Below are positions 1 to 64,000 of a stretch of DNA of 64,000 bases, piece after piece. The notes under the pieces were generated by a model, which ran no database searches, was not told the origin of the DNA, and saw nothing but the letters and a program-made list of their open reading frames with translations. Position 1 is the first letter of the stretch; every line of letters begins with the position of its first letter. The DNA is from a virus, in IMG/VR virus record IMGVR_UViG_3300035670_000106, positions 26,096-90,095 of that record; one strand, given 5' to 3'. The position numbers and the translations under genes are program-made.

Positions 1-3000
1 AGAAGTGCTAAGTTTTTATCTGTAGCTTTAACAGCCTCAGGCATATCGTCAAAGTTAGCAGCTGAGGAACAGCCTGTAGATGCAGTTGTAGCTCTTGGCA
101 TTATTTCTGCAGTAAATTCTGATACCTCTTTTATTTTAGATATATCAGAGGATCAAGCAAACTTTTTAGGTACTTATGGGGCTTCTGGGTCCAACTCTAC
201 TTTAATAAATCAGATTGTATCAACTAATAAAATAGAAACAGTTATAGATGAGCCCGTAGATAGTATAGTAATAGATATTTTATTCCCTCAAGGGTGTAGA
301 AAGATTATAACAGAAGGCAAGGCCGCGGGGAGTATTCGTGAAGCTAATCCTAGTCATATGATTCTATTTAAGAAACTAGATAGGGAAACTGGAGAGGAAA
401 TAGACGATGAATGGTTATCTTCCCCATCCTCAATTTTAAACTATATTAATCTATCCTCTAATTCTTTAACATTATCAACTCCTACTAGTATAGTGAGTAA
501 GTTTTCCATTAATCAATATGACGGATATAGCCCATTTAGTCTTAATCCTTGGGGGAGCGTATATTTAAGACCTTGGTATTATGATACTAGTAATATATTT
601 AATTATGCTGTAGTGTACTTAGAAGAAAATAGTACTACGTATAATGTAGTGTATTCTAGTGTTACAACAGATCCTTTAGGAGAAACTAAACCATTACAGT
701 CGGATAATGTTTTAGGTGCTTGGTACTACATTACTGATACCAGGGGAGACTATACGTATGTTACATACTATGGTGATAATAATGATAATAATTATGCTTA
801 TTACTATAACAGAGAGGAGGTAGGGTATGCTAGAAACTTTAAGTCTCTAACACTTGCTAAAGCAGAGGCAGAGAACTTAGGGAAAATTGTAGCTATATAC
901 AAACTACAAGGTAATAGTGTAATATCGGAAGTATATGATAACTTGTCAGAAAATTATGAAAGTCTAACTTCTGCTACTTATGTACAAAGTAGTGGTATAG
1001 TAACTTTAACTGTAAGTACTAACAAGCCTGTGTTAGAAGGTAGTATATTATATCTAGAATTTAATACATCAGATGCTAATAGGCCTGCTAACGGATACTA
1101 TAGAGTAGATGAGATAACCAGCTACAGTACCTCTGAAGTAGTATGCAAGTTAAAATCTACAAACAATAATACCTCTTCCGGCTCAGTAGATTTAATAAAA
1201 GCCTTAAAGTTATCGCAAAGTATACTTACTGTAGTTGACTCATCTTATTCTCCTCTTCTAACAAAAATATCTGGTACTACAGTTACTTTTGATAAGGGAT
1301 ACAAGGTATACGCACCAAGATTTAGTAGTGAAAAAATAGGGGGTAGTACTTCAGGTTTTTATAGGTATAAGGACGCTTTCAATGTAACATATACGAGAGT
1401 AACTAGCAGACTTTTTAAGTATAAAGTACTAATATTTAGAACTTCTGAACCTACTCATGATTATACATCAACCTATAAGTATCAAAACCTCTCTAAAAGT
1501 ATTATTCAAACTATTACTGGCATAAAAAGTAATGATGCTATTTCTTATGAAAATATAAGAAATAGAGATAATGAAAAAGTGCCGCTAGCATTAACAAGTG
1601 TTAAAGTCCGTGCGACCTCTCAAATTAGTGGCAGTACTGGAGCCCTGACAGGAGTAGCCCATTCTATAGTACCTGACTACGTAGGTATAAATAATATTAC
1701 ACTAACCTCTAATGGTACGACTTTATCTATAAAGTTTACTAATCCTATAATGTTATCTCAAGCTTATAAGTATAAGTATAGTAAGGGCTTCCAGTACTTA
1801 TTATTTAAGAATTTGAGTGCCTCTAGTGGGTATGCAGTACTTAATAATACTCTACTAAAAATAAACAGTTTTAACTATAGTACAAATAGTATTGAACTGT
1901 TAAGTACAGTAAACGCCCCAGACCATGTACTTAGTCAGCCAGAAAGCAACTTAATATTTACCTCATCTACAGAGTACGGAGAGCTTGATGTACCTCAAGC
2001 TAGTTTTGAAGTACTCAGCGATAATGAGAAATATTTAATATTAAAGGCAACAAATAGACTACCCCTTACTTCAGGAGTAACGTATATACTACAAGGAGGT
2101 GGGCTAGTATTTAATGGAGTACCTGCTAGTAACTATAAGTTTATTTACAGATATTCAAGTTTAATACGTCCTTATGCTAAATATAGCGGTATTGACCCAT
2201 CTTTATACAACTATGGGGCGTACTACGCTCATATGTTGGAGCCATTTAATTATACTTTTTTCACAGGGCTGACTAATCCTATATACCATGCTAGTATAAA
2301 TACTACAAGTAACCCTGCTAGATTATTAGGATTACCAACTACAAATTATACAGATATACTAGATACAGGAGCATTATGGGTATATAATACTACAAGTAAC
2401 CCAGCTAGCTTATTTAGAGCAGTATTGCAACATAATGGAAATGCTAAGAAAATACCTACAAGTAGTATTGATCTTGATAACTTAGCTTATTGGCACACTT
2501 TCTGTGAAAAGAACGGATATACATATAACGCGCTTCATGGTGGTAGTGCAAATTCTGTAGATAGCGTACTGAGAGATATAGCTGCAGCAGGTAGAGCAAG
2601 CCCCACACTAGTAAACGGTAAGTGGGGCGTAGTTATTGATGAGCCAAGAGACATAGTTGTACAACATTTTACTCCTTATAACTCTTGGGGCTTTGAGGCT
2701 ACAAAAAGTATATCGAAGATACCTAATGCCTTCAGAGTTCCTTTCTATAATGAAGCTAAAGATTGGGCAGAAGACGAAGTTCTAGTGTATAATACAGGAT
2801 ATACAGAGGGAAGATCAGTATATGAATCAAGTATAAGTGCTAGAGTAGTATCTACTAGTAGTATTGGTACATTATCTGGTCAAAAAACTATAGATGGAGT
2901 TACTGTTAATACAAATGATATAGTACTAGTAGCAGGGCAGTCTAATAGCTTATCAAAAGGGCATCCAGAGAATGGCCTATGGGTAGTTAATACCTCAGGA

Positions 3001-6000
3001 AGCTGGACCAGGCATACCAGCTTTAGTACTGCCTTTACTTTTACAGCAAATCTTGTTATAAAAGTATTAGAAGGTACTGAATATTCAAGTACCAAATGGT
3101 TATCTGAAAAAACTCCTATAGCTTTAGGATATGATAATATATCTTTTGTACCTTATATCGGCCCTGCTACCTTATACGAGACAATAAATCTACCTGGTGT
3201 TACTAACTATGCCCAAGTAAAAAATCTTGCGAAGTTCCACTTAGCACAGCTAAGACTAAGACCAGAAATATACACATTAAACGTAGATATGGAACATATA
3301 GTTTGTACTAGGGGGGATTTAGTAAAGGTAACTCACGATGTACCTCTATGGGGTACAGGGTCAGGTAGAATAACTTCCGTTTCTTATGACGGTACTAGTC
3401 TAACTACTATAAGTATTAGTGACTATATACCTTTAAAAGCTAACACTACTTACAGAATTATTGTACGTAGTAGTGATACCATACTTCAACCCTCGGTAAA
3501 TGACAGTACACAAGTATACACCTGTATAAATAAAGTGTCAGACGGATTCTATAATACTTTAAGTATTGCAGGAGATAAGACGCTAGATACAGTAGTTGGA
3601 GATCCTTTAGCTTTAATACTAAAAGAGGATAATCTTTTTGTGTTAGGAGAAGTGGGGCAGGAATCCGCTGAGTGCCTGGTACAAAGTATAGAGCCTTTAG
3701 ATAATCTTTCAGCAAAAATAACTTTAGTTGACTATTCTCCAGAAATATATGATCTTATAAACTCAGATGAGCCAATATTAGACTATGTATCTAATATTAG
3801 TGATCCGGTAATACTAAAACCTGCCACTGTCAGATTTAAACCTAATGTAGTAAATGTATTTTCCGATGAATCGGTAATGTCAGTAGTTAGTAAAGGTAGG
3901 TATAAGTACGGTATAAAATTAACTTTTAAAAATATTAGTACTAAAGAAAATATGAAGGACCTTAAGTTTATAGAATGCTCACTAAGACCTTCTACAAGTA
4001 AGAATTCAAGAAGCGATAAGTGGTTATATAATAAGATTATTAAAATAGAAGATGCTACAGTTTTATTTGATGAGGATATTGATGAAAATGCCTGGTACGA
4101 CTTTAGAGCAAGGTACATATCTGCTCTTGGAGTAACTGGTGAATGGACAGACGCTAGAAATTATGTGGGCAAAGATAGATTTAACTACTATTACAGCACC
4201 TATAATACTGCAGTAGTTACTGAGTACTCTAATTACATTGATACAGACATAGTTAAGCTATTAAAACCTATGAAATTTCAAATTCAAGGTAGGATTAATC
4301 CTCCAAAAAATATAAGTGGAGCTCAAGCTTCTTACATAGATAGTAGAGTTAATATAGATTGGGCGGATAATGAAGAACCAGACCTAGGCAGGTATGAGGT
4401 ACGATTGGCAGACTCAAATTGGGGTGTGCTAGTTGATCCTAATAACTTAACAAAACGTCACCCAGACCTTGTATACAAGGGGCCTAATAGCGAATGTTTC
4501 TATCCTCTACCAAAACTAGATGTCGGAGTACAGAGTACTACTAATAATTTCTACTTAAAAGCCGTAGATACTGCGGGGCATTTTTCTACGGATCCAATAC
4601 TGCTGTCAGTACCTTACCAAAGGCCGCCAGCCGTAGCTGGAATTGTAACAGATGTTAAGTCTACTACAATTCCTTTAGATGAGGGGAGTACGGTAGAAGT
4701 AAATGCAACGGTATCCTGGAGCCCCGTAGCTCCAGTAAATGGGATGATAATAGCAGGGTATGAAATAAGGACTGCTGCTACAGTACCTACTGAACCTCCT
4801 CCTCTGAGTTCTTTTGGAAGTTCAAGTACTATAGATGGTAGTGCTTTAATCTACAGAGGTAGTGTAACTACTACTACTATTCCAATTGACCCATCCATAA
4901 CTAATACATACTATATTAGAGCGTATGACCTAAAAGGCAACTACTCTTGGACTAACTCTACTATTACAATTGATGCTAGACCAGCTTTAGCTGCGCCTTC
5001 AAGTGTTGCCGGAAAATTAATATTGAGTGCAGGCCAACTAGAGATAGATTGGACTACTACAATGCCAAGAAGGACAAAAGAATTTGAGGTAAGAACTACT
5101 AATTCTAATTGGTGGACAAGTAATACTAATTTAGTGTACCGCGGATCTAATTCTATCTGTAAAACATCAGAGCTACTTAGCCTTACTAGTACTCCTAAGA
5201 CCTACTATCTAAGAGCTAGAGACTCCTTTGGTATAGAGTCTGCAGTAACAACTTATACCCATGCTATGACAGATTTAGTGGCACCATCAGGTGTAATAGG
5301 TACCCCCGATAGTACTACAGGAGAATTGATAATAGACTGGACTACCACAATGCCTGGAAGAACCATCAACTATGAGGTTAGAACGGATCAGAATTGGGGA
5401 GTACAAAGTACTCACTTAATATATAATGGTAGTGCCTCTATTTGCAGAACTTCTAGGCTACTAAAGAATGGTAATCCTACAAAAACCTACTATTTAAGAG
5501 CAACAGACGTTTTCGGGCAAATTTCTAGCGTAACTACATTTAATTACTCCTATGCGTATCCAAGCGTTTTAGATGACGTAGTACATCACTTTAACGATAA
5601 ATCAGACACTCAAGACTCTATTACTGTAGATTGGCCAGAATCAGATCCACCATTTGGACTAAAAGACTATAAGATTAGTTACCCAGCAGAAGTATTAACA
5701 CTTACTAGTATTTCTAGAGATGCTAGCGGTACAATCTATGGTACTTTTGCCTCTACACCCATGAATCTAATCAAAGGTAAAGTAGTAACTATCTCAGGAG
5801 CAGCTAATTCTGCACTTAATGGAGATGCTACAATTATTTCTAGAAATATGACTACTAATACTTTTACTGCATATCAAGGAGGTGGAACTATATCAGTTTT
5901 AACAGGTACTAATGTAGGGCAAGTAGTCTATACTATAACTAAATTTATAGCTACAAGTAGTCACGAATTCCCCTTTAACTGGACAGCTACCAAAACTATT

Positions 6001-6978
6001 AGTGTACAAGTACGCGATAATAACAATGAATTATCTCCTGTGTACAACCATGATATTCCATATATTAAGGTAGGGCAAGTTCCTCAACCTACTCTAACTA
6101 TATTATCTACTACAGGTAGAATATTTGATGGTACTTATACACATGCTAACACTTCTAATCAGATAGTAATATCTACCACTTCTGGCGAAGAGCATAAATT
6201 TAATGTTGGCAATATAGCTATTATAGATTTTCTTACAGGAAATGTATCTACTAATTCGGCATATGATGATAAGTACACCGTAGTATCGAAAACCTCTAGT
6301 ACTTTAACTATTGAGTCTAGTAGTTTTACTGCATTAGGAGCGTCATCCGGGTCTGTAAAAGTCACAGCAGCTAATGCAACTCAGAATCTTATATTAGATT
6401 GGAAGAAGCCTACTAAAGGTAGTCTGCCTATTGCGGGTTATGAGGTTCGTACAGTTAATGCCAATTGGGGCACCATGGATGATACTGTAGCTTGGTATGG
6501 AAGAAATAGCCAAGTAACTCTATCAGACATAAGGGCCGGAACTCCTATGACCTGGTATATTAAAGCATTTGATACAGATTTTGTGTATAGTGATACTGCC
6601 CGAGTTGTAACTCATGATATTGTTAAACCCAATAATATCACTAGTGCTACTATGAAGCGGGTAGGTAATAATCTAGTTATTACTATAAATGCGAATCAGC
6701 CTCCTGATTTTTCTGTGTACAGACTTATTATTGGTAAAACTAATGATGGTGTACCTGTATCAGGAGATTTCTGGGATGACGATCTAGCCGTAGCACAGTG
6801 CCTAAGTCTTGACTCAAAAACAAACATAGTTACAATATCTCTAAATAGATTCAGTAAGCAAAATACAGGAACAAGAATATACTCCACGTATAGATGTGGT
6901 ATAAAAATAGTAGATAAAGGAGGTAATGAATCTCCATTGGCTAAATATTGTAGTTATACCTATAATCAGCCTTCATAA
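1..6978 (+). CDS. Tail-tip / central fibre protein, gpJ family (5' partial)
   Basis: The reading frame is open from the first base of the window, so the gene starts upstream and 2325 residues are visible. An ATG at 358 is internal, not the start. Residues about 840-935 carry the gpJ-type region, including an FRVPFYNEAKDW-like segment. In lambda-like phages gpJ closes the tail tip and contacts the receptor. The C-terminal 900 residues hold fibronectin-III-like repeats with recurring IDW, YEVRT and TYYLRA motifs. A terminator follows. The family is confident; receptor choice cannot be inferred. Confidence 0.85.
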   Translation, partial: RSAKFLSVALTASGISSKLAAEEQPVDAVVALGIISAVNSDTSFILDISEDQANFLGTYGASGSNSTLINQIVSTNKIETVIDEPVDSIVIDILFPQGCRKIITEGKAAGSIREANPSHMILFKKLDRETGEEIDDEWLSSPSSILNYINLSSNSLTLSTPTSIVSKFSINQYDGYSPFSLNPWGSVYLRPWYYDTSNIFNYAVVYLEENSTTYNVVYSSVTTDPLGETKPLQSDNVLGAWYYITDTRGDYTYVTYYGDNNDNNYAYYYNREEVGYARNFKSLTLAKAEAENLGKIVAIYKLQGNSVISEVYDNLSENYESLTSATYVQSSGIVTLTVSTNKPVLEGSILYLEFNTSDANRPANGYYRVDEITSYSTSEVVCKLKSTNNNTSSGSVDLIKALKLSQSILTVVDSSYSPLLTKISGTTVTFDKGYKVYAPRFSSEKIGGSTSGFYRYKDAFNVTYTRVTSRLFKYKVLIFRTSEPTHDYTSTYKYQNLSKSIIQTITGIKSNDAISYENIRNRDNEKVPLALTSVKVRATSQISGSTGALTGVAHSIVPDYVGINNITLTSNGTTLSIKFTNPIMLSQAYKYKYSKGFQYLLFKNLSASSGYAVLNNTLLKINSFNYSTNSIELLSTVNAPDHVLSQPESNLIFTSSTEYGELDVPQASFEVLSDNEKYLILKATNRLPLTSGVTYILQGGGLVFNGVPASNYKFIYRYSSLIRPYAKYSGIDPSLYNYGAYYAHMLEPFNYTFFTGLTNPIYHASINTTSNPARLLGLPTTNYTDILDTGALWVYNTTSNPASLFRAVLQHNGNAKKIPTSSIDLDNLAYWHTFCEKNGYTYNALHGGSANSVDSVLRDIAAAGRASPTLVNGKWGVVIDEPRDIVVQHFTPYNSWGFEATKSISKIPNAFRVPFYNEAKDWAEDEVLVYNTGYTEGRSVYESSISARVVSTSSIGTLSGQKTIDGVTVNTNDIVLVAGQSNSLSKGHPENGLWVVNTSGSWTRHTSFSTAFTFTANLVIKVLEGTEYSSTKWLSEKTPIALGYDNISFVPYIGPATLYETINLPGVTNYAQVKNLAKFHLAQLRLRPEIYTLNVDMEHIVCTRGDLVKVTHDVPLWGTGSGRITSVSYDGTSLTTISISDYIPLKANTTYRIIVRSSDTILQPSVNDSTQVYTCINKVSDGFYNTLSIAGDKTLDTVVGDPLALILKEDNLFVLGEVGQESAECLVQSIEPLDNLSAKITLVDYSPEIYDLINSDEPILDYVSNISDPVILKPATVRFKPNVVNVFSDESVMSVVSKGRYKYGIKLTFKNISTKENMKDLKFIECSLRPSTSKNSRSDKWLYNKIIKIEDATVLFDEDIDENAWYDFRARYISALGVTGEWTDARNYVGKDRFNYYYSTYNTAVVTEYSNYIDTDIVKLLKPMKFQIQGRINPPKNISGAQASYIDSRVNIDWADNEEPDLGRYEVRLADSNWGVLVDPNNLTKRHPDLVYKGPNSECFYPLPKLDVGVQSTTNNFYLKAVDTAGHFSTDPILLSVPYQRPPAVAGIVTDVKSTTIPLDEGSTVEVNATVSWSPVAPVNGMIIAGYEIRTAATVPTEPPPLSSFGSSSTIDGSALIYRGSVTTTTIPIDPSITNTYYIRAYDLKGNYSWTNSTITIDARPALAAPSSVAGKLILSAGQLEIDWTTTMPRRTKEFEVRTTNSNWWTSNTNLVYRGSNSICKTSELLSLTSTPKTYYLRARDSFGIESAVTTYTHAMTDLVAPSGVIGTPDSTTGELIIDWTTTMPGRTINYEVRTDQNWGVQSTHLIYNGSASICRTSRLLKNGNPTKTYYLRATDVFGQISSVTTFNYSYAYPSVLDDVVHHFNDKSDTQDSITVDWPESDPPFGLKDYKISYPAEVLTLTSISRDASGTIYGTFASTPMNLIKGKVVTISGAANSALNGDATIISRNMTTNTFTAYQGGGTISVLTGTNVGQVVYTITKFIATSSHEFPFNWTATKTISVQVRDNNNELSPVYNHDIPYIKVGQVPQPTLTILSTTGRIFDGTYTHANTSNQIVISTTSGEEHKFNVGNIAIIDFLTGNVSTNSAYDDKYTVVSKTSSTLTIESSSFTALGASSGSVKVTAANATQNLILDWKKPTKGSLPIAGYEVRTVNANWGTMDDTVAWYGRNSQVTLSDIRAGTPMTWYIKAFDTDFVYSDTARVVTHDIVKPNNITSATMKRVGNNLVITINANQPPDFSVYRLIIGKTNDGVPVSGDFWDDDLAVAQCLSLDSKTNIVTISLNRFSKQNTGTRIYSTYRCGIKIVDKGGNESPLAKYCSYTYNQPS
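5044..5529 (+). repeat. Tandem FnIII-like repeats inside the gpJ-type gene
   Basis: Two neighbouring units of about 200 bp, spaced 288 bp apart (from 5044 and 5332), encode near-identical segments beginning IDWTTTMP and ending TYYLRA. Similarity is visible in both DNA and protein, which suggests duplication or exchange within the gene. More diverged copies lie upstream near 4340-4590 and downstream near 6390-6580. Confidence 0.7.
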
Positions 6979-6988
6979 TATTAACACA

Positions 6989-7016
6989 CCAGGATGCCTT
7001 AGCATCCTGGTATTTT
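6989..7016 (+). terminator. Rho-independent terminator after the gpJ-type gene
   Basis: A perfect 9-bp stem (CCAGGATGC / GCATCCTGG) with a 4-nt loop is followed by TATTTTA. It lies in the 51-bp gap before the fibre gene, so tail-tip and fibre transcription are probably partly uncoupled. Confidence 0.85.
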
Positions 7017-7029
7017 ATAGAGAGAAAAT

Positions 7030-10000
7030 ATGGCAGCAACACTATCAACACTTCCAGGAGGTTTTAGAATTGTAGTAGCTATACCTCAAGAGTCTGGAGA
7101 AGCTCGTGATGATATTTATGGTATAAAGGTATGGTTTGGTACTAATAATACTTTTGATCCTCTTAGTACAGATACACCAGGTCCAACCACTACTGGTATT
7201 TTAGGATATGACGGCACAGATTTTTATTCTGATATATATACTGGTAGCACATATATTGGTACCCCACTGTATGTAAAGTATGTCTTCATAAATAGAGCTG
7301 ACTATGCTTATGAGTCTTCAGATATAATTTTAGCAAGTGGAACAGTAACTCCAGAGCCTTCTAATTTAACAGGGTCCTTAACTACTCCAGCCAGTTTAGT
7401 ACAAACAGATTCTTCTGGTAATGGGGGTGTATATACTAATTCTGGCGGTATTTTCAAGGTGTTTGAAGGTACTGTAGACAAGACAGGAAACGGCCCAGTT
7501 TACAGCGTTCAAAGTACTAGTACTGGATTAACTGTAAGTATAGGTACGGTAACAGGTGCCTATACAATTACAGGTCTTAGTGTAGATAGTGGAGTAGCTA
7601 CACTTCGAGCTGCCTATAGAGGTATTAATATAGATCTTAATTACTCTATAGCCAAAGCTAAAACTGGTATTCAGGGAGCTAGCGGGGCTGGTGGTATTAC
7701 TGTAATTCTAAGTAATGAAAGCCACTCCGTACCTTCTGCTAGTGATGGGAGTTCTCCTGTTTTAACAGGCTCTGGCACTACAGTTAAAGTATTTGAGGGA
7801 GGCACAGAATTAACTTATGTTGGTACCGCCTTTGGTACAGCAAGTACTTCTGGTACCTGGAACTTCAATACAATCGTAGGTACTAATGTAACAGTAGGTT
7901 CTATAACTGATAGTGGTACTCACTGTACTATAGGAGATATTACGGGCTTTACGCAGGATACAGGGTACATAACTTATACTATTAATGGTAAACTAGCAAA
8001 TGGTGTAGCTTTCTCAAATGTGCAGAAAATACAGTCTTTTAGCAAGTCTAAGACCGGAAGCATAGGGCCTCAAGGGTCTTTAGGACCTACAGTTTCCCTA
8101 TCTTACAGTAGGGATCCAGTATTTGCATACACTGATAATACTGCTACAGGCGACACAAGTAATGTTATCTTAACTGCTACTTGTAATGCTATGTCCGGTC
8201 AGACTTACTTATGGTACAAAGATGGCGTTTCTACAGGTACAGCTACTTCAACCTACACTGTAACTTCAGCGGTTTTCTCTACAAGTGTACGTAGCGCTGT
8301 TTATAAATGTGTAGTCACTTATAATGCTCAAACATATACAGATAGTGTAACAGTTTTTAGGTCAGATAGGTCTACAGCTGAAGCTAATGCTACAGTAGGA
8401 GCTACCTGGGGTACTAATATTACCAGCCAGCCAGCTAATAGTGAGTTATATAATAGTCAAATAAACGTAGATTCTGGAGTAATTACTTTCTACTATAATA
8501 CTGCGCAAGGTTCAGCCCCTACTACACCAGTAATAGGTGCAGGAGCGTACAATTTTAGTACAAAAACTATTACAGCACCTGCTAGTTGGAGTATAACACC
8601 ACCAACAACTGGTACAGGAAAAGTATGGACTACTACTACTATTTTTAAAGGAACAGGACATACTGCTACTGCAGATGATGGTACTAACACATTTACAACT
8701 CCTTTATCTGCTTATGATCTTAATGCTACCCTAGGTGCGCCAAGTGGAACCTACGTAGGTTCCACTTTGGCGCAAGATGTAGAAACTTACTCGTCTACAG
8801 CGTATTCAGGAACTACTAATTATAGAACAACCGGATCTCCTACTAACTCAGTAACTTTATCTGGTAGTACTGCAATAACAGCTACTGCAGATGGTAATGC
8901 TCTACTAAGTATTGATTATACGTATTCTCAAGGAGCTAAGACCGCTGATGGTTTATGGATTTATTATTCTTCAGATTCTTCAGTTACAGTAGCAGATCCA
9001 GTTTTAACAGTAAACCCTACTAGCGGCACAGTAAGAGTAGGAGTACTTCCGGGCCAAAGCTATTATGTAGGTGCTCAAGCATTTAGACGTACCGAAAATG
9101 GTAATGAAGCTACTGCTATGGTTACTGCAGGCCCTATAGCCTCTGTATCTAGTAACTATACTGGCAGTTTAAATGGTACTGTAGCTAGTACTGTAGTTAC
9201 TAATGCTTCTAATGGTGCTACAGCTTACTCAGGAACTACTAATTATAGAACTGCAGGTACAGCTACTAACCAGCCTGCTATAACAGGTGTTACCACAAAT
9301 GCTACAGCAGATGGTAATGTTATAGCTAATATTGCATATACATATACTCAAGGAACACTACCAGCAGACAGTATTGATATATACTGGGCAGAAGGAACTG
9401 CATCCCCTACTACTACTAGCCCTAGTATTAGTGTTTCTCCAGTATCTGGTAATCTATCTATACCAGTTAAGCCGTCTACTAATTATAGGTTTGGAGCTAG
9501 AACTAATAGAGTACTAGATTCAGGTATTACTTCTAGCAGCATTACGGTATACACTACTACTGTAACAGCAGCTGCTAGTAACTATACTGGCAGTTTAAAT
9601 GGTAATTTAATTAGCGCACACTTAAACAGTAATATTACAGTTGATACTAACGGAATCCTACAAGGTATTGGAACACCTGGTATATCAGTTAATAACACAA
9701 AAGCTTGGTCTTCAATTGATACAGGTGTACTAACCAATGATAAATCTTTATATGTGGGAAGTACTACTACAGGTGTTTTAATTAGTTCTACTACTAATAA
9801 ACCACGAGTAACAGTCTTAGAAAGTAGTACAGTACGTGCTAATTACGGGCAGCTTGATGCAATAACAGTAGGTGGTGGTACAATACCTGCAGGTTATGGA
9901 CTATCAGCATATGACCCTAGTGGTAATTTAGTATTCGATACCAGGCTAAGTGTAGGAATTAGGGGTAATATTAGCACTAATAATTTTGCTTTTGGTACTT

Positions 10001-13000
10001 CAGATGTTCTTCCTAATTATAATACTACAGACTATGGGTCAAATAGTATTGGGCTTGGTACTAATGTTTTAACAGGAGGTAATGTTGCTCGCATAAATTG
10101 TGTAGGTATAGGTTCAACAGTTTTATCTAATTGGACTTCTCCATATTCAGTAGGTATAGGTACAAATGTACTTTCTGGAAATTTTACTGGAACCGGCAAT
10201 GAGAAAAATGTAGCAATAGGTACTAATATACTATCACTTGCTGGAAATGCTTATAATCCACAAAGATCAGTTTTTATTGGCAATGATATATTGTCAGTAG
10301 AATCTGGAGGCTCCCAATATGATAGTATACTAATAGGTTCCAGCTTAGCTAATAGACTAAATACTATACAATCCTCTGTATTAATAGGTAACGATATAGC
10401 TTCCAGTAATTACTGGTTTGCACAAGGTATTAATGATAGCACTATAAACTCCGTAATACTAGGCAAAGGGGCCGCATATGCTATTAGTAACTATAAAAAT
10501 GTCTATAGTACCAAGGGTAACGTAGTAGTAGGAGATTCCGCAGGGTATAACCTATGCTCTACAGGCACTGGTGTATCTGCTACTTATACTAATTCCGCTG
10601 GCAGTACATCGATAACTATAAACAGTACTGCACATGAGGTACCCTTAAGTGCTATAGTTTATATTGATTTCACTGGTACTAACCCCCCTACTAGTGGCTA
10701 CTATACTGTAAGCGCTGTATCCACAAATAGTTTTTCTGTTACTCATGGTTCATCCTTAGGAACAGCGCATACTACTATAGCATGTAACTACTCTAATGAT
10801 AAAATCATAGGAGGATTTAGTACAGGTAGTTATAATGTTTTATTAGGGTATGGGGCAGGGTCTTTTATTACTACTGGATATGGTAATATAGCTATAGGTG
10901 TAGGTACTCTGGGATCTTATCAAACGCCAGATTCTGCTATAAATACACCAGCCTATAGAACTACAGGTAGGGACAATATTGTTATTGGTAATAATGCTGG
11001 TAGGATAGGGGGCAATGGTGCAAGAAACATATTTATTGGGTATTTTGCAGGAAGTAGTTTTACTGGAACAAATTCAGATGTAGTAATAATAGGTGGACAC
11101 ACAGGAGCCAGTTTAGGTAGTAATGATATTGTTATTGCTGATGGGGCTGGTAATAGTAGACTATTTTGGGACCACTCAGCTTCTAAGTGGTTGACTAATA
11201 ATTTAAGTCTTGATTTAGGTTCTGGGAACTTAATAACTTCAGGTACTGTAGATGGTGTAGATATATCTACATTGGAGTCTGCTGTAGCTAAGACTGCTGA
11301 TAGTGAAACAATAACAAATAATTGGTCATTTACTGGTAGTGGCACAACTATAGGGGGTAGTAACTTCGACAATGGTTGGTTGAAAATAGGAAGTAGTACA
11401 ACAGGATGGGCTTTCGACGGTAATGAGTTTTATACAGCAGGAGATTGTATTATTGGCTCATTAGTTGGCAGTACAATGACTTTTAGTAATAGACCTGCTT
11501 TTAATGGTGGAACAACTGGAACGGATTCGCCGTTTACTGTAGATAGTACTTATGTTGTTGCTAATCTAAATGCTGATTTACTAGACGGTAATGATAGTAG
11601 TTATTTTATTGACACATCTGCTACTTCACAGACTAAATCTGGTAATTTAACTGTAGCGGATTTAACTGTATCTGGTGGAAATGTTATATCCAATACTTCC
11701 TCTAGTAAAGTCAAATACTCCGTATATAGCGATGCTTCAACTTATGGAATGGGATTCCAATCAGCAGTAACTTATGGTGGGTTGAATGATTGGGCAGTTA
11801 CTTTCTCAAATAGTAATATCAATGCTAGAGGATTTTGGTGGGGGGACACTACGCATACATTAGCTCAAGGAGCAATGGCCCTTACTACTAATGGATTGCT
11901 CACTGTAGCTGGTGGTATGAGATTAGGATTTGGGGAATCTGACGCAACAGACCCCACAACCGGAAAGTTAGAAGTTAATGGAGATATAACAACTTCTGGT
12001 AGTATTAGTACTTCGGGGCAGTTTATTTCCTCAATATCTACCGGAACTGCTCCCTTATCAGTTGCTTCAACAACACTCGTATCTGATCTAAATGCCGATA
12101 AAGTAGATAATACTGACTTAATAGATTTTTGGACGTCTAGGGAGTATAACTTTGCTGAAGGTGCTTATGTTGGTTTAAATTCTTATTATAATTCGGGATG
12201 GTACACTAGAACTGCACAAGATGGAGCATTTGCTTGGAGGAATGGAGGCGATGGTGTTGGTTTACAATTATTTGTAAATGATGGTCCTGTTTCAGCAAAT
12301 ACAACATTTACTTATAGCGCATATGCTTGGAGAGATGGGGACTTTTTCTCTAATTCCAATAAATTTTGGCACGCTGGTAATGATGGTTCTGGTTCAGGTT
12401 TAGATGCAGACTTATTAGATGGGTATAATTCCTCGCAAGCAAATACTATAAATACAGTTGCAGTTAGAGATGGTTCTGGAGATATTAATTGTAGATTAAT
12501 TCGTCAAGAATACACTGATCAAAGTACCATTTCAGGTGGAATGGTGTTTAGAGTTAATAATTCAACAGATAATTATTTAAGAGTTTGCAATAGCACTTCT
12601 GCAATAAGAACGTACCTTGGGTTAGGATCTTCAGCAACTGTTAATACTGGAACTTCAGGTAATACCATCCCATTACTCGATGGTACCAATACTTGGTCTA
12701 ATAATCAGTCAATTTCAGTATCTTCAGCAGGGTCAGCATTAACTGTAACAAACTCAAATACAGCAGGAACCTCTTTAGTAACTTCAGGTATAACTTTAAT
12801 AGATTCCACACAGTCTGTAGCTTATGCTAGTGATGTATATCCATCCTTACAGGTAAATGATATAAACCAAAGAGCTATAGGTTTAAGTACATGGTCAAAT
12901 AGTGCTAATGGTCCTGTCATATACTTTGCAAAATCTCGTAGTACAACTATAGGAACATTTAACTCTACTACTAATACTATAGCAGCTGGAGATAACTTTG

Positions 13001-14673
13001 GCTCACTACAGTTTTATGGAGATGATGGTATTAATGCTTCTGCGGGCGATTTTAACAGTAACGCAGGAACCTTTGTATGTGAAGCAGTTAGTCCCGTAAC
13101 AGCTAGAGACAAATTAACCGCTAGATTTAAAATTAGAGTAGCTATGGGCTCTAATTTAACTTCTGATATTGCAACATTTAATGGACATGCTTCTGGACTA
13201 GGTTCTGCACATATTGCATTGTTACCAACTACAGCAAACACACTAGGAACAACCGCTTCAGGAGCATTACAAGTTTCTGGAGGGGCTGGTATTGCTGGAA
13301 ACTTGACTGTAGGCTCTTCGTTAAGAGTAGGAAGTGTTGCACAAATCCCAGCAGGTGCAGTTGGTACACCTTCATTAGCTTTTTCAGATGATACAGACAC
13401 TGGTATATATCGTTCTGGTACTAACACGCTGGCGATTACAACAGGTGGTACTCAAGCAGTCACCGTTAATGCTAATGGTGACATGGAAGTTATAGGGCGG
13501 TTAAGGTCTTCAGGAAATCAATCTGTAATCTCATGGACAACTACAGGAGTATCTTTTGATATTGCAGCAGCAACTTTTACAGATACGTCTAGTGCAGCAA
13601 CAGCCACGGTAGATAGTAGAGCATCTTCTTCAATTAATAGACCTACATTTGCATCCACTAATGCTATTACGGTAACGAATGCAGCAACACTTTATATAAA
13701 TAACAGTCCTTTAGCTGGTAGTAATACTACAATATCTAATGCATACTCTTTATGGGTAGATAATGGTAATTGTTTATTTGATAATGATGTAACCATAAAT
13801 GGAACGCTTAATGTTAGAACAGCTATTGATCTCGCAGACAGTGATATTTTAAGATTTGGCTCTTCAGACGACTGGGAATTATTTCACGACGGTACAAATA
13901 ACTACATGGATTTAAATGTAGGTAATCTCATAATTCGTGACAATACTACTACCAGAGCCACACTAGAAAGGACTACAGGGAATCTAACCTTAACTGGAGA
14001 CATTGCAGTAAATGGTGGCGATTTAACTACTACAGCAGCTACTTTTAATTTAGTAAACACTACAGCAACTACTCTTAATGTTGGTGGAGCAGCATCTACT
14101 GTAAATATTGGTAGTGATACTGAAGGTTCTACTTTAAATATAAATAATGGGTTTATTGTAAATAGATATACTACAGATAATACTTTTACAGCAGGCAAAC
14201 AATCCAGATTACTATCTGCAACAAAAGCAACAGCTACTGCCAGTGATACAGTAACTTTACAAATTAAAAATCTAAAAAACAACGTAGTATTCTGTGCAGG
14301 TAAGATAAAAATATCTTTTAGTAAGGGTACAAACCCACAATGGAGATTTGCATATAAAGAGTATGGTTTTATGTACTCTCACAATAATACCCCGAGTACT
14401 GTTACCAATACAGAAGGTGCTTTAACTTCTGAGATTTTTAATCTTAATAATGGAACTGCTTACTTGACTGTTGGCACTCCTACTGTTACTTTGGATGGTA
14501 ATGCAGGGGAAGTTTTATTTAATTGGCCTGTAACAGCAACTACCGTTTCCGATAGTCTAATTGTGGTAGTAGAAATAGAGTATATTACGCCTAATCCTGT
14601 TCATGGTTTAATGTCTAACGTTGCGTCACCTACTTCTGGTGATAATGGGACAATACATCTATATATTACTTAA
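7030..14673 (+). CDS. Giant tail fibre protein (2547 aa)
   Basis: Largest complete gene here. In order: an N-terminal beta domain; a GPQGSLGP collagen-like motif near residue 345 followed by an Ig-like domain (about 350-440); two tandem repeats (about 592-857); a stretch of short GLGTNVL / VAIGTN-type repeats (about 990-1375) like trimeric beta-prism or YadA-head folds; two phage-fibre LLDG motifs (near 1528 and 1788); then Gly/Ser/Thr-rich fibre sequence. Composition and repeats are typical of trimeric side fibres that bind surface polysaccharide or protein. No S74 chaperone end is evident. Start follows a GAGAG ribosome-binding site. Confidence 0.85.
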   Translation: MAATLSTLPGGFRIVVAIPQESGEARDDIYGIKVWFGTNNTFDPLSTDTPGPTTTGILGYDGTDFYSDIYTGSTYIGTPLYVKYVFINRADYAYESSDIILASGTVTPEPSNLTGSLTTPASLVQTDSSGNGGVYTNSGGIFKVFEGTVDKTGNGPVYSVQSTSTGLTVSIGTVTGAYTITGLSVDSGVATLRAAYRGINIDLNYSIAKAKTGIQGASGAGGITVILSNESHSVPSASDGSSPVLTGSGTTVKVFEGGTELTYVGTAFGTASTSGTWNFNTIVGTNVTVGSITDSGTHCTIGDITGFTQDTGYITYTINGKLANGVAFSNVQKIQSFSKSKTGSIGPQGSLGPTVSLSYSRDPVFAYTDNTATGDTSNVILTATCNAMSGQTYLWYKDGVSTGTATSTYTVTSAVFSTSVRSAVYKCVVTYNAQTYTDSVTVFRSDRSTAEANATVGATWGTNITSQPANSELYNSQINVDSGVITFYYNTAQGSAPTTPVIGAGAYNFSTKTITAPASWSITPPTTGTGKVWTTTTIFKGTGHTATADDGTNTFTTPLSAYDLNATLGAPSGTYVGSTLAQDVETYSSTAYSGTTNYRTTGSPTNSVTLSGSTAITATADGNALLSIDYTYSQGAKTADGLWIYYSSDSSVTVADPVLTVNPTSGTVRVGVLPGQSYYVGAQAFRRTENGNEATAMVTAGPIASVSSNYTGSLNGTVASTVVTNASNGATAYSGTTNYRTAGTATNQPAITGVTTNATADGNVIANIAYTYTQGTLPADSIDIYWAEGTASPTTTSPSISVSPVSGNLSIPVKPSTNYRFGARTNRVLDSGITSSSITVYTTTVTAAASNYTGSLNGNLISAHLNSNITVDTNGILQGIGTPGISVNNTKAWSSIDTGVLTNDKSLYVGSTTTGVLISSTTNKPRVTVLESSTVRANYGQLDAITVGGGTIPAGYGLSAYDPSGNLVFDTRLSVGIRGNISTNNFAFGTSDVLPNYNTTDYGSNSIGLGTNVLTGGNVARINCVGIGSTVLSNWTSPYSVGIGTNVLSGNFTGTGNEKNVAIGTNILSLAGNAYNPQRSVFIGNDILSVESGGSQYDSILIGSSLANRLNTIQSSVLIGNDIASSNYWFAQGINDSTINSVILGKGAAYAISNYKNVYSTKGNVVVGDSAGYNLCSTGTGVSATYTNSAGSTSITINSTAHEVPLSAIVYIDFTGTNPPTSGYYTVSAVSTNSFSVTHGSSLGTAHTTIACNYSNDKIIGGFSTGSYNVLLGYGAGSFITTGYGNIAIGVGTLGSYQTPDSAINTPAYRTTGRDNIVIGNNAGRIGGNGARNIFIGYFAGSSFTGTNSDVVIIGGHTGASLGSNDIVIADGAGNSRLFWDHSASKWLTNNLSLDLGSGNLITSGTVDGVDISTLESAVAKTADSETITNNWSFTGSGTTIGGSNFDNGWLKIGSSTTGWAFDGNEFYTAGDCIIGSLVGSTMTFSNRPAFNGGTTGTDSPFTVDSTYVVANLNADLLDGNDSSYFIDTSATSQTKSGNLTVADLTVSGGNVISNTSSSKVKYSVYSDASTYGMGFQSAVTYGGLNDWAVTFSNSNINARGFWWGDTTHTLAQGAMALTTNGLLTVAGGMRLGFGESDATDPTTGKLEVNGDITTSGSISTSGQFISSISTGTAPLSVASTTLVSDLNADKVDNTDLIDFWTSREYNFAEGAYVGLNSYYNSGWYTRTAQDGAFAWRNGGDGVGLQLFVNDGPVSANTTFTYSAYAWRDGDFFSNSNKFWHAGNDGSGSGLDADLLDGYNSSQANTINTVAVRDGSGDINCRLIRQEYTDQSTISGGMVFRVNNSTDNYLRVCNSTSAIRTYLGLGSSATVNTGTSGNTIPLLDGTNTWSNNQSISVSSAGSALTVTNSNTAGTSLVTSGITLIDSTQSVAYASDVYPSLQVNDINQRAIGLSTWSNSANGPVIYFAKSRSTTIGTFNSTTNTIAAGDNFGSLQFYGDDGINASAGDFNSNAGTFVCEAVSPVTARDKLTARFKIRVAMGSNLTSDIATFNGHASGLGSAHIALLPTTANTLGTTASGALQVSGGAGIAGNLTVGSSLRVGSVAQIPAGAVGTPSLAFSDDTDTGIYRSGTNTLAITTGGTQAVTVNANGDMEVIGRLRSSGNQSVISWTTTGVSFDIAAATFTDTSSAATATVDSRASSSINRPTFASTNAITVTNAATLYINNSPLAGSNTTISNAYSLWVDNGNCLFDNDVTINGTLNVRTAIDLADSDILRFGSSDDWELFHDGTNNYMDLNVGNLIIRDNTTTRATLERTTGNLTLTGDIAVNGGDLTTTAATFNLVNTTATTLNVGGAASTVNIGSDTEGSTLNINNGFIVNRYTTDNTFTAGKQSRLLSATKATATASDTVTLQIKNLKNNVVFCAGKIKISFSKGTNPQWRFAYKEYGFMYSHNNTPSTVTNTEGALTSEIFNLNNGTAYLTVGTPTVTLDGNAGEVLFNWPVTATTVSDSLIVVVEIEYITPNPVHGLMSNVASPTSGDNGTIHLYIT
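8806..9602 (+). repeat. Two-copy tandem repeat in the fibre gene (period about 423 bp)
   Basis: Unit one (from 8806) and unit two (from 9229) both begin with codons for SGTTNYRT and end with SNYTGSLNG (9151 and 9577). DNA identity at the unit edges is high, so the duplication looks recent or is kept uniform by recombination. It encodes two consecutive beta domains of the fibre shaft. Confidence 0.8.
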
Positions 14674-14679
14674 TAATCT

Positions 14680-14708
14680 AAATTGGCAGCCGTAGCTGCC
14701 AATTTTAA
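14680..14708 (+). terminator. Rho-independent terminator after the fibre gene
   Basis: An 11-bp perfect stem (AAATTGGCAGC / GCTGCCAATTT) with CGTA loop ends in a short T tract. It directly follows the fibre stop codon and precedes the ribosome-binding site of the next gene. Confidence 0.85.
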
Positions 14709-14725
14709 CAACATAAAGGAATTTT

Positions 14726-15049
14726 ATGAATTACCAACAATCAAATATAACTGGTGAATCTTGGAAAAGATCTTACAGAGTTATTATAAATAATGAGTAT
14801 CAAAGTATTCCAAGAATCGAATTCTTTGAAGAAAAAGTAGTAAATATCGAGGGTAGTATTATCAAACAGAATGATGGTTCAGTAGCAGAACAGTTTACCG
14901 AAGCAAATGCTACTGAAACTTTTGATATTAAAGATGAAGAAGGTAATGTTATAGACACTAAAACATATTTAGAAGTATATTCTTTATTGCAGAGCTTGTA
15001 TATGCACATTGCGGAGAAAAGAGATGTATCAAATACTAATAGCAATTGA
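14726..15049 (+). CDS. Hypothetical 107-aa protein downstream of the fibre
   Basis: I do not recognise this protein. It is small, acidic and soluble with no membrane segment. A good AAGGA site precedes the ATG. It overlaps the following gene by 26 bp, which suggests translational coupling. Its place right after the fibre fits a fibre chaperone, an assembly factor or a minor virion part, but the sequence does not decide among them. Confidence 0.75.
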   Translation: MNYQQSNITGESWKRSYRVIINNEYQSIPRIEFFEEKVVNIEGSIIKQNDGSVAEQFTEANATETFDIKDEEGNVIDTKTYLEVYSLLQSLYMHIAEKRDVSNTNSN

Positions 15050-15257
15050 TCAATTATTTAATACTTTATGTTTTTGGATGCCGGGGGGAAGATGGGCAGA
15101 TGAAACCTTATCTTCTAGATCTTGGAGGATACGACATACACATCCCATTTATCATAAAGTTATTGATAAGATATTTTTCTTTGACAAGAACCACTGTGAA
15201 TACTCTTATATTAGCGAACAGCTAAGACTACAAGCCCCTCCAGAAACCAGAGAATAA
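15024..15257 (+). CDS. Small conserved phage protein with DETLSSR motif
   Basis: 77 residues from the ATG at 15024, chosen because GGAG lies 7 nt upstream; an in-frame TTG at 15009 would add five residues. It contains GGRWADETLSSRSWR and FFFDKNHC. These motifs recur in short uncharacterised phage proteins encoded close to lysis or tail genes (my recollection of the family). The N-terminus is mildly hydrophobic. Function unknown. It is the last gene before a separate promoter at 15281. Confidence 0.75.
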   Translation: MYQILIAIDQLFNTLCFWMPGGRWADETLSSRSWRIRHTHPIYHKVIDKIFFFDKNHCEYSYISEQLRLQAPPETRE

Positions 15258-15280
15258 CAGTAGCTACAAAAATTTTATCA

Positions 15281-15309
15281 TTGACATAAGGTAGCTACAG
15301 TGGTATAAT
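15281..15309 (+). promoter_or_regulatory. Sigma70-like promoter on the plus strand
   Basis: TTGACA at 15281-15286, a 17-bp spacer and TATAAT at 15304-15309: a consensus-perfect host-type promoter in the only sizeable gap of the late block. It would start a second transcript covering the genes from 15416 onward. Confidence 0.8.
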
Positions 15310-15337
15310 AGAGGGAAATAGAAATTGTACATGAAAA

Positions 15338-15365
15338 AGTAGGGGACATTAACAGGTTCCCTACT
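15338..15365 (+). promoter_or_regulatory. Leader hairpin downstream of the late promoter
   Basis: A 9-bp stem (AGTAGGGGA / TTCCCTACT, one G-U pair) with a 10-nt loop lies about 20 nt after the expected start and 50 nt before the next ATG. It is followed by GCTTCTTT, a weak T-rich run. It may be an attenuator, an mRNA-stabilising 5' hairpin or the end of a short RNA. Confidence 0.5.
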
Positions 15366-15415
15366 GCTTCTTTAAGAGTACTAAGAATGCAATGCTGTTC
15401 TGGAGATAATATATA

Positions 15416-16003
15416 ATGACCCCAGTCAAATTAGGTTTTAAAGTGTATCAAGGTAGTACTTTTAGTGAAGTATTACGCTGGGAATCCAGCAAGAAAGTTT
15501 ATAAGACAATAACAGGAATTACCCAAAGTGCGCCAACTGTCGTAACTGCTGCAAGCCACTCCGTCCCTGACGGATGGAGAGTAAAAATTACGAATGTAGG
15601 CGGAATGACTGAAATTAATTCTACAGAAAACTACCATATTGCTACATATATAGATAGTAGCAATATCGAAATAAACGCCCTCAATAGTTTAGGATTTAAG
15701 GCCTACACTACTGGAGGAGTAATTGAGTACAATGAGCCCGTAGACTTGACAGGATATACGGCAAGAATGCAGATTAGAGAAAAGCTTGATTCTTCTACGG
15801 TCATCCATGAGTTAACAACCGAAAATGGTGGTATAGTAATAGATACAACAAACTATAAAGTTACAGTGGTTATTAGTGCAGCAGATACAGCTTTATTTAC
15901 CTTCAATACTGCAGTATATAGCTTAGAGTTAATCTCTCCTACAAATGAGGTATACCCGTTCGTAAATGGAGTACTAACTTTAGTTAAGGAAGTTACTAGA
16001 TGA
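15416..16003 (+). CDS. Putative tail/fibre-associated protein (195 aa)
   Basis: The N-terminal segment FKVYQGSTFSEVLRW followed by a beta-rich body resembles short phage proteins encoded next to fibres and baseplate parts (the QGSTF-type N-terminus is recurrent there). No enzyme motif and no membrane segment. First gene after the internal promoter, with GGAG 10 nt upstream. It ends in an ATGA overlap with the next gene, so the two are probably translated together. A structural role is inference. Confidence 0.7.
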   Translation: MTPVKLGFKVYQGSTFSEVLRWESSKKVYKTITGITQSAPTVVTAASHSVPDGWRVKITNVGGMTEINSTENYHIATYIDSSNIEINALNSLGFKAYTTGGVIEYNEPVDLTGYTARMQIREKLDSSTVIHELTTENGGIVIDTTNYKVTVVISAADTALFTFNTAVYSLELISPTNEVYPFVNGVLTLVKEVTR

Positions 16004-16449
16004 TTATACCTGAAAAAACTGAAACCGTATCTGTAGAACTAGAAAAGATACAAGCAGTAGTTTCAGGCAGTACTAATGATACGGTAACTATTGAAAGAGA
16101 GCAGTCTACCTTAGTACAGCAGACTAATGAAGTAGCTATTACTAATGAGCAAGTTTATAATGTGGTAGTAGAAGTAAATAATTCTTCTACTATAGTTGTT
16201 GGCCAACCAGGACCCCAAGGACCTGTAGGTCTTAGTGAGGACTCTATGGCATATGCAAGACAAACAGATTTTGTAGGCGAAGATGTTATATATAAAGGTG
16301 AAGCAGAAGCAGGGTCCTTAACATCTTCACCTTTATGGAGAATAAGAAAGATTACTATAGTCAATGATGATATATCAGAAACTTGGGCTAATGGTAATAC
16401 TGATTTTGATAAAGTGTGGGATGACAGATACACACTAAACTATATTTGA
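16000..16449 (+). CDS. Small collagen-motif virion protein (149 aa)
   Basis: A Val/Thr-rich N-terminus is followed by a short collagen-like run (GQPGPQGPVG near residue 68) and a C-terminal domain containing SETWANG and FDKVWDDR. Collagen-like triplets are common trimerising linkers in phage fibres. Start codon overlaps the previous stop (ATGA). Likely a trimeric head or tail decoration; exact role unknown. Confidence 0.7.
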   Translation: MIIPEKTETVSVELEKIQAVVSGSTNDTVTIEREQSTLVQQTNEVAITNEQVYNVVVEVNNSSTIVVGQPGPQGPVGLSEDSMAYARQTDFVGEDVIYKGEAEAGSLTSSPLWRIRKITIVNDDISETWANGNTDFDKVWDDRYTLNYI

Positions 16450-16459
16450 AAGGCATATA

Positions 16460-16798
16460 ATGGGAATCCAAGTAACACAAGCGGATAGTATGCCCGCAGT
16501 AACATACGATAAAATACATCTAACAAAATTAGAGATAATTCAGCCAATTTTTGAAGATGATACAAAAACTCCTCTGTATCAGGTAATTATTAGTTATAGG
16601 CATTATGGTGTAGTTAATGGTGTAAGATACTATAAAAATGAAGAGTTACAAAGAGTATCTATTGATGACTTTATAACTCTAGCTGCTACAGATGCAGCGC
16701 AAGGTGATATGACACTAGTAAATGCTTTAGGGAGTATTGAAGTTGCCGTTGCCGGTATTATTTCCGATCAAACAGGTAATACGACTACGGTGGTATAA
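16460..16798 (+). CDS. Hypothetical structural-cluster protein (112 aa)
   Basis: No family recognised. Soluble, mixed alpha/beta, preceded by AAAGG 6 nt before ATG and packed between two fibre-like genes 10 and 2 bp away. Co-transcription with virion genes suggests a minor virion or assembly protein. Confidence 0.7.
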   Translation: MGIQVTQADSMPAVTYDKIHLTKLEIIQPIFEDDTKTPLYQVIISYRHYGVVNGVRYYKNEELQRVSIDDFITLAATDAAQGDMTLVNALGSIEVAVAGIISDQTGNTTTVV

Positions 16799-16800
16799 TT

Positions 16801-18354
16801 ATGGCAACATATAGTACTGACCTTAATACTATTACTTTATGCGATTCTGGTTCATTCACAGAATTTACTGGATTCACTACAGGCGGTACACCAGCATTAT
16901 CGACAGAAAACTACATCCACAATGGGTCATCTGTAGACCAAGCTACTGGTCAAGCTGTAGGTCAGCAAGCCTCTATAGCCTTTGATTTTGGTTCTAATAT
17001 TTCTTGGACTACTGGTTGGGTAGTTATGGGTTGGCAGTACTTTGCTGCACCTACCAATATTGAGACTTGGGCTAGTGGTGGTATGCGTATAGGTATTGGC
17101 TCTGCATTAGGTGCAGTTAGCTTCTATAACGCTGTAGGTAATAACTTTGGTACTTATCCGTATGGGGGATGGCAAAATACTGCCATTGATCCAACACTAA
17201 CAGCAGATCAAACTACTGGCGGAGGTAATGGAGGAAGCTACCGTTACTTTGGTTCTATGTGCAATATGCTTGCCAAGATTACCAAAGGTTCTCCACATGC
17301 TATTGATGCTTTTAGGTATGGTAGAGGTCAGATTAAAGCTATTGGTGCTGACTCTACCTTTACTGGATTAGCCTCTGCTAATGATGCTACTACTGCAAGA
17401 TGGGGGTTATTCTCCAATGCTGGCGGTGTGTATAAGTGGAAAGGTTTAATGAGTTTAGGTGATGCTACTAATAGTGTTACCTTCTCTGATAGCAATAAAG
17501 CTATTCTAATTGAAGATACTCCTAGAGTTAGTGCGGGCTTTAATAAGATTGAGATTACTCATGCTTCCTCTTCTGTAACTTGGAACTCTATTTCTATTAC
17601 TGGTGTACAGACTTCTATTACTGGTTCATCTCCTGTAAGTAGGGGTGACTTTGAGGTAGTTACATCGGGAGCTACAGTATCTCTAGCTGGTTGTACTTTT
17701 ACAGATATGGGTACTTTTATACTTAAGTCTAGTGCCTCTATTACAGGTAGTACTTTCCGTAGATGTGGTACAGTAACTCCTTCAGGAGCTACTATTAACT
17801 CTGGTACTCTATTTACAAATAGTTTCAATACTTCTATTGGTGCTTTACTTGTTACATCTCCGACTGATATAGCCTCTATGAGTAATGGTTCTTTTACTAA
17901 TAATGTAAAAGCTATAACTATAACTACTTCTGGTTCCTATAATTTTGTTGGTCATCAATTTTCTAGTAATACTACTGCTGTAGACTTTACAGGTACAGGT
18001 ACGTGTAATATCTATCCTTCAGCAGGGTGTAATTTATCCCAATCTAATTGTACAGCCTCAGGGGGTGGTACAATTATAGTACATGCTGTTTCAACCAATT
18101 TAACACTTACTGGAATAGTTCCAGGATCTGATATTGTTATACTTAACGCTGGTACTACTACTGAGCGTGTAAATATAGATTCCAACGCTACGTCAACTTA
18201 TGTATTCTCCTATACTACCTTAGGAGATGTAGATATATGTGTGTATAAACAAGGTTATAGGCCTTTCGCTTATCGAAATTACAGCCTACCTGCCTCAGAC
18301 GGTTCCTTTCCTGTATCTCAGGTAGCGGACCTAAATTATTTTAATCCAGCCTAA
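16801..18354 (+). CDS. Putative virion protein with beta-helix-like repeats (517 aa)
   Basis: Rich in Ser, Thr, Gly and Asn. An N-terminal globular part (to about residue 240) contains GWQYFAAP and GGWQNTA. From about 240 to 440 short hydrophobic-polar repeats (SITGVQTSI, ASITGSTFRRC, GSFTNNVKAI) suggest a right-handed beta-helix, as in tailspikes and fibres. No catalytic motif is visible. Neighbours are of similar composition, so it is probably one of several fibre or decoration subunits. Confidence 0.7.
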   Translation: MATYSTDLNTITLCDSGSFTEFTGFTTGGTPALSTENYIHNGSSVDQATGQAVGQQASIAFDFGSNISWTTGWVVMGWQYFAAPTNIETWASGGMRIGIGSALGAVSFYNAVGNNFGTYPYGGWQNTAIDPTLTADQTTGGGNGGSYRYFGSMCNMLAKITKGSPHAIDAFRYGRGQIKAIGADSTFTGLASANDATTARWGLFSNAGGVYKWKGLMSLGDATNSVTFSDSNKAILIEDTPRVSAGFNKIEITHASSSVTWNSISITGVQTSITGSSPVSRGDFEVVTSGATVSLAGCTFTDMGTFILKSSASITGSTFRRCGTVTPSGATINSGTLFTNSFNTSIGALLVTSPTDIASMSNGSFTNNVKAITITTSGSYNFVGHQFSSNTTAVDFTGTGTCNIYPSAGCNLSQSNCTASGGGTIIVHAVSTNLTLTGIVPGSDIVILNAGTTTERVNIDSNATSTYVFSYTTLGDVDICVYKQGYRPFAYRNYSLPASDGSFPVSQVADLNYFNPA

Positions 18355-18365
18355 GGAAATGAATT

Positions 18366-19781
18366 ATGGCAAAACTGATTGATCCGGATAGCTTAGTAGT
18401 AGGTACTAATATTACCATTGATACTACTGCTAAAACTTTTACTTTACTAGCTTCTGCCGATGGTTCAACTACCAATGGTTTGATCGCTAAAGATGGTGTA
18501 ACGCTACAAGCAATTTATTCTAAGTTTATTTTACTATGGGAAACTTCCGCATATAATAAATATGCCTTCCCTATGTATGTAATTGACGCGAAATCGGGTC
18601 AATTTAACTTTGGTTTTGATGGTGGATCTTATAATGGATGGAAGCCAGCAGACGATACTACTCGTCAAATGTTGCGAGATGGTGGGTGGAATGAGTATTC
18701 TGCAGCCGGTGCACTGAATAGACAATATGTAGGTATCGTATCTCTGGGCGATGTAAATATAGGTGCTCAGCTTTACTACCAACGTGCTGCTATTGATGCT
18801 CCTACAAACTTTACTTTCGATGATGAAGTTAACGAAGGTATTCAAGTTTATGGGGATGCTACAAACGGTAACTTTGATAAGCGTACATTCTTTAAAGCTT
18901 TTGTTCGAGAAGAGCAGAAAAAATACAAGACTTCCACACTAGCAGATACTGGTCAAAGTGCTACAGGTGCTTATACCGTTAATGTGCTACTATCTAATGA
19001 GACAGATCTTGATGTTCTAGTTTCTGATGCGGTACTAGCCCCAGGTAGTACAGAAACCGGAGCAGCTACATACACCAATATTGATGTTAGCTACTATGCT
19101 ACTGCCACCTCTCAGACTATTAATAGCACCTCCTATCCTTTCTCTATTGTTGTAGAAGGCGATAGTAAAAACCTTCAGCAAATTTATACTAAGGTCCAAT
19201 ACTTACTACGTCAAAATAGCGACATTAATACCTCTGGAGATGCCGGTCCTGTTACTGGTAAGACTGCAGATGATTTAATGTACTTCGTAGGTCCTGACTT
19301 GTATTGTCGTCAGGGGGTATTTATTGCTAATATTGACTCTAATTTTATCAATAACGTATACTTTATTGATGATAATGGAGATCCTCGTGCCTACAACTAC
19401 GCCTCGGCTGGTACCTTAAGTTTTAACTCTTATCTATCTCAAGGGGGTACTGGGTACTATCGTATGTATATTACTGATTCAGTAACAGGTACAGATGATT
19501 ATGGTACTGCTACTGCTATTACTCTGAATGATAAAGATGGAGCCGCTATTGCAGGAACTATTGCTTCTAGCAGTATTTCCTTTACTTTTGCATATGACAC
19601 AAATACCCAAGGTGGTAGATCAGTATTTACTTCCCCAGGTGGAGATGTCCCAGTAACTATTGTTGCAGGTAATAAAGGCATAGCTAAGCCAGTGGTTGCT
19701 ACAGGCGTTATTACTAGATCAAAAGGTATCTCTATTTCTCTAGTTGCTGAGCAGGATCGTGCTTATAGTAATCCGGCGTAA
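18366..19781 (+). CDS. Putative virion/fibre protein (471 aa)
   Basis: Begins MAKLIDPDSLVVGTNI and has a beta-rich, Gly/Thr/Asp-rich body without membrane segments. Repeats are less obvious than in the preceding protein. AAGGA lies upstream. It sits in a tight same-strand run of fibre-like genes. I know of comparable uncharacterised proteins in other long-tailed phage genomes but cannot assign a function. Confidence 0.7.
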   Translation: MAKLIDPDSLVVGTNITIDTTAKTFTLLASADGSTTNGLIAKDGVTLQAIYSKFILLWETSAYNKYAFPMYVIDAKSGQFNFGFDGGSYNGWKPADDTTRQMLRDGGWNEYSAAGALNRQYVGIVSLGDVNIGAQLYYQRAAIDAPTNFTFDDEVNEGIQVYGDATNGNFDKRTFFKAFVREEQKKYKTSTLADTGQSATGAYTVNVLLSNETDLDVLVSDAVLAPGSTETGAATYTNIDVSYYATATSQTINSTSYPFSIVVEGDSKNLQQIYTKVQYLLRQNSDINTSGDAGPVTGKTADDLMYFVGPDLYCRQGVFIANIDSNFINNVYFIDDNGDPRAYNYASAGTLSFNSYLSQGGTGYYRMYITDSVTGTDDYGTATAITLNDKDGAAIAGTIASSSISFTFAYDTNTQGGRSVFTSPGGDVPVTIVAGNKGIAKPVVATGVITRSKGISISLVAEQDRAYSNPA

Positions 19782-19791
19782 GGAGTAGTTA

Positions 19792-21162
19792 ATGTCAACT
19801 AATAGTTACGTTAGAGTTCCTCCGGATAGTACTGGTAAGCGTTATTTTACAATACAGCACAGTATTTCAGGAGTAGATACTCAAGTTCAGGTAATGCATG
19901 CTTCTGATCCTGACTATCCTGAGAATATACAAAAAGTTGACGAAAGAGGAGCCGCTTCGGTTAGGTTTTCGGAGGGCTCTCCTCTCTCAGACGCTTTCGG
20001 TAATTTAAAAGTTTCCAATAGAAAATGTATTGGTACTTATGATTTCGTAGCTGATGACGAATCAGACTACTGGAGTTATCAAGAAACAGGTGGAGGTACG
20101 ATTACTTACTTGTCTGATGCCTCTACAATGCAACTTGCTGTAGGTACTGCATCTGGTGATAAGGCAATGATGACAACCAATCATCATCATTACTATTATC
20201 CGGGTACCAGTAACCTATATATGTTTACCATAGCTTTATCAGATACTAGTACAACAGGTTGTAGACGCAGATGGGGAGCTATTGATGACCACAATGGTCT
20301 GTTCTTCAAACTGAGAGAAGATAACGTTCTTGTATTAGGTCAACGATCTTCAGTAACAGGTACACCAGTAACTAACTGGGTAGCTCAGTCCAATTGGAAT
20401 GGTGACAAGTGTGATGGTACTGGCTTATCTGGTTTTACCCTCGACCCAACCAAGATGAATATCTACTGGATTGACTTTCAGTGGTTAGGCGCTGGTAGGG
20501 TTAGGTTTGGTGTTATTGACGAGTTTGGCAATCGTATCGTCGGCCACACAATGCTTAATGCCAATCAAAATCAGTACCCTTATATGCAGATGGGTAGCCT
20601 AACTGTAAGGGCGGAGATTGAGAATGTAGCTGTTACAGGCAATGCTGCTTCTATGAGGTTAACCTGTGTATCTGTGCATTCAGAGGGCGAGATTAACTAT
20701 ACCTACTGGAGAGCAGTACATGAGTTCCCACAAGCTACTATTACAGGAAATAATCATCATCTTATCAGCTTAAAAGCACCTGATCTGTTTAATGGTAAGC
20801 ATAATGCAGTTACTTCTTACCCAGAACACATTGATTGTTTTGTATCAGGTGGTACTGTTAAGCTGGAAATCTATTGGGATTATCTGACACTTACCGGACC
20901 TACATGGGTTGATAATGGTACTGCTGTAGTTGCGAGTACTACAGGCACACTTACTGACCCTTCAGGTATGTATAGGCCTAAGATTTGGTATCTAGATGCT
21001 GGTAGTCATAGCATTGATATAAACGAAATCTTTGACAAACATGACTTCGGTATTGATATCAACGCTGATGAAACAGAGGCTATTTACGTTACCTTAGTAG
21101 CAAGTCTAGTTAGCGGGACTCCTACTATCGTTGGTGGCATTCAGTATGCAGAATTGAGGTAA
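19792..21162 (+). CDS. Putative virion protein (456 aa)
   Basis: Soluble beta-rich protein with an AAGGAG site. The middle contains a His/Tyr-rich stretch (TNHHHYYYPG) and several Trp and Gly residues suggesting a jelly-roll or carbohydrate-binding fold. No known domain identified by eye. Location and style match the two genes before it, so it is grouped with the structural proteins by inference. Confidence 0.7.
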   Translation: MSTNSYVRVPPDSTGKRYFTIQHSISGVDTQVQVMHASDPDYPENIQKVDERGAASVRFSEGSPLSDAFGNLKVSNRKCIGTYDFVADDESDYWSYQETGGGTITYLSDASTMQLAVGTASGDKAMMTTNHHHYYYPGTSNLYMFTIALSDTSTTGCRRRWGAIDDHNGLFFKLREDNVLVLGQRSSVTGTPVTNWVAQSNWNGDKCDGTGLSGFTLDPTKMNIYWIDFQWLGAGRVRFGVIDEFGNRIVGHTMLNANQNQYPYMQMGSLTVRAEIENVAVTGNAASMRLTCVSVHSEGEINYTYWRAVHEFPQATITGNNHHLISLKAPDLFNGKHNAVTSYPEHIDCFVSGGTVKLEIYWDYLTLTGPTWVDNGTAVVASTTGTLTDPSGMYRPKIWYLDAGSHSIDINEIFDKHDFGIDINADETEAIYVTLVASLVSGTPTIVGGIQYAELR

Positions 21163-21165
21163 TAT

Positions 21166-21711
21166 ATGTCTCTAATAGTCTGGAGCTCCTTTGGAGACAT
21201 ATGGAATGCAAATGGTAAGGTATCGTTTAATGGGGTTAACAAAACAATTAATGTTAACTCCGACGTTACAACTCTAGACATTAGAAGTGAGGTATACTCT
21301 CTTTGGGTAGACTGGCTAGAATTTGGTACAAATTCTAGCTTTCCTTTAGCTATGAGATACTCTGGAATGGATCCTATCCCTAATGGCGAGTCAGGAGGGA
21401 TCTTCTTCCTTACTAATGGTTGGAGACTTATTATTGACTTCAATAAAGTAGCAGTATTTGGCGTTTTATACTCAGACGACTATCCGACTGCTTATTTTAC
21501 AGAAGAGTTACAACCTTTATACCCTGCTCAAGTTAGTGGCATTGTTAATAATGTAATACAAACTAATACTGTAACAGTAGCAGCCAACCCAACAGAAGTA
21601 GCGCAAGCTATACTAGCTTCCCCTGTAAATACTAGTAGTACTCCCGGTTCTATAGGTGAGTTTATTACTAAAAAACTACTTACTGTAGCTAAGTTCATAG
21701 GATTAAGATAA
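21166..21711 (+). CDS. Hypothetical structural-cluster protein (181 aa)
   Basis: N-terminal beta domain (IVWSSFGDIWNANGKVSF) and a C-terminal Ala/Thr-rich tail with a short hydrophobic end. GAGG precedes the ATG. Its stop overlaps the start of the following coiled-coil membrane protein (TAATG), so expression is coupled. Function not recognised. Confidence 0.7.
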   Translation: MSLIVWSSFGDIWNANGKVSFNGVNKTINVNSDVTTLDIRSEVYSLWVDWLEFGTNSSFPLAMRYSGMDPIPNGESGGIFFLTNGWRLIIDFNKVAVFGVLYSDDYPTAYFTEELQPLYPAQVSGIVNNVIQTNTVTVAANPTEVAQAILASPVNTSSTPGSIGEFITKKLLTVAKFIGLR

Positions 21712-22403
21712 TGACAACAAATAGACAACCTAATAACTCTAATAAAGGCAATTCGTACTCCTTCGAGGCCGAAAGTCTATTGATTCAATCTATGAATTTA
21801 CTATCTGATAGAATAGCTAAGGCAGAGACTGACTTTGTTGGGCACTTAAAGAAAGTTGAAGATAGGCTCGATCAAATTGTAGAACTTACTAAATCTGTTG
21901 CGGTTTTACAAACTCAAACTAGCCAACAAACAGATCATATCACAGAAATAAGGGAAGCACAAAGAGAGCAATTCCATAAAGCAGACGCCTCTCTTACTCG
22001 AGTGCACTCTAGAATCGAAGAGGTTCAATCTAACGCTAATATAAAGCTTGAAGCTTTTGGAACTGAAGTTAAAGCAATAGTTAAGGATGTAGAAAATCAC
22101 GCAGATAGCACAGATAGGGAACTAAAAGCTTGGCTTAATAGAGGTTGGGGGGCATGGGCAGTTTTTACCCTTGCTGTTACAATATCCTCAGGATTGTTTT
22201 ATAAGTGGGTAGACTCTATTGAACAGGATAAAGTTGTACTAACAACCTCAGTAAATCAATTGGTAGAGGTATCTACTAAAACTAATAACTCAATCCAGAA
22301 GTTGACTGAGCAAGTACAAAGTAATAAGCAAAGCATAGAAAGGCTTGATATTATGATGGATGACCTGGAAAAACAACTAGAGTATATGAGGATTAAAAGA
22401 TGA
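21711..22403 (+). CDS. Coiled-coil membrane-anchored protein (230 aa)
   Basis: Residues about 15-135 form a long charged coiled coil. A single transmembrane helix follows (about 144-161, WAVFTLAVTISSGLFYKW), then a second coiled coil to the C-terminus. This topology recalls holin accessory or XhlA-type proteins and membrane-anchored tail or lysis factors. It is encoded just before secreted and lysis genes and overlaps both neighbours. No catalytic residues seen. Confidence 0.75.
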   Translation: MTTNRQPNNSNKGNSYSFEAESLLIQSMNLLSDRIAKAETDFVGHLKKVEDRLDQIVELTKSVAVLQTQTSQQTDHITEIREAQREQFHKADASLTRVHSRIEEVQSNANIKLEAFGTEVKAIVKDVENHADSTDRELKAWLNRGWGAWAVFTLAVTISSGLFYKWVDSIEQDKVVLTTSVNQLVEVSTKTNNSIQKLTEQVQSNKQSIERLDIMMDDLEKQLEYMRIKR

Positions 22404-22828
22404 GAAAATTATTCTTTTTAATGCTTCTAATTGTTTCATTTAATGTATCAGCAACAAGTGTTCCTGCAATTAAAAATAATGACCCTAAATTAACGCAGTC
22501 TATAACAAAGTTAGAAGCTTACTGGCTTTACACTTTAAAGCTACGATATTGGGATAGTGGGCATAAGGTCACATTATTTCTTCTACCTTTTGATAGCTCT
22601 GTGCACAATACTTTTGTTAGGGATACCTTGGGGATCAACCCCAGGGTATTTCAACAGGTTATAGAGTCCAATATTAATATTGGGGTAGGGTCCTATAGGT
22701 TTGTAAGAAGCGAGTACTTAATGTATGATATGGTTAGTAAAGTACCCGGAGCTATTGGATATGTATCTAATAAGCTACTAATTAACGAAGGGGAAGGGCA
22801 TGTTCGCAAGATTAATATTACTGATTAG
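22400..22828 (+). CDS. Secreted small periplasmic binding-protein-like protein (142 aa)
   Basis: Signal peptide MRKLFFLMLLIVSFNVSA, then a domain with the pattern of short PstS-like (periplasmic phosphate-binding type) proteins of proteobacteria: LYTLKLRYWDSGHKVTLFLLPFDSSVHNTF and the terminal PGAIGYV motif. The full PstS fold is about twice this length, so this is a single-lobe relative. It overlaps the next gene, an outer-membrane barrel, by 29 bp. In host genomes similar small binding proteins sit beside porin-like genes (family knowledge), which suggests the pair was captured together. Confidence 0.75.
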   Translation: MRKLFFLMLLIVSFNVSATSVPAIKNNDPKLTQSITKLEAYWLYTLKLRYWDSGHKVTLFLLPFDSSVHNTFVRDTLGINPRVFQQVIESNINIGVGSYRFVRSEYLMYDMVSKVPGAIGYVSNKLLINEGEGHVRKINITD

Positions 22829-23870
22829 TTTATTACTATTTAGTACTTTTAGTTTTGCAGACTTAACTAAAAGTATTAGCGGATACCTCTATAATACTAC
22901 TTGGGAAGACGAGAACTTTAATGAAAACAGGACAGTAGCAGCAGTTAGTGGGTCTATCGAGGGAGATAACTTGGCCCTACGTGGCCAAGTTAGTACCTCT
23001 GATCTTATAGTTAGAAGGCTAACCCTAGAGTACTCCGGGACTGGCCTTAGTACTGAGCACACTGCTACTGTTGGCAGGTTTAATAGAGTGGAGTCCTTCT
23101 TTAATAACCTATTAGATGCTCCAAGTTCCACACAGATGGCTGTACTGCCATTTGGAGGATATAACTATAGAATGTTTAATGGCTCTTATGTATTGCTAGA
23201 TGGTATTGGGTATACTAACAAATATAAGTATAACGGAGGCACTTTAATTACTACTAAAGTAAATTATGGCAACTCTGTTATAAACAGTGATAAGGATGTA
23301 CAGTTAGAGGCTTTTAAAACTTATATACCTACTATCGATGTAGTGTCTGACCCTACGTTCGATATTAGTTTAAAGGTAGAGCGAAAAGGTCTACAGGGGT
23401 ATATAGCTAGACAACACTATAAGATACATCTAGAACCTAAAAGTTCGGACCCAATGACTGATGCAATAGTATCTACATATAAATATACTGACTATATTTT
23501 ATATAGGGCTGGAATACGAAAGGACTACAATAATTATTTTGTTAGTATAGAGGCTGATAAAGGAGAAACAATAGTAAATAGTACTCATAAGACTAAAAGT
23601 ATTTATAATAAGGCTATGGAGTATAATGTAGTCTTAGGTACTTATATAAAGGACTTTATGTTATATACAGGGGTATCTCGTGGTAAGAACTTAACTACTG
23701 ATACCTCCAATACTGATAATTTTATTGGAGTAACCTATAACTATGATCCTTGTATAGTAGTATCGTTAGCTAAGCATCAAGGAAAGGGCAGAGGTTGGGT
23801 TAAGTATGGTAGCAGCCCAGAAGAGTACAAATGGAACACTCTTGTCCTATCTACTACTTATAAATTTTAA
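22800..23870 (+). CDS. Phage-encoded outer-membrane beta-barrel (porin-like, 356 aa)
   Basis: Signal peptide MFARLILLISLLLFSTFSFA, cleaved before Asp. The mature part alternates polar and hydrophobic residues throughout and ends in TTYKF; a C-terminal Phe after alternating aromatics is the insertion signal of barrels assembled by the Bam machinery. About 335 mature residues fits 14-16 strands. No plug or TonB box is seen. Phage-encoded porins and receptor-blocking proteins can alter host surface and exclude other phages. Nutrient uptake with the upstream binding protein is the alternative. Confidence 0.8.
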   Translation: MFARLILLISLLLFSTFSFADLTKSISGYLYNTTWEDENFNENRTVAAVSGSIEGDNLALRGQVSTSDLIVRRLTLEYSGTGLSTEHTATVGRFNRVESFFNNLLDAPSSTQMAVLPFGGYNYRMFNGSYVLLDGIGYTNKYKYNGGTLITTKVNYGNSVINSDKDVQLEAFKTYIPTIDVVSDPTFDISLKVERKGLQGYIARQHYKIHLEPKSSDPMTDAIVSTYKYTDYILYRAGIRKDYNNYFVSIEADKGETIVNSTHKTKSIYNKAMEYNVVLGTYIKDFMLYTGVSRGKNLTTDTSNTDNFIGVTYNYDPCIVVSLAKHQGKGRGWVKYGSSPEEYKWNTLVLSTTYKF

Positions 23871-23884
23871 TTGGAGAAAGTTTA

Positions 23885-24439
23885 ATGGCTTTACCACTTT
23901 TACTAGCACCTTTATTAGGTAAATTAGCAGAAAATGGACTTGGACTACTAGCCAGCGCAGTCACAGCTAAGGGCAAGGACTTAATTGAGGAAAAACTAGG
24001 AGTAGACCTTGATAAAGAGATGGGGTCTGAAGAAGGGCGTATTAGGTTAAGAGAGCTAGAATTAAAGCACGAAGAGTTTTTAATTGAATCTGCACAGAAA
24101 AAAGCGGAACAAGAGTTAGAAGTAATTAAAGTTAGCAATGCTGATACAGCTTCTGCTAGAGATATGAATACCCGTATTCAGGAGTCCACTAATGCTTCAG
24201 GATTCGCAAAAAATGCCGCATATTACTTAGACTTTGTAATCGTAGGAGCCACACTAGTCCTAGCTTACATTCTATTCTTTGTTCAGATACCAGAAGAAAA
24301 TCTCCAGCTACTTTATATGGGGTTTGGTTCACTACTGACTATGTGTGGTACTATTCTTAATTTCCACAGAGGCACTTCCCATTCTTCAAGAGAAAAAGAC
24401 TCAGCCATACACGGTATTTTAGGAGATAAAAAATTATGA
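23885..24439 (+). CDS. Holin, 3-TM family
   Basis: 184 residues: hydrophobic N-terminus (1-27), charged coiled-coil middle, two transmembrane helices (about 111-135 and 139-160) and a C-terminal FHRGTSHSSREKDS segment. This layout, including the NFxRGTSxSSxxK end, is that of the 3-TM holin family found in phages and gene-transfer agents. Holins permeabilise the inner membrane to release endolysin. An endolysin gene follows with an ATGA overlap, supporting the call. GGAG site upstream. Confidence 0.85.
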   Translation: MALPLLLAPLLGKLAENGLGLLASAVTAKGKDLIEEKLGVDLDKEMGSEEGRIRLRELELKHEEFLIESAQKKAEQELEVIKVSNADTASARDMNTRIQESTNASGFAKNAAYYLDFVIVGATLVLAYILFFVQIPEENLQLLYMGFGSLLTMCGTILNFHRGTSHSSREKDSAIHGILGDKKL

Positions 24440-24762
24440 GCTTAGGCGCAGAGCAAGAAAGTTTTACTCGTGATCTTGTTAAACTATTAACAAAAGCTTT
24501 CGAGCTGGGTTACGAAGTACGTATGGGAGAAGTACAGCGCCCTGTTGAAATGCAGGAACTATATGTCCGTACTGGCAGGTCTAAAACCATGAATTCACAG
24601 CACCTGAAGAAATTAGCTGCCGATTTACATTTTACAAAAGATGGAACACTGTGCTATCCTCAGGAGTTAGGTGACTACTGGGAGTCTTTATCTAAAGTTA
24701 ACAGGTGGGGTGGAAACTGGAAATCTTTCAAAGATGCCCCACATTTTGAAAGATTTGTCTAA
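24436..24762 (+). CDS. Endolysin, peptidase M15 (L-alanyl-D-glutamate / D-Ala type)
   Basis: 108 residues with the zinc-peptidase motifs of the M15 family: S54-x-H56 with D63 (SQHLKKLAADLHF) and a C-terminal APHFE (H103). The WGGNWKSFKDAPHFE end closely matches T5-type endolysins, which cut peptidoglycan stem peptides. No signal peptide, so export depends on the holin encoded directly upstream. Its stop overlaps the start of phoH. Confidence 0.9.
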   Translation: MSLGAEQESFTRDLVKLLTKAFELGYEVRMGEVQRPVEMQELYVRTGRSKTMNSQHLKKLAADLHFTKDGTLCYPQELGDYWESLSKVNRWGGNWKSFKDAPHFERFV

Positions 24763-25448
24763 TGGCTTCTTCCTCTAAAAAAGCTAGAAAAGTTGCATCT
24801 AATCCTAACCAGATCCAGATTAACGGCTTTGAGCCAATAAAGCCTAAGAACTTTGCACAAAGCACTTATTTAGATGCTATCCGTAGGTCTGATATTGTTT
24901 TTGCAACAGGCCCTGCAGGTACTGGTAAGTCGTATATTGCTACAGCATACGCCGCGGAGCAACTTTACTATAAGAAGGTTGATAAAATTATTATAACTCG
25001 CCCAGCTGTAGAAGCTGAGGAAACTATGGGGTTCTTGCCCGGGGAACTAGAGGAAAAATATGCTCCTTACTTAGCACCTATAAGAGACATACTAGATAGA
25101 CTACTAGGTAAATCCTTTGTAGACTACTGTTTAAAGGTTGGGTATATTGAGGCAGTTCCAATCGCCTATATGAGGGGACGTACTTTTGATAACGCCATTG
25201 TAATACTAGATGAAGCACAAAACACAACCCCAAATCAAATGAAGCTAATCCTATCTAGAATAGGTAATAACTGTACATACATCATTGATGGGGATATTTC
25301 TCAGAAAGATATTCAAGGGCACTCTGGGCTAGAGGATGCTATGAAAAAACTTTCTGGCATTCCTGGAGTAGATATGGTTAACTTTTTTACTTCTGACATT
25401 GTTAGAAGTCCTTTATGTAAGAAAATTATACAAGCGTACTCGGAGTAG
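24762..25448 (+). CDS. phoH: PhoH-like ATPase
   Basis: Walker A GPAGTGKS at residues 50-57, Walker B VILDEAQN at 147-154 and an Arg-finger region near residue 217 define the compact PhoH family (228 aa, usual phage length). PhoH proteins are RNA-linked ATPases common in phages of aquatic bacteria. The link to phosphate starvation is historical and the phage role is unsettled. Its location inside the lysis/virion block is unusual for a nucleic-acid enzyme. Confidence 0.92.
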   Translation: MASSSKKARKVASNPNQIQINGFEPIKPKNFAQSTYLDAIRRSDIVFATGPAGTGKSYIATAYAAEQLYYKKVDKIIITRPAVEAEETMGFLPGELEEKYAPYLAPIRDILDRLLGKSFVDYCLKVGYIEAVPIAYMRGRTFDNAIVILDEAQNTTPNQMKLILSRIGNNCTYIIDGDISQKDIQGHSGLEDAMKKLSGIPGVDMVNFFTSDIVRSPLCKKIIQAYSE

Positions 25449-25450
25449 CT

Positions 25451-26236
25451 ATGTCCTATATTAGATATGTGAATAAATTTGATTATATGCTTGTATTAGG
25501 AGAGTATGTAATCGGCCCCTCGGATCATTACTTGGCTGAGGAAAGTATACCTCTACTTGATAGTTACGATGGTATACTACTTGATAAATACGTTAATGGC
25601 GTATCAATTTTAGACACTGTCGAATATAACTCAAGAAAGGTAGTAGTATCCAGTGAACCGGGGGCGGGAGTCTATCTAGATACTACTAACCCGCAGTATG
25701 GTTGGCATGACCTATTGGGGGAAATCAAAACAGATAGAGATAACTCTGCTAATATGCCCACCTTTTCAGTTTTTGCAGGTGGGATAAAACAATACAGATT
25801 TGATGTAGGGGACGAAGCTTTTATAAACTTCCACATGCCTCATGATTACGCTCCGGGAACCGATCTATTTATCCATGGTCACTGGTCTCACTTAGGAGAT
25901 AGTCCTGCTGGAGATATTACTTTTGGATTTGAAGTATCTTATGCAAAAGGATACTCTAGAGAATCTTTTGATACTAGTACTGTTACATTAAGCGGTCAAG
26001 CTAGTATGACATTTGCTGCTAGAACTCATCAGATTAGTGAGTTTCAACTAAGTAATGAGGGAGGGACTGGAGGTCTACTAGATACTAATAGAATAGAGCC
26101 TGACGGAGTTCTATTAGTAAGATGTTTTCTATCTGCTAATACTTCTGGGGTAGACCCTTTCTTACATTATGTAGATTTACACTATCAAACTACGGGTGTA
26201 CCTACTAAAAATCGTAGTTATAATTTCTGGAGTTGA
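25451..26236 (+). CDS. Putative virion protein (261 aa)
   Basis: No enzyme motif. Beta-sandwich-like pattern with FIHGHWSHLGDSPAGDITFGFEV and the C-terminal HYQTTGVPTKNRSYNFW. Comparable uncharacterised proteins occur among phage structural genes (recollection). GGAG five nt before ATG, 2 bp after phoH and 3 bp before the next gene, so all three are in one operon. Confidence 0.65.
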   Translation: MSYIRYVNKFDYMLVLGEYVIGPSDHYLAEESIPLLDSYDGILLDKYVNGVSILDTVEYNSRKVVVSSEPGAGVYLDTTNPQYGWHDLLGEIKTDRDNSANMPTFSVFAGGIKQYRFDVGDEAFINFHMPHDYAPGTDLFIHGHWSHLGDSPAGDITFGFEVSYAKGYSRESFDTSTVTLSGQASMTFAARTHQISEFQLSNEGGTGGLLDTNRIEPDGVLLVRCFLSANTSGVDPFLHYVDLHYQTTGVPTKNRSYNFWS

Positions 26237-26239
26237 TTA

Positions 26240-27763
26240 ATGAGTGAGAAAGCCCTTAAAGACCTAATAGACAGGTCACTAAGTAAGGTTAATCTTAAAG
26301 ATCTGGGCTTTCCTATGGTTGGAAAAGTAGGTACCTCTACTATTTCTGGGGCAGATAGAGCCGGATTTAATAAAGTAGTACATGCTTTATACATTAATGA
26401 TAAGTTGCTGGCTACTTTAGCACCCGAATCTTTAAATATACTAACTCAAGGTACTGATAAAACAGCTATACAAATAATACTAGGTAGATACAGATCATTT
26501 AGAAATAAGCCAGGTAAAGTGCGTCAAGCAGTAATTGATAAAACTACCGGAGAAAAAGCGTATAGACTTCTATTTGATAACTTTGATACTGTTAGAAGAT
26601 TCTTAAGCTCTTTAGGATTAGATGGAAGGCCTACTTTTATTTTAAATTGGTTTAAGCAAAATACTGATGGTGATTTAACACTATTAACTAACCTTTTAAA
26701 AGAAGTTGGTTACACACCAGATCTAACATCCGGTGCCTCAATAATGTCCTCTTTAGCACATTTAAATCCTGAAAATAAAAAAGCAGCATTGTATGGTAAC
26801 GACGTTGCTGCAAAATTATATAGAAAAATATATGATACTATAGACGGATTTGATGTAGGACATAATACACCTATAGCGTATGAAACAGTAGAACTTATAG
26901 CCGGGAATAGAGATATACTAGATACTGTAGTTAAAGACTTTTATAAAGTGGCCGGTATAAAATCTGGATATTCTAGAAGTTTAGGAGATATTGCTAAATA
27001 TGTTAAAACTACTGTAGAAAAAGAGATTGAGAAGATACTTGATGACCACTCTTTTGTAGCTATTAAAGATATTCGTAAGAAATCGTCTACAATATCAGTT
27101 GTAATAGAAAGTTCCAAAGCTAACCAGGAAGGTGCTTCAGAGGATAGAATATTAAAAGCTTTTAGAAGGTCAATAATAGATGGTATAAGAAGGAATCTAG
27201 CTACTAGAGATAAAGTATCAGACTCAAAAATACTAAACCAGGCCGGATCCATCAGTATTAAAGACTTCTATGAGAATCAACTATTGGCTGCGTTTGGAGA
27301 GTTTACAAAAGTTAAAGCCGTAAAAGGGTCGTATAGCAAGAGTAAAAAACAAAAATTAAAAAGTGTTGTTAATTTAAAGTCTCCAAAAGTTACTAGTTCT
27401 TCTGTATCTGGGCCTAAATTACCTCAATTAAGAACCCCACAAGGCCGTTTCACTTCTCTAACAAATCTCGAAGTTTTAATAAGGCAACAACTACAACAAA
27501 CTGTTATCAAGAATATGCAAAGACCCAATCTAAGAAATAGGACTGGTAGGTTTGCAGGTTCGGTTGAGTTAAAATCCTTATCGAGGGCAAGAGATGGTGC
27601 CATTACCGCTTTTCTTACTTATATGCGTTATCCTTATGCTACCTTTGAAAGAGAGGGAGCACAGGGACACAAAGGATACTACCCATCAAGACTCATTGAC
27701 GTATCTGCTAGAGAAATAGCAGCAAAGTTAGTAAAAGAAAGATTCAGAACCGTAGTTCAATAA
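26240..27763 (+). CDS. Hypothetical virion-cluster protein (507 aa)
   Basis: Long, basic, mainly helical protein. The C-terminal 110 residues hold RNRTGRFAGSVEL and MRYPYATFEREG followed by GYYPSRLIDVS, which look like a compact domain of tail or head-completion proteins, but I cannot name the family. Last gene of the plus-strand block. It ends 1 bp before the bidirectional terminator. Confidence 0.7.
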   Translation: MSEKALKDLIDRSLSKVNLKDLGFPMVGKVGTSTISGADRAGFNKVVHALYINDKLLATLAPESLNILTQGTDKTAIQIILGRYRSFRNKPGKVRQAVIDKTTGEKAYRLLFDNFDTVRRFLSSLGLDGRPTFILNWFKQNTDGDLTLLTNLLKEVGYTPDLTSGASIMSSLAHLNPENKKAALYGNDVAAKLYRKIYDTIDGFDVGHNTPIAYETVELIAGNRDILDTVVKDFYKVAGIKSGYSRSLGDIAKYVKTTVEKEIEKILDDHSFVAIKDIRKKSSTISVVIESSKANQEGASEDRILKAFRRSIIDGIRRNLATRDKVSDSKILNQAGSISIKDFYENQLLAAFGEFTKVKAVKGSYSKSKKQKLKSVVNLKSPKVTSSSVSGPKLPQLRTPQGRFTSLTNLEVLIRQQLQQTVIKNMQRPNLRNRTGRFAGSVELKSLSRARDGAITAFLTYMRYPYATFEREGAQGHKGYYPSRLIDVSAREIAAKLVKERFRTVVQ

Positions 27764-27797
27764 AAAAACCCTATAGCTATTAAGCTATAGGGTTTTT
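27764..27797. terminator. Bidirectional terminator between late and early blocks
   Basis: A perfect 15-bp stem (AAAAACCCTATAGCT / AGCTATAGGGTTTTT) with 4-nt loop lies between converging genes ending at 27763 and 27801. The A tract on one side and T tract on the other make it work for both strands. Confidence 0.95.
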
Positions 27798-27800
27798 ATT

Positions 27801-28763
27801 TTAATTCCACACGTCTGACCAATCTCCAGACAGTGAACCTTTTGCGTAGTCTGTAACTCTATTCTCAAAGAAGTTACCGTGTATAGGAGCATTAATCATC
27901 TCGTCAATCCACGGCAGTGTATTTTCTTTCTGCTTAAATATACCCTTCATCCCCATTTGGATCAATCTGCGGTCCGCAATATATCTAATGTACTTCTTTA
28001 AGTCCTCTTTATCAAGGCCTTTAAAGGAGTACTTACCAAAACAGAGATCAATAAACGCATCCTCTAGCTCAACCATTTTCTTAGCTGTACTATAGATCTG
28101 GGACTTAACTTCGTCAGTCCAAATACTTCTGTTTTCTTCGACGAAAGTCCTGAAAAGCTTAATTAATGCCTCTACGTGCATAGACTCATCAAGTATAGAC
28201 CAAGTAACAATTTGTCCCATACCTTTCATTTTCCCATGCCTAGGAAAGTTTAAAAGCATTGCAAAGGAACTAAATAGTTGTAGCCCTTCTGTGAATGCGG
28301 AAATTGCAGCAATTTGCTGCAACATCTGATTTTTATTACCTGTCGCAAAAGTTTCGAAAAAAGCATGCTTATCTGCCATCTCTTTATATTCAAGAAACTC
28401 ATTATAGATTGATTCCGGCAACCCTAAAGACTCTATAAGGTAGCTATATGCTACAATATGAACCGCCTCTCTAGCTGCAAAACTAAGTAACATCATTCGT
28501 ACTTCAGGCTGTGGAAAGTAGGGCAGATAATTTTTGATATAGCCTTCAGCTACATCGAGGTCTCCTTGAGTAAAAAACCTAAATATATTTGTAATAAAGG
28601 ATTGTTCCTCAATAGATAAGATATTAAACTCTTTAATATCTTCATGAAGTGGTACTTCTTTAGGTAGCCAGTGTGCAGCCTCATGCTGCTCCCACATATC
28701 AAATGCCCAAGGATAATTAAATGGTTTAAACTCTTTTCTAGTATGTGTAAGTTTAGACGTCAT
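27801..28763 (-). CDS. nrdB: Ribonucleotide reductase beta subunit (class Ia)
   Basis: 320 residues, the usual NrdB length. It shows the ferritin-like helices with di-iron ligands in GDLDVAEGY, AAREAVHIVAYS, SAFTEGLQLF and LDESMHVEA segments. With NrdA it reduces ribonucleotides to supply dNTPs for phage DNA synthesis. Separated from nrdA by a freestanding HNH endonuclease gene that overlaps its start by 4 bp. Confidence 0.95.
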   Translation of the reverse strand: MTSKLTHTRKEFKPFNYPWAFDMWEQHEAAHWLPKEVPLHEDIKEFNILSIEEQSFITNIFRFFTQGDLDVAEGYIKNYLPYFPQPEVRMMLLSFAAREAVHIVAYSYLIESLGLPESIYNEFLEYKEMADKHAFFETFATGNKNQMLQQIAAISAFTEGLQLFSSFAMLLNFPRHGKMKGMGQIVTWSILDESMHVEALIKLFRTFVEENRSIWTDEVKSQIYSTAKKMVELEDAFIDLCFGKYSFKGLDKEDLKKYIRYIADRRLIQMGMKGIFKQKENTLPWIDEMINAPIHGNFFENRVTDYAKGSLSGDWSDVWN

Positions 28764-29269
28764 AGCTGCCTCGAATTAATTGGTGAAAACTCTTTGTAGA
28801 ATTTAATACTAGCTTCTTCAGCTACTAAAGTAGCCAATTCTAGATCTTTAAATAGTCCTAAATGTTTTTGTTTGCCCTCTACATATATAGTTACTCTCCA
28901 ACTATTAGTCTGACTGTTCCAACTAACCCCTCTAGTACCTGAAGTATTATCTGATCTAATAGAGGAGTTTTGGTTATTATTAGTTTTTGAAGCTTCCCGT
29001 AAGTTCTCTATTCTATTATCTGCCCTGTTACCATTAATATGGTCTATATATTTTGGCAATGTTTTATGAACCATTAAATATATAAGCCTATGTACCCTAT
29101 AGTTCTTACCTTTTAGTTGAAATTTAATATATCCCGTAACTTTATCAATAGAACCTATAGGCTGATCTATAGGTTTAGATCTTCCTTTTGGCTTACTTTT
29201 TCTAAATAGATTTCCATCTTTATAAAAGAACATACTGTGTAGTAGTTCGTATAATTCACTATCATTCAT
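28760..29269 (-). CDS. HNH homing endonuclease with AP2 domain
   Basis: 169 residues. The HNH motif lies in HRLIYLMVHKTLPKYIDHINGN and continues in ENLREASKTNN. A C-terminal AP2-like DNA-binding domain follows, with SGTRGVSWNSQTNSWRVTI. This is the classic freestanding HNH/AP2 mobile endonuclease of phages. It sits precisely between nrdA and nrdB with 2-4 bp spacing, a favoured invasion site. No intron is evident since both neighbours are intact. Confidence 0.92.
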   Translation of the reverse strand: MNDSELYELLHSMFFYKDGNLFRKSKPKGRSKPIDQPIGSIDKVTGYIKFQLKGKNYRVHRLIYLMVHKTLPKYIDHINGNRADNRIENLREASKTNNNQNSSIRSDNTSGTRGVSWNSQTNSWRVTIYVEGKQKHLGLFKDLELATLVAEEASIKFYKEFSPINSRQL

Positions 29270-29271
29270 AA

Positions 29272-31011
29272 TTAACTACCACACGCAATACATTCTTCGT
29301 CATCTAGTTTAACTCTTTCCACTTTCTGAGAGATCTTATCTCCCTTTCTGATTTTATCAGATCTGCAATAGTAAAGTGATTTAACTCCACCCTTCCACGC
29401 TTTCATATGGCAGTCGTGAATATACTTAATTTCTTCAGTGGGCATAAAGAAAAGATTTACAGACTGACCTTGATCAATATACTTAGCGCGATCAGAAGCC
29501 ATATGTACAATAACACGTTGGTCAATTTCCATAGCAGTTTTAAATACATCTTTCTCCCACTCAGTTAGGCAATCAATATTTTGTACTGAACCATTATCAT
29601 TTATAATAGTACTCCATGCCAGTAAGTATTCATCCTCATCTAGCCTTTCCTTCAGAATCTTATCTAGGTGTTTATTTTTATTAAGGTAAGACCCAGAAGC
29701 AGTATCCTGTCGATACGCATTAGCTCTGTATGGTTCAATACTAGGAGATGTATTACCCATAATAATAGAACTACTAGCGGTAGGAGCTACAGCCATTAAA
29801 TGACTAAATCTCTTACCGGTACCTACGCAATCTGGAGCCTCTCCACGTTCTGTAGCAAGGTAGTGACTAGCCATTTCCAAATACTGCTTCATTTTAGAGA
29901 ATATCTGATTATTAATTCCGAAAGCCATAGGAGTATCAAAAGGAATATTTTTAGATTGCAGTAAGCTGTGAAATCCAAGAACTCCTACTCCAATACTTCT
30001 TTCTTTATATGCAGAGTTAGCTGATTTTTGCATGCTAGGTCCCGCATCTCTAATAAACGTATTAAGTACATTATCTAGCATTTCAGCTACGTCTCTATAG
30101 AATAGCTCGTCATCCTTCCATTGATCCCAGTAATCTAGGTTCAAAGAGCTAAGGCAACACACAGCTGTTCGGTCTTGGTTAGTAGGTAGTTCAATTTCTG
30201 CACATAGATTACTAGTTTCGATTTTAAGGCCTAGAGCTTTTAAGTGTTCTGGAAGAGCCTTATTAGCGGTATCAATAAAGTGCAAATAAGGTTCGCCAGT
30301 TTGCATTCTAGTTTCCATAAGTTTTTGCCATAGCTCTCTAGCACTAATTGTTTTCACTATTGTGCCGTCTGGGTCTTTTAGTTCCCAAGTATCATCAACA
30401 TATGGATCACCAGTACACTCTTCAATAAGTTCCATAAACTCATTAGAAATATTTATTCCATGGTGTAGATTTAAACATCTAATATTAGGATCTCCAGTAG
30501 GTTTACGCATTTCAATAAACTGTACAATATCTGGATGATCAATATCTAAGTAAGCTGCATAAGACCCTCTACGAGTCGTACCTTGTTTATATGCTAGACA
30601 GTGATAGTCATAAACTTTTAAGTGGGGCATAACTCCCACAGACTTATCATCTGCAGAGCGCATACCTGCTTTAAACCCTACACCTCCGCCGGACATGCTA
30701 AGCCAGGCAATTTCATCTAATGCACTGACCAATCCTTCCGCAGTATCCTCTATCTCAGTAAGAAAACAAGAGATAGGGAGTCCTTTTTTATTTCGACCAT
30801 ATGAGAGAATAGGAGTACTAGCGGATAGCCAATGATTACTTAAATAGTTGTATAGTCTTTGAGAATGTTCTTCATTAGACCCGAAAGCTTTAGCAATGTA
30901 AGCGTATCTTTCTTGAGGGCTAGATTCATCCTTTCTCATGTAACTATCTTTTAATCTCTGCAAGCCATTCTTATCAAATAGCGCGTCCTTAGAATAATCT
31001 AACTTAATCAT
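29272..31011 (-). CDS. nrdA: Ribonucleotide reductase alpha subunit (class I)
   Basis: 579 residues, shorter than bacterial NrdA (about 750) because the N-terminal ATP-cone is missing, as in many phage enzymes. Catalytic-site segments are visible: NLCAEIELP and AVCCLSSLNL in the middle, and the C-terminal CIACGS redox pair. Lack of an ATP-cone implies loss of dATP feedback inhibition (family knowledge). Overlaps the dCMP deaminase gene by 4 bp upstream. Confidence 0.95.
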   Translation of the reverse strand: MIKLDYSKDALFDKNGLQRLKDSYMRKDESSPQERYAYIAKAFGSNEEHSQRLYNYLSNHWLSASTPILSYGRNKKGLPISCFLTEIEDTAEGLVSALDEIAWLSMSGGGVGFKAGMRSADDKSVGVMPHLKVYDYHCLAYKQGTTRRGSYAAYLDIDHPDIVQFIEMRKPTGDPNIRCLNLHHGINISNEFMELIEECTGDPYVDDTWELKDPDGTIVKTISARELWQKLMETRMQTGEPYLHFIDTANKALPEHLKALGLKIETSNLCAEIELPTNQDRTAVCCLSSLNLDYWDQWKDDELFYRDVAEMLDNVLNTFIRDAGPSMQKSANSAYKERSIGVGVLGFHSLLQSKNIPFDTPMAFGINNQIFSKMKQYLEMASHYLATERGEAPDCVGTGKRFSHLMAVAPTASSSIIMGNTSPSIEPYRANAYRQDTASGSYLNKNKHLDKILKERLDEDEYLLAWSTIINDNGSVQNIDCLTEWEKDVFKTAMEIDQRVIVHMASDRAKYIDQGQSVNLFFMPTEEIKYIHDCHMKAWKGGVKSLYYCRSDKIRKGDKISQKVERVKLDDEECIACGS

Positions 31012-31409
31012 ACTTCTAGCCTCTCAACTCTTACTGAATTATTTTTTAGGTAGTTAATACCCTCAGAATGGTTATACTCATCAGAATAAAATACTTCTTT
31101 TATATTATTCTTCACAATTTTTTCAGCACACTCTAAACAAGGAGCTGTGGTTACAAACAGAGATGATCCCTCTAGCGAATGCCAACACTTTCTAAGTGCA
31201 TTATCTTCTGCGTGTATTACTTCTGGTTTTGTCTTAAAGTTCTCATCTTCGCAGCAGTTATCTGCCCCAGCTGGGGTACCGTTGTACCCGACCGAAATAA
31301 CATTATTATTCTTTATGATAACACAGCCGACTTTCCTTCTTTCACAGTAGCTTAGCCGGGATACTATGCCCGCTATTTTCATATAGGTATCTCTCTGTCT
31401 TGGAGTCAT
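31008..31409 (-). CDS. Deoxycytidylate (dCMP) deaminase
   Basis: 133 residues with the zinc-deaminase motifs HAEDNAL (His ligand plus catalytic Glu) and PCLECA (two Cys ligands). It converts dCMP to dUMP, feeding thymidylate synthesis by the ThyX enzyme encoded further along this strand. Located between nrdA and dUTPase in a compact nucleotide-metabolism operon. Confidence 0.93.
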   Translation of the reverse strand: MTPRQRDTYMKIAGIVSRLSYCERRKVGCVIIKNNNVISVGYNGTPAGADNCCEDENFKTKPEVIHAEDNALRKCWHSLEGSSLFVTTAPCLECAEKIVKNNIKEVFYSDEYNHSEGINYLKNNSVRVERLEV

Positions 31410-32663
31410 TTAGCTTCCTGTGCTACCAAATCCGCCTTCTCCACGAGCTGTATCTTCTAGAGAATCTACTTCTACAGTGAATATCGGTTCGTATTTTCTT
31501 AGTATTAACTGGAATCCTTTAAAAGGTAGTGGTAGCTCCTCTTCAGTGTGACTTCTAATAGCTACCATTATTTCTCCTACGTACTGTGAATCTATAATGC
31601 CCACACTATTGGCCAGTGAATGTCCACTTTTAGAAAGACTACTTCTTGGTACAAGATCAAAGTAGTAACCCGCAGGAGGGGATACCTTAAGTCCTGTATG
31701 GTACATATAAACATCTTTATAAAGTAGCTTACCTTTCCGTATAATAGTAAGATCTAGTCCAGCATCCCCTTCTAAAGCTACTTTAGGTATAACAGCATTT
31801 GGATCTACTTTATTAATCTTAACTTTAAATCCATCAAAACTGGTAAAGTTGTACGATAACGAAGGTACCCAGCCCTTTATATCTACGTAAGTATTGAACT
31901 TTCTATGCAGAACATCTGCCCCATCTCCTGAGTAGATATACTCTAAAAATTTAATAGCGTCTAGCCCCTTATTTATCTCAAAGCTATTTGAGTATACATA
32001 GCCTACATTAGTAATGTCTTTAATACTATGAAGCATAGAGGAAGAGTTAGAGTAAATACTTACTCTTGGTATCCCAGATTTTACACCAACATACCCGTCC
32101 CCTTCAAAGTACCCCCTAATAAAGTAAGGTTTCAAATCGTTAGAAATCTCGGGGAATTTTACAAGATCATGCTTCTTTCCAAAAGTATCTAACTGTAAAT
32201 GTTTGAGACAATCTTGCGCAAATTTATGCGAATTAATAGTAATTCCCAATAAATTATTGTCTTTTTCACAAATAGGTAGATCTCTAGAGATTAAGGATTT
32301 TAGGTATACTAAAGTGTCAACATCTATTTCTTTTATAAAGATAGATACTGAGTTTTGCCATATTGAGCCATCTGAAGCTATCCATCCCAACAAATACGCT
32401 TTTTCAGGGGTATCAATATTTTCCAAATAATTATCATTAAAATAATACCTAGTATTAGGGTTATTTCTACCACTAAATTCTTCTCTTTTTTGACAAAACT
32501 TACAAAAGTCTTTACCACCAGTACGTTGTCTTTGTTTATATATTATTCTATATTCTCTATCAATAATGCCTAAACACTTTGGGTGCTTACCGGAGTCACA
32601 GGATACTCTAAATATCTTGTGACTGCCTTCTGCAATATCTTTAGGTAAATTATCTAATATCAT
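31410..32663 (-). CDS. LAGLIDADG endonuclease fused to dUTPase
   Basis: 417 residues, two modules in one frame. Residues 1-265 are a LAGLIDADG homing endonuclease (LLGWIASDG at 91-99 and FIRGYFEGDG at 181-190) with a CxxC pair (54 and 57). Residues 277-417 are a complete trimeric dUTPase with motif I EGDAGLDL (298-305), II PRSSLS (339-344), III GIIDSQYVGEI (355-365), IV GFQLILRK (383-390) and V RGEGGFGSTG (407-416). There is no upstream extein and no intein C-terminal HN-C junction, so this is a fusion, not an intein. No internal Met near the junction could give free dUTPase. Confidence 0.9.
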   Translation of the reverse strand: MILDNLPKDIAEGSHKIFRVSCDSGKHPKCLGIIDREYRIIYKQRQRTGGKDFCKFCQKREEFSGRNNPNTRYYFNDNYLENIDTPEKAYLLGWIASDGSIWQNSVSIFIKEIDVDTLVYLKSLISRDLPICEKDNNLLGITINSHKFAQDCLKHLQLDTFGKKHDLVKFPEISNDLKPYFIRGYFEGDGYVGVKSGIPRVSIYSNSSSMLHSIKDITNVGYVYSNSFEINKGLDAIKFLEYIYSGDGADVLHRKFNTYVDIKGWVPSLSYNFTSFDGFKVKINKVDPNAVIPKVALEGDAGLDLTIIRKGKLLYKDVYMYHTGLKVSPPAGYYFDLVPRSSLSKSGHSLANSVGIIDSQYVGEIMVAIRSHTEEELPLPFKGFQLILRKYEPIFTVEVDSLEDTARGEGGFGSTGS

Positions 32664-32851
32664 TGCCCATTCCTCATTATTTCTTTAACTCTATAAGTAA
32701 TCCAGTCAGCTGTTTTTCCATAGTTCTCGATACCGGACATACTAGCACTAACTTCCAAATTATAGATTTGTTTGAGAATGCCTCTAGCATCCTCAAAATT
32801 AGGAAGGTTATATTCATTTTTAACTAAGTCTAACGCTTCTAACGCTGTCAT
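32660..32851 (-). CDS. Hypothetical protein (63 aa)
   Basis: Small helical soluble protein with no recognised motif. Overlaps both neighbours by 4 bp (ATGA type), which strongly supports translation. Lies between the dUTPase fusion and flap endonuclease. Confidence 0.7.
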   Translation of the reverse strand: MTALEALDLVKNEYNLPNFEDARGILKQIYNLEVSASMSGIENYGKTADWITYRVKEIMRNGQ

Positions 32852-33675
32852 AAGTATTCCTCTAATAGGTTATCAATATCTTTAGTATGGAGTCCTATTG
32901 CGTCCTCACAGAAAGATAATAAGTCCATTAATTCATAATTTAACAAAATGGTATCCTTGTGCTTATTAAGACTTTGAATATACTTATACTTGCTATTAAT
33001 AGGTATAGCTGCTGCAATATCCAAGGCTGAACCATATTGTTTAACCAAATCGGAAGCCCTTTTAGGGCCTACGCCTTCTACTCCCTTTACATTATCTCCT
33101 GTATCGCCAGTTAGACACTTAATACTGATGTATTCCTCAATATCACAGTCATAATGTGTATTCCAGTTTTCAAAAGTAACTTCTTTTCTAGTTACATAAG
33201 AAAATCTACTGGTATTCTCATTAACTAATAGATCCCAGTCCCTATCTGAAGAAATAAGCCATTTATTATAGTTTTTTATATTTTTAACAATGTAAGCTGC
33301 AATATCATCAGCCTCTACACCATCAAACCTCAGTACAGGGTAGATTGTGCTAATTTGAAGCATAGTAGCTTCAAATTCTTTAAAAAATGCTTCAAACTGC
33401 TCTCGTTCCTCGTCAGTTTGATTCTCGAAACGTTCCTTACGGTTAGCCTTATATTCAGGGTAAATAGCTTTTCTGTAAGATGAAGAACCTTTATCACAAG
33501 CAATAATAACTTTAGCCGCCTTATATGATTTTTTAAGACTATCTACTACTCTAATATAATCTTCAACGAAAGTAGAAGATTTAGCATGAAGATACCTAAA
33601 AGCTAAATTAAGTCCATCTACAATCATTAAAGTATTGTTATCAACTTCTTTAAGTACGCCAAAACTTTTACTCAT
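32848..33675 (-). CDS. Flap endonuclease / 5'-3' exonuclease (T5 D15-like)
   Basis: 275 residues with the acidic clusters of the FEN family: LMIVDGLNLAF, IACDKGSSSYRKAIYPEYKANRK, FDGVEADDIAAY, LISSDRDWDLL, and the helix-hairpin segment GDTGDNVKGVEGVGPKRA. It removes RNA primers and flaps during replication. The polymerase encoded here has no 5'-3' exonuclease domain, so this separate gene supplies it, as in T5. Confidence 0.93.
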   Translation of the reverse strand: MSKSFGVLKEVDNNTLMIVDGLNLAFRYLHAKSSTFVEDYIRVVDSLKKSYKAAKVIIACDKGSSSYRKAIYPEYKANRKERFENQTDEEREQFEAFFKEFEATMLQISTIYPVLRFDGVEADDIAAYIVKNIKNYNKWLISSDRDWDLLVNENTSRFSYVTRKEVTFENWNTHYDCDIEEYISIKCLTGDTGDNVKGVEGVGPKRASDLVKQYGSALDIAAAIPINSKYKYIQSLNKHKDTILLNYELMDLLSFCEDAIGLHTKDIDNLLEEYL

Positions 33676-33910
33676 TTACTTGTTCCCAATATACTATTCC
33701 TTCATCAATAATAGCTTTATATGTAGGCACAACACACCTGTCACTTATTTCATCGAACTGATCACTAATACCATAGTATTCAATACTATTACTCACATAC
33801 ATAACCTCTGCCCTTACTATAATTACATCTTTTAGAATCTTTAATACAGTTCGCGGAGAAGTATTAATTAATTCTAGTGGCAGACTAAACTTTCCTTTTC
33901 GTTTTGTCAT
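33668..33910 (-). CDS. Hypothetical protein (80 aa)
   Basis: Short beta-rich protein (SPRTVLKILKDVIIVRAEVMYVSN) without recognised domain. Overlaps the flap endonuclease start by 8 bp and the resolvase stop by 4 bp. In T5 a small D14 gene occupies a comparable place; homology is not established. Confidence 0.7.
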   Translation of the reverse strand: MTKRKGKFSLPLELINTSPRTVLKILKDVIIVRAEVMYVSNSIEYYGISDQFDEISDRCVVPTYKAIIDEGIVYWEQVNE

Positions 33911-34359
33911 ACAAACCTCGGGGCCTCATTAAGTATCCAGTCTTCCAATTTAGCAACATAAAATTCATGGCCATCTATATTTAGAAATGCCCATCTATAA
34001 TTTGCATTCTCTGGTAACTCCTTAAATGCAACAAATATTTTACTACGATCGAACTTAAAAATCAAGAGAGGTTTTCTACTTATCTGAGCTGACTCTCTAA
34101 TTGTCTGTTCCCACCATTCAATTAATTGTGGCATTTTATCTGTAAAAATTTTAGAGGTAAAATGATCTGCTTTATAATGTTTAACTTCTATACAGAATAT
34201 ATTAAGAGAGTTAGCAATATACAGGTCCCCCTTTAACCCGTGACTTGCATGTAGTCCACCAGAAAGAGGTACCCTCTTAAAATCTATTCCAGTAAGTCTT
34301 TTAAGTTCTTTAGCTACAGCTGTTTCAGCTCTAGCCCCTTTTTCTCTGCTATCTACCAT
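33907..34359 (-). CDS. PD-(D/E)XK nuclease, Holliday-junction-resolvase type
   Basis: 150 residues. N-terminal KGARAETAVAKEL helix, then RVPLSGG, KGDL (catalytic Asp) and CIEVKHYK (catalytic E-x-K) follow the order of Hjc-like resolvases and related PD-(D/E)XK nucleases. Probably resolves branched replicating DNA. Neighbouring recombination genes (SbcC/D-like) fit that role. RecB-type repair nuclease is the alternative. Confidence 0.82.
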   Translation of the reverse strand: MVDSREKGARAETAVAKELKRLTGIDFKRVPLSGGLHASHGLKGDLYIANSLNIFCIEVKHYKADHFTSKIFTDKMPQLIEWWEQTIRESAQISRKPLLIFKFDRSKIFVAFKELPENANYRWAFLNIDGHEFYVAKLEDWILNEAPRFV

Positions 34360-34919
34360 TATACTTTTCTTAATATTAGTTCAATGGCACATTCCGGGCC
34401 ATCTTCTGGACCCGTCTGGTCTACTTGCTTGGAAGCAATCCAATCGAATCCGTCTTCAATACGTTTAATACTGATTATCTCAGTATCTTTCCATACTAGC
34501 TTAAGCAAGTCAGTAACATTTAAAGATTTTGGTAGTCTAGAGTTACCTTGGTATATTTTAAAAGACCATTTATGATCTGTATTAAACTTAGAAGGCCACA
34601 TATTATGCTCATAAAGTTCTTCATCTGGAATACTAATTACAATATAACCTCCAGGCTTACAAACTCTAACCCAGTTCTTAATTGCTACTCTAGGGTCCAT
34701 CATATGCTCTAAACAGTGGGAGCTATGGACAAAATCTTGTGAGTTATCAGAAAGAGTTTTCAAATATTGAGCATCGCCATCTTTTAGATCCCAGTCATAT
34801 GCAGTATACCCATGCTTAGATATACAATCCGGACCCGCTCCAATATCCAAGCCACTTCCCTTAAAGAGTACATTATTGTACTCTCCTCGTCTTTTTATTG
34901 CTTTAGTAGCCTCATACAT
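34359..34919 (-). CDS. Class I SAM-dependent methyltransferase
   Basis: 186 residues with SAM-binding motif I (GLDIGAGPD, near 24-32), an acidic loop at AYDWDLKDGDAQ, HCLEHM and the KPGGYIVISIPD strand. This is the Methyltransf_11-like fold. Substrate cannot be told; no DNA-methylase motif IV (DPPY or NPPF) is present, so small-molecule, RNA or protein methylation is likelier. Its ATG overlaps the stop of the SbcC-like gene. Confidence 0.85.
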   Translation of the reverse strand: MYEATKAIKRRGEYNNVLFKGSGLDIGAGPDCISKHGYTAYDWDLKDGDAQYLKTLSDNSQDFVHSSHCLEHMMDPRVAIKNWVRVCKPGGYIVISIPDEELYEHNMWPSKFNTDHKWSFKIYQGNSRLPKSLNVTDLLKLVWKDTEIISIKRIEDGFDWIASKQVDQTGPEDGPECAIELILRKV

Positions 34920-36715
34920 TATTCTAACCTCGATATGTTATTTTCCTTAATTACTGTAATTTTTTCCAGTAAGGGGTGTGTAAATCCATGGGAAATAAGA
35001 AAAGTATTAAGATGCTCCTCTTTTAACAAAACCTCCACTAGCTTCTCCTTTCCGTCAGTATCTAGACTATCAATAGTTTCATCTAGTACGAGTAAATTTA
35101 TACGTGCATTGGATAAAGATTGCATTAGTTTTCTAATAGCTAGTAGGGTAGCCGTATTAACTCTGGCCTTTTCTCCTCCTGATAGCGCAACAATATCAAT
35201 ATCTACCCCATTATCAGTAATAATAATATTAAGTTTATCACTAGCAGTTACTTTAAAGGTTAACTGAAATCTGCCATCACTTAGTTCAGCTAGGTACTTA
35301 TTAGCAAGATCCTCTAGATCCTTTACTAGACATTCGATTTTATAAGCAATTAAACCACTAGTACTAAAAGTTTTTTGAAGAATCTGTAGATAGCTTAATT
35401 TTTCTCCTACAATTGCAAGAGATTCATTATACTTTACTAAATCTTCTTCCATTGAAGCCATCTGTTCAGAGATAACAGAAATTTTAGAGTTATTAGCACT
35501 TGCGGTCTTATTAAAAGACTCTATCTCTTTAATTTCTTTATATAGAGTATCTAACTTACTCTCTAAATCTTTAATAGTACCAAGAAGATCCTCACTATCA
35601 ATAATCTTTTCAGGTAGGCTATCATCAATTAGACTATGATACTGCTCATATTCCGATTTTAGTCGCTGGGCCTCTTCATACCTAAGTTTTGTTTCTCGAT
35701 GCTCTGCCAACTCCTTATTAATTTTATTAAGAGCTTCCTGAGCAGTAGCTTTAATAACTTCCTGGTCATTAATCAATTCTTCTAGTTTTTGTCTATTAAT
35801 TAATTGTAGACAGGTTGGGCAAGTACCATCGAGATGTGCTATTTTACTAATAAAAGCCGTAGCATCTTTAATAGTTTTGGATAGCTCCCCACTATGTTTT
35901 ACAATATGGGAATTATCGATTGGAGGTACTGCATCTTTTATAGAGCTAACATCGATACTCTTTAGATTGGCTTTATACTGGTTATTTTTTGTAATCTGTT
36001 TATTAGAGTATTCTACACCCTGCAATTGAGCTTTAGTATCTGTTAAATCCTGCTGCACTTTAGGGTCAATAGTAGGAAGCTCTTTTAGTTCTATGTAGCT
36101 AAGAGGTACTTTAGAATTTCTATCAATCCAACTTTGAGTAGTTTTTATAGAAGTTTCAATTGATGATACTTCCTCACTAACTTCCTTAACTGCGGCTTTA
36201 AATACTTCAAATGCTTCAACGTACTTATCTAAGTTTAACAAATCAATAAGAAATTTTTTCCTATTAGAATCTGTTGCAGTAAGGAACTCCAAACTACTAC
36301 TACTAGATTGGTAAATAAGTTGAGAGAAGGCTTTATTGTCTAGCCCAAAAATACTCTCTATCATTTTAAATGTAGCGGTAGCAGTATGAGCACTAATATC
36401 CACACCATCTTTCAGTAGCTTTACTACTTGCGTGCTACCTCTAGTAGTACTAATTTCATACTCATTACCGTCTTTAGTAAAAGTAAGATTTATACTATAG
36501 CTTTTATCTTTAATATACCTATTAAGAATATCGGCTTTTTTAATACCTTTGGAATTTTTATTATAAATAGCTTCTTCTAAAATTAGAGGAATGCTTGTTT
36601 TTCCGTGACCGTTCCTACCTACTAATTGGGTAATCGGGTCTTTATTGAAGCATATATAATTACCTCTTCCATAACTAAATAAATTATCAAAGCTTAATTT
36701 TTTGAGCGTAATCAT
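34919..36715 (-). CDS. SbcC/Rad50-like ATPase (T5 D13-like, T4 gp46-like)
   Basis: 598 residues from the ATG at 36715, preferred over an in-frame GTG at 36724 because AGG lies at proper distance. Walker A VGRNGHGKTS near residue 33, a long coiled coil with central CPTC zinc hook, then ABC signature LSGGEKAR and Walker B LLVLDETIDSLD. With the SbcD-like nuclease encoded next to it, it forms the Mre11-Rad50-type complex that processes DNA ends and recombination intermediates. Confidence 0.93.
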   Translation of the reverse strand: MITLKKLSFDNLFSYGRGNYICFNKDPITQLVGRNGHGKTSIPLILEEAIYNKNSKGIKKADILNRYIKDKSYSINLTFTKDGNEYEISTTRGSTQVVKLLKDGVDISAHTATATFKMIESIFGLDNKAFSQLIYQSSSSSLEFLTATDSNRKKFLIDLLNLDKYVEAFEVFKAAVKEVSEEVSSIETSIKTTQSWIDRNSKVPLSYIELKELPTIDPKVQQDLTDTKAQLQGVEYSNKQITKNNQYKANLKSIDVSSIKDAVPPIDNSHIVKHSGELSKTIKDATAFISKIAHLDGTCPTCLQLINRQKLEELINDQEVIKATAQEALNKINKELAEHRETKLRYEEAQRLKSEYEQYHSLIDDSLPEKIIDSEDLLGTIKDLESKLDTLYKEIKEIESFNKTASANNSKISVISEQMASMEEDLVKYNESLAIVGEKLSYLQILQKTFSTSGLIAYKIECLVKDLEDLANKYLAELSDGRFQLTFKVTASDKLNIIITDNGVDIDIVALSGGEKARVNTATLLAIRKLMQSLSNARINLLVLDETIDSLDTDGKEKLVEVLLKEEHLNTFLISHGFTHPLLEKITVIKENNISRLE

Positions 36716-37640
36716 GATAAACACCTAGAACTTTATCAATAGTATTAGGACTTACATTTAGAATGTAGGTCAAATAGTCGGTTATTTCTTCTTCAATAGA
36801 CATTTCTGGAGATAGTATAAGTGTAGTATCTACATTACGTTTAGTTATCTTTTTGTCCATTAGAGCATTGTCAGTTACTGCAGAAAGTTCAGATATATCC
36901 CCTTCCACTTCATATATAGTATGATCGGGATAGGTCGCGAGCATCGGCTCGCCAGCCTGGATAGTTTTTCTTAGTAATTGAGGTAAATCTAAGGCAAAGA
37001 ATTTACTATCTAAGGTAACAGTATCCAACAGAATAACCCCTGTGTCTACCTTATTACGGTGAAATGAGGTAGTAATAGGAGAGCCAGGATACTTGATATT
37101 ACGTTGACAGTTATCATACGAATGAAGATCCCCTGCTAAAACTACTTTCCATCTGTCAAATATTGATAGGTCGATTTCAGGTTTAACATGTGGAGGGATC
37201 TCTCCTCTAACATGAGTTACTAGAATATCGCTATGGAAATCAATATCTGCTGGAGTATACTGTTTTAACTTATTATAGGGTATAAAATCAATACCAAACT
37301 CAGTGTGAAAATCATCAATAATTTGTACTTTACTATTAAGCCTAGAAGTTAATTTTTTCAGATAAGAGAGAAATGTAGTATCTTTCTTTAGTGCCTCATG
37401 ATTACCAGAAATTATTCTAGTTTCACACTTGCACCCAGCTACAAACTCGTAGTACAGTTCAAGCTCCTCTAGCGAAGGGACTTTATCAAAGAAATCACCT
37501 CCTAAAATATGAACATCTACTTCGGCCTCTAGTTTATGTAACTCATTAAATAGCAAGTGAAACCTATTTCTAGCCCATTCTACAGGAATATTTTTAGTAC
37601 CTAACTTTATATGATGATCGGCGCTAAAAAGTATTTTCAT
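36687..37640 (-). CDS. SbcD/Mre11-like nuclease (T5 D12-like, T4 gp47-like)
   Basis: 317 residues with calcineurin-type phosphoesterase motifs: FSADHHIKLG, GGDFFDK, ISGNHEAL, ILVTHV and AGDLHSYDN. These provide the two-metal centre. Overlaps the SbcC-like gene by 29 bp, consistent with subunits of one complex. Confidence 0.93.
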   Translation of the reverse strand: MKILFSADHHIKLGTKNIPVEWARNRFHLLFNELHKLEAEVDVHILGGDFFDKVPSLEELELYYEFVAGCKCETRIISGNHEALKKDTTFLSYLKKLTSRLNSKVQIIDDFHTEFGIDFIPYNKLKQYTPADIDFHSDILVTHVRGEIPPHVKPEIDLSIFDRWKVVLAGDLHSYDNCQRNIKYPGSPITTSFHRNKVDTGVILLDTVTLDSKFFALDLPQLLRKTIQAGEPMLATYPDHTIYEVEGDISELSAVTDNALMDKKITKRNVDTTLILSPEMSIEEEITDYLTYILNVSPNTIDKVLGVYHDYAQKIKL

Positions 37641-38044
37641 CTATTAAAATAGCCTCTAATAAGATTAATAGGGAATAGGGGTAAAGGTAGCATAAAACTA
37701 TATTTGTGCTTCGTTTCTTTGAAAAAATCTTCTTTAGAAAGGGCTTTTTTAGTCCAGTTATCAAACCATAGGTCACCCACTTGAGCTACAATATGATGGC
37801 CTCCGCTCTCGGTACGAACTTTGTGTAACCGATGTTTAAATACTATACAAGTATTCCAGAGGAACTTAAACAAACTTTCATCGTTAATCAACCAAATAGT
37901 AGTTAAAGCAAAGTCATCACAATCGCCAAAATAGGAACCGCTACGCTCTTTTAAAACAGACCAAGAATCTATTACAAAAAACTTCCTATCTGCTCTATAT
38001 TCAAATTTATCACGCATTATATTTAGTGCATGTTCAACCTTCAT
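37637..38044 (-). CDS. Transglutaminase-like cysteine peptidase (BTLCP type)
   Basis: 135 residues. The Cys-His-Asp triad is readable as GDCDDFA (C42), GGHHIV (H83 or H84) and WFDNW (D95), the pattern of bacterial transglutaminase-like cysteine proteinases often found in phages. The phage substrate is unknown. Overlaps the SbcD-like gene by 4 bp. A terminator lies directly upstream, between it and the SSB gene, so some transcripts reaching it must read through. Confidence 0.85.
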   Translation of the reverse strand: MKVEHALNIMRDKFEYRADRKFFVIDSWSVLKERSGSYFGDCDDFALTTIWLINDESLFKFLWNTCIVFKHRLHKVRTESGGHHIVAQVGDLWFDNWTKKALSKEDFFKETKHKYSFMLPLPLFPINLIRGYFNR

Positions 38045-38059
38045 ATTGTCTCCTTAGAC

Positions 38060-38096
38060 AAAAAATGCCACATAGTCAAAGACATAGTGGCATTTT
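38060..38096 (-). terminator. Terminator after the SSB gene
   Basis: A 10-bp stem (AAAATGCCAC / GTGGCATTTT) extended by a GTC/GAC pair across a small internal loop; a T run follows on the minus strand. It caps the highly expressed SSB transcript and lets limited read-through into the peptidase and recombination genes. Confidence 0.85.
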
Positions 38097-38104
38097 TATA
38101 ATTA

Positions 38105-38740
38105 TTAACCTAGCTCGTTAATAGCTTCCTGCTCGTCAGCACTAGCTTCTTCTGGCTCTCCAGAAGTAAGTTTTTCCAATGCGGCTTTAATTTCTGAAGC
38201 AGTAGCCCGTGGATATTTAGAATCAATATCCTCTGCAGCATCTGCTAGAGCACGTTCCTCAGGGCTAAGGCTGCGCTTTTTACAACGAAGAACCTGAAGA
38301 GTGTATTCTACGTTAAAGGGAAGAGGGCCAGTCTTGGCACGTTTAAATACCACGTCCCACCCAGTATCATAATCAGTAGGATCGCCAAGGTCCTCTGCTG
38401 CACTAAGAATCTGTTCAAAAAGCTTCTTTTTCAGATTCAGTACTTTAACTTTACCATCTTTCGGATCAATACAGTTAATACTGTATGCCCAAGAACACTT
38501 CTTCTCAGGGAAGTACTCTGGAACATGGTCAACTTCCAGATTGTTAAATTTTTCAGCATTACGATCAAACGCCAAACATTCAATAGGAATATCCTTATCG
38601 TTTGTACCTTTTAGCCAGTATACATAACGAGGTAGAACCCCGCCAATTAGACGTACTACATTCTCTCCGTCTTTATACTCAAAAGCCTCAATAGATTTCT
38701 TTTGTGCTTTGCCTTTAGTTTCGCCGAATTTAAGAGCCAT
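38105..38740 (-). CDS. Single-stranded DNA-binding protein (gp32-like)
   Basis: 211 residues. The N-terminal VVRLIGGVLPRYVYW, then C-x14-H spacing around IECLAFDRNAEKFNNLEVDH and WAYSINCIDPKDGKVKVL match the phage gp32-type OB fold. The C-terminal 25 residues are strongly acidic, as in SSBs that recruit replication partners. It is second in a two-gene unit started by the promoter at 39130-39158. Confidence 0.85.
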   Translation of the reverse strand: MALKFGETKGKAQKKSIEAFEYKDGENVVRLIGGVLPRYVYWLKGTNDKDIPIECLAFDRNAEKFNNLEVDHVPEYFPEKKCSWAYSINCIDPKDGKVKVLNLKKKLFEQILSAAEDLGDPTDYDTGWDVVFKRAKTGPLPFNVEYTLQVLRCKKRSLSPEERALADAAEDIDSKYPRATASEIKAALEKLTSGEPEEASADEQEAINELG

Positions 38741-39111
38741 TATATTTCCTCGTATTTAAAATGTATTTCAGTGTTAGTTACATAAAGTAAGGGATTATGT
38801 TTGATACTATCAGGGTTTATTTCTGGATAGTATGCAAGTGGTAAGTTTTTAATTCCGTATAGTGAATATAGAGTATAATCTCGCCTAGACGCTAAAATTA
38901 AGTACTGATACTTATAAAGTACATCTACGGCATTCTCTTGGAAAATCCCTCTTGGGTTAAGAAGGTAAGAATACGCTTTATTAGAAAGTTTAGTTTTTAC
39001 ACCATACTTAAGTATTCTCCCTTCATAAAGATCTTTCAGTAAAGAAATAACCTTGAGTGGGTCATTCTTTCCTAGTTCTTTAGCTTTATCAAAATTAAAA
39101 AAGAATGTCAT
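38740..39111 (-). CDS. Hypothetical protein (123 aa) upstream of SSB
   Basis: No recognised domain. Helical N-terminus, Tyr-rich (YKYQYLILASRRDYTLYSLYG). Immediately downstream of a strong promoter and overlapping the SSB start by 1 bp, so it is co-expressed with SSB and may act in replication. Confidence 0.75.
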   Translation of the reverse strand: MTFFFNFDKAKELGKNDPLKVISLLKDLYEGRILKYGVKTKLSNKAYSYLLNPRGIFQENAVDVLYKYQYLILASRRDYTLYSLYGIKNLPLAYYPEINPDSIKHNPLLYVTNTEIHFKYEEI

Positions 39112-39129
39112 GTCTCACCCACAAATAAT

Positions 39130-39158
39130 ATTATATCACTTTAGGTGATATTTATCAA
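39130..39158 (-). promoter_or_regulatory. Early/middle promoter for the SSB unit
   Basis: On the minus strand TTGATA (39158-39153), 17 bp, TATAAT (39135-39130), preceded by an AAATTTTT-type A/T tract. Same architecture as the other minus-strand promoters in this window. Confidence 0.88.
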
Positions 39159-39168
39159 GTCAAAAATT

Positions 39169-40455
39169 TTAAAGGTATTCTATCTGCCAACCTTTTTCTA
39201 GGTACAACGCTAGACGTGTAGCGTTTTGTGCTTTCTCAGACCTTCCGCTAAAGTTTATATCAATAACTTCCGGGCTTAGCTTTCCTTCTGATAGTCTCAT
39301 AATCCGTCCTATTAACTGCTCTAGGTTGGAGTGATTTACAATTGGAACTGCCAAAATAAGACAACTTAAGCTATTTAGTGATATACCTTCTGAAAAGATA
39401 TTTCTAGAACCACATAAAATATCGCATTCTCCGCTAGACACTTTATCCAGTTCTACATGCCTTTCCTTAGTTTCGCCAACTATGTAGGTAGCCCTACTAC
39501 CTAGGCGTTCGCTAACCTTTTTTAGAAATTCAACTCTATCAGCAATTACAAGTACTTTATGTCCTTTATTTCCTTGAACAGCTGCCATTGCTGCAATTAC
39601 TTCTATATATTCAGGCAACTCCAAAAGAGAAGTTACTCTGTTAGCCCAAGTTTTACCAGACGGTAAGGATATTTTAGATTTTAATATGCTAATTTTAGGG
39701 TTAAGAGTATTATTCTGCTTTGGACGTAGTACATTATGCCCAAAGTAGTCAGGAAACATTATATGCTTACCATCCTTACGTTTCATAGTACCACTAAGTG
39801 CAATCCTATACCTAGCGTGCATTGAATCTATTAGCTGAGTGAATGTGGTGGCAGGGGTATGATGCGCCTCATCTAGTATAATAGTTCCAAACACTTTGGA
39901 GATCTTATCAACAACACGTACAATTGACTGAATATTACCTACTACAATAGGATGGTCATCAACATCAAATTTACCAGAGCCAATAATTCCTGGTTTAATT
40001 CCAAATAGCTTTTCTACTTCTTGTACCCATTGGTCCCGCAAAGCCATAGTATGGGTCACTACTAGTGTCTTCTGCCCTAGCTTGTGTGCTACATGCAAAG
40101 CGGTGAATGTTTTTCCCCAACCAACTAAAGCATTAATAAATACTGTATCTTCTACTTGATCATAAACAACCTTCTGCTCGTCAAATAGATCAAATTTAGG
40201 TTCTGGAAAATCTGCGAATTCAATTACTCGCTTATCAACGATCTCATACCCTTCCGGTATAAGATCAAGTCTACCTTGTGGAATGCTTACAACTTTAGTA
40301 TTAAGCATTCTATAATTACGAATAATCTCTACATTAGCATATTTTACAGAGTTTTCATTAGTAACAATACGATAGGTTAAGGTATTAAATAGTTTCTGCT
40401 TATCTGGAGGTAAGTCCATATAAATTCTATTGGAAATTATAGCTTTAGGCATCAA
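39169..40455 (-). CDS. Superfamily 2 DNA helicase (T5 D10-like)
   Basis: 428 residues. Q/Walker A region NALVGWGKTFTAL, Walker B ILDEAHH, motif III ALSGTMKR, motif VI QLIGRIMR and the SRNIFSEGISL motif V. This is the UvsW/RecG-like DEAH helicase of T5-type phages, which can migrate branched DNA. It overlaps the following gene by 4 bp and ends just upstream of the SSB promoter. Confidence 0.9.
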   Translation of the reverse strand: MMPKAIISNRIYMDLPPDKQKLFNTLTYRIVTNENSVKYANVEIIRNYRMLNTKVVSIPQGRLDLIPEGYEIVDKRVIEFADFPEPKFDLFDEQKVVYDQVEDTVFINALVGWGKTFTALHVAHKLGQKTLVVTHTMALRDQWVQEVEKLFGIKPGIIGSGKFDVDDHPIVVGNIQSIVRVVDKISKVFGTIILDEAHHTPATTFTQLIDSMHARYRIALSGTMKRKDGKHIMFPDYFGHNVLRPKQNNTLNPKISILKSKISLPSGKTWANRVTSLLELPEYIEVIAAMAAVQGNKGHKVLVIADRVEFLKKVSERLGSRATYIVGETKERHVELDKVSSGECDILCGSRNIFSEGISLNSLSCLILAVPIVNHSNLEQLIGRIMRLSEGKLSPEVIDINFSGRSEKAQNATRLALYLEKGWQIEYL

Positions 40456-40952
40456 ATCTTCCTTCTTGTATCAGCATGGTACTCCTTAGTAAAACCATAT
40501 AGTATATGGGATTTATTTAATTTTAAAAGACTGACATACTTTTGCTCTACTGTCGGAGGGTATAGTGAGATGAATCTGCTAGGAATCCCTTCTGCTTCTA
40601 TTAATACCCCACCACTAATTCTTATAATATTAAGTATTTTTTTAGATATTAGTGTAGCCATTGTAGATTTAATATATTGAAATATCCTCCCAGCACTATC
40701 AATATACCACAATTTAGGGTCGGAATCTCTAATTAGATCTCCTAGAAAAAAGTAAGCTCTAGTTAGTTTTGCCATTTTAGTACTACTCTGCATAATTAAT
40801 CTTCTTTTTGCTAAAGTAGGTGCTTCTACACTTCTATCGTCCAATACCTCAATGGAATTATCAGCCTTCAGAAAGAAAGCTACTCCTTCCTCCTGCAGGG
40901 GTTTAATATACCCTACTCTATACACGGGAAAGGATATTTCCTTTAAGTTCAT
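40452..40952 (-). CDS. Hypothetical replication-cluster protein (166 aa)
   Basis: Start taken at 40952 (MNLKEISF), 7 nt after GAG; an in-frame ATG at 40973 lies deeper inside the polymerase gene. No family recognised. Basic and mixed alpha/beta. Position between polymerase and D10-like helicase equals that of T5 D11, but homology is unproven. Overlaps polymerase exon 2 by 35 bp in another frame. Confidence 0.7.
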   Translation of the reverse strand: MNLKEISFPVYRVGYIKPLQEEGVAFFLKADNSIEVLDDRSVEAPTLAKRRLIMQSSTKMAKLTRAYFFLGDLIRDSDPKLWYIDSAGRIFQYIKSTMATLISKKILNIIRISGGVLIEAEGIPSRFISLYPPTVEQKYVSLLKLNKSHILYGFTKEYHADTRRKI

Positions 40953-41494
40953 ACTTTTTCTCAAACTTTCCAAAACTATAATCTGTGCCTATTTCTTGGT
41001 CAACTCCAATTGGAGACCCAGGAATAGAGCAACCTCTATCACGCTGAGTATTACGCTTTAGAATACTACAGTATTCTTCTACTAAATCATTTCTAACAAT
41101 GGAGACAATAGAGTCATGAACAAGCATAAAAATCTTAGCATCAAGATTTTTCTCTTTAATCTCATTGGCAGTTTCAATAGCCCCGAGCAGATTAATATCA
41201 GAGGCTAAAGACTGTACCTCCATATTAATCCCACTACGTACCTCATGTGCTGCAATACCTTTATCACTACTAAATACATTAGGCAACCTACGCTTACGCC
41301 CAAAAAAGGAATAAGTATACCCGTTAGTAGAAATAAATTCTTTTCTATTATCCAGCCATTGACGTAGCTTTTTAAAGGTATTAAAATACTGCTTAATAAC
41401 ATCCTGAGCGTCTTGAAGGGTCATATTCCCTCCTTCTTTGTTTACAGTATCAGCCACTTTCTGTGGCCCAGAACCGTAAAGGATTCCAAATGAT
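40918..41494 (-). CDS. DNA polymerase I-type, exon 2 (C-terminal palm/fingers)
   Basis: Begins at 41494 inside the codon for Val of motif B; translation across the splice gives AKAV-SFGILYGSGPQKVADTV, continuing the Pol I O-helix. Residues then include motif C LVHDS with the catalytic Asp. The ORF beginning MADTV at 41457 is therefore not a separate gene. Frame arithmetic is exact: exon 1 ends two bases into a codon and exon 2 starts with one. Confidence 0.9.
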
Positions 41495-41565
41495 CATTAT
41501 ATGTTACGAATGGGTCGTTTTGTATCCCACTCTCTCTATATTTCTATAGAGATCGGACTATATCT

Positions 41566-42477
41566 TCACTCCATGCTAAGTAAACCAGCAAATTCTTCCA
41601 TTTCTTTCAGTGATCTAATAAAGAAGAAATACTGTCCATTTAGTTCTACTAAACGCTCTTTGTTTTCTATATTTTGAAAATAATTCTTATAATCAACCTT
41701 AAAGTTAGACACTTCTATCCAGAAGTTACCTATTTTAAAGTCACAAATCCACCGCTTATTTGTATTAAACCAGTCAGAGTACTTTATATGAGTCTCTGGA
41801 TCAAATTTTTTAAGTATTTTATAACACTCGTACTCAAATGAAGATCCAAAAGTTATACCTTCTTCAGTAACTCTTTTATCGGAAGACCTACAGTTGGGGC
41901 AACTACCTCTATTCCTAGTATTCGGATGTACCATACCGACTAACTGATTAGTAAACTTAGTACCACATACAATGTGCTGTACTGTTATATAACCAGACTC
42001 AGACTCTGGCACTTCAGATATTAGAGTACATTTAAAGTTTTCTAGCAGCAGCTCTTCTAGCTCTTCCTTACGTTTTTTCCAAGGTAAATTGCCTGCTTTA
42101 CACTTTGGACAACCTAATAGGCTTCCGCTTAAGGAGGTAATGGTAGTACTGTGCAAATATCCACAGTCTAAACATTCCAGAGCTACCTTATCACGATTAC
42201 TCTTTAAAGTGCTTGGATTAGTTATTAGCTTATATCTAAGCCGATCACACTCTACAACCGCCCTTTTTGCTGCTTCTAATGGTTTTTCATACTCTGGGTT
42301 TAATAGTTTTACAAATTCACTGGTTTTTATACCATATCTAGATTGAAGCGTTTGCCTAGACATTCCTTTTGGGAACTTGGCAATATACTCTACTACATTA
42401 ATTGGTATACTTAAATTATTTTCAATATAAAAATCTCTTGCGGATAAAACCGCCTCTTCTAACGTTTGTTCTTTCAT
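41566..42477 (-). CDS. Intron-encoded homing endonuclease (Vsr/PD-(D/E)XK-like)
   Basis: 303 residues. Two Cys pairs form zinc-ribbon-like modules (CLDCG with CPKC; CPNC). The C-terminal domain has FEYECYKIL, RWICDFKIGNFWIEVSNFK and KERLV, the spacing of Vsr-like or EDxHD-type nucleases that drive intron homing. The stop codon overlaps the S element of the intron core by one base. A GGGGG site lies 6 nt before ATG, and a promoter lies inside the intron just upstream. Confidence 0.82.
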   Translation of the reverse strand: MKEQTLEEAVLSARDFYIENNLSIPINVVEYIAKFPKGMSRQTLQSRYGIKTSEFVKLLNPEYEKPLEAAKRAVVECDRLRYKLITNPSTLKSNRDKVALECLDCGYLHSTTITSLSGSLLGCPKCKAGNLPWKKRKEELEELLLENFKCTLISEVPESESGYITVQHIVCGTKFTNQLVGMVHPNTRNRGSCPNCRSSDKRVTEEGITFGSSFEYECYKILKKFDPETHIKYSDWFNTNKRWICDFKIGNFWIEVSNFKVDYKNYFQNIENKERLVELNGQYFFFIRSLKEMEEFAGLLSME

Positions 42478-42554
42478 GTCATGCCCCCTTTTTCGAGTAA
42501 ACTTTCACCCTACTCCTTTCGGATAGTCTCTGAACCTTTTGCCCATTGTTTAAT

Positions 42555-42583
42555 ATTATACACCATTAGCGGCATGCCGTCAA
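42555..42583 (-). promoter_or_regulatory. Intronic promoter for the homing endonuclease
   Basis: TTGACG (42583-42578), 17 bp, TATAAT (42560-42555) on the minus strand, about 78 nt upstream of the endonuclease ATG. It matches the phage's standard promoter type, so the selfish gene has its own transcript in addition to the polymerase pre-mRNA. Confidence 0.82.
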
Positions 42584-42736
42584 TGATAATTTTTATTATG
42601 GCCAACTTGGCTGCTGATTTTCCAATCCCCACACTTTTTAACTATCAAGCTTACTGTTACCAGTTACTTTGTAGTAGTGGGGCTCTAAGGACTTTCCAGC
42701 AATTTAAGGGGTTTATAGGCGGCTATCTATTGGTTA

Positions 42737-44439
42737 ACCGCCTTTGCAGCTTGCCTGTCTAACGGGTATAGCTTCTTTACGTCATCTACCTCGCAGGGAA
42801 GATTGAACACCATCTTTGCAATTGTAGAATGGAAGTCTCCTTTTGACACAAATACTTTCTGAAGATTCTTATCTCCTGAAAGGACTGCAGCATAATACAT
42901 CTCAGCTGTAGTTAAATCCTGCGAAACAATACAGTATCCTTCAGGGGCTTGTATACACCCCTTAATAATAGGGTCATCCCTAGGAATCTGTTGCGCGTTA
43001 AACTTACCACTAGAGCTTAAACGCCCGGAAGACGTGAAAGTTAGATTAAAATTGGTACGAATTCTACTATCCTTATCTAGCTCAGGTAAAATCTTGCTAA
43101 TATAAGAGCTTCTAATTTTTCCCAATTGGCGCACAGCTAAAATTGCTTTAGGTAGTGGATGGTCACTACTAAGTTCTTCAAGAACTTCCGCGTCAGTACT
43201 TAATGCTCCTGTTTTAGTCAGCTTACCTGTAGGAGTCAACTTAAGATAGTCAAAAAGCACTACGCGTAGCTGTTGGACAGAGTTTGGGTTAAATATTTTA
43301 CCTGTATCTTGTTCAAACTTTTTTACTTCCTCGAACTCGTATATCTTCTCCTTAGCAGCAAGAATCTCCTGATCCAGATACTGTTCAGCAGCCCTTAGTC
43401 TCTCTTTAGACATGGGGATACCGACCTCTTCCATGTCAAGAAGAAACTGTACTCCTGGAATTAGAAGTTTAGTGTATACTCCCTCCAATTTGGGGTTTGC
43501 TGCAATTAGAGGTCTAAACTTGTTGTGTAGCTCTAAAGTTACGGCAGTATCAATCGCAGCGTACTCTGCAATAATATCGAATGGAATAAGATCGTAGGTA
43601 AACTCTTCTTTAAGAATGCCGACTGCTCTACAGTATTCTTCTTTAAAGTCGTCCAGTTTTTTATCATAGTCACCGTATGTAGTAAATTTAATAGCCAATT
43701 GTTTAAGACCATGCGTACCCTCTGATTCATCTAATACATAGTGTTCTACCATAGTATCATCACAGTCAGGTTTAAACCTAAGCTGGAAGTGATATTCCAG
43801 CATCTTCTGGTCGAACTTACGGTTATGGAATACTATTTGCTTAGTATCAAGAATGCGCTGTAGTAGCTCTAGGGCTTCTTCTGTGACAGCATCAGAAGCA
43901 ATATATCTTCCATGGTTTTGCTTATAGCTGATAGATATACCAAGTACGTAGCCATCTCTTGGATAGAGAGCTGTTGTCTCCGTGTCGAGTGCAACAACCT
44001 GCGCTTCGCTATTAAGGACTTCTTGTAGGAAGTTAAGTGCTTCTTTCTCATTTTCTATTCCTTTAAAATCCCCCGTTACGGAGGTGTTAGTAATCTCTTT
44101 TGAAATATACTTTTTAATCTGAGATAGCGCGCGCTCAAATTCTGGCTTTCCTTCCGGTTTAAAACTAAGCATTGCAGGATTAGTGATAGGCAAATACTTA
44201 TCCTGAATTAATAGTCCCGCAGTGTTAGTTACCGATTCTTTTGTAAAATACTTAGTAGCTTCAGAACCAACAAGAATAATAAAATCGTATAGATCAACGT
44301 CAATATCAATGTCCACATCCTTTTTTAGAACCTTCTGTAAGTACACAGAAGATAGATGAAATTTATCGTATTCAAATTCAAAATAGTTAGAGTAATTAAC
44401 TTTTGAGGGACACTTCTCTACAATTGCAATCTTAGCCAT
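42737..44439 (-). CDS. DNA polymerase I-type, exon 1 (3'-5' exonuclease and N-palm)
   Basis: Start at 44439 (MAKIAIVEK), 8 nt after GGA; an ATG two codons earlier is too close to that site. Exonuclease motifs: VVALDTETTAL, FHNRKFDQKML and EYAAIDTAV. Polymerase motif A is SQDLTTAEMYYAA and motif B starts LDRQAAKAV, where the intron interrupts. Unspliced RNA would end at NQ-stop. Joined to exon 2 the protein has 759 residues, similar to T5 DNA polymerase. Overlaps the primase end by 8 bp. Confidence 0.93.
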
Positions 44440-45295
44440 TAACATATTCCTTTATACTGTTTATATAATCCTGTGATAATTCCCCCGGATCTTGGTTATC
44501 TTCTAGTGTAATAATTTCACATTCTAGTTCTAATTGTTCTATAGCTGGTTTTAGTTTTTTGGCTGCTTCTCTGCCAGCATCATCCCCATCAAACATTATA
44601 AATACCTTAGTAACACCCTGCATCTTATACTGTTGTAATTTACTTTTTGTATCCTTCTGCATAGAGTTTGTACCAAATACACACACAGTATTATGCAGCC
44701 CCTTATCATAACAATTAAGAAAGTCAAAAATACCTTCAACTAATACTATACTTTGGGTTCCCCTCTCAAGTTTTGCAGGGAATGCCAGCGGATGTGACCC
44801 GCTAGGATAAAACAAATACTTAGGGGTTCCTTGTGATAGGGTTAAACGTCCTTGAAAGCACACAATCTTTCCAGTAATGTCTCTAATAGGGAAGATAATT
44901 CTATCTTCAAAACCTCTTAGCTCCTTAGACTCCCCAGGTAAATAGAACGCTTCAAACTTCTGAAGCGTTCCAGCACTAATATTTCTAAAAGATCTAAGGT
45001 ATGGAATAGCTACGGGAGGAATCTCCAGGCCTGTATTTGCTATTTTTAATGCGGCTAGTTTTTCTTTTAATTTTGCTACTTTAATAAAGGTATGGTTAGA
45101 TAATATACCATAGTACTTAAAAATATCCCCTTTAAAACCACAGGAAAAGCAATGAAATACTCCTGTGGTTTTATCCACTCGCATAGAAGGATTATTATCA
45201 TCATGTTCTGGATTTAGACATTTAATTAAATAGTCTCTACCAGAAGGCATGTAACTAATACTTTTTTCTTTTAATAAATCTGCCACGTAGTCCAT
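44432..45295 (-). CDS. DnaG-type primase
   Basis: 287 residues. CHC2 zinc finger C26-H31-C49-C52 (CLNPEHDD ... CFSC), then the catalytic core and TOPRIM acidic residues in VLVEGIFDF (E187) and MFDGDDAG (D236, D238). It lacks the C-terminal helicase-interaction domain of bacterial DnaG. It makes RNA primers with the DnaB-like helicase encoded directly upstream. Confidence 0.92.
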   Translation of the reverse strand: MDYVADLLKEKSISYMPSGRDYLIKCLNPEHDDNNPSMRVDKTTGVFHCFSCGFKGDIFKYYGILSNHTFIKVAKLKEKLAALKIANTGLEIPPVAIPYLRSFRNISAGTLQKFEAFYLPGESKELRGFEDRIIFPIRDITGKIVCFQGRLTLSQGTPKYLFYPSGSHPLAFPAKLERGTQSIVLVEGIFDFLNCYDKGLHNTVCVFGTNSMQKDTKSKLQQYKMQGVTKVFIMFDGDDAGREAAKKLKPAIEQLELECEIITLEDNQDPGELSQDYINSIKEYVNG

Positions 45296-46678
45296 TTAAG
45301 CATCCCAAGGTAGATCAGTTGCTTCTTCTTCAACTTTTTGAGACTTCTTTCCAGCTTTCTTGATAGTCTCCTTCTCTTTTGGAGGTTCAATAGAGGTTGG
45401 AATAATACGCAAACTATCCCAATCTATAGCGCTGGTAAACTTCATTTCTCTGCCTCCGCGAATCTTAGTTGTATCAAAAGACATTGCTCCTGAATCTTTG
45501 TCATGCGCTTCCATTACCAAAGCAATATCAGCAGCATCAAGAATACCTTTAGCAAACCTAGCTTCCCCAGTTGCGTCAATTTGGTAAGGACTTACCAAGA
45601 CGACGTCATACTTACGAGCTATCTCTTTTAGTTTTTTAGAAACAATTACTTGAGGCTGCCAATCAAACTGGCTGAAGCCTCCTTCAATTACGATCTGGTT
45701 TAGATAATCCACTACAACTGTCGTCAACTTGTCACCAAATCGGGCCTTGGCCTTACCAATGTGCAAATCGACGCTACTTAGGGTCAATGATCTATCATCA
45801 ACAATAATCATTTGATTATCGGGCTTTAGCGTACAATTTCTGACTAAGTTTTGCTCGAATTTAAATCTATCTCTATGCGAAAGAAAATCTTGTACTACCC
45901 CATCACTGTCTTGAAACATACCAGCTCTAGCTTTAACGAGACGTAAAATTTCGTCATCACTAAGCTTATTTTGTTTCAAATTCTGATGACTGATGTTAGC
46001 TAGAATAGACATAGTACGTTGTAGTGTTTCATACCCTGTCATCTCGATAGAGAAATAAATGGCAGAATTACCCATCTCATACTGATTAACCATTAGGTTA
46101 TTACTAGCAATAGATTTTCCTGAGCCGCGCTTGCCGCCGATTAAAATAAGTTCTTGACGTGCGACGCCATTAAGAGTAGCATCAAAAGTATTATTCAGCC
46201 CAAGATACACTCTATTTCTAGAAATTTCATCTTCTGGCTGGAAGAGCATAATGTCACTCATAGAATAGACACCCTCTGTAGTAAGGGTCTTCTCATCTAG
46301 AGTAAGTACAATATTTGCTAAGTTATCCTTTATTTCTTCAGTATCGTATAATGGGAGCTTATCTACAAACTTATCTAGTAGTTTAATAGTTTCTGATTGT
46401 GTGTATTGGTCAATTAGTGCATCAAGAGCTACATCTGCGCTAATCTCGTCTGCTTCTATAAGTTTAATTGCCGCTACTATTTTTGATGTGGCTCCCTCTC
46501 TTAGAGAGAGCTCCAAATCCTCAAAGGTAGGAAGCTCACTATACTTATCATAGTGTCTAGCTATAGCACTATACACAGCACTATATGCGCTATCTAAAAA
46601 TACGAGTTTTAGTTTTGCCCAAATGTCTAAGTTTCGCTCTTTCAGCAGCTTATGCAAAACTACTGCTGAGGTCTCCAT
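45296..46678 (-). CDS. DnaB-like replicative helicase
   Basis: 460 residues. N-terminal helical domain, then RecA-like core with Walker A GGKRGSGKS (181-189), FSIEMTGYE motif H1a, Walker B VVVDYLNQ and the H4-like KIRGGREMKF. C-terminal acidic/Lys tail. Unwinds DNA at the fork and recruits primase. Start at 46678 abuts the preceding small gene. Confidence 0.92.
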   Translation of the reverse strand: METSAVVLHKLLKERNLDIWAKLKLVFLDSAYSAVYSAIARHYDKYSELPTFEDLELSLREGATSKIVAAIKLIEADEISADVALDALIDQYTQSETIKLLDKFVDKLPLYDTEEIKDNLANIVLTLDEKTLTTEGVYSMSDIMLFQPEDEISRNRVYLGLNNTFDATLNGVARQELILIGGKRGSGKSIASNNLMVNQYEMGNSAIYFSIEMTGYETLQRTMSILANISHQNLKQNKLSDDEILRLVKARAGMFQDSDGVVQDFLSHRDRFKFEQNLVRNCTLKPDNQMIIVDDRSLTLSSVDLHIGKAKARFGDKLTTVVVDYLNQIVIEGGFSQFDWQPQVIVSKKLKEIARKYDVVLVSPYQIDATGEARFAKGILDAADIALVMEAHDKDSGAMSFDTTKIRGGREMKFTSAIDWDSLRIIPTSIEPPKEKETIKKAGKKSQKVEEEATDLPWDA

Positions 46679-46966
46679 TTAAGATCCTAACTTAGCTAAA
46701 ATATCCTGAATAACATCATCTACTACTTCATCAACTTTATATAGGAATTCTCTCTTGACCTTATGTATATCTTCGTGGTCATAATACGCGGAAAGTAAGT
46801 CTCCAGTAAGCATGCGTTGTACTGCAAAGTAAAGATGGTCGATTGGAGTATCAGAGTCTGGAAGCAGGGTAACAGTAGCCCTAGAGCCATAGTTCTGTTC
46901 TGCTTGTCTAATAACTTCTTCTGGCAGGAAGCTAAGGTTATCTCTATATTTAACAATTACCTGCAT
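46679..46966 (-). CDS. Hypothetical protein (95 aa)
   Basis: Acidic helical protein beginning MQVIVKYRDNLSFLP, no recognised family. Directly adjoins the helicase (stop next to helicase ATG) and follows the terminator of the multi-HTH gene. Probably a replication accessory, by context only. Confidence 0.72.
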   Translation of the reverse strand: MQVIVKYRDNLSFLPEEVIRQAEQNYGSRATVTLLPDSDTPIDHLYFAVQRMLTGDLLSAYYDHEDIHKVKREFLYKVDEVVDDVIQDILAKLGS

Positions 46967-46978
46967 TTCAATTCTCCA

Positions 46979-47013
46979 ATAAAAAGGGCGAGAGTAAACA
47001 ACCTCCCGCCCTT
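46979..47013 (-). terminator. Terminator after the multi-HTH gene
   Basis: An 11-bp stem (AAGGGCGGGAG / CTCTCGCCCTT, one G-U) with 8-nt loop ending in a T run on the minus strand. It separates the multi-HTH gene at 47028-47777 from the helicase-primase genes. Confidence 0.88.
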
Positions 47014-47027
47014 ATTCTTATTTTAGG

Positions 47028-47777
47028 TTAAGCAGCAGCTTTTTTACCTTCTGCTTTAGCTTTCTTTTGAGCACCATCATAATCTGCCACTTTAATACCT
47101 CTGCGGGTAAGCAAAGTACGAACGCCACGCTCGGTCTTATCAACAGCTTTAGCAATATCTGCTACTGTCATATTAGCAATACCAGCGCCAAGTGCATCAA
47201 CTGCATCCCCAGTATCTTTAGCATGAGACTCTTTTTGAGCAGGAATGCTGGTAATATGTCCAGCACGAAGTAGGCTAAGAGCTTTACCACGAACTGAAGG
47301 AATAGATTTAGCTAGTGCAGTTGCAATGTCCTCAATAAAGGCACCACTTTGAACTAACTGTACGAACTTAGCTTCTTCAGCTTCTGAGTAACTACGAGCA
47401 ACTTCGACCTTTTCAGCTGCTTTGATAGAACCAGTCAACTCAAGGGCTAGAACTTTACCTTGGATTTGCTTATGATTAAACTTACCACCAGCAAAAAGCT
47501 CTGAGATTTCTTTATAAGTGTAAGCACCTGGATTTGCATTAATAAATTCAGCAAGTGCTTGACCTTCTGCTTCGCTAAAGGCTGAAGTGCGTTCTTTAGC
47601 CATTGAAGCAACTTCTAGATCCAACTGACGCAGTTTAGCTGCAACTGAACGAACAGTGAAACCAAGAACTTCAGCAGCTTTCTCAACTGCGATTACGGAA
47701 ACGGGAGACTCGTTACCGACGATAGACATAAGTTGCTCGACGGTTGCTTCAGACCATTTTTTAGCTTTTTCAGACAT
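47028..47777 (-). CDS. Multi-HTH DNA-binding protein (T5 D5-like by context)
   Basis: 249 residues composed of several short SANT/HTH-like units, each with a W/Y-S-E-A-E or similar start and VxAVEKAAEVLGFTVRSVAAKLR-type recognition helices (near 12-50, 65-105, 130-170 and 205-235). The C-terminus is Lys/Ala rich. T5 D5 is an abundant DNA-binding regulator of similar length at a similar place. Equivalence is inference. Its own terminator suggests strong separate expression. Confidence 0.75.
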   Translation of the reverse strand: MSEKAKKWSEATVEQLMSIVGNESPVSVIAVEKAAEVLGFTVRSVAAKLRQLDLEVASMAKERTSAFSEAEGQALAEFINANPGAYTYKEISELFAGGKFNHKQIQGKVLALELTGSIKAAEKVEVARSYSEAEEAKFVQLVQSGAFIEDIATALAKSIPSVRGKALSLLRAGHITSIPAQKESHAKDTGDAVDALGAGIANMTVADIAKAVDKTERGVRTLLTRRGIKVADYDGAQKKAKAEGKKAAA

Positions 47778-48531
47778 GTGTATTTACCTTTTCTTGAATA
47801 AAATCATTAAGATTTGTGATAATTGGAATAAGATATTCTTCAGCTTTTTTACGCTTAGAACTTTGTTTGTTTTCTTCATCAACAAGATACTGCGTTTGTT
47901 TTGTAACATTGTCAGTAACTTTATAACCTAGGCTATTAAGTATCTCTGCAGCTTCGGCTTTTGTCTTAAAAGATTTAAGTTTACCAGTGATACAGATTGG
48001 AATTGCATCATTAGAAACTGTACTGCTATTTTCAAAAGTAAAAGGAAGAAAGTCCTTTAACTCTTGATACTCGGTTTCTAGCCACTCTAGAATATTGGCA
48101 GTGGCTTTATCCCCAAGACCTGCTTGCTTACAAGTCTCTTGGTTAATTTCATCTAAATTTTTAACTACTTGTGAGAGTTTTGTTCCCGCAGTATTTCCAA
48201 TAAGAGGAATTGAGAACGACGCAATTACTGAAGCTAGTGGGGCTAGTTTTGCACGGCTGATTTCTCCTAAAAGTTTATCTACTACTTTTTCACTACCAAG
48301 TGAGTGAATTGCAGCATCCCTATCGAGATAAAATAGTTCTGCTATAGACTCAAGCTGCAATTTCTCAACTGTCTTCTGCCCCATACCCTTAATACCGAGG
48401 GTCTTACAAAAATGCTCTAGTTTTTTATTTAGCTGGTCTGGGCAAGCTGAGTTCTTGCAGAACAATTGCTCATTAATCAGTACTAATGTAGTAGCGCATG
48501 TAGGACAGTGTGTTGGGATTTGTATTTTCAT
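47770..48531 (-). CDS. NAD-dependent DNA ligase, C-terminal subunit
   Basis: 253 residues: four-Cys zinc finger (CPTC ... CKNSACPDQ), helix-hairpin-helix repeats (IKGMGQKTVEKL, GLGDKATANIL) and a C-terminal BRCT domain (ITGKLKSFKTKAEAAEILNSLGYKV). This equals the second half of bacterial LigA. T5-type phages likewise split the enzyme. A separate promoter (48558-48586) precedes it, and the N-terminal half lies upstream. Confidence 0.92.
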   Translation of the reverse strand: MKIQIPTHCPTCATTLVLINEQLFCKNSACPDQLNKKLEHFCKTLGIKGMGQKTVEKLQLESIAELFYLDRDAAIHSLGSEKVVDKLLGEISRAKLAPLASVIASFSIPLIGNTAGTKLSQVVKNLDEINQETCKQAGLGDKATANILEWLETEYQELKDFLPFTFENSSTVSNDAIPICITGKLKSFKTKAEAAEILNSLGYKVTDNVTKQTQYLVDEENKQSSKRKKAEEYLIPIITNLNDFIQEKVNTHV

Positions 48532-48557
48532 AGTTAATTCATCAGTTTATAAATAAT

Positions 48558-48586
48558 ATTATACGCTAATCGAATAAAGAAATCAA
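48558..48586 (-). promoter_or_regulatory. Promoter for the ligase C-terminal subunit
   Basis: TTGATT (48586-48581), 17 bp, TATAAT (48563-48558) on the minus strand in the 75-bp gap between the two ligase genes, with an upstream AATTGAACTTGATT context shared by sister promoters. Confidence 0.88.
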
Positions 48587-48606
48587 GTTCAATTTTTTGA
48601 TGCCCA

Positions 48607-49563
48607 TCACTCTACTTTATGGGTTATACAAGGAATAATTTCGCCTGCACGGATAACATGTACTGTATCCCCGATCTCAATTCCTAACTGTTCAATAAAC
48701 CCAACATTATTAAGTGTTGCTCGTGTAACTGTTGCATCGTTAAGAACTACAGGATCTAGAATAGCTACTGGAGTAACTTTTCCGGATTTACCCACCTGCC
48801 ATACAACATCAAGAATTTTAGTTTCAGCACCCTCTGATCGCTCTTTAAGAGCGTAAGCACCTCGTGGATGTTTAGAAGTATACCCCAGCTCCTCAAATCT
48901 TTTATTAGAGTTGACTCTAAAAACTACTCCATCAGTTGGGTAAATTTTATCTAGCTCTGGGTTATTAACGATAATATTGAAACCTATGCGCTTTAGTAGT
49001 AGCATATCCTCTACATACGTTGCATTAGTGTGTGGCTGCAGACCATACGCAAAGAATTCAATAGCACGCGTTTTAAACTCATCTACACTCTTTAGATTGA
49101 GTGCGCCCGCAGCATAGTTGCGAGCGTTGGGGATATGTTTTGGAGCAGCCACTTCTCCAGTAATCTGCACTACCCCGTCATGATTAAGCTCTTTTGGCAC
49201 TAGATTAGTAGCTAAGAACTTATCAGTAATATCAGTACCCTCAACACCATTACCGCGAGTAAGAACTCTAGTTAGCTTACCCCCTACATACAGCAAAGAA
49301 ATAGCAGCACCGTCTAGCTTATGAGAATGTGAAATATCTTTCTCATTCTCTAATGGGTTTTTCATATCTTCACCCTCATAAAACTTCTGAAGGCTATACA
49401 TCTGAAAACAGTGCTTAAATACATTACTATGCTGTTTACTTCCAACTTTTTTGTATCCGATTGAATCCGCAAGGCTGTCAAAAACCTCGTCCGAAATGAT
49501 AGGTGTTCCCTTGTAGTATGCTTCGGAGCACTTATCAAGGTATCTTTCAATCGTAGAGTCCAT
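48607..49563 (-). CDS. NAD-dependent DNA ligase, N-terminal (adenylation) subunit
   Basis: 318 residues from the ATG at 49563; an in-frame ATG at 49602 would overlap the previous gene more deeply. It has the Ia-like segment YYKGTPIISDEVFD, the adenylation motif HKLDG with nucleophile K82, GVEGTDIT, DGVVFRVN and WQVGKSGKVTPVA leading to an OB fold. It stops exactly where the zinc-finger half begins in bacterial ligases. Confidence 0.92.
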   Translation of the reverse strand: MDSTIERYLDKCSEAYYKGTPIISDEVFDSLADSIGYKKVGSKQHSNVFKHCFQMYSLQKFYEGEDMKNPLENEKDISHSHKLDGAAISLLYVGGKLTRVLTRGNGVEGTDITDKFLATNLVPKELNHDGVVQITGEVAAPKHIPNARNYAAGALNLKSVDEFKTRAIEFFAYGLQPHTNATYVEDMLLLKRIGFNIIVNNPELDKIYPTDGVVFRVNSNKRFEELGYTSKHPRGAYALKERSEGAETKILDVVWQVGKSGKVTPVAILDPVVLNDATVTRATLNNVGFIEQLGIEIGDTVHVIRAGEIIPCITHKVE

Positions 49564-49765
49564 TAGTAACTGTATCCTCAAAGGTTGCGAAAAGTTTTTC
49601 AAACTTAAAGTTTAGTAGAGTCTTATATCCAATAAGGATATTGAGGCAGTCATCAGTACTAGCTCGATTATCTCCTATGGCTTCAATCAGTGTATCAATA
49701 CCATCTACCATATTCCAGGCACCGAAAATATCCTGCTCTAAATCAAACCTATTTTTGGGGGTCAT
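49547..49765 (-). CDS. Hypothetical protein (72 aa)
   Basis: Start set at 49765 (MTPKNRFD) because GGAG lies 6-7 nt upstream; the ATG at 49777 lies at the expected transcription start. Acidic helical protein, no known family. First gene after the promoter at 49786 and overlapping the ligase start by 17 bp. Confidence 0.7.
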   Translation of the reverse strand: MTPKNRFDLEQDIFGAWNMVDGIDTLIEAIGDNRASTDDCLNILIGYKTLLNFKFEKLFATFEDTVTNGLYD

Positions 49766-49785
49766 CTCATTCTCCATTTTAAATA

Positions 49786-49814
49786 TTATACACTATACAG
49801 TAAAAGATTTCAAG
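49786..49814 (-). promoter_or_regulatory. Promoter upstream of the ligase operon
   Basis: TTGAAA (49814-49809), 17 bp, TATAAT (49791-49786) on the minus strand. It is embedded in the last codons of the PC4-like gene (stop at 49793), showing how tightly promoters are packed here. Confidence 0.87.
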
Positions 49815-50092
49815 TTTGAAATTTTATCACTAAAATGTTTTTCTATACCATCAATACCTTCTGACTTTGCTACTAATTCTAGTAGCCCATCAAGAAGAGC
49901 ATATACATTACTAATCGTGGCTTCCATGGAGGCTCCTTCCTTAGTAGGGATGTAACCATCATCAAATGATAGGAAGTACTTTCTCAGATGAAGATACTGC
50001 TTACCTCTAAACTCATTAAGAACTAGACGTAACTGCATCTCCTTATCTGGATTTTCATGTATAATTTTTTCGTAAAGCACTTCACTATCCAC
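49793..50092 (-). CDS. PC4-like single-stranded DNA-binding protein
   Basis: 99 residues containing FRGKQYLHLRKYFLSFDDGYIPTKEGASM, the hallmark strand pattern of the PC4/YdbC family (GKxYLxIRK ... PTKKGISL). PC4 folds bind single-stranded DNA and act in transcription or replication; phage T5-related genomes carry such proteins. The C-terminal helical half is specific to this protein. Confidence 0.8.
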   Translation of the reverse strand: MDSEVLYEKIIHENPDKEMQLRLVLNEFRGKQYLHLRKYFLSFDDGYIPTKEGASMEATISNVYALLDGLLELVAKSEGIDGIEKHFSDKISNLKSFTV

Positions 50093-50111
50093 GCACGAAA
50101 CTCCTTATACC

Positions 50112-50966
50112 TTAAAATTTCTGACCTTGGGCGCTGGCATACATTTCTATCTCCCAAAGTTTTCTGAACTGAATCCATCCGCGTAGATTTCCACTAGACT
50201 GAAATGGGGTAATAGCTGGACTAGCTTGGTGTTCCAATGGAGAAGCATGTAGTGGTACACTTCCTGCTAGTCTTTGAAATAGGGCCAAATCATCATCTAT
50301 ATTAGGAGCTGTCCCATCATGCTTTAGATAACTCACTCTACAACATCTAGCTGCAGATATTTTCTTTAACATATTTCGATTAGCTTCAAGTTTAAAGAAG
50401 CTATCTTCTTTTTCATCTTCGGAAATGTAAGGAAGATGCCATTCTCCTATTTCTAGTCTAGTGGGTTTACTAGTGTTAATAGCTTGTCGCATCTTAACCG
50501 CAAGTTCGTGAATTTCCGGCTGTGCATCCGGATGTGCACGGAGTTCAAACCAATTATCCCATTCTGTAGAAGTAACGATTCCGTGGGCCCATAGATAGGG
50601 TTCAATCAGTCTATTAACTATCTGCTTATGCGCTCCTAGAGCACTCAAACTAGAAGCTTGATCAGAAGCTAGTTTAGCTGATCTAAGCCATATAGCTTTA
50701 GCTGCATCAATTTCTTCCGAAGTCATTTCCTCATTGGCCTGCATACCAGGTTGGTTTTTGCCCCAATGAACAGGCATAGCTGGATCTGTGCGAACTTGTT
50801 GAATTAGTTTCGCTGTAGGTATCGCACGAGAGCTAGAAAAGTTCCTACTAAATACTCTATGCGTATTAAACTCTGGAAGAATAAACCTCTGGAATTTTAG
50901 CTGTAGTGTTGTAATGCGTTTGCCAGTATCACTAATTGAATCTGCAATTACTTTAGCTTCAATCAT
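50112..50966 (-). CDS. thyX: FAD-dependent thymidylate synthase
   Basis: 284 residues. The ThyX signature is present in variant form: THRVFSRNFSSSRA replaces the canonical RHRxxSxNExSxRY. A C-terminal AARCCRVSYLKHDG and HASPLEHQASP match the phage branch of the family. It makes dTMP from dUMP without using ThyA and completes the deaminase-dUTPase-RNR pathway encoded upstream. A terminator precedes it on the transcript side. Confidence 0.87.
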   Translation of the reverse strand: MIEAKVIADSISDTGKRITTLQLKFQRFILPEFNTHRVFSRNFSSSRAIPTAKLIQQVRTDPAMPVHWGKNQPGMQANEEMTSEEIDAAKAIWLRSAKLASDQASSLSALGAHKQIVNRLIEPYLWAHGIVTSTEWDNWFELRAHPDAQPEIHELAVKMRQAINTSKPTRLEIGEWHLPYISEDEKEDSFFKLEANRNMLKKISAARCCRVSYLKHDGTAPNIDDDLALFQRLAGSVPLHASPLEHQASPAITPFQSSGNLRGWIQFRKLWEIEMYASAQGQKF

Positions 50967-50982
50967 TGAATATCCTTATAAA

Positions 50983-51006
50983 TTAAAAAAGCCCCAAGAG
51001 GGGCTT
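50983..51006 (-). terminator. Terminator between 51010-51330 gene and thyX
   Basis: 7-bp GC-rich stem (AAGCCCC / GGGGCTT) with AAGA-type tetraloop and a T run on the minus strand, starting 3 nt after the stop of the 106-aa gene and 17 nt before the thyX ATG. Confidence 0.88.
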
Positions 51007-51009
51007 CTT

Positions 51010-51330
51010 TTAGTCAAAGTAGACTTGATCTACATAGTCAAAGAAGTCTTCCTCACTAAGGATCTTAGCTGTAGTATCACAAGGAGGGGTAGTACAAGAA
51101 TCTTCGGGACTCCACTCATACATAAACCAGTAGGTATCTTCTAGGAGATCATCATCATCTAGGATGAAATCCAGTAGCATATCATTTGTATACCCAAGAC
51201 TAGCTGCGTAAATATTATCTACAAACATTTCATAAATGTCATCAGGCAATTTAGCCTGCCATTTCCTGCGAGTCTCTGCTTCTGTCTTCAGATTCTTAAT
51301 AAGGTCAAAGTACTCTTCTTTATTAATCAT
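51010..51330 (-). CDS. Hypothetical acidic protein (106 aa)
   Basis: Strongly acidic with many Asp, Glu and Trp/Tyr residues (LDDDDLLEDTYWFMYEW). No family recognised. Overlaps the HTH gene by 4 bp and ends at a terminator. The acidity would suit a DNA-mimic or inhibitor, but that is speculation. Confidence 0.72.
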   Translation of the reverse strand: MINKEEYFDLIKNLKTEAETRRKWQAKLPDDIYEMFVDNIYAASLGYTNDMLLDFILDDDDLLEDTYWFMYEWSPEDSCTTPPCDTTAKILSEEDFFDYVDQVYFD

Positions 51331-51935
51331 ATTTTAATTCCTGCATCTCTAAGTTTTTGAAGGCTTGCTAATTCAAAAGCCGGTTGGTAAGCGTACTGCA
51401 TCCAGTCTCCGTGTAAGTAGATTCCATACACTTTAGACTTAAAAGGTCCTGGCTTGTCTACCAGAATCCTAATTGTAGCTAGTGTATCGTACTTTACTGA
51501 ATATACTTTTTCGCCAATTTTAAACTCTGACTGAACTGCATCATCAGGAATAAGGCTTGGGCAAAAATAATTGGGAGAAGGTTTACGAATAGGTACAGCA
51601 TAATTATTCAAGATAGTATGAATAAAGGAAGTACCTCTATAAATGGACTCACTGATCTTTGTAAGACTTTCACCTGCCAAATATTCAGTAATTATATAAT
51701 CAATTTCTTCACTCGTGGCAGGTTTGCCTAGCTTATCTGCCCTACGTCTAGCATCATCCTCTTTCTTCTTTAGATGTTGCTCAATAAGTTTATCTAGCCT
51801 AGACGTATTGTATGCAATATTAAGCATTTTACAGGCTACTTTCTTAGTAGCCGATTTGTCTTTCAAATACTCAATTACCTTTTCAATATCTGAAGGAGAT
51901 GTGCGCTCCTCTAGTGCATCTCTACGTTTAGGCAT
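51327..51935 (-). CDS. HTH-containing putative regulator (202 aa)
   Basis: Two helix-turn-helix-like units: SATKKVACKMLNIAYNTSRLDKLI (about 29-52) and ESLTKISESIYRGTSFIHTIL (about 88-108), then a small beta domain with KVYSVKYDTLATIRI and WMQYAYQPAFEL. Probably binds DNA. A similar architecture is known to me from uncharacterised phage proteins. It lies in a run of likely regulators (51944-52300). Confidence 0.75.
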   Translation of the reverse strand: MPKRRDALEERTSPSDIEKVIEYLKDKSATKKVACKMLNIAYNTSRLDKLIEQHLKKKEDDARRRADKLGKPATSEEIDYIITEYLAGESLTKISESIYRGTSFIHTILNNYAVPIRKPSPNYFCPSLIPDDAVQSEFKIGEKVYSVKYDTLATIRILVDKPGPFKSKVYGIYLHGDWMQYAYQPAFELASLQKLRDAGIKI

Positions 51936-51943
51936 AAATATCC

Positions 51944-52300
51944 TTATTTAATGGAGTTAATAACCTGTACAAAGTAAGCTGCTGCTTTGCCGGTAATCTT
52001 ATCCAAGATTTCCTCGTCTACCTCTCCGCCGCGAGAGGTAATTGCCTCTTTAAGAGCAGCAATTTGAGACTCTTTACTAACCCGTTTAGTACCGCCCTCG
52101 CCAGAGGTCTTGGTAGTAGTGGTAGCTGCTTCTTTCTTAACATATACGCCAGCCTGAACAAGCACCATACGAATGCCGTTGGGAGAAAGCTCCATTTCTT
52201 CAGCAATGTCTTTGATGATTTCAGTAGAGGTCTCCGGAGTAGGAGAAGCCTTAGTGTACATATTGATAACGGTTTCTTTTTGTTGGTCAGTCCAAGCCAT
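51944..52300 (-). CDS. Small HTH putative regulator (118 aa)
   Basis: N-terminal winged/HTH-like unit (WTDQQKETVINMY ... MELSPNGIRMVLVQAGVYVKK), a Thr/Lys/Gly linker, and a C-terminal helical domain (AALKEAITSRGG ... ITGKAAAYFVQVI). The composition is compatible with a sequence-specific DNA binder. GC content is visibly higher than in neighbouring genes. Confidence 0.72.
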   Translation of the reverse strand: MAWTDQQKETVINMYTKASPTPETSTEIIKDIAEEMELSPNGIRMVLVQAGVYVKKEAATTTTKTSGEGGTKRVSKESQIAALKEAITSRGGEVDEEILDKITGKAAAYFVQVINSIK

Positions 52301-52310
52301 TTTATTTCCT

Positions 52311-52544
52311 TTAATGAAGATTAGTGTTAATTTTAACTAAGTTGCGTGAAGGGGTTAATTCAGCTTTAAGTAGCTTTTCGTACAGTTGAATGTATGTAGT
52401 ACAAAGTTTCCAAAGAACTTCTGGTTCAACTAGAACCGGTTGATCCTCCGGCAACTTTGCTTCCTCAAGGGAAGCTACAAGATTAGAAGCTAGCTGCATA
52501 CTAGAGCTGAATTCGTTTACTTCCCAGAGATTTAATCTTTCCAT
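52311..52544 (-). CDS. Hypothetical protein (77 aa)
   Basis: Helical acidic protein (MERLNLWEVNEFSSS), first gene after the promoter at 52561. No known motif. Ends 10 bp before the small HTH gene, so it belongs to that regulator operon. Confidence 0.7.
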   Translation of the reverse strand: MERLNLWEVNEFSSSMQLASNLVASLEEAKLPEDQPVLVEPEVLWKLCTTYIQLYEKLLKAELTPSRNLVKINTNLH

Positions 52545-52560
52545 ACACTCAATAATAAAT

Positions 52561-52589
52561 ATTATACAGGATTAGCAGATAAGTTTCAA
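52561..52589 (-). promoter_or_regulatory. Promoter for the regulator operon
   Basis: TTGAAA (52589-52584), 17 bp, TATAAT (52566-52561) on the minus strand, with AAAATTTCTAAC upstream as in other members of the promoter set. Confidence 0.88.
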
Positions 52590-52599
52590 GTTAGAAATT

Positions 52600-52869
52600 T
52601 TAAAGCTCATGTTCTTTTACTTCTAACATTTGCTCCGGCCTAAAGTACCTATAACTATGCTTAATATCTAGCTCAGCCATAAGGTTAGCAATTTGCTCTT
52701 TTTTATCTAGAAGAATCTTCTCAACTTCAATGCTAAAATAGGCCTGATCTTCCATATCTAGTTCGCTAATATCAATACCAAAGAATAGGTCTGAAGGAGC
52801 GTGGAGAGGTACAAAAACACGATCAGTAATTTTGTCTTCTTTTGAATACTTAAATGTAAGTAGTTTCAT
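52600..52869 (-). CDS. Hypothetical protein (89 aa)
   Basis: Soluble, charged, with FGIDISELDMEDQAYFSIEV. Overlaps the two-TM gene by 4 bp. Stop lies just upstream of the promoter at 52589. Function unknown. Confidence 0.7.
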   Translation of the reverse strand: MKLLTFKYSKEDKITDRVFVPLHAPSDLFFGIDISELDMEDQAYFSIEVEKILLDKKEQIANLMAELDIKHSYRYFRPEQMLEVKEHEL

Positions 52870-53132
52870 TCGGCTTCTCTGAAAGAATTAAGTAATGACT
52901 GCTTAAAAGTGCTATTGGCTTTGGTAAAAATTGTAGGAAGAATTAGTATAGGAGCAGCTACAATACTGAGTATTATAAATGCTGAATAAGTAGTATACTT
53001 CTTTTCTAACATATAGCTATCTGAACCTTCCTGCTCTAGCTGCCTCAGTACTGGGTTAAGAATAGTAATTACTGCTGTAATTGCAGTAGCTAAAGCAAAT
53101 ACTATATAGTACTGAATTACTTCATAGCCCAT
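52866..53132 (-). CDS. Small inner-membrane protein (88 aa)
   Basis: Two predicted transmembrane helices (about residues 7-26 and 48-69: FIILSIVAAPILILPTIF) separated by a charged loop. Short-helix topology with both ends probably cytoplasmic. Could be a holin-like or exclusion protein; nothing specific is visible. Overlaps both neighbours. Confidence 0.72.
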   Translation of the reverse strand: MGYEVIQYYIVFALATAITAVITILNPVLRQLEQEGSDSYMLEKKYTTYSAFIILSIVAAPILILPTIFTKANSTFKQSLLNSFREAE

Positions 53133-53443
53133 AGGTACTCCCCATTACTATGGGCACGGGTACCAAGAGCAAACATATACTTAGAGCTACCTTCTACAAT
53201 TTTAGCTGCTTTAAATTCTTTTTTCAACATTTCAAATCTAATCTTTTGCTTACTCCATACTTTAGTATTAGGGGTTTTCCTACCCCATTTAATGGATTTA
53301 AGGGCATCTGAGATTTGAGTATTGTTAGGATGTTTTTTAAGCAGTTTAAGCAATTTACGACGTTTGTTGGCCTCATAACGATTCTGAGTCTTGTACAATC
53401 CGTGTTGTGTTACATCAGACTTGCTAGACTTTTTAGAGCTCAT
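53117..53443 (-). CDS. Basic hypothetical protein (108 aa)
   Basis: Very Lys/Arg-rich N-terminal half (RYEANKRRKLLKLLKKHPN) that suggests nucleic-acid binding. The C-terminus contains YMFALGTRAHSNGEYLW. Overlaps the two-TM gene by 16 bp. Confidence 0.72.
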   Translation of the reverse strand: MSSKKSSKSDVTQHGLYKTQNRYEANKRRKLLKLLKKHPNNTQISDALKSIKWGRKTPNTKVWSKQKIRFEMLKKEFKAAKIVEGSSKYMFALGTRAHSNGEYLWAMK

Positions 53444-53446
53444 ATA

Positions 53447-53698
53447 TTATTTCCTTAGATAGATACTGTTGTTAGCTTTAATAACTTGAATCAGCCCATA
53501 TTCTGACTCAATCAGAACGAGGATGTAAATAAGATCAAATACAGTCTGCACATAAATGCCAGAGGCTGCAAAGATCTCAGTTAATTCCCCGATTCTTTCC
53601 TCAGTGAGTTCCATAGGATCTTCCGAGCCAATTAAGTCTAATAGAGCCGGAAAAGCGTTAGGGCCAATTTCTTCAGCAAGAGTTATTCCAAATTCCAT
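53447..53698 (-). CDS. Acidic hypothetical protein (83 aa)
   Basis: Acidic helical protein (MEFGITLAEEIGPNAFPALLDLIGSEDPMEL). First gene behind the promoter with the 26-bp palindromic core (53712-53737). No family recognised. Confidence 0.7.
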   Translation of the reverse strand: MEFGITLAEEIGPNAFPALLDLIGSEDPMELTEERIGELTEIFAASGIYVQTVFDLIYILVLIESEYGLIQVIKANNSIYLRK

Positions 53699-53728
53699 TT
53701 TTATCTCTCAACTCACTGTATAAATAAT

Positions 53729-53757
53729 ATTATACAGACTTTAACTTTATACTTCAA
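53729..53757 (-). promoter_or_regulatory. Promoter with palindromic core, copy 1
   Basis: TTGAAG (53757-53752), 17 bp, TATAAT (53734-53729) on the minus strand. The -10 region and start lie in a 26-bp sequence (53712-53737) that recurs exactly at 61475-61500 and 63891-63916. Its heart is a palindrome, CTGTATAA-N6-TTATACAG, a plausible operator. Confidence 0.9.
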
Positions 53758-53767
53758 GTCTGTAATT

Positions 53768-54037
53768 TTATTGGTGGGCTAGTACGTACCTACCGTAATC
53801 CGCATTACTCAACATTGTGAGAGTATCCGCCCCTGTTGAGCTGGTATATGTGATATTACCATCACTAGTTAAATTGCCTGTAATGCTACCGAGTTTTAAA
53901 CTACCTGTATAATTGTCACTATAATTGACGCTACAGTCAGGAAATAAGACTTTTAGTTGCTTTTCTACTTCTTGCCAGTTTTTATTAGGGTTGCTGGTGT
54001 AACCCTTTAGCCAATAACAAAAATTTTCATGCGTCAT
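53768..54037 (-). CDS. Small phage protein of the CYWLxG type (89 aa)
   Basis: Start at 54037, 5 nt after AAGGAG. MTHENFCYWLKGYTS matches a widespread class of short phage proteins beginning MTxExFCYWLQG that often continue into unrelated C-termini. Here the C-terminus is a small beta unit (GSLKLGSITGNLTSDGNITY). Function unknown. Follows the tRNA-Trp gene. Confidence 0.75.
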   Translation of the reverse strand: MTHENFCYWLKGYTSNPNKNWQEVEKQLKVLFPDCSVNYSDNYTGSLKLGSITGNLTSDGNITYTSSTGADTLTMLSNADYGRYVLAHQ

Positions 54038-54056
54038 GCTTTCTCCTTTAAATACG

Positions 54057-54130
54057 TGGCCCACCGCGACGGACTCGAACCGCCATCAAGGGTTTTGGAG
54101 ACCCCTATTCTGCCGTTGAACTAGCGGAGG
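54057..54130 (-). tRNA. tRNA-Trp(CCA)
   Basis: Cloverleaf with anticodon loop CTCCAAA, T-loop TTCGAGT and encoded CCA. One T-T mismatch in the acceptor stem. Last tRNA of the four-gene cluster. Confidence 0.9.
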
Positions 54131-54135
54131 GTAAA

Positions 54136-54211
54136 TGGTACACCTGGTGGGAATTGAACCCTACGTTTCTGCCTTGAAATGGCAATGTCCTAACCATTAG
54201 ACGACAGGTGC
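54136..54211 (-). tRNA. tRNA-Glu(UUC)
   Basis: Acceptor GCACCTG / CAGGTGT, anticodon loop ATTTCAA, encoded CCA. The T stem has only three good pairs (TAGGG against CCCAC), so this tRNA may be partly degenerate or use a compensating structure. Confidence 0.82.
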
Positions 54212-54217
54212 TTTAAT

Positions 54218-54294
54218 TGGTCTGAGTGGTAGGATTTGAACCTACGACCGCGTCCTTCCAAGGGACCCATGCTACCAAGCTACACCACACTCAG
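54218..54294 (-). tRNA. tRNA-Pro(UGG)
   Basis: Acceptor CTGAGTG / CACTCAG, anticodon loop CTTGGAA, T-loop TTCAAAT, encoded CCA. Reads CCA and wobbling CCN codons. Confidence 0.92.
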
Positions 54295-54301
54295 AGTATT
54301 A

Positions 54302-54376
54302 TGGTACTCTGTGAAGGATTTGAACCTTCGACCCCTTCCTTGTAAGGGAAGCGCTCTACCACTGAGCTAACAAAGT
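54302..54376 (-). tRNA. tRNA-Val(UAC)
   Basis: Acceptor ACTTTGT / ACAGAGT, anticodon loop CTTACAA, encoded CCA. Reads GUA, very frequent in this phage. A 7-bp hairpin sits 4 nt upstream of its 5' end. Confidence 0.92.
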
Positions 54377-54377
54377 A

Positions 54378-54485
54378 TTACCAGTGTCTTATAACACCGG
54401 CTATAATAAATATACAAGTAATAAGTTCTACAGTCCTGACAACCCAAAACATTTTATACTTGTAATAGTGATTTATATGTTTCAT
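54378..54485 (-). CDS. Possible 35-aa membrane microprotein
   Basis: Open frame from ATG 54485 to TAA 54378 in the gap between the vWA gene and tRNA-Val. The C-terminal half (FWVVRTVELITCIFIIAGVI) is a plausible transmembrane helix. AAGGA lies too close (2 nt) to the first ATG; an internal Met at codon 12 is possible. It overlaps the hairpin abutting tRNA-Val. Weak evidence. Confidence 0.25.
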   Translation of the reverse strand: MKHINHYYKYKMFWVVRTVELITCIFIIAGVIRHW

Positions 54486-54536
54486 TCCTTAACCTACTAA
54501 TAGTAATAAATTAAGGAATGAGGGCATGTGCCCTCA
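54484..54536 (-). terminator. Hairpin pair after the vWA gene
   Basis: Two stems follow the stop at 54541: TGAGGGC / GCCCTCA (54519-54536, 4-nt loop) and ATTCCTTAA / TTAAGGAAT (54484-54519, 18-nt loop). Neither has a T run on the minus strand, whereas the first has one on the plus strand. It may end or process the vWA transcript before the tRNAs. Confidence 0.5.
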
Positions 54537-54540
54537 CTTT

Positions 54541-55941
54541 TTAGTAATTATACCTAGGAGTCAGTAAAGTCTCTAGCATAATGTTTCTAGGAGAAAATCG
54601 ATCTACTGGAGTACCAAGAATACTTGTCATAATACTTGGTGAGAAGCCAGAAACCAGAGCTACTCCCTGCTCATTTGCAGAGACTGGTACGTTGCCGTAA
54701 GCCTTCAGATTCCAGAACACAATTTGTGGTACTTTATATCCAGCAGTTTCAAAATTCCTACGAATACTTTCTACTGCGGAGTCTCCATATGTTATACACT
54801 CATCAAACTGCATGTCTGAAAAGATCATCAAAACTTCTGGCATTTCTTCTTGAGGTACTTTACCTTGAACTGCAGTATTTAGTACTAGGTTCAAGGCTTT
54901 TACCAGGTTAGTATTAAAACCCCAGGAAGACCCCCTTAGCTGGCTAACCTTCTCATAAATATTACCCCGAAGAATATCAATGGAAGGCTCTTCAGAAAAA
55001 GTAAGGAACATATCCTTAAACTTCCCGGTATTTTTATCAGCGCAATACAGTCCTAAAGAAATAGCTACTTGCATAGCTGTAAGGTTTTTACCTACAGGTG
55101 TCATCATAGAGCCACTAACATCAACCATTGGAAGGATTTTAGCATTTCCAATGTAATTAGGCAGTGCTTCCCACTGAGACTTTATAAAACTAATCTCGGA
55201 GGCACTAGGTTCGATATAGTAACTAAAAAGACTGCGAAGTACCTCGTATGGATAGATAGCACCGGCATTAACCTTGGTTTTCCCCTTAGCCAGTGAATCT
55301 ACATACTTTGTATATAGCTCCGGAGTATGTTTAATAAAAGCAGCACGATAACGAGCAGCAGCAACAGAAGGTACTTTGCTAAACTCTATAGTATCCCAGC
55401 TATGGGCACACATCTGTGTTTCTACAACCTTAGTTAGATTGACTAAGGTTTTGCGATAGACCTTAGGGGACATACCAAGCAGTCCACGAAGCTTGGCCGC
55501 TTCTACCCCCTTACGAGGCATCCATTTAGCACAAAGGCCGTTACCCTCTGCTAGAGCCTGTTTAATTAGGAATGCGGCAAATCTCTTAGCTTCTGCACTT
55601 TTAACAGCAAGCAAGTCATCCCAACGACCCAACTCTGGGATAGCCTTCATTAAGCGTAAAGCATCGTCTAAATTGGCAAATTCAAGCCAATTTAGCATAT
55701 CCCTAAAAAGCTGACGTTCCCCGGCACCTTTTCTAGCGTCTCGTGCCCACAGCATAATACGGTTAGCCAAGTCACGATCTGAAGCATACGCTGCTGCAAA
55801 ATCTGGGACAATATTCTGCCCGCGAGAAGCCCCTACCTTAAAAAAGAGGTCTACGCAAGGATCTGAAGTGCTCTTAAGCGCCCTCATTCCATTCTCGGTA
55901 TAGGTGGTTTGATTGTTTACTGCATTTGCAAAAGTATTCAT
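54541..55941 (-). CDS. TROVE/vWA protein (DUF2828-like, Ro60-related)
   Basis: 466 residues from ATG 55941 (MNTFANAV), 6-7 nt after AAGGA; upstream in-frame codons lie in the promoter. The N-terminal helical-repeat half contains RDARKGAGERQLFRD (from 67), the signature of DUF2828/TROVE-like proteins. The C-terminal von Willebrand A domain has an intact MIDAS DVSGS (274-278), a Thr and FSDMQFD. Ro60-type proteins bind structured small RNAs. Here the gene is next to tRNAs and structured RNAs, but binding partners are inferred only. Confidence 0.82.
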   Translation of the reverse strand: MNTFANAVNNQTTYTENGMRALKSTSDPCVDLFFKVGASRGQNIVPDFAAAYASDRDLANRIMLWARDARKGAGERQLFRDMLNWLEFANLDDALRLMKAIPELGRWDDLLAVKSAEAKRFAAFLIKQALAEGNGLCAKWMPRKGVEAAKLRGLLGMSPKVYRKTLVNLTKVVETQMCAHSWDTIEFSKVPSVAAARYRAAFIKHTPELYTKYVDSLAKGKTKVNAGAIYPYEVLRSLFSYYIEPSASEISFIKSQWEALPNYIGNAKILPMVDVSGSMMTPVGKNLTAMQVAISLGLYCADKNTGKFKDMFLTFSEEPSIDILRGNIYEKVSQLRGSSWGFNTNLVKALNLVLNTAVQGKVPQEEMPEVLMIFSDMQFDECITYGDSAVESIRRNFETAGYKVPQIVFWNLKAYGNVPVSANEQGVALVSGFSPSIMTSILGTPVDRFSPRNIMLETLLTPRYNY

Positions 55942-55985
55942 TAAATTTTCCTTAACAGATTGAAGAGTATTCACTTTTTCAAGAG

Positions 55986-56013
55986 TGTATAATAATAATA
56001 TTGCTGAATTCAA
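55986..56013 (-). promoter_or_regulatory. Weaker promoter of the vWA gene
   Basis: TTGAAT (56013-56008) with TATACA (55991-55986) at 16-bp spacing on the minus strand. It diverges from the standard set (17 bp, TATAAT), so expression timing or strength may differ. Confidence 0.55.
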
Positions 56014-56055
56014 TCTTATATTCAGAATGGGTTATTTTCGCCAGTGAAATTAATT

Positions 56056-56241
56056 TTATTTGCTGTAACCATTCTTATTAATTTGTTCTTTGAAGTAATT
56101 GTACACGTACTGTACAGGTAGATCTGCTGGTCTAAGATGCCCGAATAAAGGGTTTTTACTATACCACCAAGCCTGCACCAATTTAGGGTCATGAAGTATA
56201 GTACTGAGATACTTATCTACTAAGATCTTATAGACTTCCAT
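56056..56241 (-). CDS. Hypothetical protein (61 aa)
   Basis: Start set at 56241 (MEVYKILVDKY), overlapping the preceding stop. Contains AWWYSKNPLFGHLRPADL, resembling a C-terminal antitoxin/MbcA-like segment (RPADL), though too short to assign. Coupled to the gene at 56228-56695. Confidence 0.62.
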   Translation of the reverse strand: MEVYKILVDKYLSTILHDPKLVQAWWYSKNPLFGHLRPADLPVQYVYNYFKEQINKNGYSK

Positions 56242-56695
56242 TAAACATCCAATCCGGAGTTTTTGATTTCCAAGTCGCAAAAACTTTTGTGCGATAGTAG
56301 GCTCTATAAGAGTCTACAGTATCAGGTAGTTTCTTAAATTCTTCTGGCATAGCTCTAGCAAACTTTGTAAGTCCTTTACTAGGGAGTTTAGGCACTTCCA
56401 TTTCTGATACTAAATCCCAGGACTTATGATTAGTCTTTTTATTATACCTATCTTTACTAGCCTCATTAAGCCAAAATGCTAAATCTAACAAGTAGATATA
56501 ATTGTCTAAAGATTCTCTAACCCATTTAGTACAGGGGTGATTAGCATGTGTTGGTTTGTAAGGTACTTTGATATTATACTCAGAGGCTACGGTACAAATC
56601 ATCTGAGCAGACTCCAGTATCATTTTATTTACATGCTGGTCACAGTGGTAGAAGGCATTGGTTTTTACATCATAATCTAGTATAAATATATTCAT
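56228..56695 (-). CDS. Conserved phage protein with HCDQHVNKMILESAQ motif (155 aa)
   Basis: MNIFILDYDVKTNAFYHCDQHVNKMILESAQM and HPCTKWVRESLDNYIYL are hallmarks of a protein family seen in many cyanophages and other large phages, mostly annotated hypothetical. Conserved Asp, His, Cys and Lys residues suggest an enzyme. I cannot name the activity. Confidence 0.78.
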   Translation of the reverse strand: MNIFILDYDVKTNAFYHCDQHVNKMILESAQMICTVASEYNIKVPYKPTHANHPCTKWVRESLDNYIYLLDLAFWLNEASKDRYNKKTNHKSWDLVSEMEVPKLPSKGLTKFARAMPEEFKKLPDTVDSYRAYYRTKVFATWKSKTPDWMFNGSL

Positions 56696-56922
56696 ACTTT
56701 TTTGTACATAAAAAAATGTCTTTTGCCTTTTGGAAAGTAAAATTTTGGAGTAAGTCCAATGGCTTTAGTAATAACATGCGTATCATTAAAGCCAATGACA
56801 GTAAAGATAAATGGTACATCCATCTTTTTATACTTTCCGCCTAGCTCCCAAAAAGGATCACAGGAACTGTTTATATGTTCTGATTGCTTCTGCGTCGAGG
56901 CTTGCATACTTTCTAAACTCAT
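56692..56922 (-). CDS. Hypothetical protein (up to 76 aa)
   Basis: Beta-rich C-terminal part (VPFIFTVIGFNDTHVITKAIGL ... FYFPKGKRHFF). The start is uncertain: ATGs at 56922 and 56907 overlap the upstream gene by up to 65 bp and lack a well-spaced site, so the true N-terminus may be shorter. Stop overlaps the next ATG. Confidence 0.6.
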   Translation of the reverse strand: MSLESMQASTQKQSEHINSSCDPFWELGGKYKKMDVPFIFTVIGFNDTHVITKAIGLTPKFYFPKGKRHFFMYKKV

Positions 56923-57046
56923 CCTTTCCTACACGATCGTAAAGTTTAATAGCCATTTGCTCAAGATTCTCAAGCCGTTCAATAGTTAAGCATTGAAAGT
57001 ACCTAGAAAGAAAAGCATCAATAAGAAACTCTTTTGTGTATCCCAT
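56858..57046 (-). CDS. Hypothetical protein (62 aa)
   Basis: Helical protein MGYTKEFLIDAFLSRYF, ATG preceded by GAGGGA. First gene after the promoter at 57071. No family recognised. Confidence 0.7.
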   Translation of the reverse strand: MGYTKEFLIDAFLSRYFQCLTIERLENLEQMAIKLYDRVGKDEFRKYASLDAEAIRTYKQFL

Positions 57047-57070
57047 GTTGTTCCCTCACTCAATAATAAT

Positions 57071-57099
57071 ATTATACTCTCATTGATGAGAAAAATCAA
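57071..57099 (-). promoter_or_regulatory. Promoter upstream of 57046
   Basis: TTGATT (57099-57094), 17 bp, TATAAT (57076-57071) on the minus strand. It lies between the transglycosylase stop and the 62-aa gene. Confidence 0.88.
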
Positions 57100-57110
57100 C
57101 ACAAAAATTT

Positions 57111-57632
57111 TTAAAGTCTTTTTATCTTATAGTATGCGGATAACACTTTTTTGTCATACCCAGGTGTTTGGCCGGAATAACATAGTAAAGCTTTACTAGT
57201 AACTCTTTTAGTACGCTTCATACATTCGTGCAGTACCAGGGTTCCCAGAAATATATTAGTATTAATATTAAATATTTCTGGGTTCCCTAGCTCTTTCTTA
57301 GCTCGTATGATCTTATCTTTATGCCATACTGGAATTACCTGCATCAACCCATATGCCCCAGATTCAGAAATAGCGTGAGGGCGATACATAGATTCTACTT
57401 GTTGAATAGCAAGAATTAGCTTCTTATCCAGGTTAAACTCTCTAGCCCACCTGCTGCTTGCCTCTACTATTTCTGTAGCTTTACTCTCTGGCAGTTTTGG
57501 GTTTTTGTTTTGTATATACTTTATATACGGAAATAAGTAACTGGTATCAATGGTTAGTCTACCATGATGAACTTCTTTTATATGCCCAATAGATAGCACT
57601 ATAAAAATTATAAGTATGAATGATTTTATCAT
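57111..57632 (-). CDS. Lytic transglycosylase (SLT / GH23), secreted
   Basis: 173 residues with an N-terminal signal or anchor helix (MIKSFILIIFIVLSIG). Catalytic Glu in LAIQQVES (E80), then GAYGLMQVIP and the AYYK end are hallmarks of soluble lytic transglycosylases. It cleaves the peptidoglycan glycan strand. The main lysis genes are 33 kb away on the other strand, so this copy expressed with early/middle genes may act in wall remodelling or exclusion. Confidence 0.87.
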   Translation of the reverse strand: MIKSFILIIFIVLSIGHIKEVHHGRLTIDTSYLFPYIKYIQNKNPKLPESKATEIVEASSRWAREFNLDKKLILAIQQVESMYRPHAISESGAYGLMQVIPVWHKDKIIRAKKELGNPEIFNINTNIFLGTLVLHECMKRTKRVTSKALLCYSGQTPGYDKKVLSAYYKIKRL

Positions 57633-57951
57633 TTTTAGTTCCTTTGAATACTAATTTCTATAATACGCAAAGGGACTAAAGCCCCCATAAAGTAATAAAC
57701 AATATGAGGGCTTCTACCTTTGTTACAGCTAAGGTCTGGCTGGCTTTTATTGTACCTGCAGTCAGGGTATAGTAGCATCTGTTTAAGAGGTTGAGCTACT
57801 ATCAGTACCTTGCGTATTTACTTTTGTGCCTAAATCATAATCTATAGCTTATGATATGAAGCTGCGAACTTTTAACTTGAAGCTAAGTAAACTTTGCTAA
57901 AGAACTTCAAGGTTCGGGATGGCCAGTCCTACCGTCAAGTACGGGTGACTA
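57633..57951 (-). other. Structured non-coding interval (319 bp)
   Basis: No ORF with a ribosome-binding site. On the minus strand, after the hsp20 stop, it can form several stems: AGTC/GACT enclosing CCGT/ACGG; CTTGAAG/CTTCAAG flanked by CGAAC/GTTCG; ATCATAA/TTATGAT (57834-57855); ATAGTAGC/GCTACTAT; ACCTT/AAGGT; and an 11-bp AAGCCCTCATA stem near the 5' end of the transglycosylase gene. This density of stems suggests a small RNA or processed 3' UTR. No known family recognised. Confidence 0.5.
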
Positions 57952-58317
57952 TTATTTTAGTAGAATGGGAATCTTTTTACGTTGTGACACATTCACAAGT
58001 CTAATAGTAAGAAGACCATTTTCTAAGTGCGCTGTATCAATCTCGTATGACCCTCTGATATTGAAACTTCGTGTAAAGTCCCTAGAGGCGATTCCCTTGA
58101 GTAGATAGGCACGATCTTCTTTTTCGTTACGCTTCCCTGATACTACTAAAACTGAATTCTCAAACGCGACATCTAGCTCATCTTGCTTGAATCCTGCAAC
58201 AGCTAACTCTATAATAAGAGACTCATCTGTTTCTTGGTAGGCATTCGCAGGAGGATACCCTGCATTACGATGATGTAGATTCATGTTAAATAGAACGTCG
58301 TCAAATAGACCTGTCAT
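57952..58317 (-). CDS. Small heat-shock protein (Hsp20 / IbpA type)
   Basis: 121 residues: short N-terminus, alpha-crystallin domain (about 26-110; ELAVAGFKQDELDVAFENSVLVVSG, LLKGIASRDFTRSF, LENGLLTIRL) and the terminal IPI motif that drives oligomerisation. Binds unfolding proteins; phage versions may aid capsid or replication protein folding. Strong AAGGAG site at ideal spacing and its own promoter at 58384. Confidence 0.93.
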   Translation of the reverse strand: MTGLFDDVLFNMNLHHRNAGYPPANAYQETDESLIIELAVAGFKQDELDVAFENSVLVVSGKRNEKEDRAYLLKGIASRDFTRSFNIRGSYEIDTAHLENGLLTIRLVNVSQRKKIPILLK

Positions 58318-58383
58318 TTTTTATCTCCTTAAAGGCAGAAAGTTAATTATATATATGAGCCGGAGAATCCGCACTCATGTATA

Positions 58384-58412
58384 ATTATAACACTTCTGCA
58401 CTTTAGGGTCAA
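58384..58412 (-). promoter_or_regulatory. Promoter of hsp20
   Basis: TTGACC (58412-58407), 17 bp, TATAAT (58389-58384) on the minus strand. The roughly 60-nt leader contains a GC-rich imperfect hairpin and a CCTT/AAGG pairing that includes the ribosome-binding site. Confidence 0.88.
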
Positions 58413-58423
58413 GTCTAAATTTT

Positions 58424-58780
58424 TTATGCCTGAGAGTCTCCAGGAGCTACTCTATAGTTATCTTCTACACTGTCTGGGGTGGAAACCTCTAATATGCTAC
58501 CTTTGGTTAAACAGACTAACTGATGGGGTAGTAGTGGCTGGTTATGCCACGTGTTGCCGGGCTGGAGTATTCGTCTTAGACGTTTGGCGCAAGATGTATC
58601 AATATACCATACCTCAAAAATACCTGATAAAACATACCAAGTCTCCTCCTTTTCAGCATGAAAGTGCATAGAGAACTTAGCGCCTTCATTAAAGTGAAGG
58701 AACTTACCACAATACTTGTCATTTGTTACAAATATCTCTTCCTTGCCCCAACCTTTATTTACTATACCTTCTTGTCTCAT
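58424..58780 (-). CDS. Cupin-domain protein (118 aa)
   Basis: Double-stranded beta-helix motif 1 is FSMHFHAEKEETWYVLSG (two His and Glu metal ligands) and motif 2 follows as PGNTWHNQPLLPHQLV. It resembles sugar-phosphate isomerase-type or metal-binding cupins carried by cyanophages and other aquatic phages. No substrate can be assigned. It starts by ATGA overlap with a 15-aa peptide gene. Confidence 0.85.
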   Translation of the reverse strand: MRQEGIVNKGWGKEEIFVTNDKYCGKFLHFNEGAKFSMHFHAEKEETWYVLSGIFEVWYIDTSCAKRLRRILQPGNTWHNQPLLPHQLVCLTKGSILEVSTPDSVEDNYRVAPGDSQA

Positions 58781-58824
58781 AGTAGAATAATTGTAATAAG
58801 AAATATAACAATAGCAGTAGTCAT
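58777..58824 (-). CDS. 15-residue hydrophobic leader peptide
   Basis: ATG at 58824 has GAGG 5 nt upstream. The peptide (MTTAIVIFLITIILL) is a bare transmembrane helix, and its stop overlaps the cupin ATG as ATGA. The good site and coupling argue for translation, as a coupling leader or a membrane micropeptide. Confidence 0.55.
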   Translation of the reverse strand: MTTAIVIFLITIILL

Positions 58825-58845
58825 CTATACCTCATTAATTAGTTG

Positions 58846-58919
58846 TGGAGCAGATAGTGGGAATCGAACCCACGTCCTCAGCTTGGAAGGCTGTGATTCT
58901 ACCATTGAACTACATCTGC
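58846..58919 (-). tRNA. tRNA-Gly(UCC)
   Basis: Acceptor GCAGATG / TATCTGC, anticodon loop CTTCCAA, T arm GTGGG-TTCGATT-CCCAC, encoded CCA. Reads GGA. Confidence 0.92.
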
Positions 58920-58924
58920 GTGTG

Positions 58925-58999
58925 TGGCTCCGAAGGCTGGGATCGAACCAGCGACACAAGGATTAACAGTCCTTCGTTCTACCTCTGAACTACTTCGGA
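58925..58999 (-). tRNA. tRNA-Asn(GUU)
   Basis: Perfect acceptor TCCGAAG / CTTCGGA, anticodon loop CTGTTAA, encoded CCA. Five bases upstream of tRNA-Gly in the same transcript. Confidence 0.93.
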
Positions 59000-59005
59000 A
59001 TAATT

Positions 59006-59098
59006 TGGTGGGTGTGGCTGGAGTCGAACCAGCAGTGTTTACCACGAGGGAGTGGATTTACAGTCCACCGATGCACACGCCTTAGCATCAACACACCC
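59006..59098 (-). tRNA. tRNA-Tyr(GUA)
   Basis: Class II tRNA with acceptor GGGTGTG / CACACCC, anticodon loop CTGTAAA, long variable arm and encoded CCA. Confidence 0.94.
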
Positions 59099-59106
59099 AA
59101 TATTTT

Positions 59107-59220
59107 TTATACCTCCTAGCTGTCCACTAGGCTGAGAATTCAGGCCCTCGATAAACTTGATAGTCAGTTAGCTAAACTTCTATGCTTGTTATCTACTTGC
59201 TACTCATCTGAAAGGTATAA
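59107..59220 (-). other. Structured spacer between tRNA-Ser and tRNA-Tyr
   Basis: An 8-bp inverted repeat (TTATACCT / AGGTATAA at 59220-59213 and 59114-59107) closes 98 nt containing GGCCTGA/TCAGCC (one bulge) and CCTAG/CTAGG hairpins. Its ends lie 2 and 8 nt from the two flanking tRNAs. No ORF. Could direct pre-tRNA processing or be a small RNA. Confidence 0.5.
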
Positions 59221-59222
59221 CT

Positions 59223-59317
59223 TGGCGGAAGTGATGGGATTTGAACCCATGAGCCGGGTTTTTGCCCGACTGCTCCCTTAGCAGGGGAGTGCCTTAGACC
59301 AGCTCGGCCACACTTCC
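59223..59317 (-). tRNA. tRNA-Ser(GCU)
   Basis: Class II, acceptor GGAAGTG / CACTTCC, anticodon loop CTGCTAA, long variable arm, encoded CCA. Reads AGU/AGC; AGU is very common in this phage. Its first 24 nt are also coding sequence of the upstream gene. Confidence 0.94.
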
Positions 59318-59794
59318 AGAATAACTCATAATTCTTTTGAGTTGGTCCGCCGCGTTGGACGCGGCGAAGCCTACTGGTTTAATCTTTGGTTCTACATTAC
59401 ATACACCTTTTATATAACCTATTGCTTGGTGTACTACGCAGTATGAACCATTATCTTCATTTGGGTTAATATCCATATGAACTTCAATGGGAATATCTAC
59501 AACTTGTGCAAGTTGTAGGAATACCTCAGCGGTTTTGTATACCTCGTTCATAAGACGGTATGAAGGTTTATTTTGTTTTTTATCGTAGTCTAGCTCTCTA
59601 GTAATAGCACCAAATATTTTTCCACCATGTTTACCATTAATATGGATAATTACTACTGTAGCATAGTCTACATACCATTTCTTTTTGTGTCTAATGCGTT
59701 CTGAGTCAGTACCAATATAGATCTTAGAACCAGGACCTACAGTATCTACAAAAGATACAACTTTAGCAATATCAATCTTGTTTGGTACTTTCAT
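59294..59794 (-). CDS. RNase H-like protein (DUF458 / YkuK family)
   Basis: 166 residues. IYIGTDSERI near the N-terminus, GAITREL, VHMDINPN and GFAASNAADQ follow the acidic-residue pattern of the YkuK/DUF458 RNase H-like fold. Nuclease activity is predicted, not shown. The final codons and the stop lie inside tRNA-Ser, so RNase P cleavage of the tRNA removes the last eight codons from the mRNA. Confidence 0.82.
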   Translation of the reverse strand: MKVPNKIDIAKVVSFVDTVGPGSKIYIGTDSERIRHKKKWYVDYATVVIIHINGKHGGKIFGAITRELDYDKKQNKPSYRLMNEVYKTAEVFLQLAQVVDIPIEVHMDINPNEDNGSYCVVHQAIGYIKGVCNVEPKIKPVGFAASNAADQLKRIMSYSGSVAELV

Positions 59795-59945
59795 TTATTT
59801 TCTCTTTTAACTTTATAGCCCATAGTAAGGCCTCATCTTCCGTAGCAAATACTGGGCTTACTACTTTCTCTACTTCTGAAAATTTGTACGTCCAAAAATA
59901 CGTGTAACTAGAAGAATGCTGATCCATGTATTTTATTAGTTGCAT
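59772..59945 (-). CDS. Hypothetical protein (57 aa)
   Basis: Start taken at 59945 (MQLIKYMDQHSSSYTYFW). Contains FATEDEALLWAIKLKEKI. Overlaps the YkuK-like gene by 23 bp. No family recognised. Confidence 0.65.
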   Translation of the reverse strand: MQLIKYMDQHSSSYTYFWTYKFSEVEKVVSPVFATEDEALLWAIKLKEKINESTKQD

Positions 59946-60099
59946 GATATTGATACCCACTCAATAAATGATTATTAATATCATGCAACTTACGCAAAGA
60001 AACTTTTTCTTTCCTGCGTTTAGCTTTATTAGTCTTTATATGAGCACCTTGTTTTTTCTTTAGCATTGCTAAAAGAATGTGATTCCTCGGTTTCATCAT
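59908..60099 (-). CDS. Basic hypothetical protein (63 aa)
   Basis: Start at 60099 (ATGATGAAACC), 7 nt after AAAGG. Lys/Arg-rich (KKKQGAHIKTNKAKRRKEKVSLRKL), suggesting nucleic-acid binding. Overlaps the next gene. Confidence 0.65.
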   Translation of the reverse strand: MMKPRNHILLAMLKKKQGAHIKTNKAKRRKEKVSLRKLHDINNHLLSGYQYHATNKIHGSAFF

Positions 60100-60100
60100 T

Positions 60101-60307
60101 TTAATACCTTTCACAAACTTGAATAAATCTGAAGTCGTTTTCGTGTACCCACTGTTTTTTAAGCCCTTTAAAGAAAAAAGTAGTGCTATCCAAGTATTCT
60201 ACTTCCATATAGAGAGTGTCTTTAGCGGTTACATACCATTTACCTGACAGTATACAGGTAGTAAGCTCACCTGTTATACTTTTAACGAACCAAAGCTCTT
60301 GTCTCAT
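60101..60307 (-). CDS. Hypothetical protein (68 aa)
   Basis: Small beta-rich protein (FVKSITGELTTCILSGKWYVTAKD ... WVHENDFRFI), a possible SH3-like barrel. Overlaps the upstream stop by 4 bp. Confidence 0.67.
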   Translation of the reverse strand: MRQELWFVKSITGELTTCILSGKWYVTAKDTLYMEVEYLDSTTFFFKGLKKQWVHENDFRFIQVCERY

Positions 60308-60477
60308 TCTAGTTCCAGTACGATTCCATTATCATCATGAGATACTTTAATTACTCGCTTACCTTCAACAAAAATAGGTACTTTTGGTACTCTATCTAGA
60401 ACACCTGAAGTATTACGACCTCTTACAAGGTCTCTCCATAGAAATTCTATTTCAGTTGCAATATCATAAGCATCCAT
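60304..60477 (-). CDS. Hypothetical protein (57 aa)
   Basis: Start at 60477 (MDAYDIATEIEF) with AGGA 8 nt upstream; an in-frame ATG further up lies within tRNA-Arg and is rejected. Acidic, no known motif. Confidence 0.68.
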   Translation of the reverse strand: MDAYDIATEIEFLWRDLVRGRNTSGVLDRVPKVPIFVEGKRVIKVSHDDNGIVLELE

Positions 60478-60495
60478 ACTATTTCCTATTAAATT

Positions 60496-60786
<291 letters not shown>

Positions 60787-60801
60787 TTATACTCCTAAAT
60801 T

Positions 60802-60893
60802 TGGTACTCCTGCCCGGACTCGAACCGAGATTAACCAATTATCTGTTGCATACGGGATATAAATCCGCTGTTTTACCATTAAACTACAGGAGC
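60802..60893 (-). tRNA. Unusual 92-nt tRNA, anticodon apparently UAU (Ile)
   Basis: Acceptor GCTCCTG / CAGGAGT, D stem GTTT/AAAC, T arm CTCGG-TTCGAGT-CCGGG, encoded CCA. Anticodon stem GCGGA/CCCGT has an A-C mismatch next to loop TTTATAT, giving UAU. A 22-nt variable region is class II size, which is not normal for Ile. Identity is therefore uncertain. Confidence 0.6.
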
Positions 60894-60900
60894 AATTATT

Positions 60901-60983
60901 TGGTACCCCGGGCCAGAGTCGAACTGGCACGCCATAAGCGGGAGATTTTAAGTCTCCTGTGTCTACCATTCCACCACCGGGGC
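60901..60983 (-). tRNA. tRNA-Leu(UAA)
   Basis: Perfect acceptor GCCCCGG / CCGGGGT(one G-U), anticodon loop CTTAAAA, moderate variable arm, encoded CCA. Reads UUA. Confidence 0.93.
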
Positions 60984-61011
60984 ATTACGCTTATTACTAC
61001 TTAAATTGAAT

Positions 61012-61089
61012 TGGTACCCTCGGTCGGAGTCGAACCGACACTGTACGGCTTCTAAGACCGTCATCTCTACCAGATTGGATTACGAGGGC
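61012..61089 (-). tRNA. tRNA-Leu(UAG) with short variable loop
   Basis: Acceptor GCCCTCG / CGAGGGT, anticodon stem ACGGT/GCCGT with loop CTTAGAA, T arm GTCGG/CCGAC, encoded CCA. The variable region is only about 5 nt, whereas bacterial Leu tRNAs are class II. It would read CUA. Confidence 0.85.
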
Positions 61090-61298
61090 ATTTACAGTAA
61101 TGTTATCTATTTATGGGTAGTAATAACCCTACTACCGTTTGCTAAATGAAGTCGCTTATTGAAGATTGTAGTATGCGCGCTCTACAATCAGTTTCGCCGT
61201 CACTTCGTCCTTATTTACGCATCTTCCTAGGTATGGTAACATCGAACAGCATTAGGCTGGTGGACACAGCCTTTTTCATAAATAACATTACTGTAAAT
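61090..61298 (-). ncRNA. Large structured RNA element upstream of tRNA-Leu(UAG)
   Basis: Its ends form a 22-bp stem (61298-61277 with 61115-61090, 8 plus 14 pairs and one 4-nt bulge) whose base is directly next to the tRNA 5' end. Inside are GGCTG/CAGCC with a 7-nt loop and GATTGTAG/CTACAATC hairpins. No supported ORF on either strand. It lies in the 3' product of the hammerhead ribozyme. No known RNA family recognised. Confidence 0.6.
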
Positions 61299-61369
61299 TC
61301 GGTTCCGAGAACTTTGTTCCTGCTAGCAGGCATCTCTCCTATATCGGGACATACACCGAAAGGTCTGTC

Positions 61370-61473
61370 ATGGTTTACAGTTGAGCATAGTATCTACAAA
61401 GATTATTTGATAGTTATTTAGACCTATTCGCTCAACCGTTTCGTCGGATTTTCATCGACTCATCAGAACCATT
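61370..61473 (-). ncRNA. Type I hammerhead ribozyme
   Basis: On the minus strand: stem I ATGGTT (from 61472) / AACCAT (61375-61370); conserved CTGATGA (61466-61460); stem II GTCG/CGAC closed by an A-T-extended GAAA loop; GAAA (61442-61439); stem III, 10 bp, ACGGTTGAGC (61439-61430) / GCTCAACTGT (61386-61377), with a 43-nt loop; then A at 61376. Cleavage is expected between 61376 and 61375 (GUA site). Every invariant core base is present. It starts about 12 nt after the predicted transcription start. Confidence 0.88.
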
Positions 61474-61491
61474 CCTCACTGTATAAATAAT

Positions 61492-61520
61492 ATTATACAG
61501 GGTTTCACTAACATAATCAA
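61492..61520 (-). promoter_or_regulatory. Promoter with palindromic core, copy 2 (drives hammerhead-tRNA operon)
   Basis: TTGATT (61520-61515), 17 bp, TATAAT (61497-61492) on the minus strand; contains the 26-bp identical core (61475-61500). Start expected near 61485, so the first sequence transcribed is the hammerhead. Confidence 0.9.
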
Positions 61521-61537
61521 GTCAGTAATTTTAAATC

Positions 61538-61628
61538 TGGCGGAAGCAGTAGGATTCGAACCTACGGGACCATTTCTGGCCCGACGGTTTTCAAGACCGT
61601 TGCAATAAACCAACTCTGCCATACTTCC
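61538..61628 (-). tRNA. tRNA-Ser(UGA)
   Basis: Class II, acceptor GGAAGTA / TGCTTCC, anticodon loop CTTGAAA, long variable arm, encoded CCA. Reads UCA. Confidence 0.93.
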
Positions 61629-61629
61629 G

Positions 61630-61706
61630 TGGTGGGCCTGGAGGGACTTGAACCCCCGACCTGCCGATTATGAGTCGGACGCTCTAACCAATTGAGCTAC
61701 AGGCCC
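61630..61706 (-). tRNA. tRNA with CAU anticodon (Ile2 or elongator Met)
   Basis: Acceptor GGGCCTG / CAGGCCC, anticodon loop CTCATAA, T-loop TTCAAGT, encoded CCA. The CGACTCATAATCG arm and TTCAAGTCC resemble tRNA-Ile(CAU) with modified C34, which would read AUA, a very common codon here. Elongator Met cannot be excluded. Confidence 0.85.
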
Positions 61707-61969
61707 TTGTGTTTCATAGCTTTATCTAGGGCTTTTAATACAGAGATACTAATAAGATTAGCATCTCTTTCTTTCCTTACTTTACTAATTTCTAATTCTA
61801 ATTGTTCTTTTTTGTATTCTAGAATATCTAGCTGGGAAATTAGAAATTGCTGCCTATCTTCAATACTCTTTATTTCATCTTCTGGCGTAGTATCCTGCAT
61901 CTGCTTCTTCTTCATCCAATTCCAATTCGGGGAGTGGGTTTTAGGTATACTTATTCGATTAGCTCTCAT
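61697..61969 (-). CDS. Coiled-coil protein (90 aa)
   Basis: Central heptad-rich stretch (EDEIKSIEDRQQFLISQLDI ... LELEISKVRKERDANL) forms a clear coiled coil. Start overlaps the upstream stop (ATGA). The last codons KGL-stop lie in the acceptor stem of the CAU tRNA. Function unknown. Confidence 0.72.
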   Translation of the reverse strand: MRANRISIPKTHSPNWNWMKKKQMQDTTPEDEIKSIEDRQQFLISQLDILEYKKEQLELEISKVRKERDANLISISVLKALDKAMKHKGL

Positions 61970-62151
61970 AAAAACATAAGTACCTGCATTAAGTTAGTCT
62001 TTTTAATCCTAAAAGAGGGTTGCTGCAGCCTCTCTCTGTTCACTAATTTATCTCTAATAGAGATATGGGAAGCTTTTCGACAACGTCCTTTTAGATGTTT
62101 TCGTAAAAACTTTCTACTAGCTAGGGCTTTTAAAGGGTTTTTAGAGTACAT
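61966..62151 (-). CDS. Basic hypothetical protein (61 aa)
   Basis: Arg/Lys-rich (KALASRKFLRKHLKGRCRK) with hydrophobic C-terminus. Start is coupled to a 28-aa membrane peptide by a TAATG overlap and its end to the coiled-coil gene by ATGA. Coupling on both sides supports expression. Confidence 0.6.
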   Translation of the reverse strand: MYSKNPLKALASRKFLRKHLKGRCRKASHISIRDKLVNRERLQQPSFRIKKTNLMQVLMFL

Positions 62152-62237
62152 TATAGAGAAGCTACCAGAAGGATAGTTAGAAGGGCTTGAATTAAGAACA
62201 TCAGTATAATAGTAGAGGCTATGTCTCTAATAGTCAT
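62151..62237 (-). CDS. 28-residue membrane microprotein
   Basis: ATG at 62237 lies inside the end of the upstream gene and the stop TAA overlaps the next ATG. The peptide MTIRDIASTIILMFLIQALL continues as hydrophobic to its end, a single transmembrane helix. No separate ribosome-binding site, so coupling is required. Confidence 0.5.
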   Translation of the reverse strand: MTIRDIASTIILMFLIQALLTILLVASL

Positions 62238-62391
62238 GATATCTAATTTCTGTAAGAAATTTTTCCATATCTTCATATGAATGAAACTCCAAGGTTTGGA
62301 AGTCATCAGACTTCCAACTAATATATTCTTCTAAGCTTTCATCTTCTGGAAAGCATACCGTATTATCGTCCCAATAATGAATCTTTATCAT
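62227..62391 (-). CDS. Hypothetical acidic protein (54 aa)
   Basis: MIKIHYWDDNTVCFPEDESL, acidic with ISWKSDDFQTLEFHSYEDM. Overlaps the upstream gene by 29 bp in another frame. GGA 10 nt upstream. No family recognised. Confidence 0.6.
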   Translation of the reverse strand: MIKIHYWDDNTVCFPEDESLEEYISWKSDDFQTLEFHSYEDMEKFLTEIRYHDY

Positions 62392-62509
62392 ATTTTACAA
62401 TATCCAAGTAGTGTTTCCCAGCATGATCGACTCTCTTTTTAGTCTTACTATGTTTAGTAGTACTATCGCTTTCTGGTTTAAACTTCTTAACTTTTTTCTG
62501 AGTTCCCAT
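62363..62509 (-). CDS. Basic hypothetical protein (48 aa)
   Basis: MGTQKKVKKFKPESDSTTKH, Lys-rich N-terminus, then VDHAGKHYLDIVKYDKDSLL. Lies directly downstream of tRNA-Ala. Ribosome-binding site weak. Confidence 0.55.
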   Translation of the reverse strand: MGTQKKVKKFKPESDSTTKHSKTKKRVDHAGKHYLDIVKYDKDSLLGR

Positions 62510-62527
62510 ATCTTTTGGCAGAATAAA

Positions 62528-62603
62528 TGGTGGAGGATAACGGTCTCGAACCGTTCACCTACGGCTTGCAAAGCCGTCGCTCTCCCAGATGAGCTAATCC
62601 CCC
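62528..62603 (-). tRNA. tRNA-Ala(UGC)
   Basis: Acceptor GGGGGAT / ATCCTCC, anticodon loop TTTGCAA, encoded CCA. Confidence 0.93.
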
Positions 62604-62616
62604 TTGTTGGTAATTT

Positions 62617-62692
<76 letters not shown>

Positions 62693-62694
62693 AT

Positions 62695-62769
62695 TGGTTG
62701 CGGGACCAGGACTCGAACCTGGAATCTCGGCTTATGAGACCGAACGGATGCCAATTTCCACATCCCGCA
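62695..62769 (-). tRNA. tRNA-Met(CAU), possibly initiator
   Basis: Acceptor TGCGGGA / TCCCGCA (first pair T-A, not the initiator C-A mismatch), anticodon loop CTCATAA, encoded CCA. The CCCGCAACCA end resembles initiator tRNA but the anticodon stem lacks three G-C pairs. A 9-bp hairpin abuts its 5' end. Confidence 0.85.
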
Positions 62770-63071
62770 ACCAATACTCCCATAAGAAGTATTGGAAATA
62801 ACAGACACATATTAGTACAAGCTTGTCAGGAAGGTATATACTATCAGGTGTATAAGCCTAGATATAATTTCTGTTCTTAACATCATAGAACCTTGGTATG
62901 CGAAGTCCAAGAAAATGCACTATGTCAGTAAAATAGTTGCTGTAATGTGTCTTAATGACATGTAGGACGGCATTGCACCGAACACGAGAATCTGAGTAAG
63001 AAAGGTCAGGGGCCTCTTGTATGCGAGATCATATCTGAATTGGCGGTTAAGGCTGCCTTGTCTCACTCAGA
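62770..63071 (-). other. Leader of the Met-Thr-Ala tRNA transcript (302 bp)
   Basis: Transcribed from the promoter at 63078. CTGAGT/ACTCAG closes the first 80 nt, with a small AAGG/CCTT hairpin inside. The end holds a CCAATACT/AGTATTGG hairpin (62771-62795) one base from the tRNA 5' end. Only tiny ORFs occur. No known RNA family recognised. Confidence 0.45.
62812..62886 (-). CDS. Possible 24-residue hydrophobic peptide
   Basis: ATG at 62886 with AAGG 4 nt upstream; the peptide MMLRTEIISRLIHLIVYTFL continues to LTSLY and could be membrane active. It is the only ORF with a site in this leader. Chance occurrence is quite possible. Confidence 0.28.
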   Translation of the reverse strand: MMLRTEIISRLIHLIVYTFLTSLY

Positions 63072-63077
63072 AATAAT

Positions 63078-63106
63078 ATTATAACACGATGGCTGAAGAA
63101 AATCAA
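63078..63106 (-). promoter_or_regulatory. Promoter of the Met-Thr-Ala tRNA transcript
   Basis: TTGATT (63106-63101), 17 bp, TATAAT (63083-63078) on the minus strand, followed by ATTATTTCTGAGTGAG, similar to but not identical with the palindromic promoters. Confidence 0.88.
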
Positions 63107-63134
63107 GTGAAAAATTTAGATCCCTATTTCTGGG

Positions 63135-63238
63135 TAGGAAATACTTAGCTAAACTTTTTGAATAGTGCAAAAGCGTCGTGTGAAACTTACCTTATAACAA
63201 AGGTTCCCATCCTGTCGTCAAGATAAGTATCCTTCCTA
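63135..63238 (-). other. Stem-bounded element in the 3' region of the SprT transcript
   Basis: TAGGAA-GG-ATACTTA (63238-63224) pairs with TAAGTATTTCCTA (63147-63135): 13 pairs with a 2-nt bulge enclosing 76 nt that hold an ACCTT/AAGGT hairpin. It begins 13 nt after the stop of the 40-aa gene. No T run, so it is not a standard terminator. Confidence 0.5.
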
Positions 63239-63251
63239 GCAGTCACTTTTT

Positions 63252-63374
63252 CTATTTCACATTGAACAACTTCATAACTGCAATAACTTCGTCGTACCAA
63301 AAAGCTATAACATCTTCTATTTTAGAAATATTATAGTAGTTCATTACGAAGTCAATTGCCTCGGCCTCGGTCAT
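63252..63374 (-). CDS. Hypothetical protein (40 aa)
   Basis: MTEAEAIDFVMNYYNISKIE, helical and acidic. Its ATG overlaps the stop of the SprT-like gene (ATGA), which supports coupled translation. No family recognised. Confidence 0.6.
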   Translation of the reverse strand: MTEAEAIDFVMNYYNISKIEDVIAFWYDEVIAVMKLFNVK

Positions 63375-63880
63375 ACAAACTCCCTTTTCTTTCCAGTAAA
63401 AGAAATATGTCCACCACACTTGCACACATATCCCCCTTTACTAGAGATTTTAGTATGTGTAGGAGTTGCTACCTCCATATGCTTTCCACATTCGCGGCAC
63501 ACATACTCATACCGAATTTTAATTCGTTTACTAGCAACAGAGCTAATATCATAAGTATGATACGTTGAAGGACTGTATCCAAGGGTTTGCATTACGGAAC
63601 GGAACTCCGGCCCATGATTTTGTTTACGATCAGGGTAGATCTGAAAAGTTACTAGGTGAGCAAGCTCATGAGCAATGGTATTTTTGAATACTGAGCCATT
63701 TTCTAAAGCTAGAATCTCATTGAAAGACACATAGTTACCACAGTCATACCATGCTTTACCAGCTACCTGTGACTTCTGAAACCACTCCACTTTAGGGTAA
63801 GTAGGGTCTTTAAGATTATAGGTCATCTTAATCGAGTCCCACATACGGTAAACAAATTCAAGAATGTCATCTCGGTTCAT
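63371..63880 (-). CDS. SprT-like zinc metalloprotease
   Basis: 169 residues from ATG 63880 with GAGG 9 nt upstream; a GTG at 63895 is less likely. HELAH (71-75) is the zinc-binding catalytic motif. The C-terminal YVCRECG and YVCKCGGH form a zinc ribbon as in SprT/Spartan. Relatives act on DNA-protein complexes; the phage substrate is unknown. Driven by the palindromic promoter copy 3. Confidence 0.9.
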   Translation of the reverse strand: MNRDDILEFVYRMWDSIKMTYNLKDPTYPKVEWFQKSQVAGKAWYDCGNYVSFNEILALENGSVFKNTIAHELAHLVTFQIYPDRKQNHGPEFRSVMQTLGYSPSTYHTYDISSVASKRIKIRYEYVCRECGKHMEVATPTHTKISSKGGYVCKCGGHISFTGKKREFV

Positions 63881-63907
63881 ATTCGCTTCCCTCACTGTAT
63901 AAATAAT

Positions 63908-63936
63908 ATTATACAGTAAAAGGCTACATGAATCAA
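63908..63936 (-). promoter_or_regulatory. Promoter with palindromic core, copy 3
   Basis: TTGATT (63936-63931), 17 bp, TATAAT (63913-63908) on the minus strand; the 26-bp core (63891-63916) is identical to copies 1 and 2. The GTGAGG just after the start also serves as the ribosome-binding site of the SprT-like gene. Confidence 0.9.
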
Positions 63937-63946
63937 GATCAAAATT

Positions 63947-64000
63947 TCAATCCCAAACGTCTACATCAGAGCTAGAAATTTCGGAGGTGGGCGCGGTAAA
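63947..64000 (-). CDS. 3' end of an unidentified gene (partial)
   Basis: Only one minus-strand frame stays open from the window edge to TGA at 63947, encoding FTAPTSEISSSDVDVWD. The acidic end looks like a genuine protein C-terminus. It stops just upstream of the promoter at 63936. Too short to identify. Confidence 0.4.
   Translation of the reverse strand, partial: FTAPTSEISSSDVDVWD

Follow-up and report, generated by a model that had tools for sequence, protein, structure and literature searches.

The type I hammerhead ribozyme encoded on the minus strand of the viral DNA analysed here makes up just the 5' domain of a larger RNA that is conserved beyond it, and in which ribozyme stem I is directly followed by a pseudoknot that carries the motif ACCUUNNGGUGUA within its first hairpin (P1). 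Hammerheads alone are already common in viral contigs, and the new part is this conserved downstream pseudoknot, a 61369-61298 element that was missed in an earlier, sequence-only reading of the same DNA. It is very probable that the hammerhead belongs to a composite RNA family that extends to other viral contigs, and this composite is absent from Rfam 15 and from the open literature searched. The purpose of phage and prophage hammerheads has been open since their discovery. The fixed structural partner, the single copy per carrier, and the recurrent tRNA-array context make it testable whether a specific RNA owes its 5' end to the cut, and the covarying helix offers compensatory mutants for this purpose.

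The DNA analysed (64,000 nucleotides, hereafter the window) comprises the final 64 kb of a 90,095-base IMG/VR virus record with a GC content of 37%. The genome encodes a ribonucleotide reductase, a DNA polymerase, a DnaB-like helicase, an SbcC-like subunit, and an NAD-dependent DNA ligase, and the window contains 17 tRNA genes, on the minus strand. No close relative of this virus was found in the phage records searched, and blastn of positions 61092-61520 against phages returned chance-level pieces only, several of which fell on the promoter. Relatives (46-56% identical) of the RNase H-like and DUF7788 proteins lack the hammerhead and the downstream element, and neither hammerhead nor motif is present in Rctr197k, which has the closest relative of one protein from the virion region. 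An RNA repair partner of the RtcB type was considered and rejected, as the 490-aa protein encoded at 54541-56013 is a DUF7788/DUF2828 protein and not RtcB.

The hammerhead and its transcription unit

The sequence-only reading had described a complete hammerhead with all core bases and three paired stems, and a descriptor scan as well as an unconstrained fold confirmed this for the minus strand at 61472-61370 (Table 1). The core consists of CUGAUGA (61466-61460) and GAAA (61442-61439), then GUA, with U61377 and A61376 at the cut site, and the core-flanking pairs N1.1-N2.1, N10.1-N11.1, and A15.1-U16.1 are all present. Stems II and III are closed and both ends exit through stem I, which is the type I topology; this identity, together with the coordinates and the cut position that had been predicted, is supported by sequence and structure. 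The minimum-energy fold recovers exactly the three stems (-25.6 kcal/mol, z -3.4), and the descriptor scan found no other hammerhead in the window. The stem III loop is unusually long at 43 nt. The same loop II (UGAAAAU) is seen in several type I hammerheads of unrelated phages, and AUGAAAAUC resembles the loop II of other phage hammerheads. No partner was identified in the window for the stem I-loop II tertiary contact that fast cleavage needs.

A chance origin had been judged very unlikely, and the random control agrees with that judgement. With a loose descriptor (at least 4, 3, and 5 bp in stems I, II, and III, respectively), 600 Markov-1 sequences of window length yielded 12 matches (7 type I and 5 type III), all of them much weaker, and the observed stems exceed the descriptor threshold by approximately 9 pairs. 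By extrapolation, the chance of an equally good match is of the order of 1e-6 per window. The Rfam hammerhead models, which the sequence-only reading had suggested as a check, gave no call at gathering score, and at a relaxed threshold RF00008 matched the core only (23 bits of the 48.5 required for gathering, E 0.016), for which the 43-nt loop of stem III is the probable reason. Two sister elements from other contigs (L117 and L127), the two that were tested, scored 30.5 and 27.8 bits with RF00163, also just below its threshold of 34 bits, so that the Rfam miss looks like a limit of sensitivity rather than counter-evidence. As a motif, the hammerhead is almost certainly real.

Table 1. Positions of the RNA elements, promoter, and downstream tRNA genes in the window
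Feature	Position	Strand	Details
Promoter	61492..61520	minus	TTGATT 61520-61515, 17-nt spacer, TATAAT 61497-61492
Type I hammerhead ribozyme	61370..61472	minus	predicted cut 61376^61375; found by descriptor, fold, and covariance model from other phages
Stem I, 6 bp	61472-61467 with 61375-61370	minus	AUGGUU pairs with AACCAU
Stem II, 4 bp	61443..61459	minus	GUCG-AUGAAAAUC-CGAC
Stem III, 10 bp	61377..61439	minus	61439-61430 with 61386-61377; one G-U pair
P1 hairpin	61348..61369	minus	GACA/UGUC; encloses conserved ACCUUUCGGUGUA at 61364-61352
Long-range helix S2, 5' strand	61355..61360	minus	UUCGGU
Long-range helix S2, 3' strand	61298..61303	minus	ACCGAA
209-nt stretch	61090..61298	minus	21-nt arms 61298-61278 and 61110-61090, 95% complementary, enclosing 167 nt
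tRNA-Leu(tag)	61012..61089	minus	first downstream tRNA
tRNA-Leu(taa)	60901..60983	minus	
tRNA-Ile(tat)	60802..60893	minus	

The promoter that had been proposed upstream is borne out as one of nine sites of the TTGATN-17-TATAATATTATTT type in the window, where 0.24 would be expected; all nine are on the minus strand. Moreover, a 23-nt segment that opens with the -10 box, TATAATATTATTTATACAGTGAG, occurs exactly at three places (53734, 61497, and 63913). Transcription would likely start at about 61485-61483, and this placing of the promoter has the ribozyme begin approximately 12 nt past the start site. The hammerhead also lies 71 nt downstream of a tRNA-Ser gene, and any RNA that reads through from the tRNAs upstream would therefore be cut as well. 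The structured stretch, three tRNAs, and small ORFs that had been noted downstream of the hammerhead are present. The 209-nt stretch lies between the pseudoknot and tRNA-Leu, and its end coincides exactly with the 5' end of the tRNA. Its interior alone folds no better than shuffled sequences (z -1.1), indicating that the low folding energy of this stretch comes largely from the long arms, and Rfam matches to it within 61080-61530 were at chance level only, with no known RNA among them. The stretch may be an inserted element or a substrate of RNase III.

Elsewhere in the window, 309 nt with no convincing gene lie between another promoter of this family and tRNA-Met (62770-63078, minus strand). 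They fold somewhat better than shuffled sequences (z -2.6) and are a possible second leader RNA that lacks a hammerhead. The tRNA-Met(cat) gene is flanked by a 22-nt inverted repeat (91%) at 62684-62705 and 62763-62784.

The pseudoknot and its recurrence in other viral contigs

The pattern [AT]CCTTNNGG[TC]G[TC]A has a single match on both strands of the 64 kb, at the P1 motif. In its general form, the long-range helix S2 pairs UNNGGU of this motif with a distant downstream ACCNNA (AACCNNA), the NN of which complements the NN of the motif, and since P1 and S2 cross, the element is an H-type pseudoknot. A local hairpin, ACC-UUNN-GGU, competes with S2 for GGU, which makes a two-state switch possible, of which the pseudoknot may be just one state. 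Both ACCUU and GGUGUA are invariant beyond what pairing needs.

An early clue to the family was that hammerheads in the tRNA arrays of other viral contigs are often followed by ACCUUNNGGUGUA. A first, wide scan for the motif gave mostly chance matches, with a hammerhead core upstream in 18 of 121, and the pattern was therefore narrowed to CTGANGAG...CGAAAC...CCTTNNGGTGTA, with 24 fixed bases. This specific scan found the hammerhead followed by ACCUUNNGGUGUA in 34 viral contigs and in one contig of a bacterial genome, the latter probably by chance. Matches in L307 (Phormidium) and L308, which lack hammerhead stems or lie inside an ORF, were also taken as chance.

Several lines of evidence argue that these composites are one structural family. 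P1 starts 0-3 nt past stem I in unrelated contigs, and its two strands change jointly while pairing is kept (CTCAT/ATGAG, CACCGA/TCGGTG, AACTT/AAGTT, GACA/TGTC). For S2, the NN positions are a Watson-Crick match in 16 of 26 non-redundant members; redistributing the NN values among the sequences gave a mean of 3.7, and none of 5000 such permutations reached the observed value. When the conserved segments were joined and aligned, 96% of the cells of the six-pair helix were paired and 17 cells showed double changes (5.6 after shuffling); in controls slid by one to three columns the values were far lower and the helix was lost. Some of the 3' segments in this alignment had been picked by the pairing rule itself, and the permutation test is thus the cleaner evidence. 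Finally, nine other phages, with the window left out, supplied a covariance model (R1) of the hammerhead and P1 motif that had one match in the window, at 61472-61339, over its full length (31.5 bits, E 8.9e-7). Each of 16 carrier records contains one copy.

Besides the composites, other arrangements were encountered. The contig L297, which has a composite copy and 17 tRNAs, also contains a pseudoknot without hammerhead (P1, ACCUUUCGGUGUA, and ACCGAA; minus strand from 1362). In L162, L163, and L098, five to eight type I hammerheads follow each other in a row on one strand, which looks like systematic processing of long transcripts.

Composites are frequently located close to tRNA genes: 11 of 23 non-redundant members lie at most 500 nt from a same-strand tRNA, against 2.6 expected, and among type I hammerheads gathered regardless of context the corresponding count is 7 of 104 distinct (1.3 expected). 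Moreover, tRNA genes are present in 11 of the 14 records searched, which are mostly composite carriers and include that of L007. In L117, L127, and L292 the hammerhead begins 8-12 nt after a tRNA, and in the first two the next tRNA begins within approximately 10 nt of the end of the element, a spacing that fits the release of a defined RNA between tRNAs. The group C members L071, L239, and L249 have a minimal version that immediately precedes protein genes, and half of all composites have no tRNA beside them; the tRNA context is therefore frequent and not obligatory.

Other type I hammerheads near tRNA genes were observed as well. The one in L007 (12253-12321, minus strand) has a stem I 3' strand, GGUGG, that is also the acceptor strand of the phage tRNA-His (12183-12256), and cleavage at the predicted site would leave the tRNA with precisely one additional 5' G (G-1). 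This is the end required by tRNA-His, as though the hammerhead stood in for RNase P. Fusion of a hammerhead to a tRNA 5' end was dismissed as a rule, L007 being the sole case found. Isolated phages carry type I hammerheads too: in the Xanthomonas phage RiverRider (NC_048703) one at about 17809-17858 lies approximately 350 nt upstream of an array of seven tRNAs, and in the Agrobacterium phage OLIVR1 (MT234338) one at 3959-4014 lies approximately 570 nt upstream of tRNA-Thr. No open-access paper on hammerheads in phage tRNA arrays was found, subscription papers and preprints being outside the coverage of this search.

Proposed function, alternatives, and comparison with known systems

We consider it somewhat probable that the hammerhead and the pseudoknot act together to provide a defined, protected, or released RNA. 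Transcription would start at the phage promoter, and the hammerhead would form first and, as its intact core suggests, cut itself at the predicted site. This cut would strip a leader of approximately 110 nt including the 5' triphosphate, and would also sever read-through RNA from the upstream tRNA-Met and tRNA-Ser. The 3' product would start with 5'-OH-AACCAU and run straight into the pseudoknot formed by P1 and the UNNGGU:ACCNNA helix. Together, the ribozyme and the pseudoknot would most likely serve to give the transcript of tRNAs and small genes a defined, structured, and phosphate-free 5' end. Such an end may resist 5'-end-dependent decay (by RppH/RNase E or RNase J). In Bacillus, the 5'-OH product of glmS is reported to be degraded and not protected, and a 5'-OH need thus not stabilise. 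An alternative job for the two domains could be to free a pseudoknot RNA, the 3' end of which would be made by RNase P at tRNA-Leu. More tentatively, and with somewhat less confidence than doubt, the ACCUUNNGGUGUA pseudoknot may be an undescribed, single-copy phage noncoding RNA that obtains its 5' end from its own hammerhead and, in arrays, its 3' end from tRNA processing, and that has a dedicated role during infection; if true, this role could be, for example, the binding of a host factor or ligand, or the protection of tRNA-operon transcripts.

The strongest competitor to a joint function, although an unlikely one, is that an ordinary phage hammerhead cuts a long transcript to operon-length pieces while the pseudoknot, as a separate cis-regulatory element, happens to travel along with it. 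Such cutting has been proposed for prophages (Perreault 2011, PMC3088659), motif-free hammerheads are numerous in viral contigs, some contigs have several copies (eight in L162, five in L163), and the motif in L297 can exist without a hammerhead; however, the fixed distance of the motif from stem I in unrelated contigs, with P1 starting 0-3 nt past it, as well as the single copy per carrier, argue for one unit. Quite improbable is a ribozyme controlled by a ligand or protein, in which the pseudoknot would be the sensor and an exchange between the local hairpin and S2 would switch cleavage or downstream expression. The invariance of ACCUU and GGUGUA, the two mutually exclusive pairings of GGU, the abutment of P1 and stem I, which could be coupled by stacking, and the typing of the related Rfam motif COG2908 as cis-regulatory would be in line with a sensor, but the pseudoknot is located 3' of the cut and has no strand in common with the hammerhead core, there is no evident ligand or coupled gene, and different members have different genes downstream.

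It is very improbable that the hammerhead has decayed or lost its activity and persists as a relic. The missing Rfam call at gathering score and the unusual stem III loop would fit such a relic, whereas the core and the pairs that flank it are intact throughout, stem III has 10 bp, and the adjacent pseudoknot keeps its covarying pairs.

The sequence-only reading had regarded a self-cleaving leader of a tRNA-mRNA operon as functionally undescribed; the hammerhead does head a promoter-driven unit of this kind, but viral precedents exist, in a hammerhead at a transcript 5' end in the haloviruses HF1 and HF2 and in tRNA-linked phage ribozymes of another class. Prophage hammerheads that flank genes and occur in clusters have been proposed to process long polycistronic phage transcripts (Perreault 2011, PMC3088659). 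With the type I hammerheads of phages and prophages (RF00163, clan CL00010) the window element shares the core, the three stems with an open stem I, the NUH cut site, and the phage context, and it differs from them in its long stem III loop, its position at the head of a tRNA unit, and the conserved pseudoknot that follows. In HF1 and HF2 a major transcript has its mapped 5' end no more than 3 nt from the site where the hammerhead HHphage cuts (PMC3088659). This viral hammerhead, too, is located close to where a polycistronic transcript begins, but it has a core variant and lies 13 nt before a helicase gene in an archaeal virus, without a tRNA array.

The downstream motif has one other Rfam match, COG2908 (RF02939), which reaches 10-15 bits where 58.7 are required for gathering; with its 45-nt model the window scores 11.2 bits over 12 positions and L117 scores 15.3 bits over the full model. 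The COG2908 consensus holds ACCUUUcGGUGUA in a small stem and shares ACCUUUCGGUGUA, whereas its model has no hammerhead and does not include the long-range helix.

The theta ribozymes of gut phages, which are HDV-like, adjoin tRNAs and have been proposed to trim tRNA 3' trailers (PMC10879173). No HDV-type family was among the Rfam matches up to E 10 in 61080-61530. Both systems are self-cleaving RNAs that adjoin phage tRNAs, but theta ribozymes have the HDV fold and are proposed to act on 3' trailers, whereas the window element is a hammerhead located 286 nt upstream of the next tRNA. The occurrence of the composite and of theta ribozymes beside phage tRNAs suggests that self-cleaving RNAs are a recurring phage route to the processing of tRNA operons.
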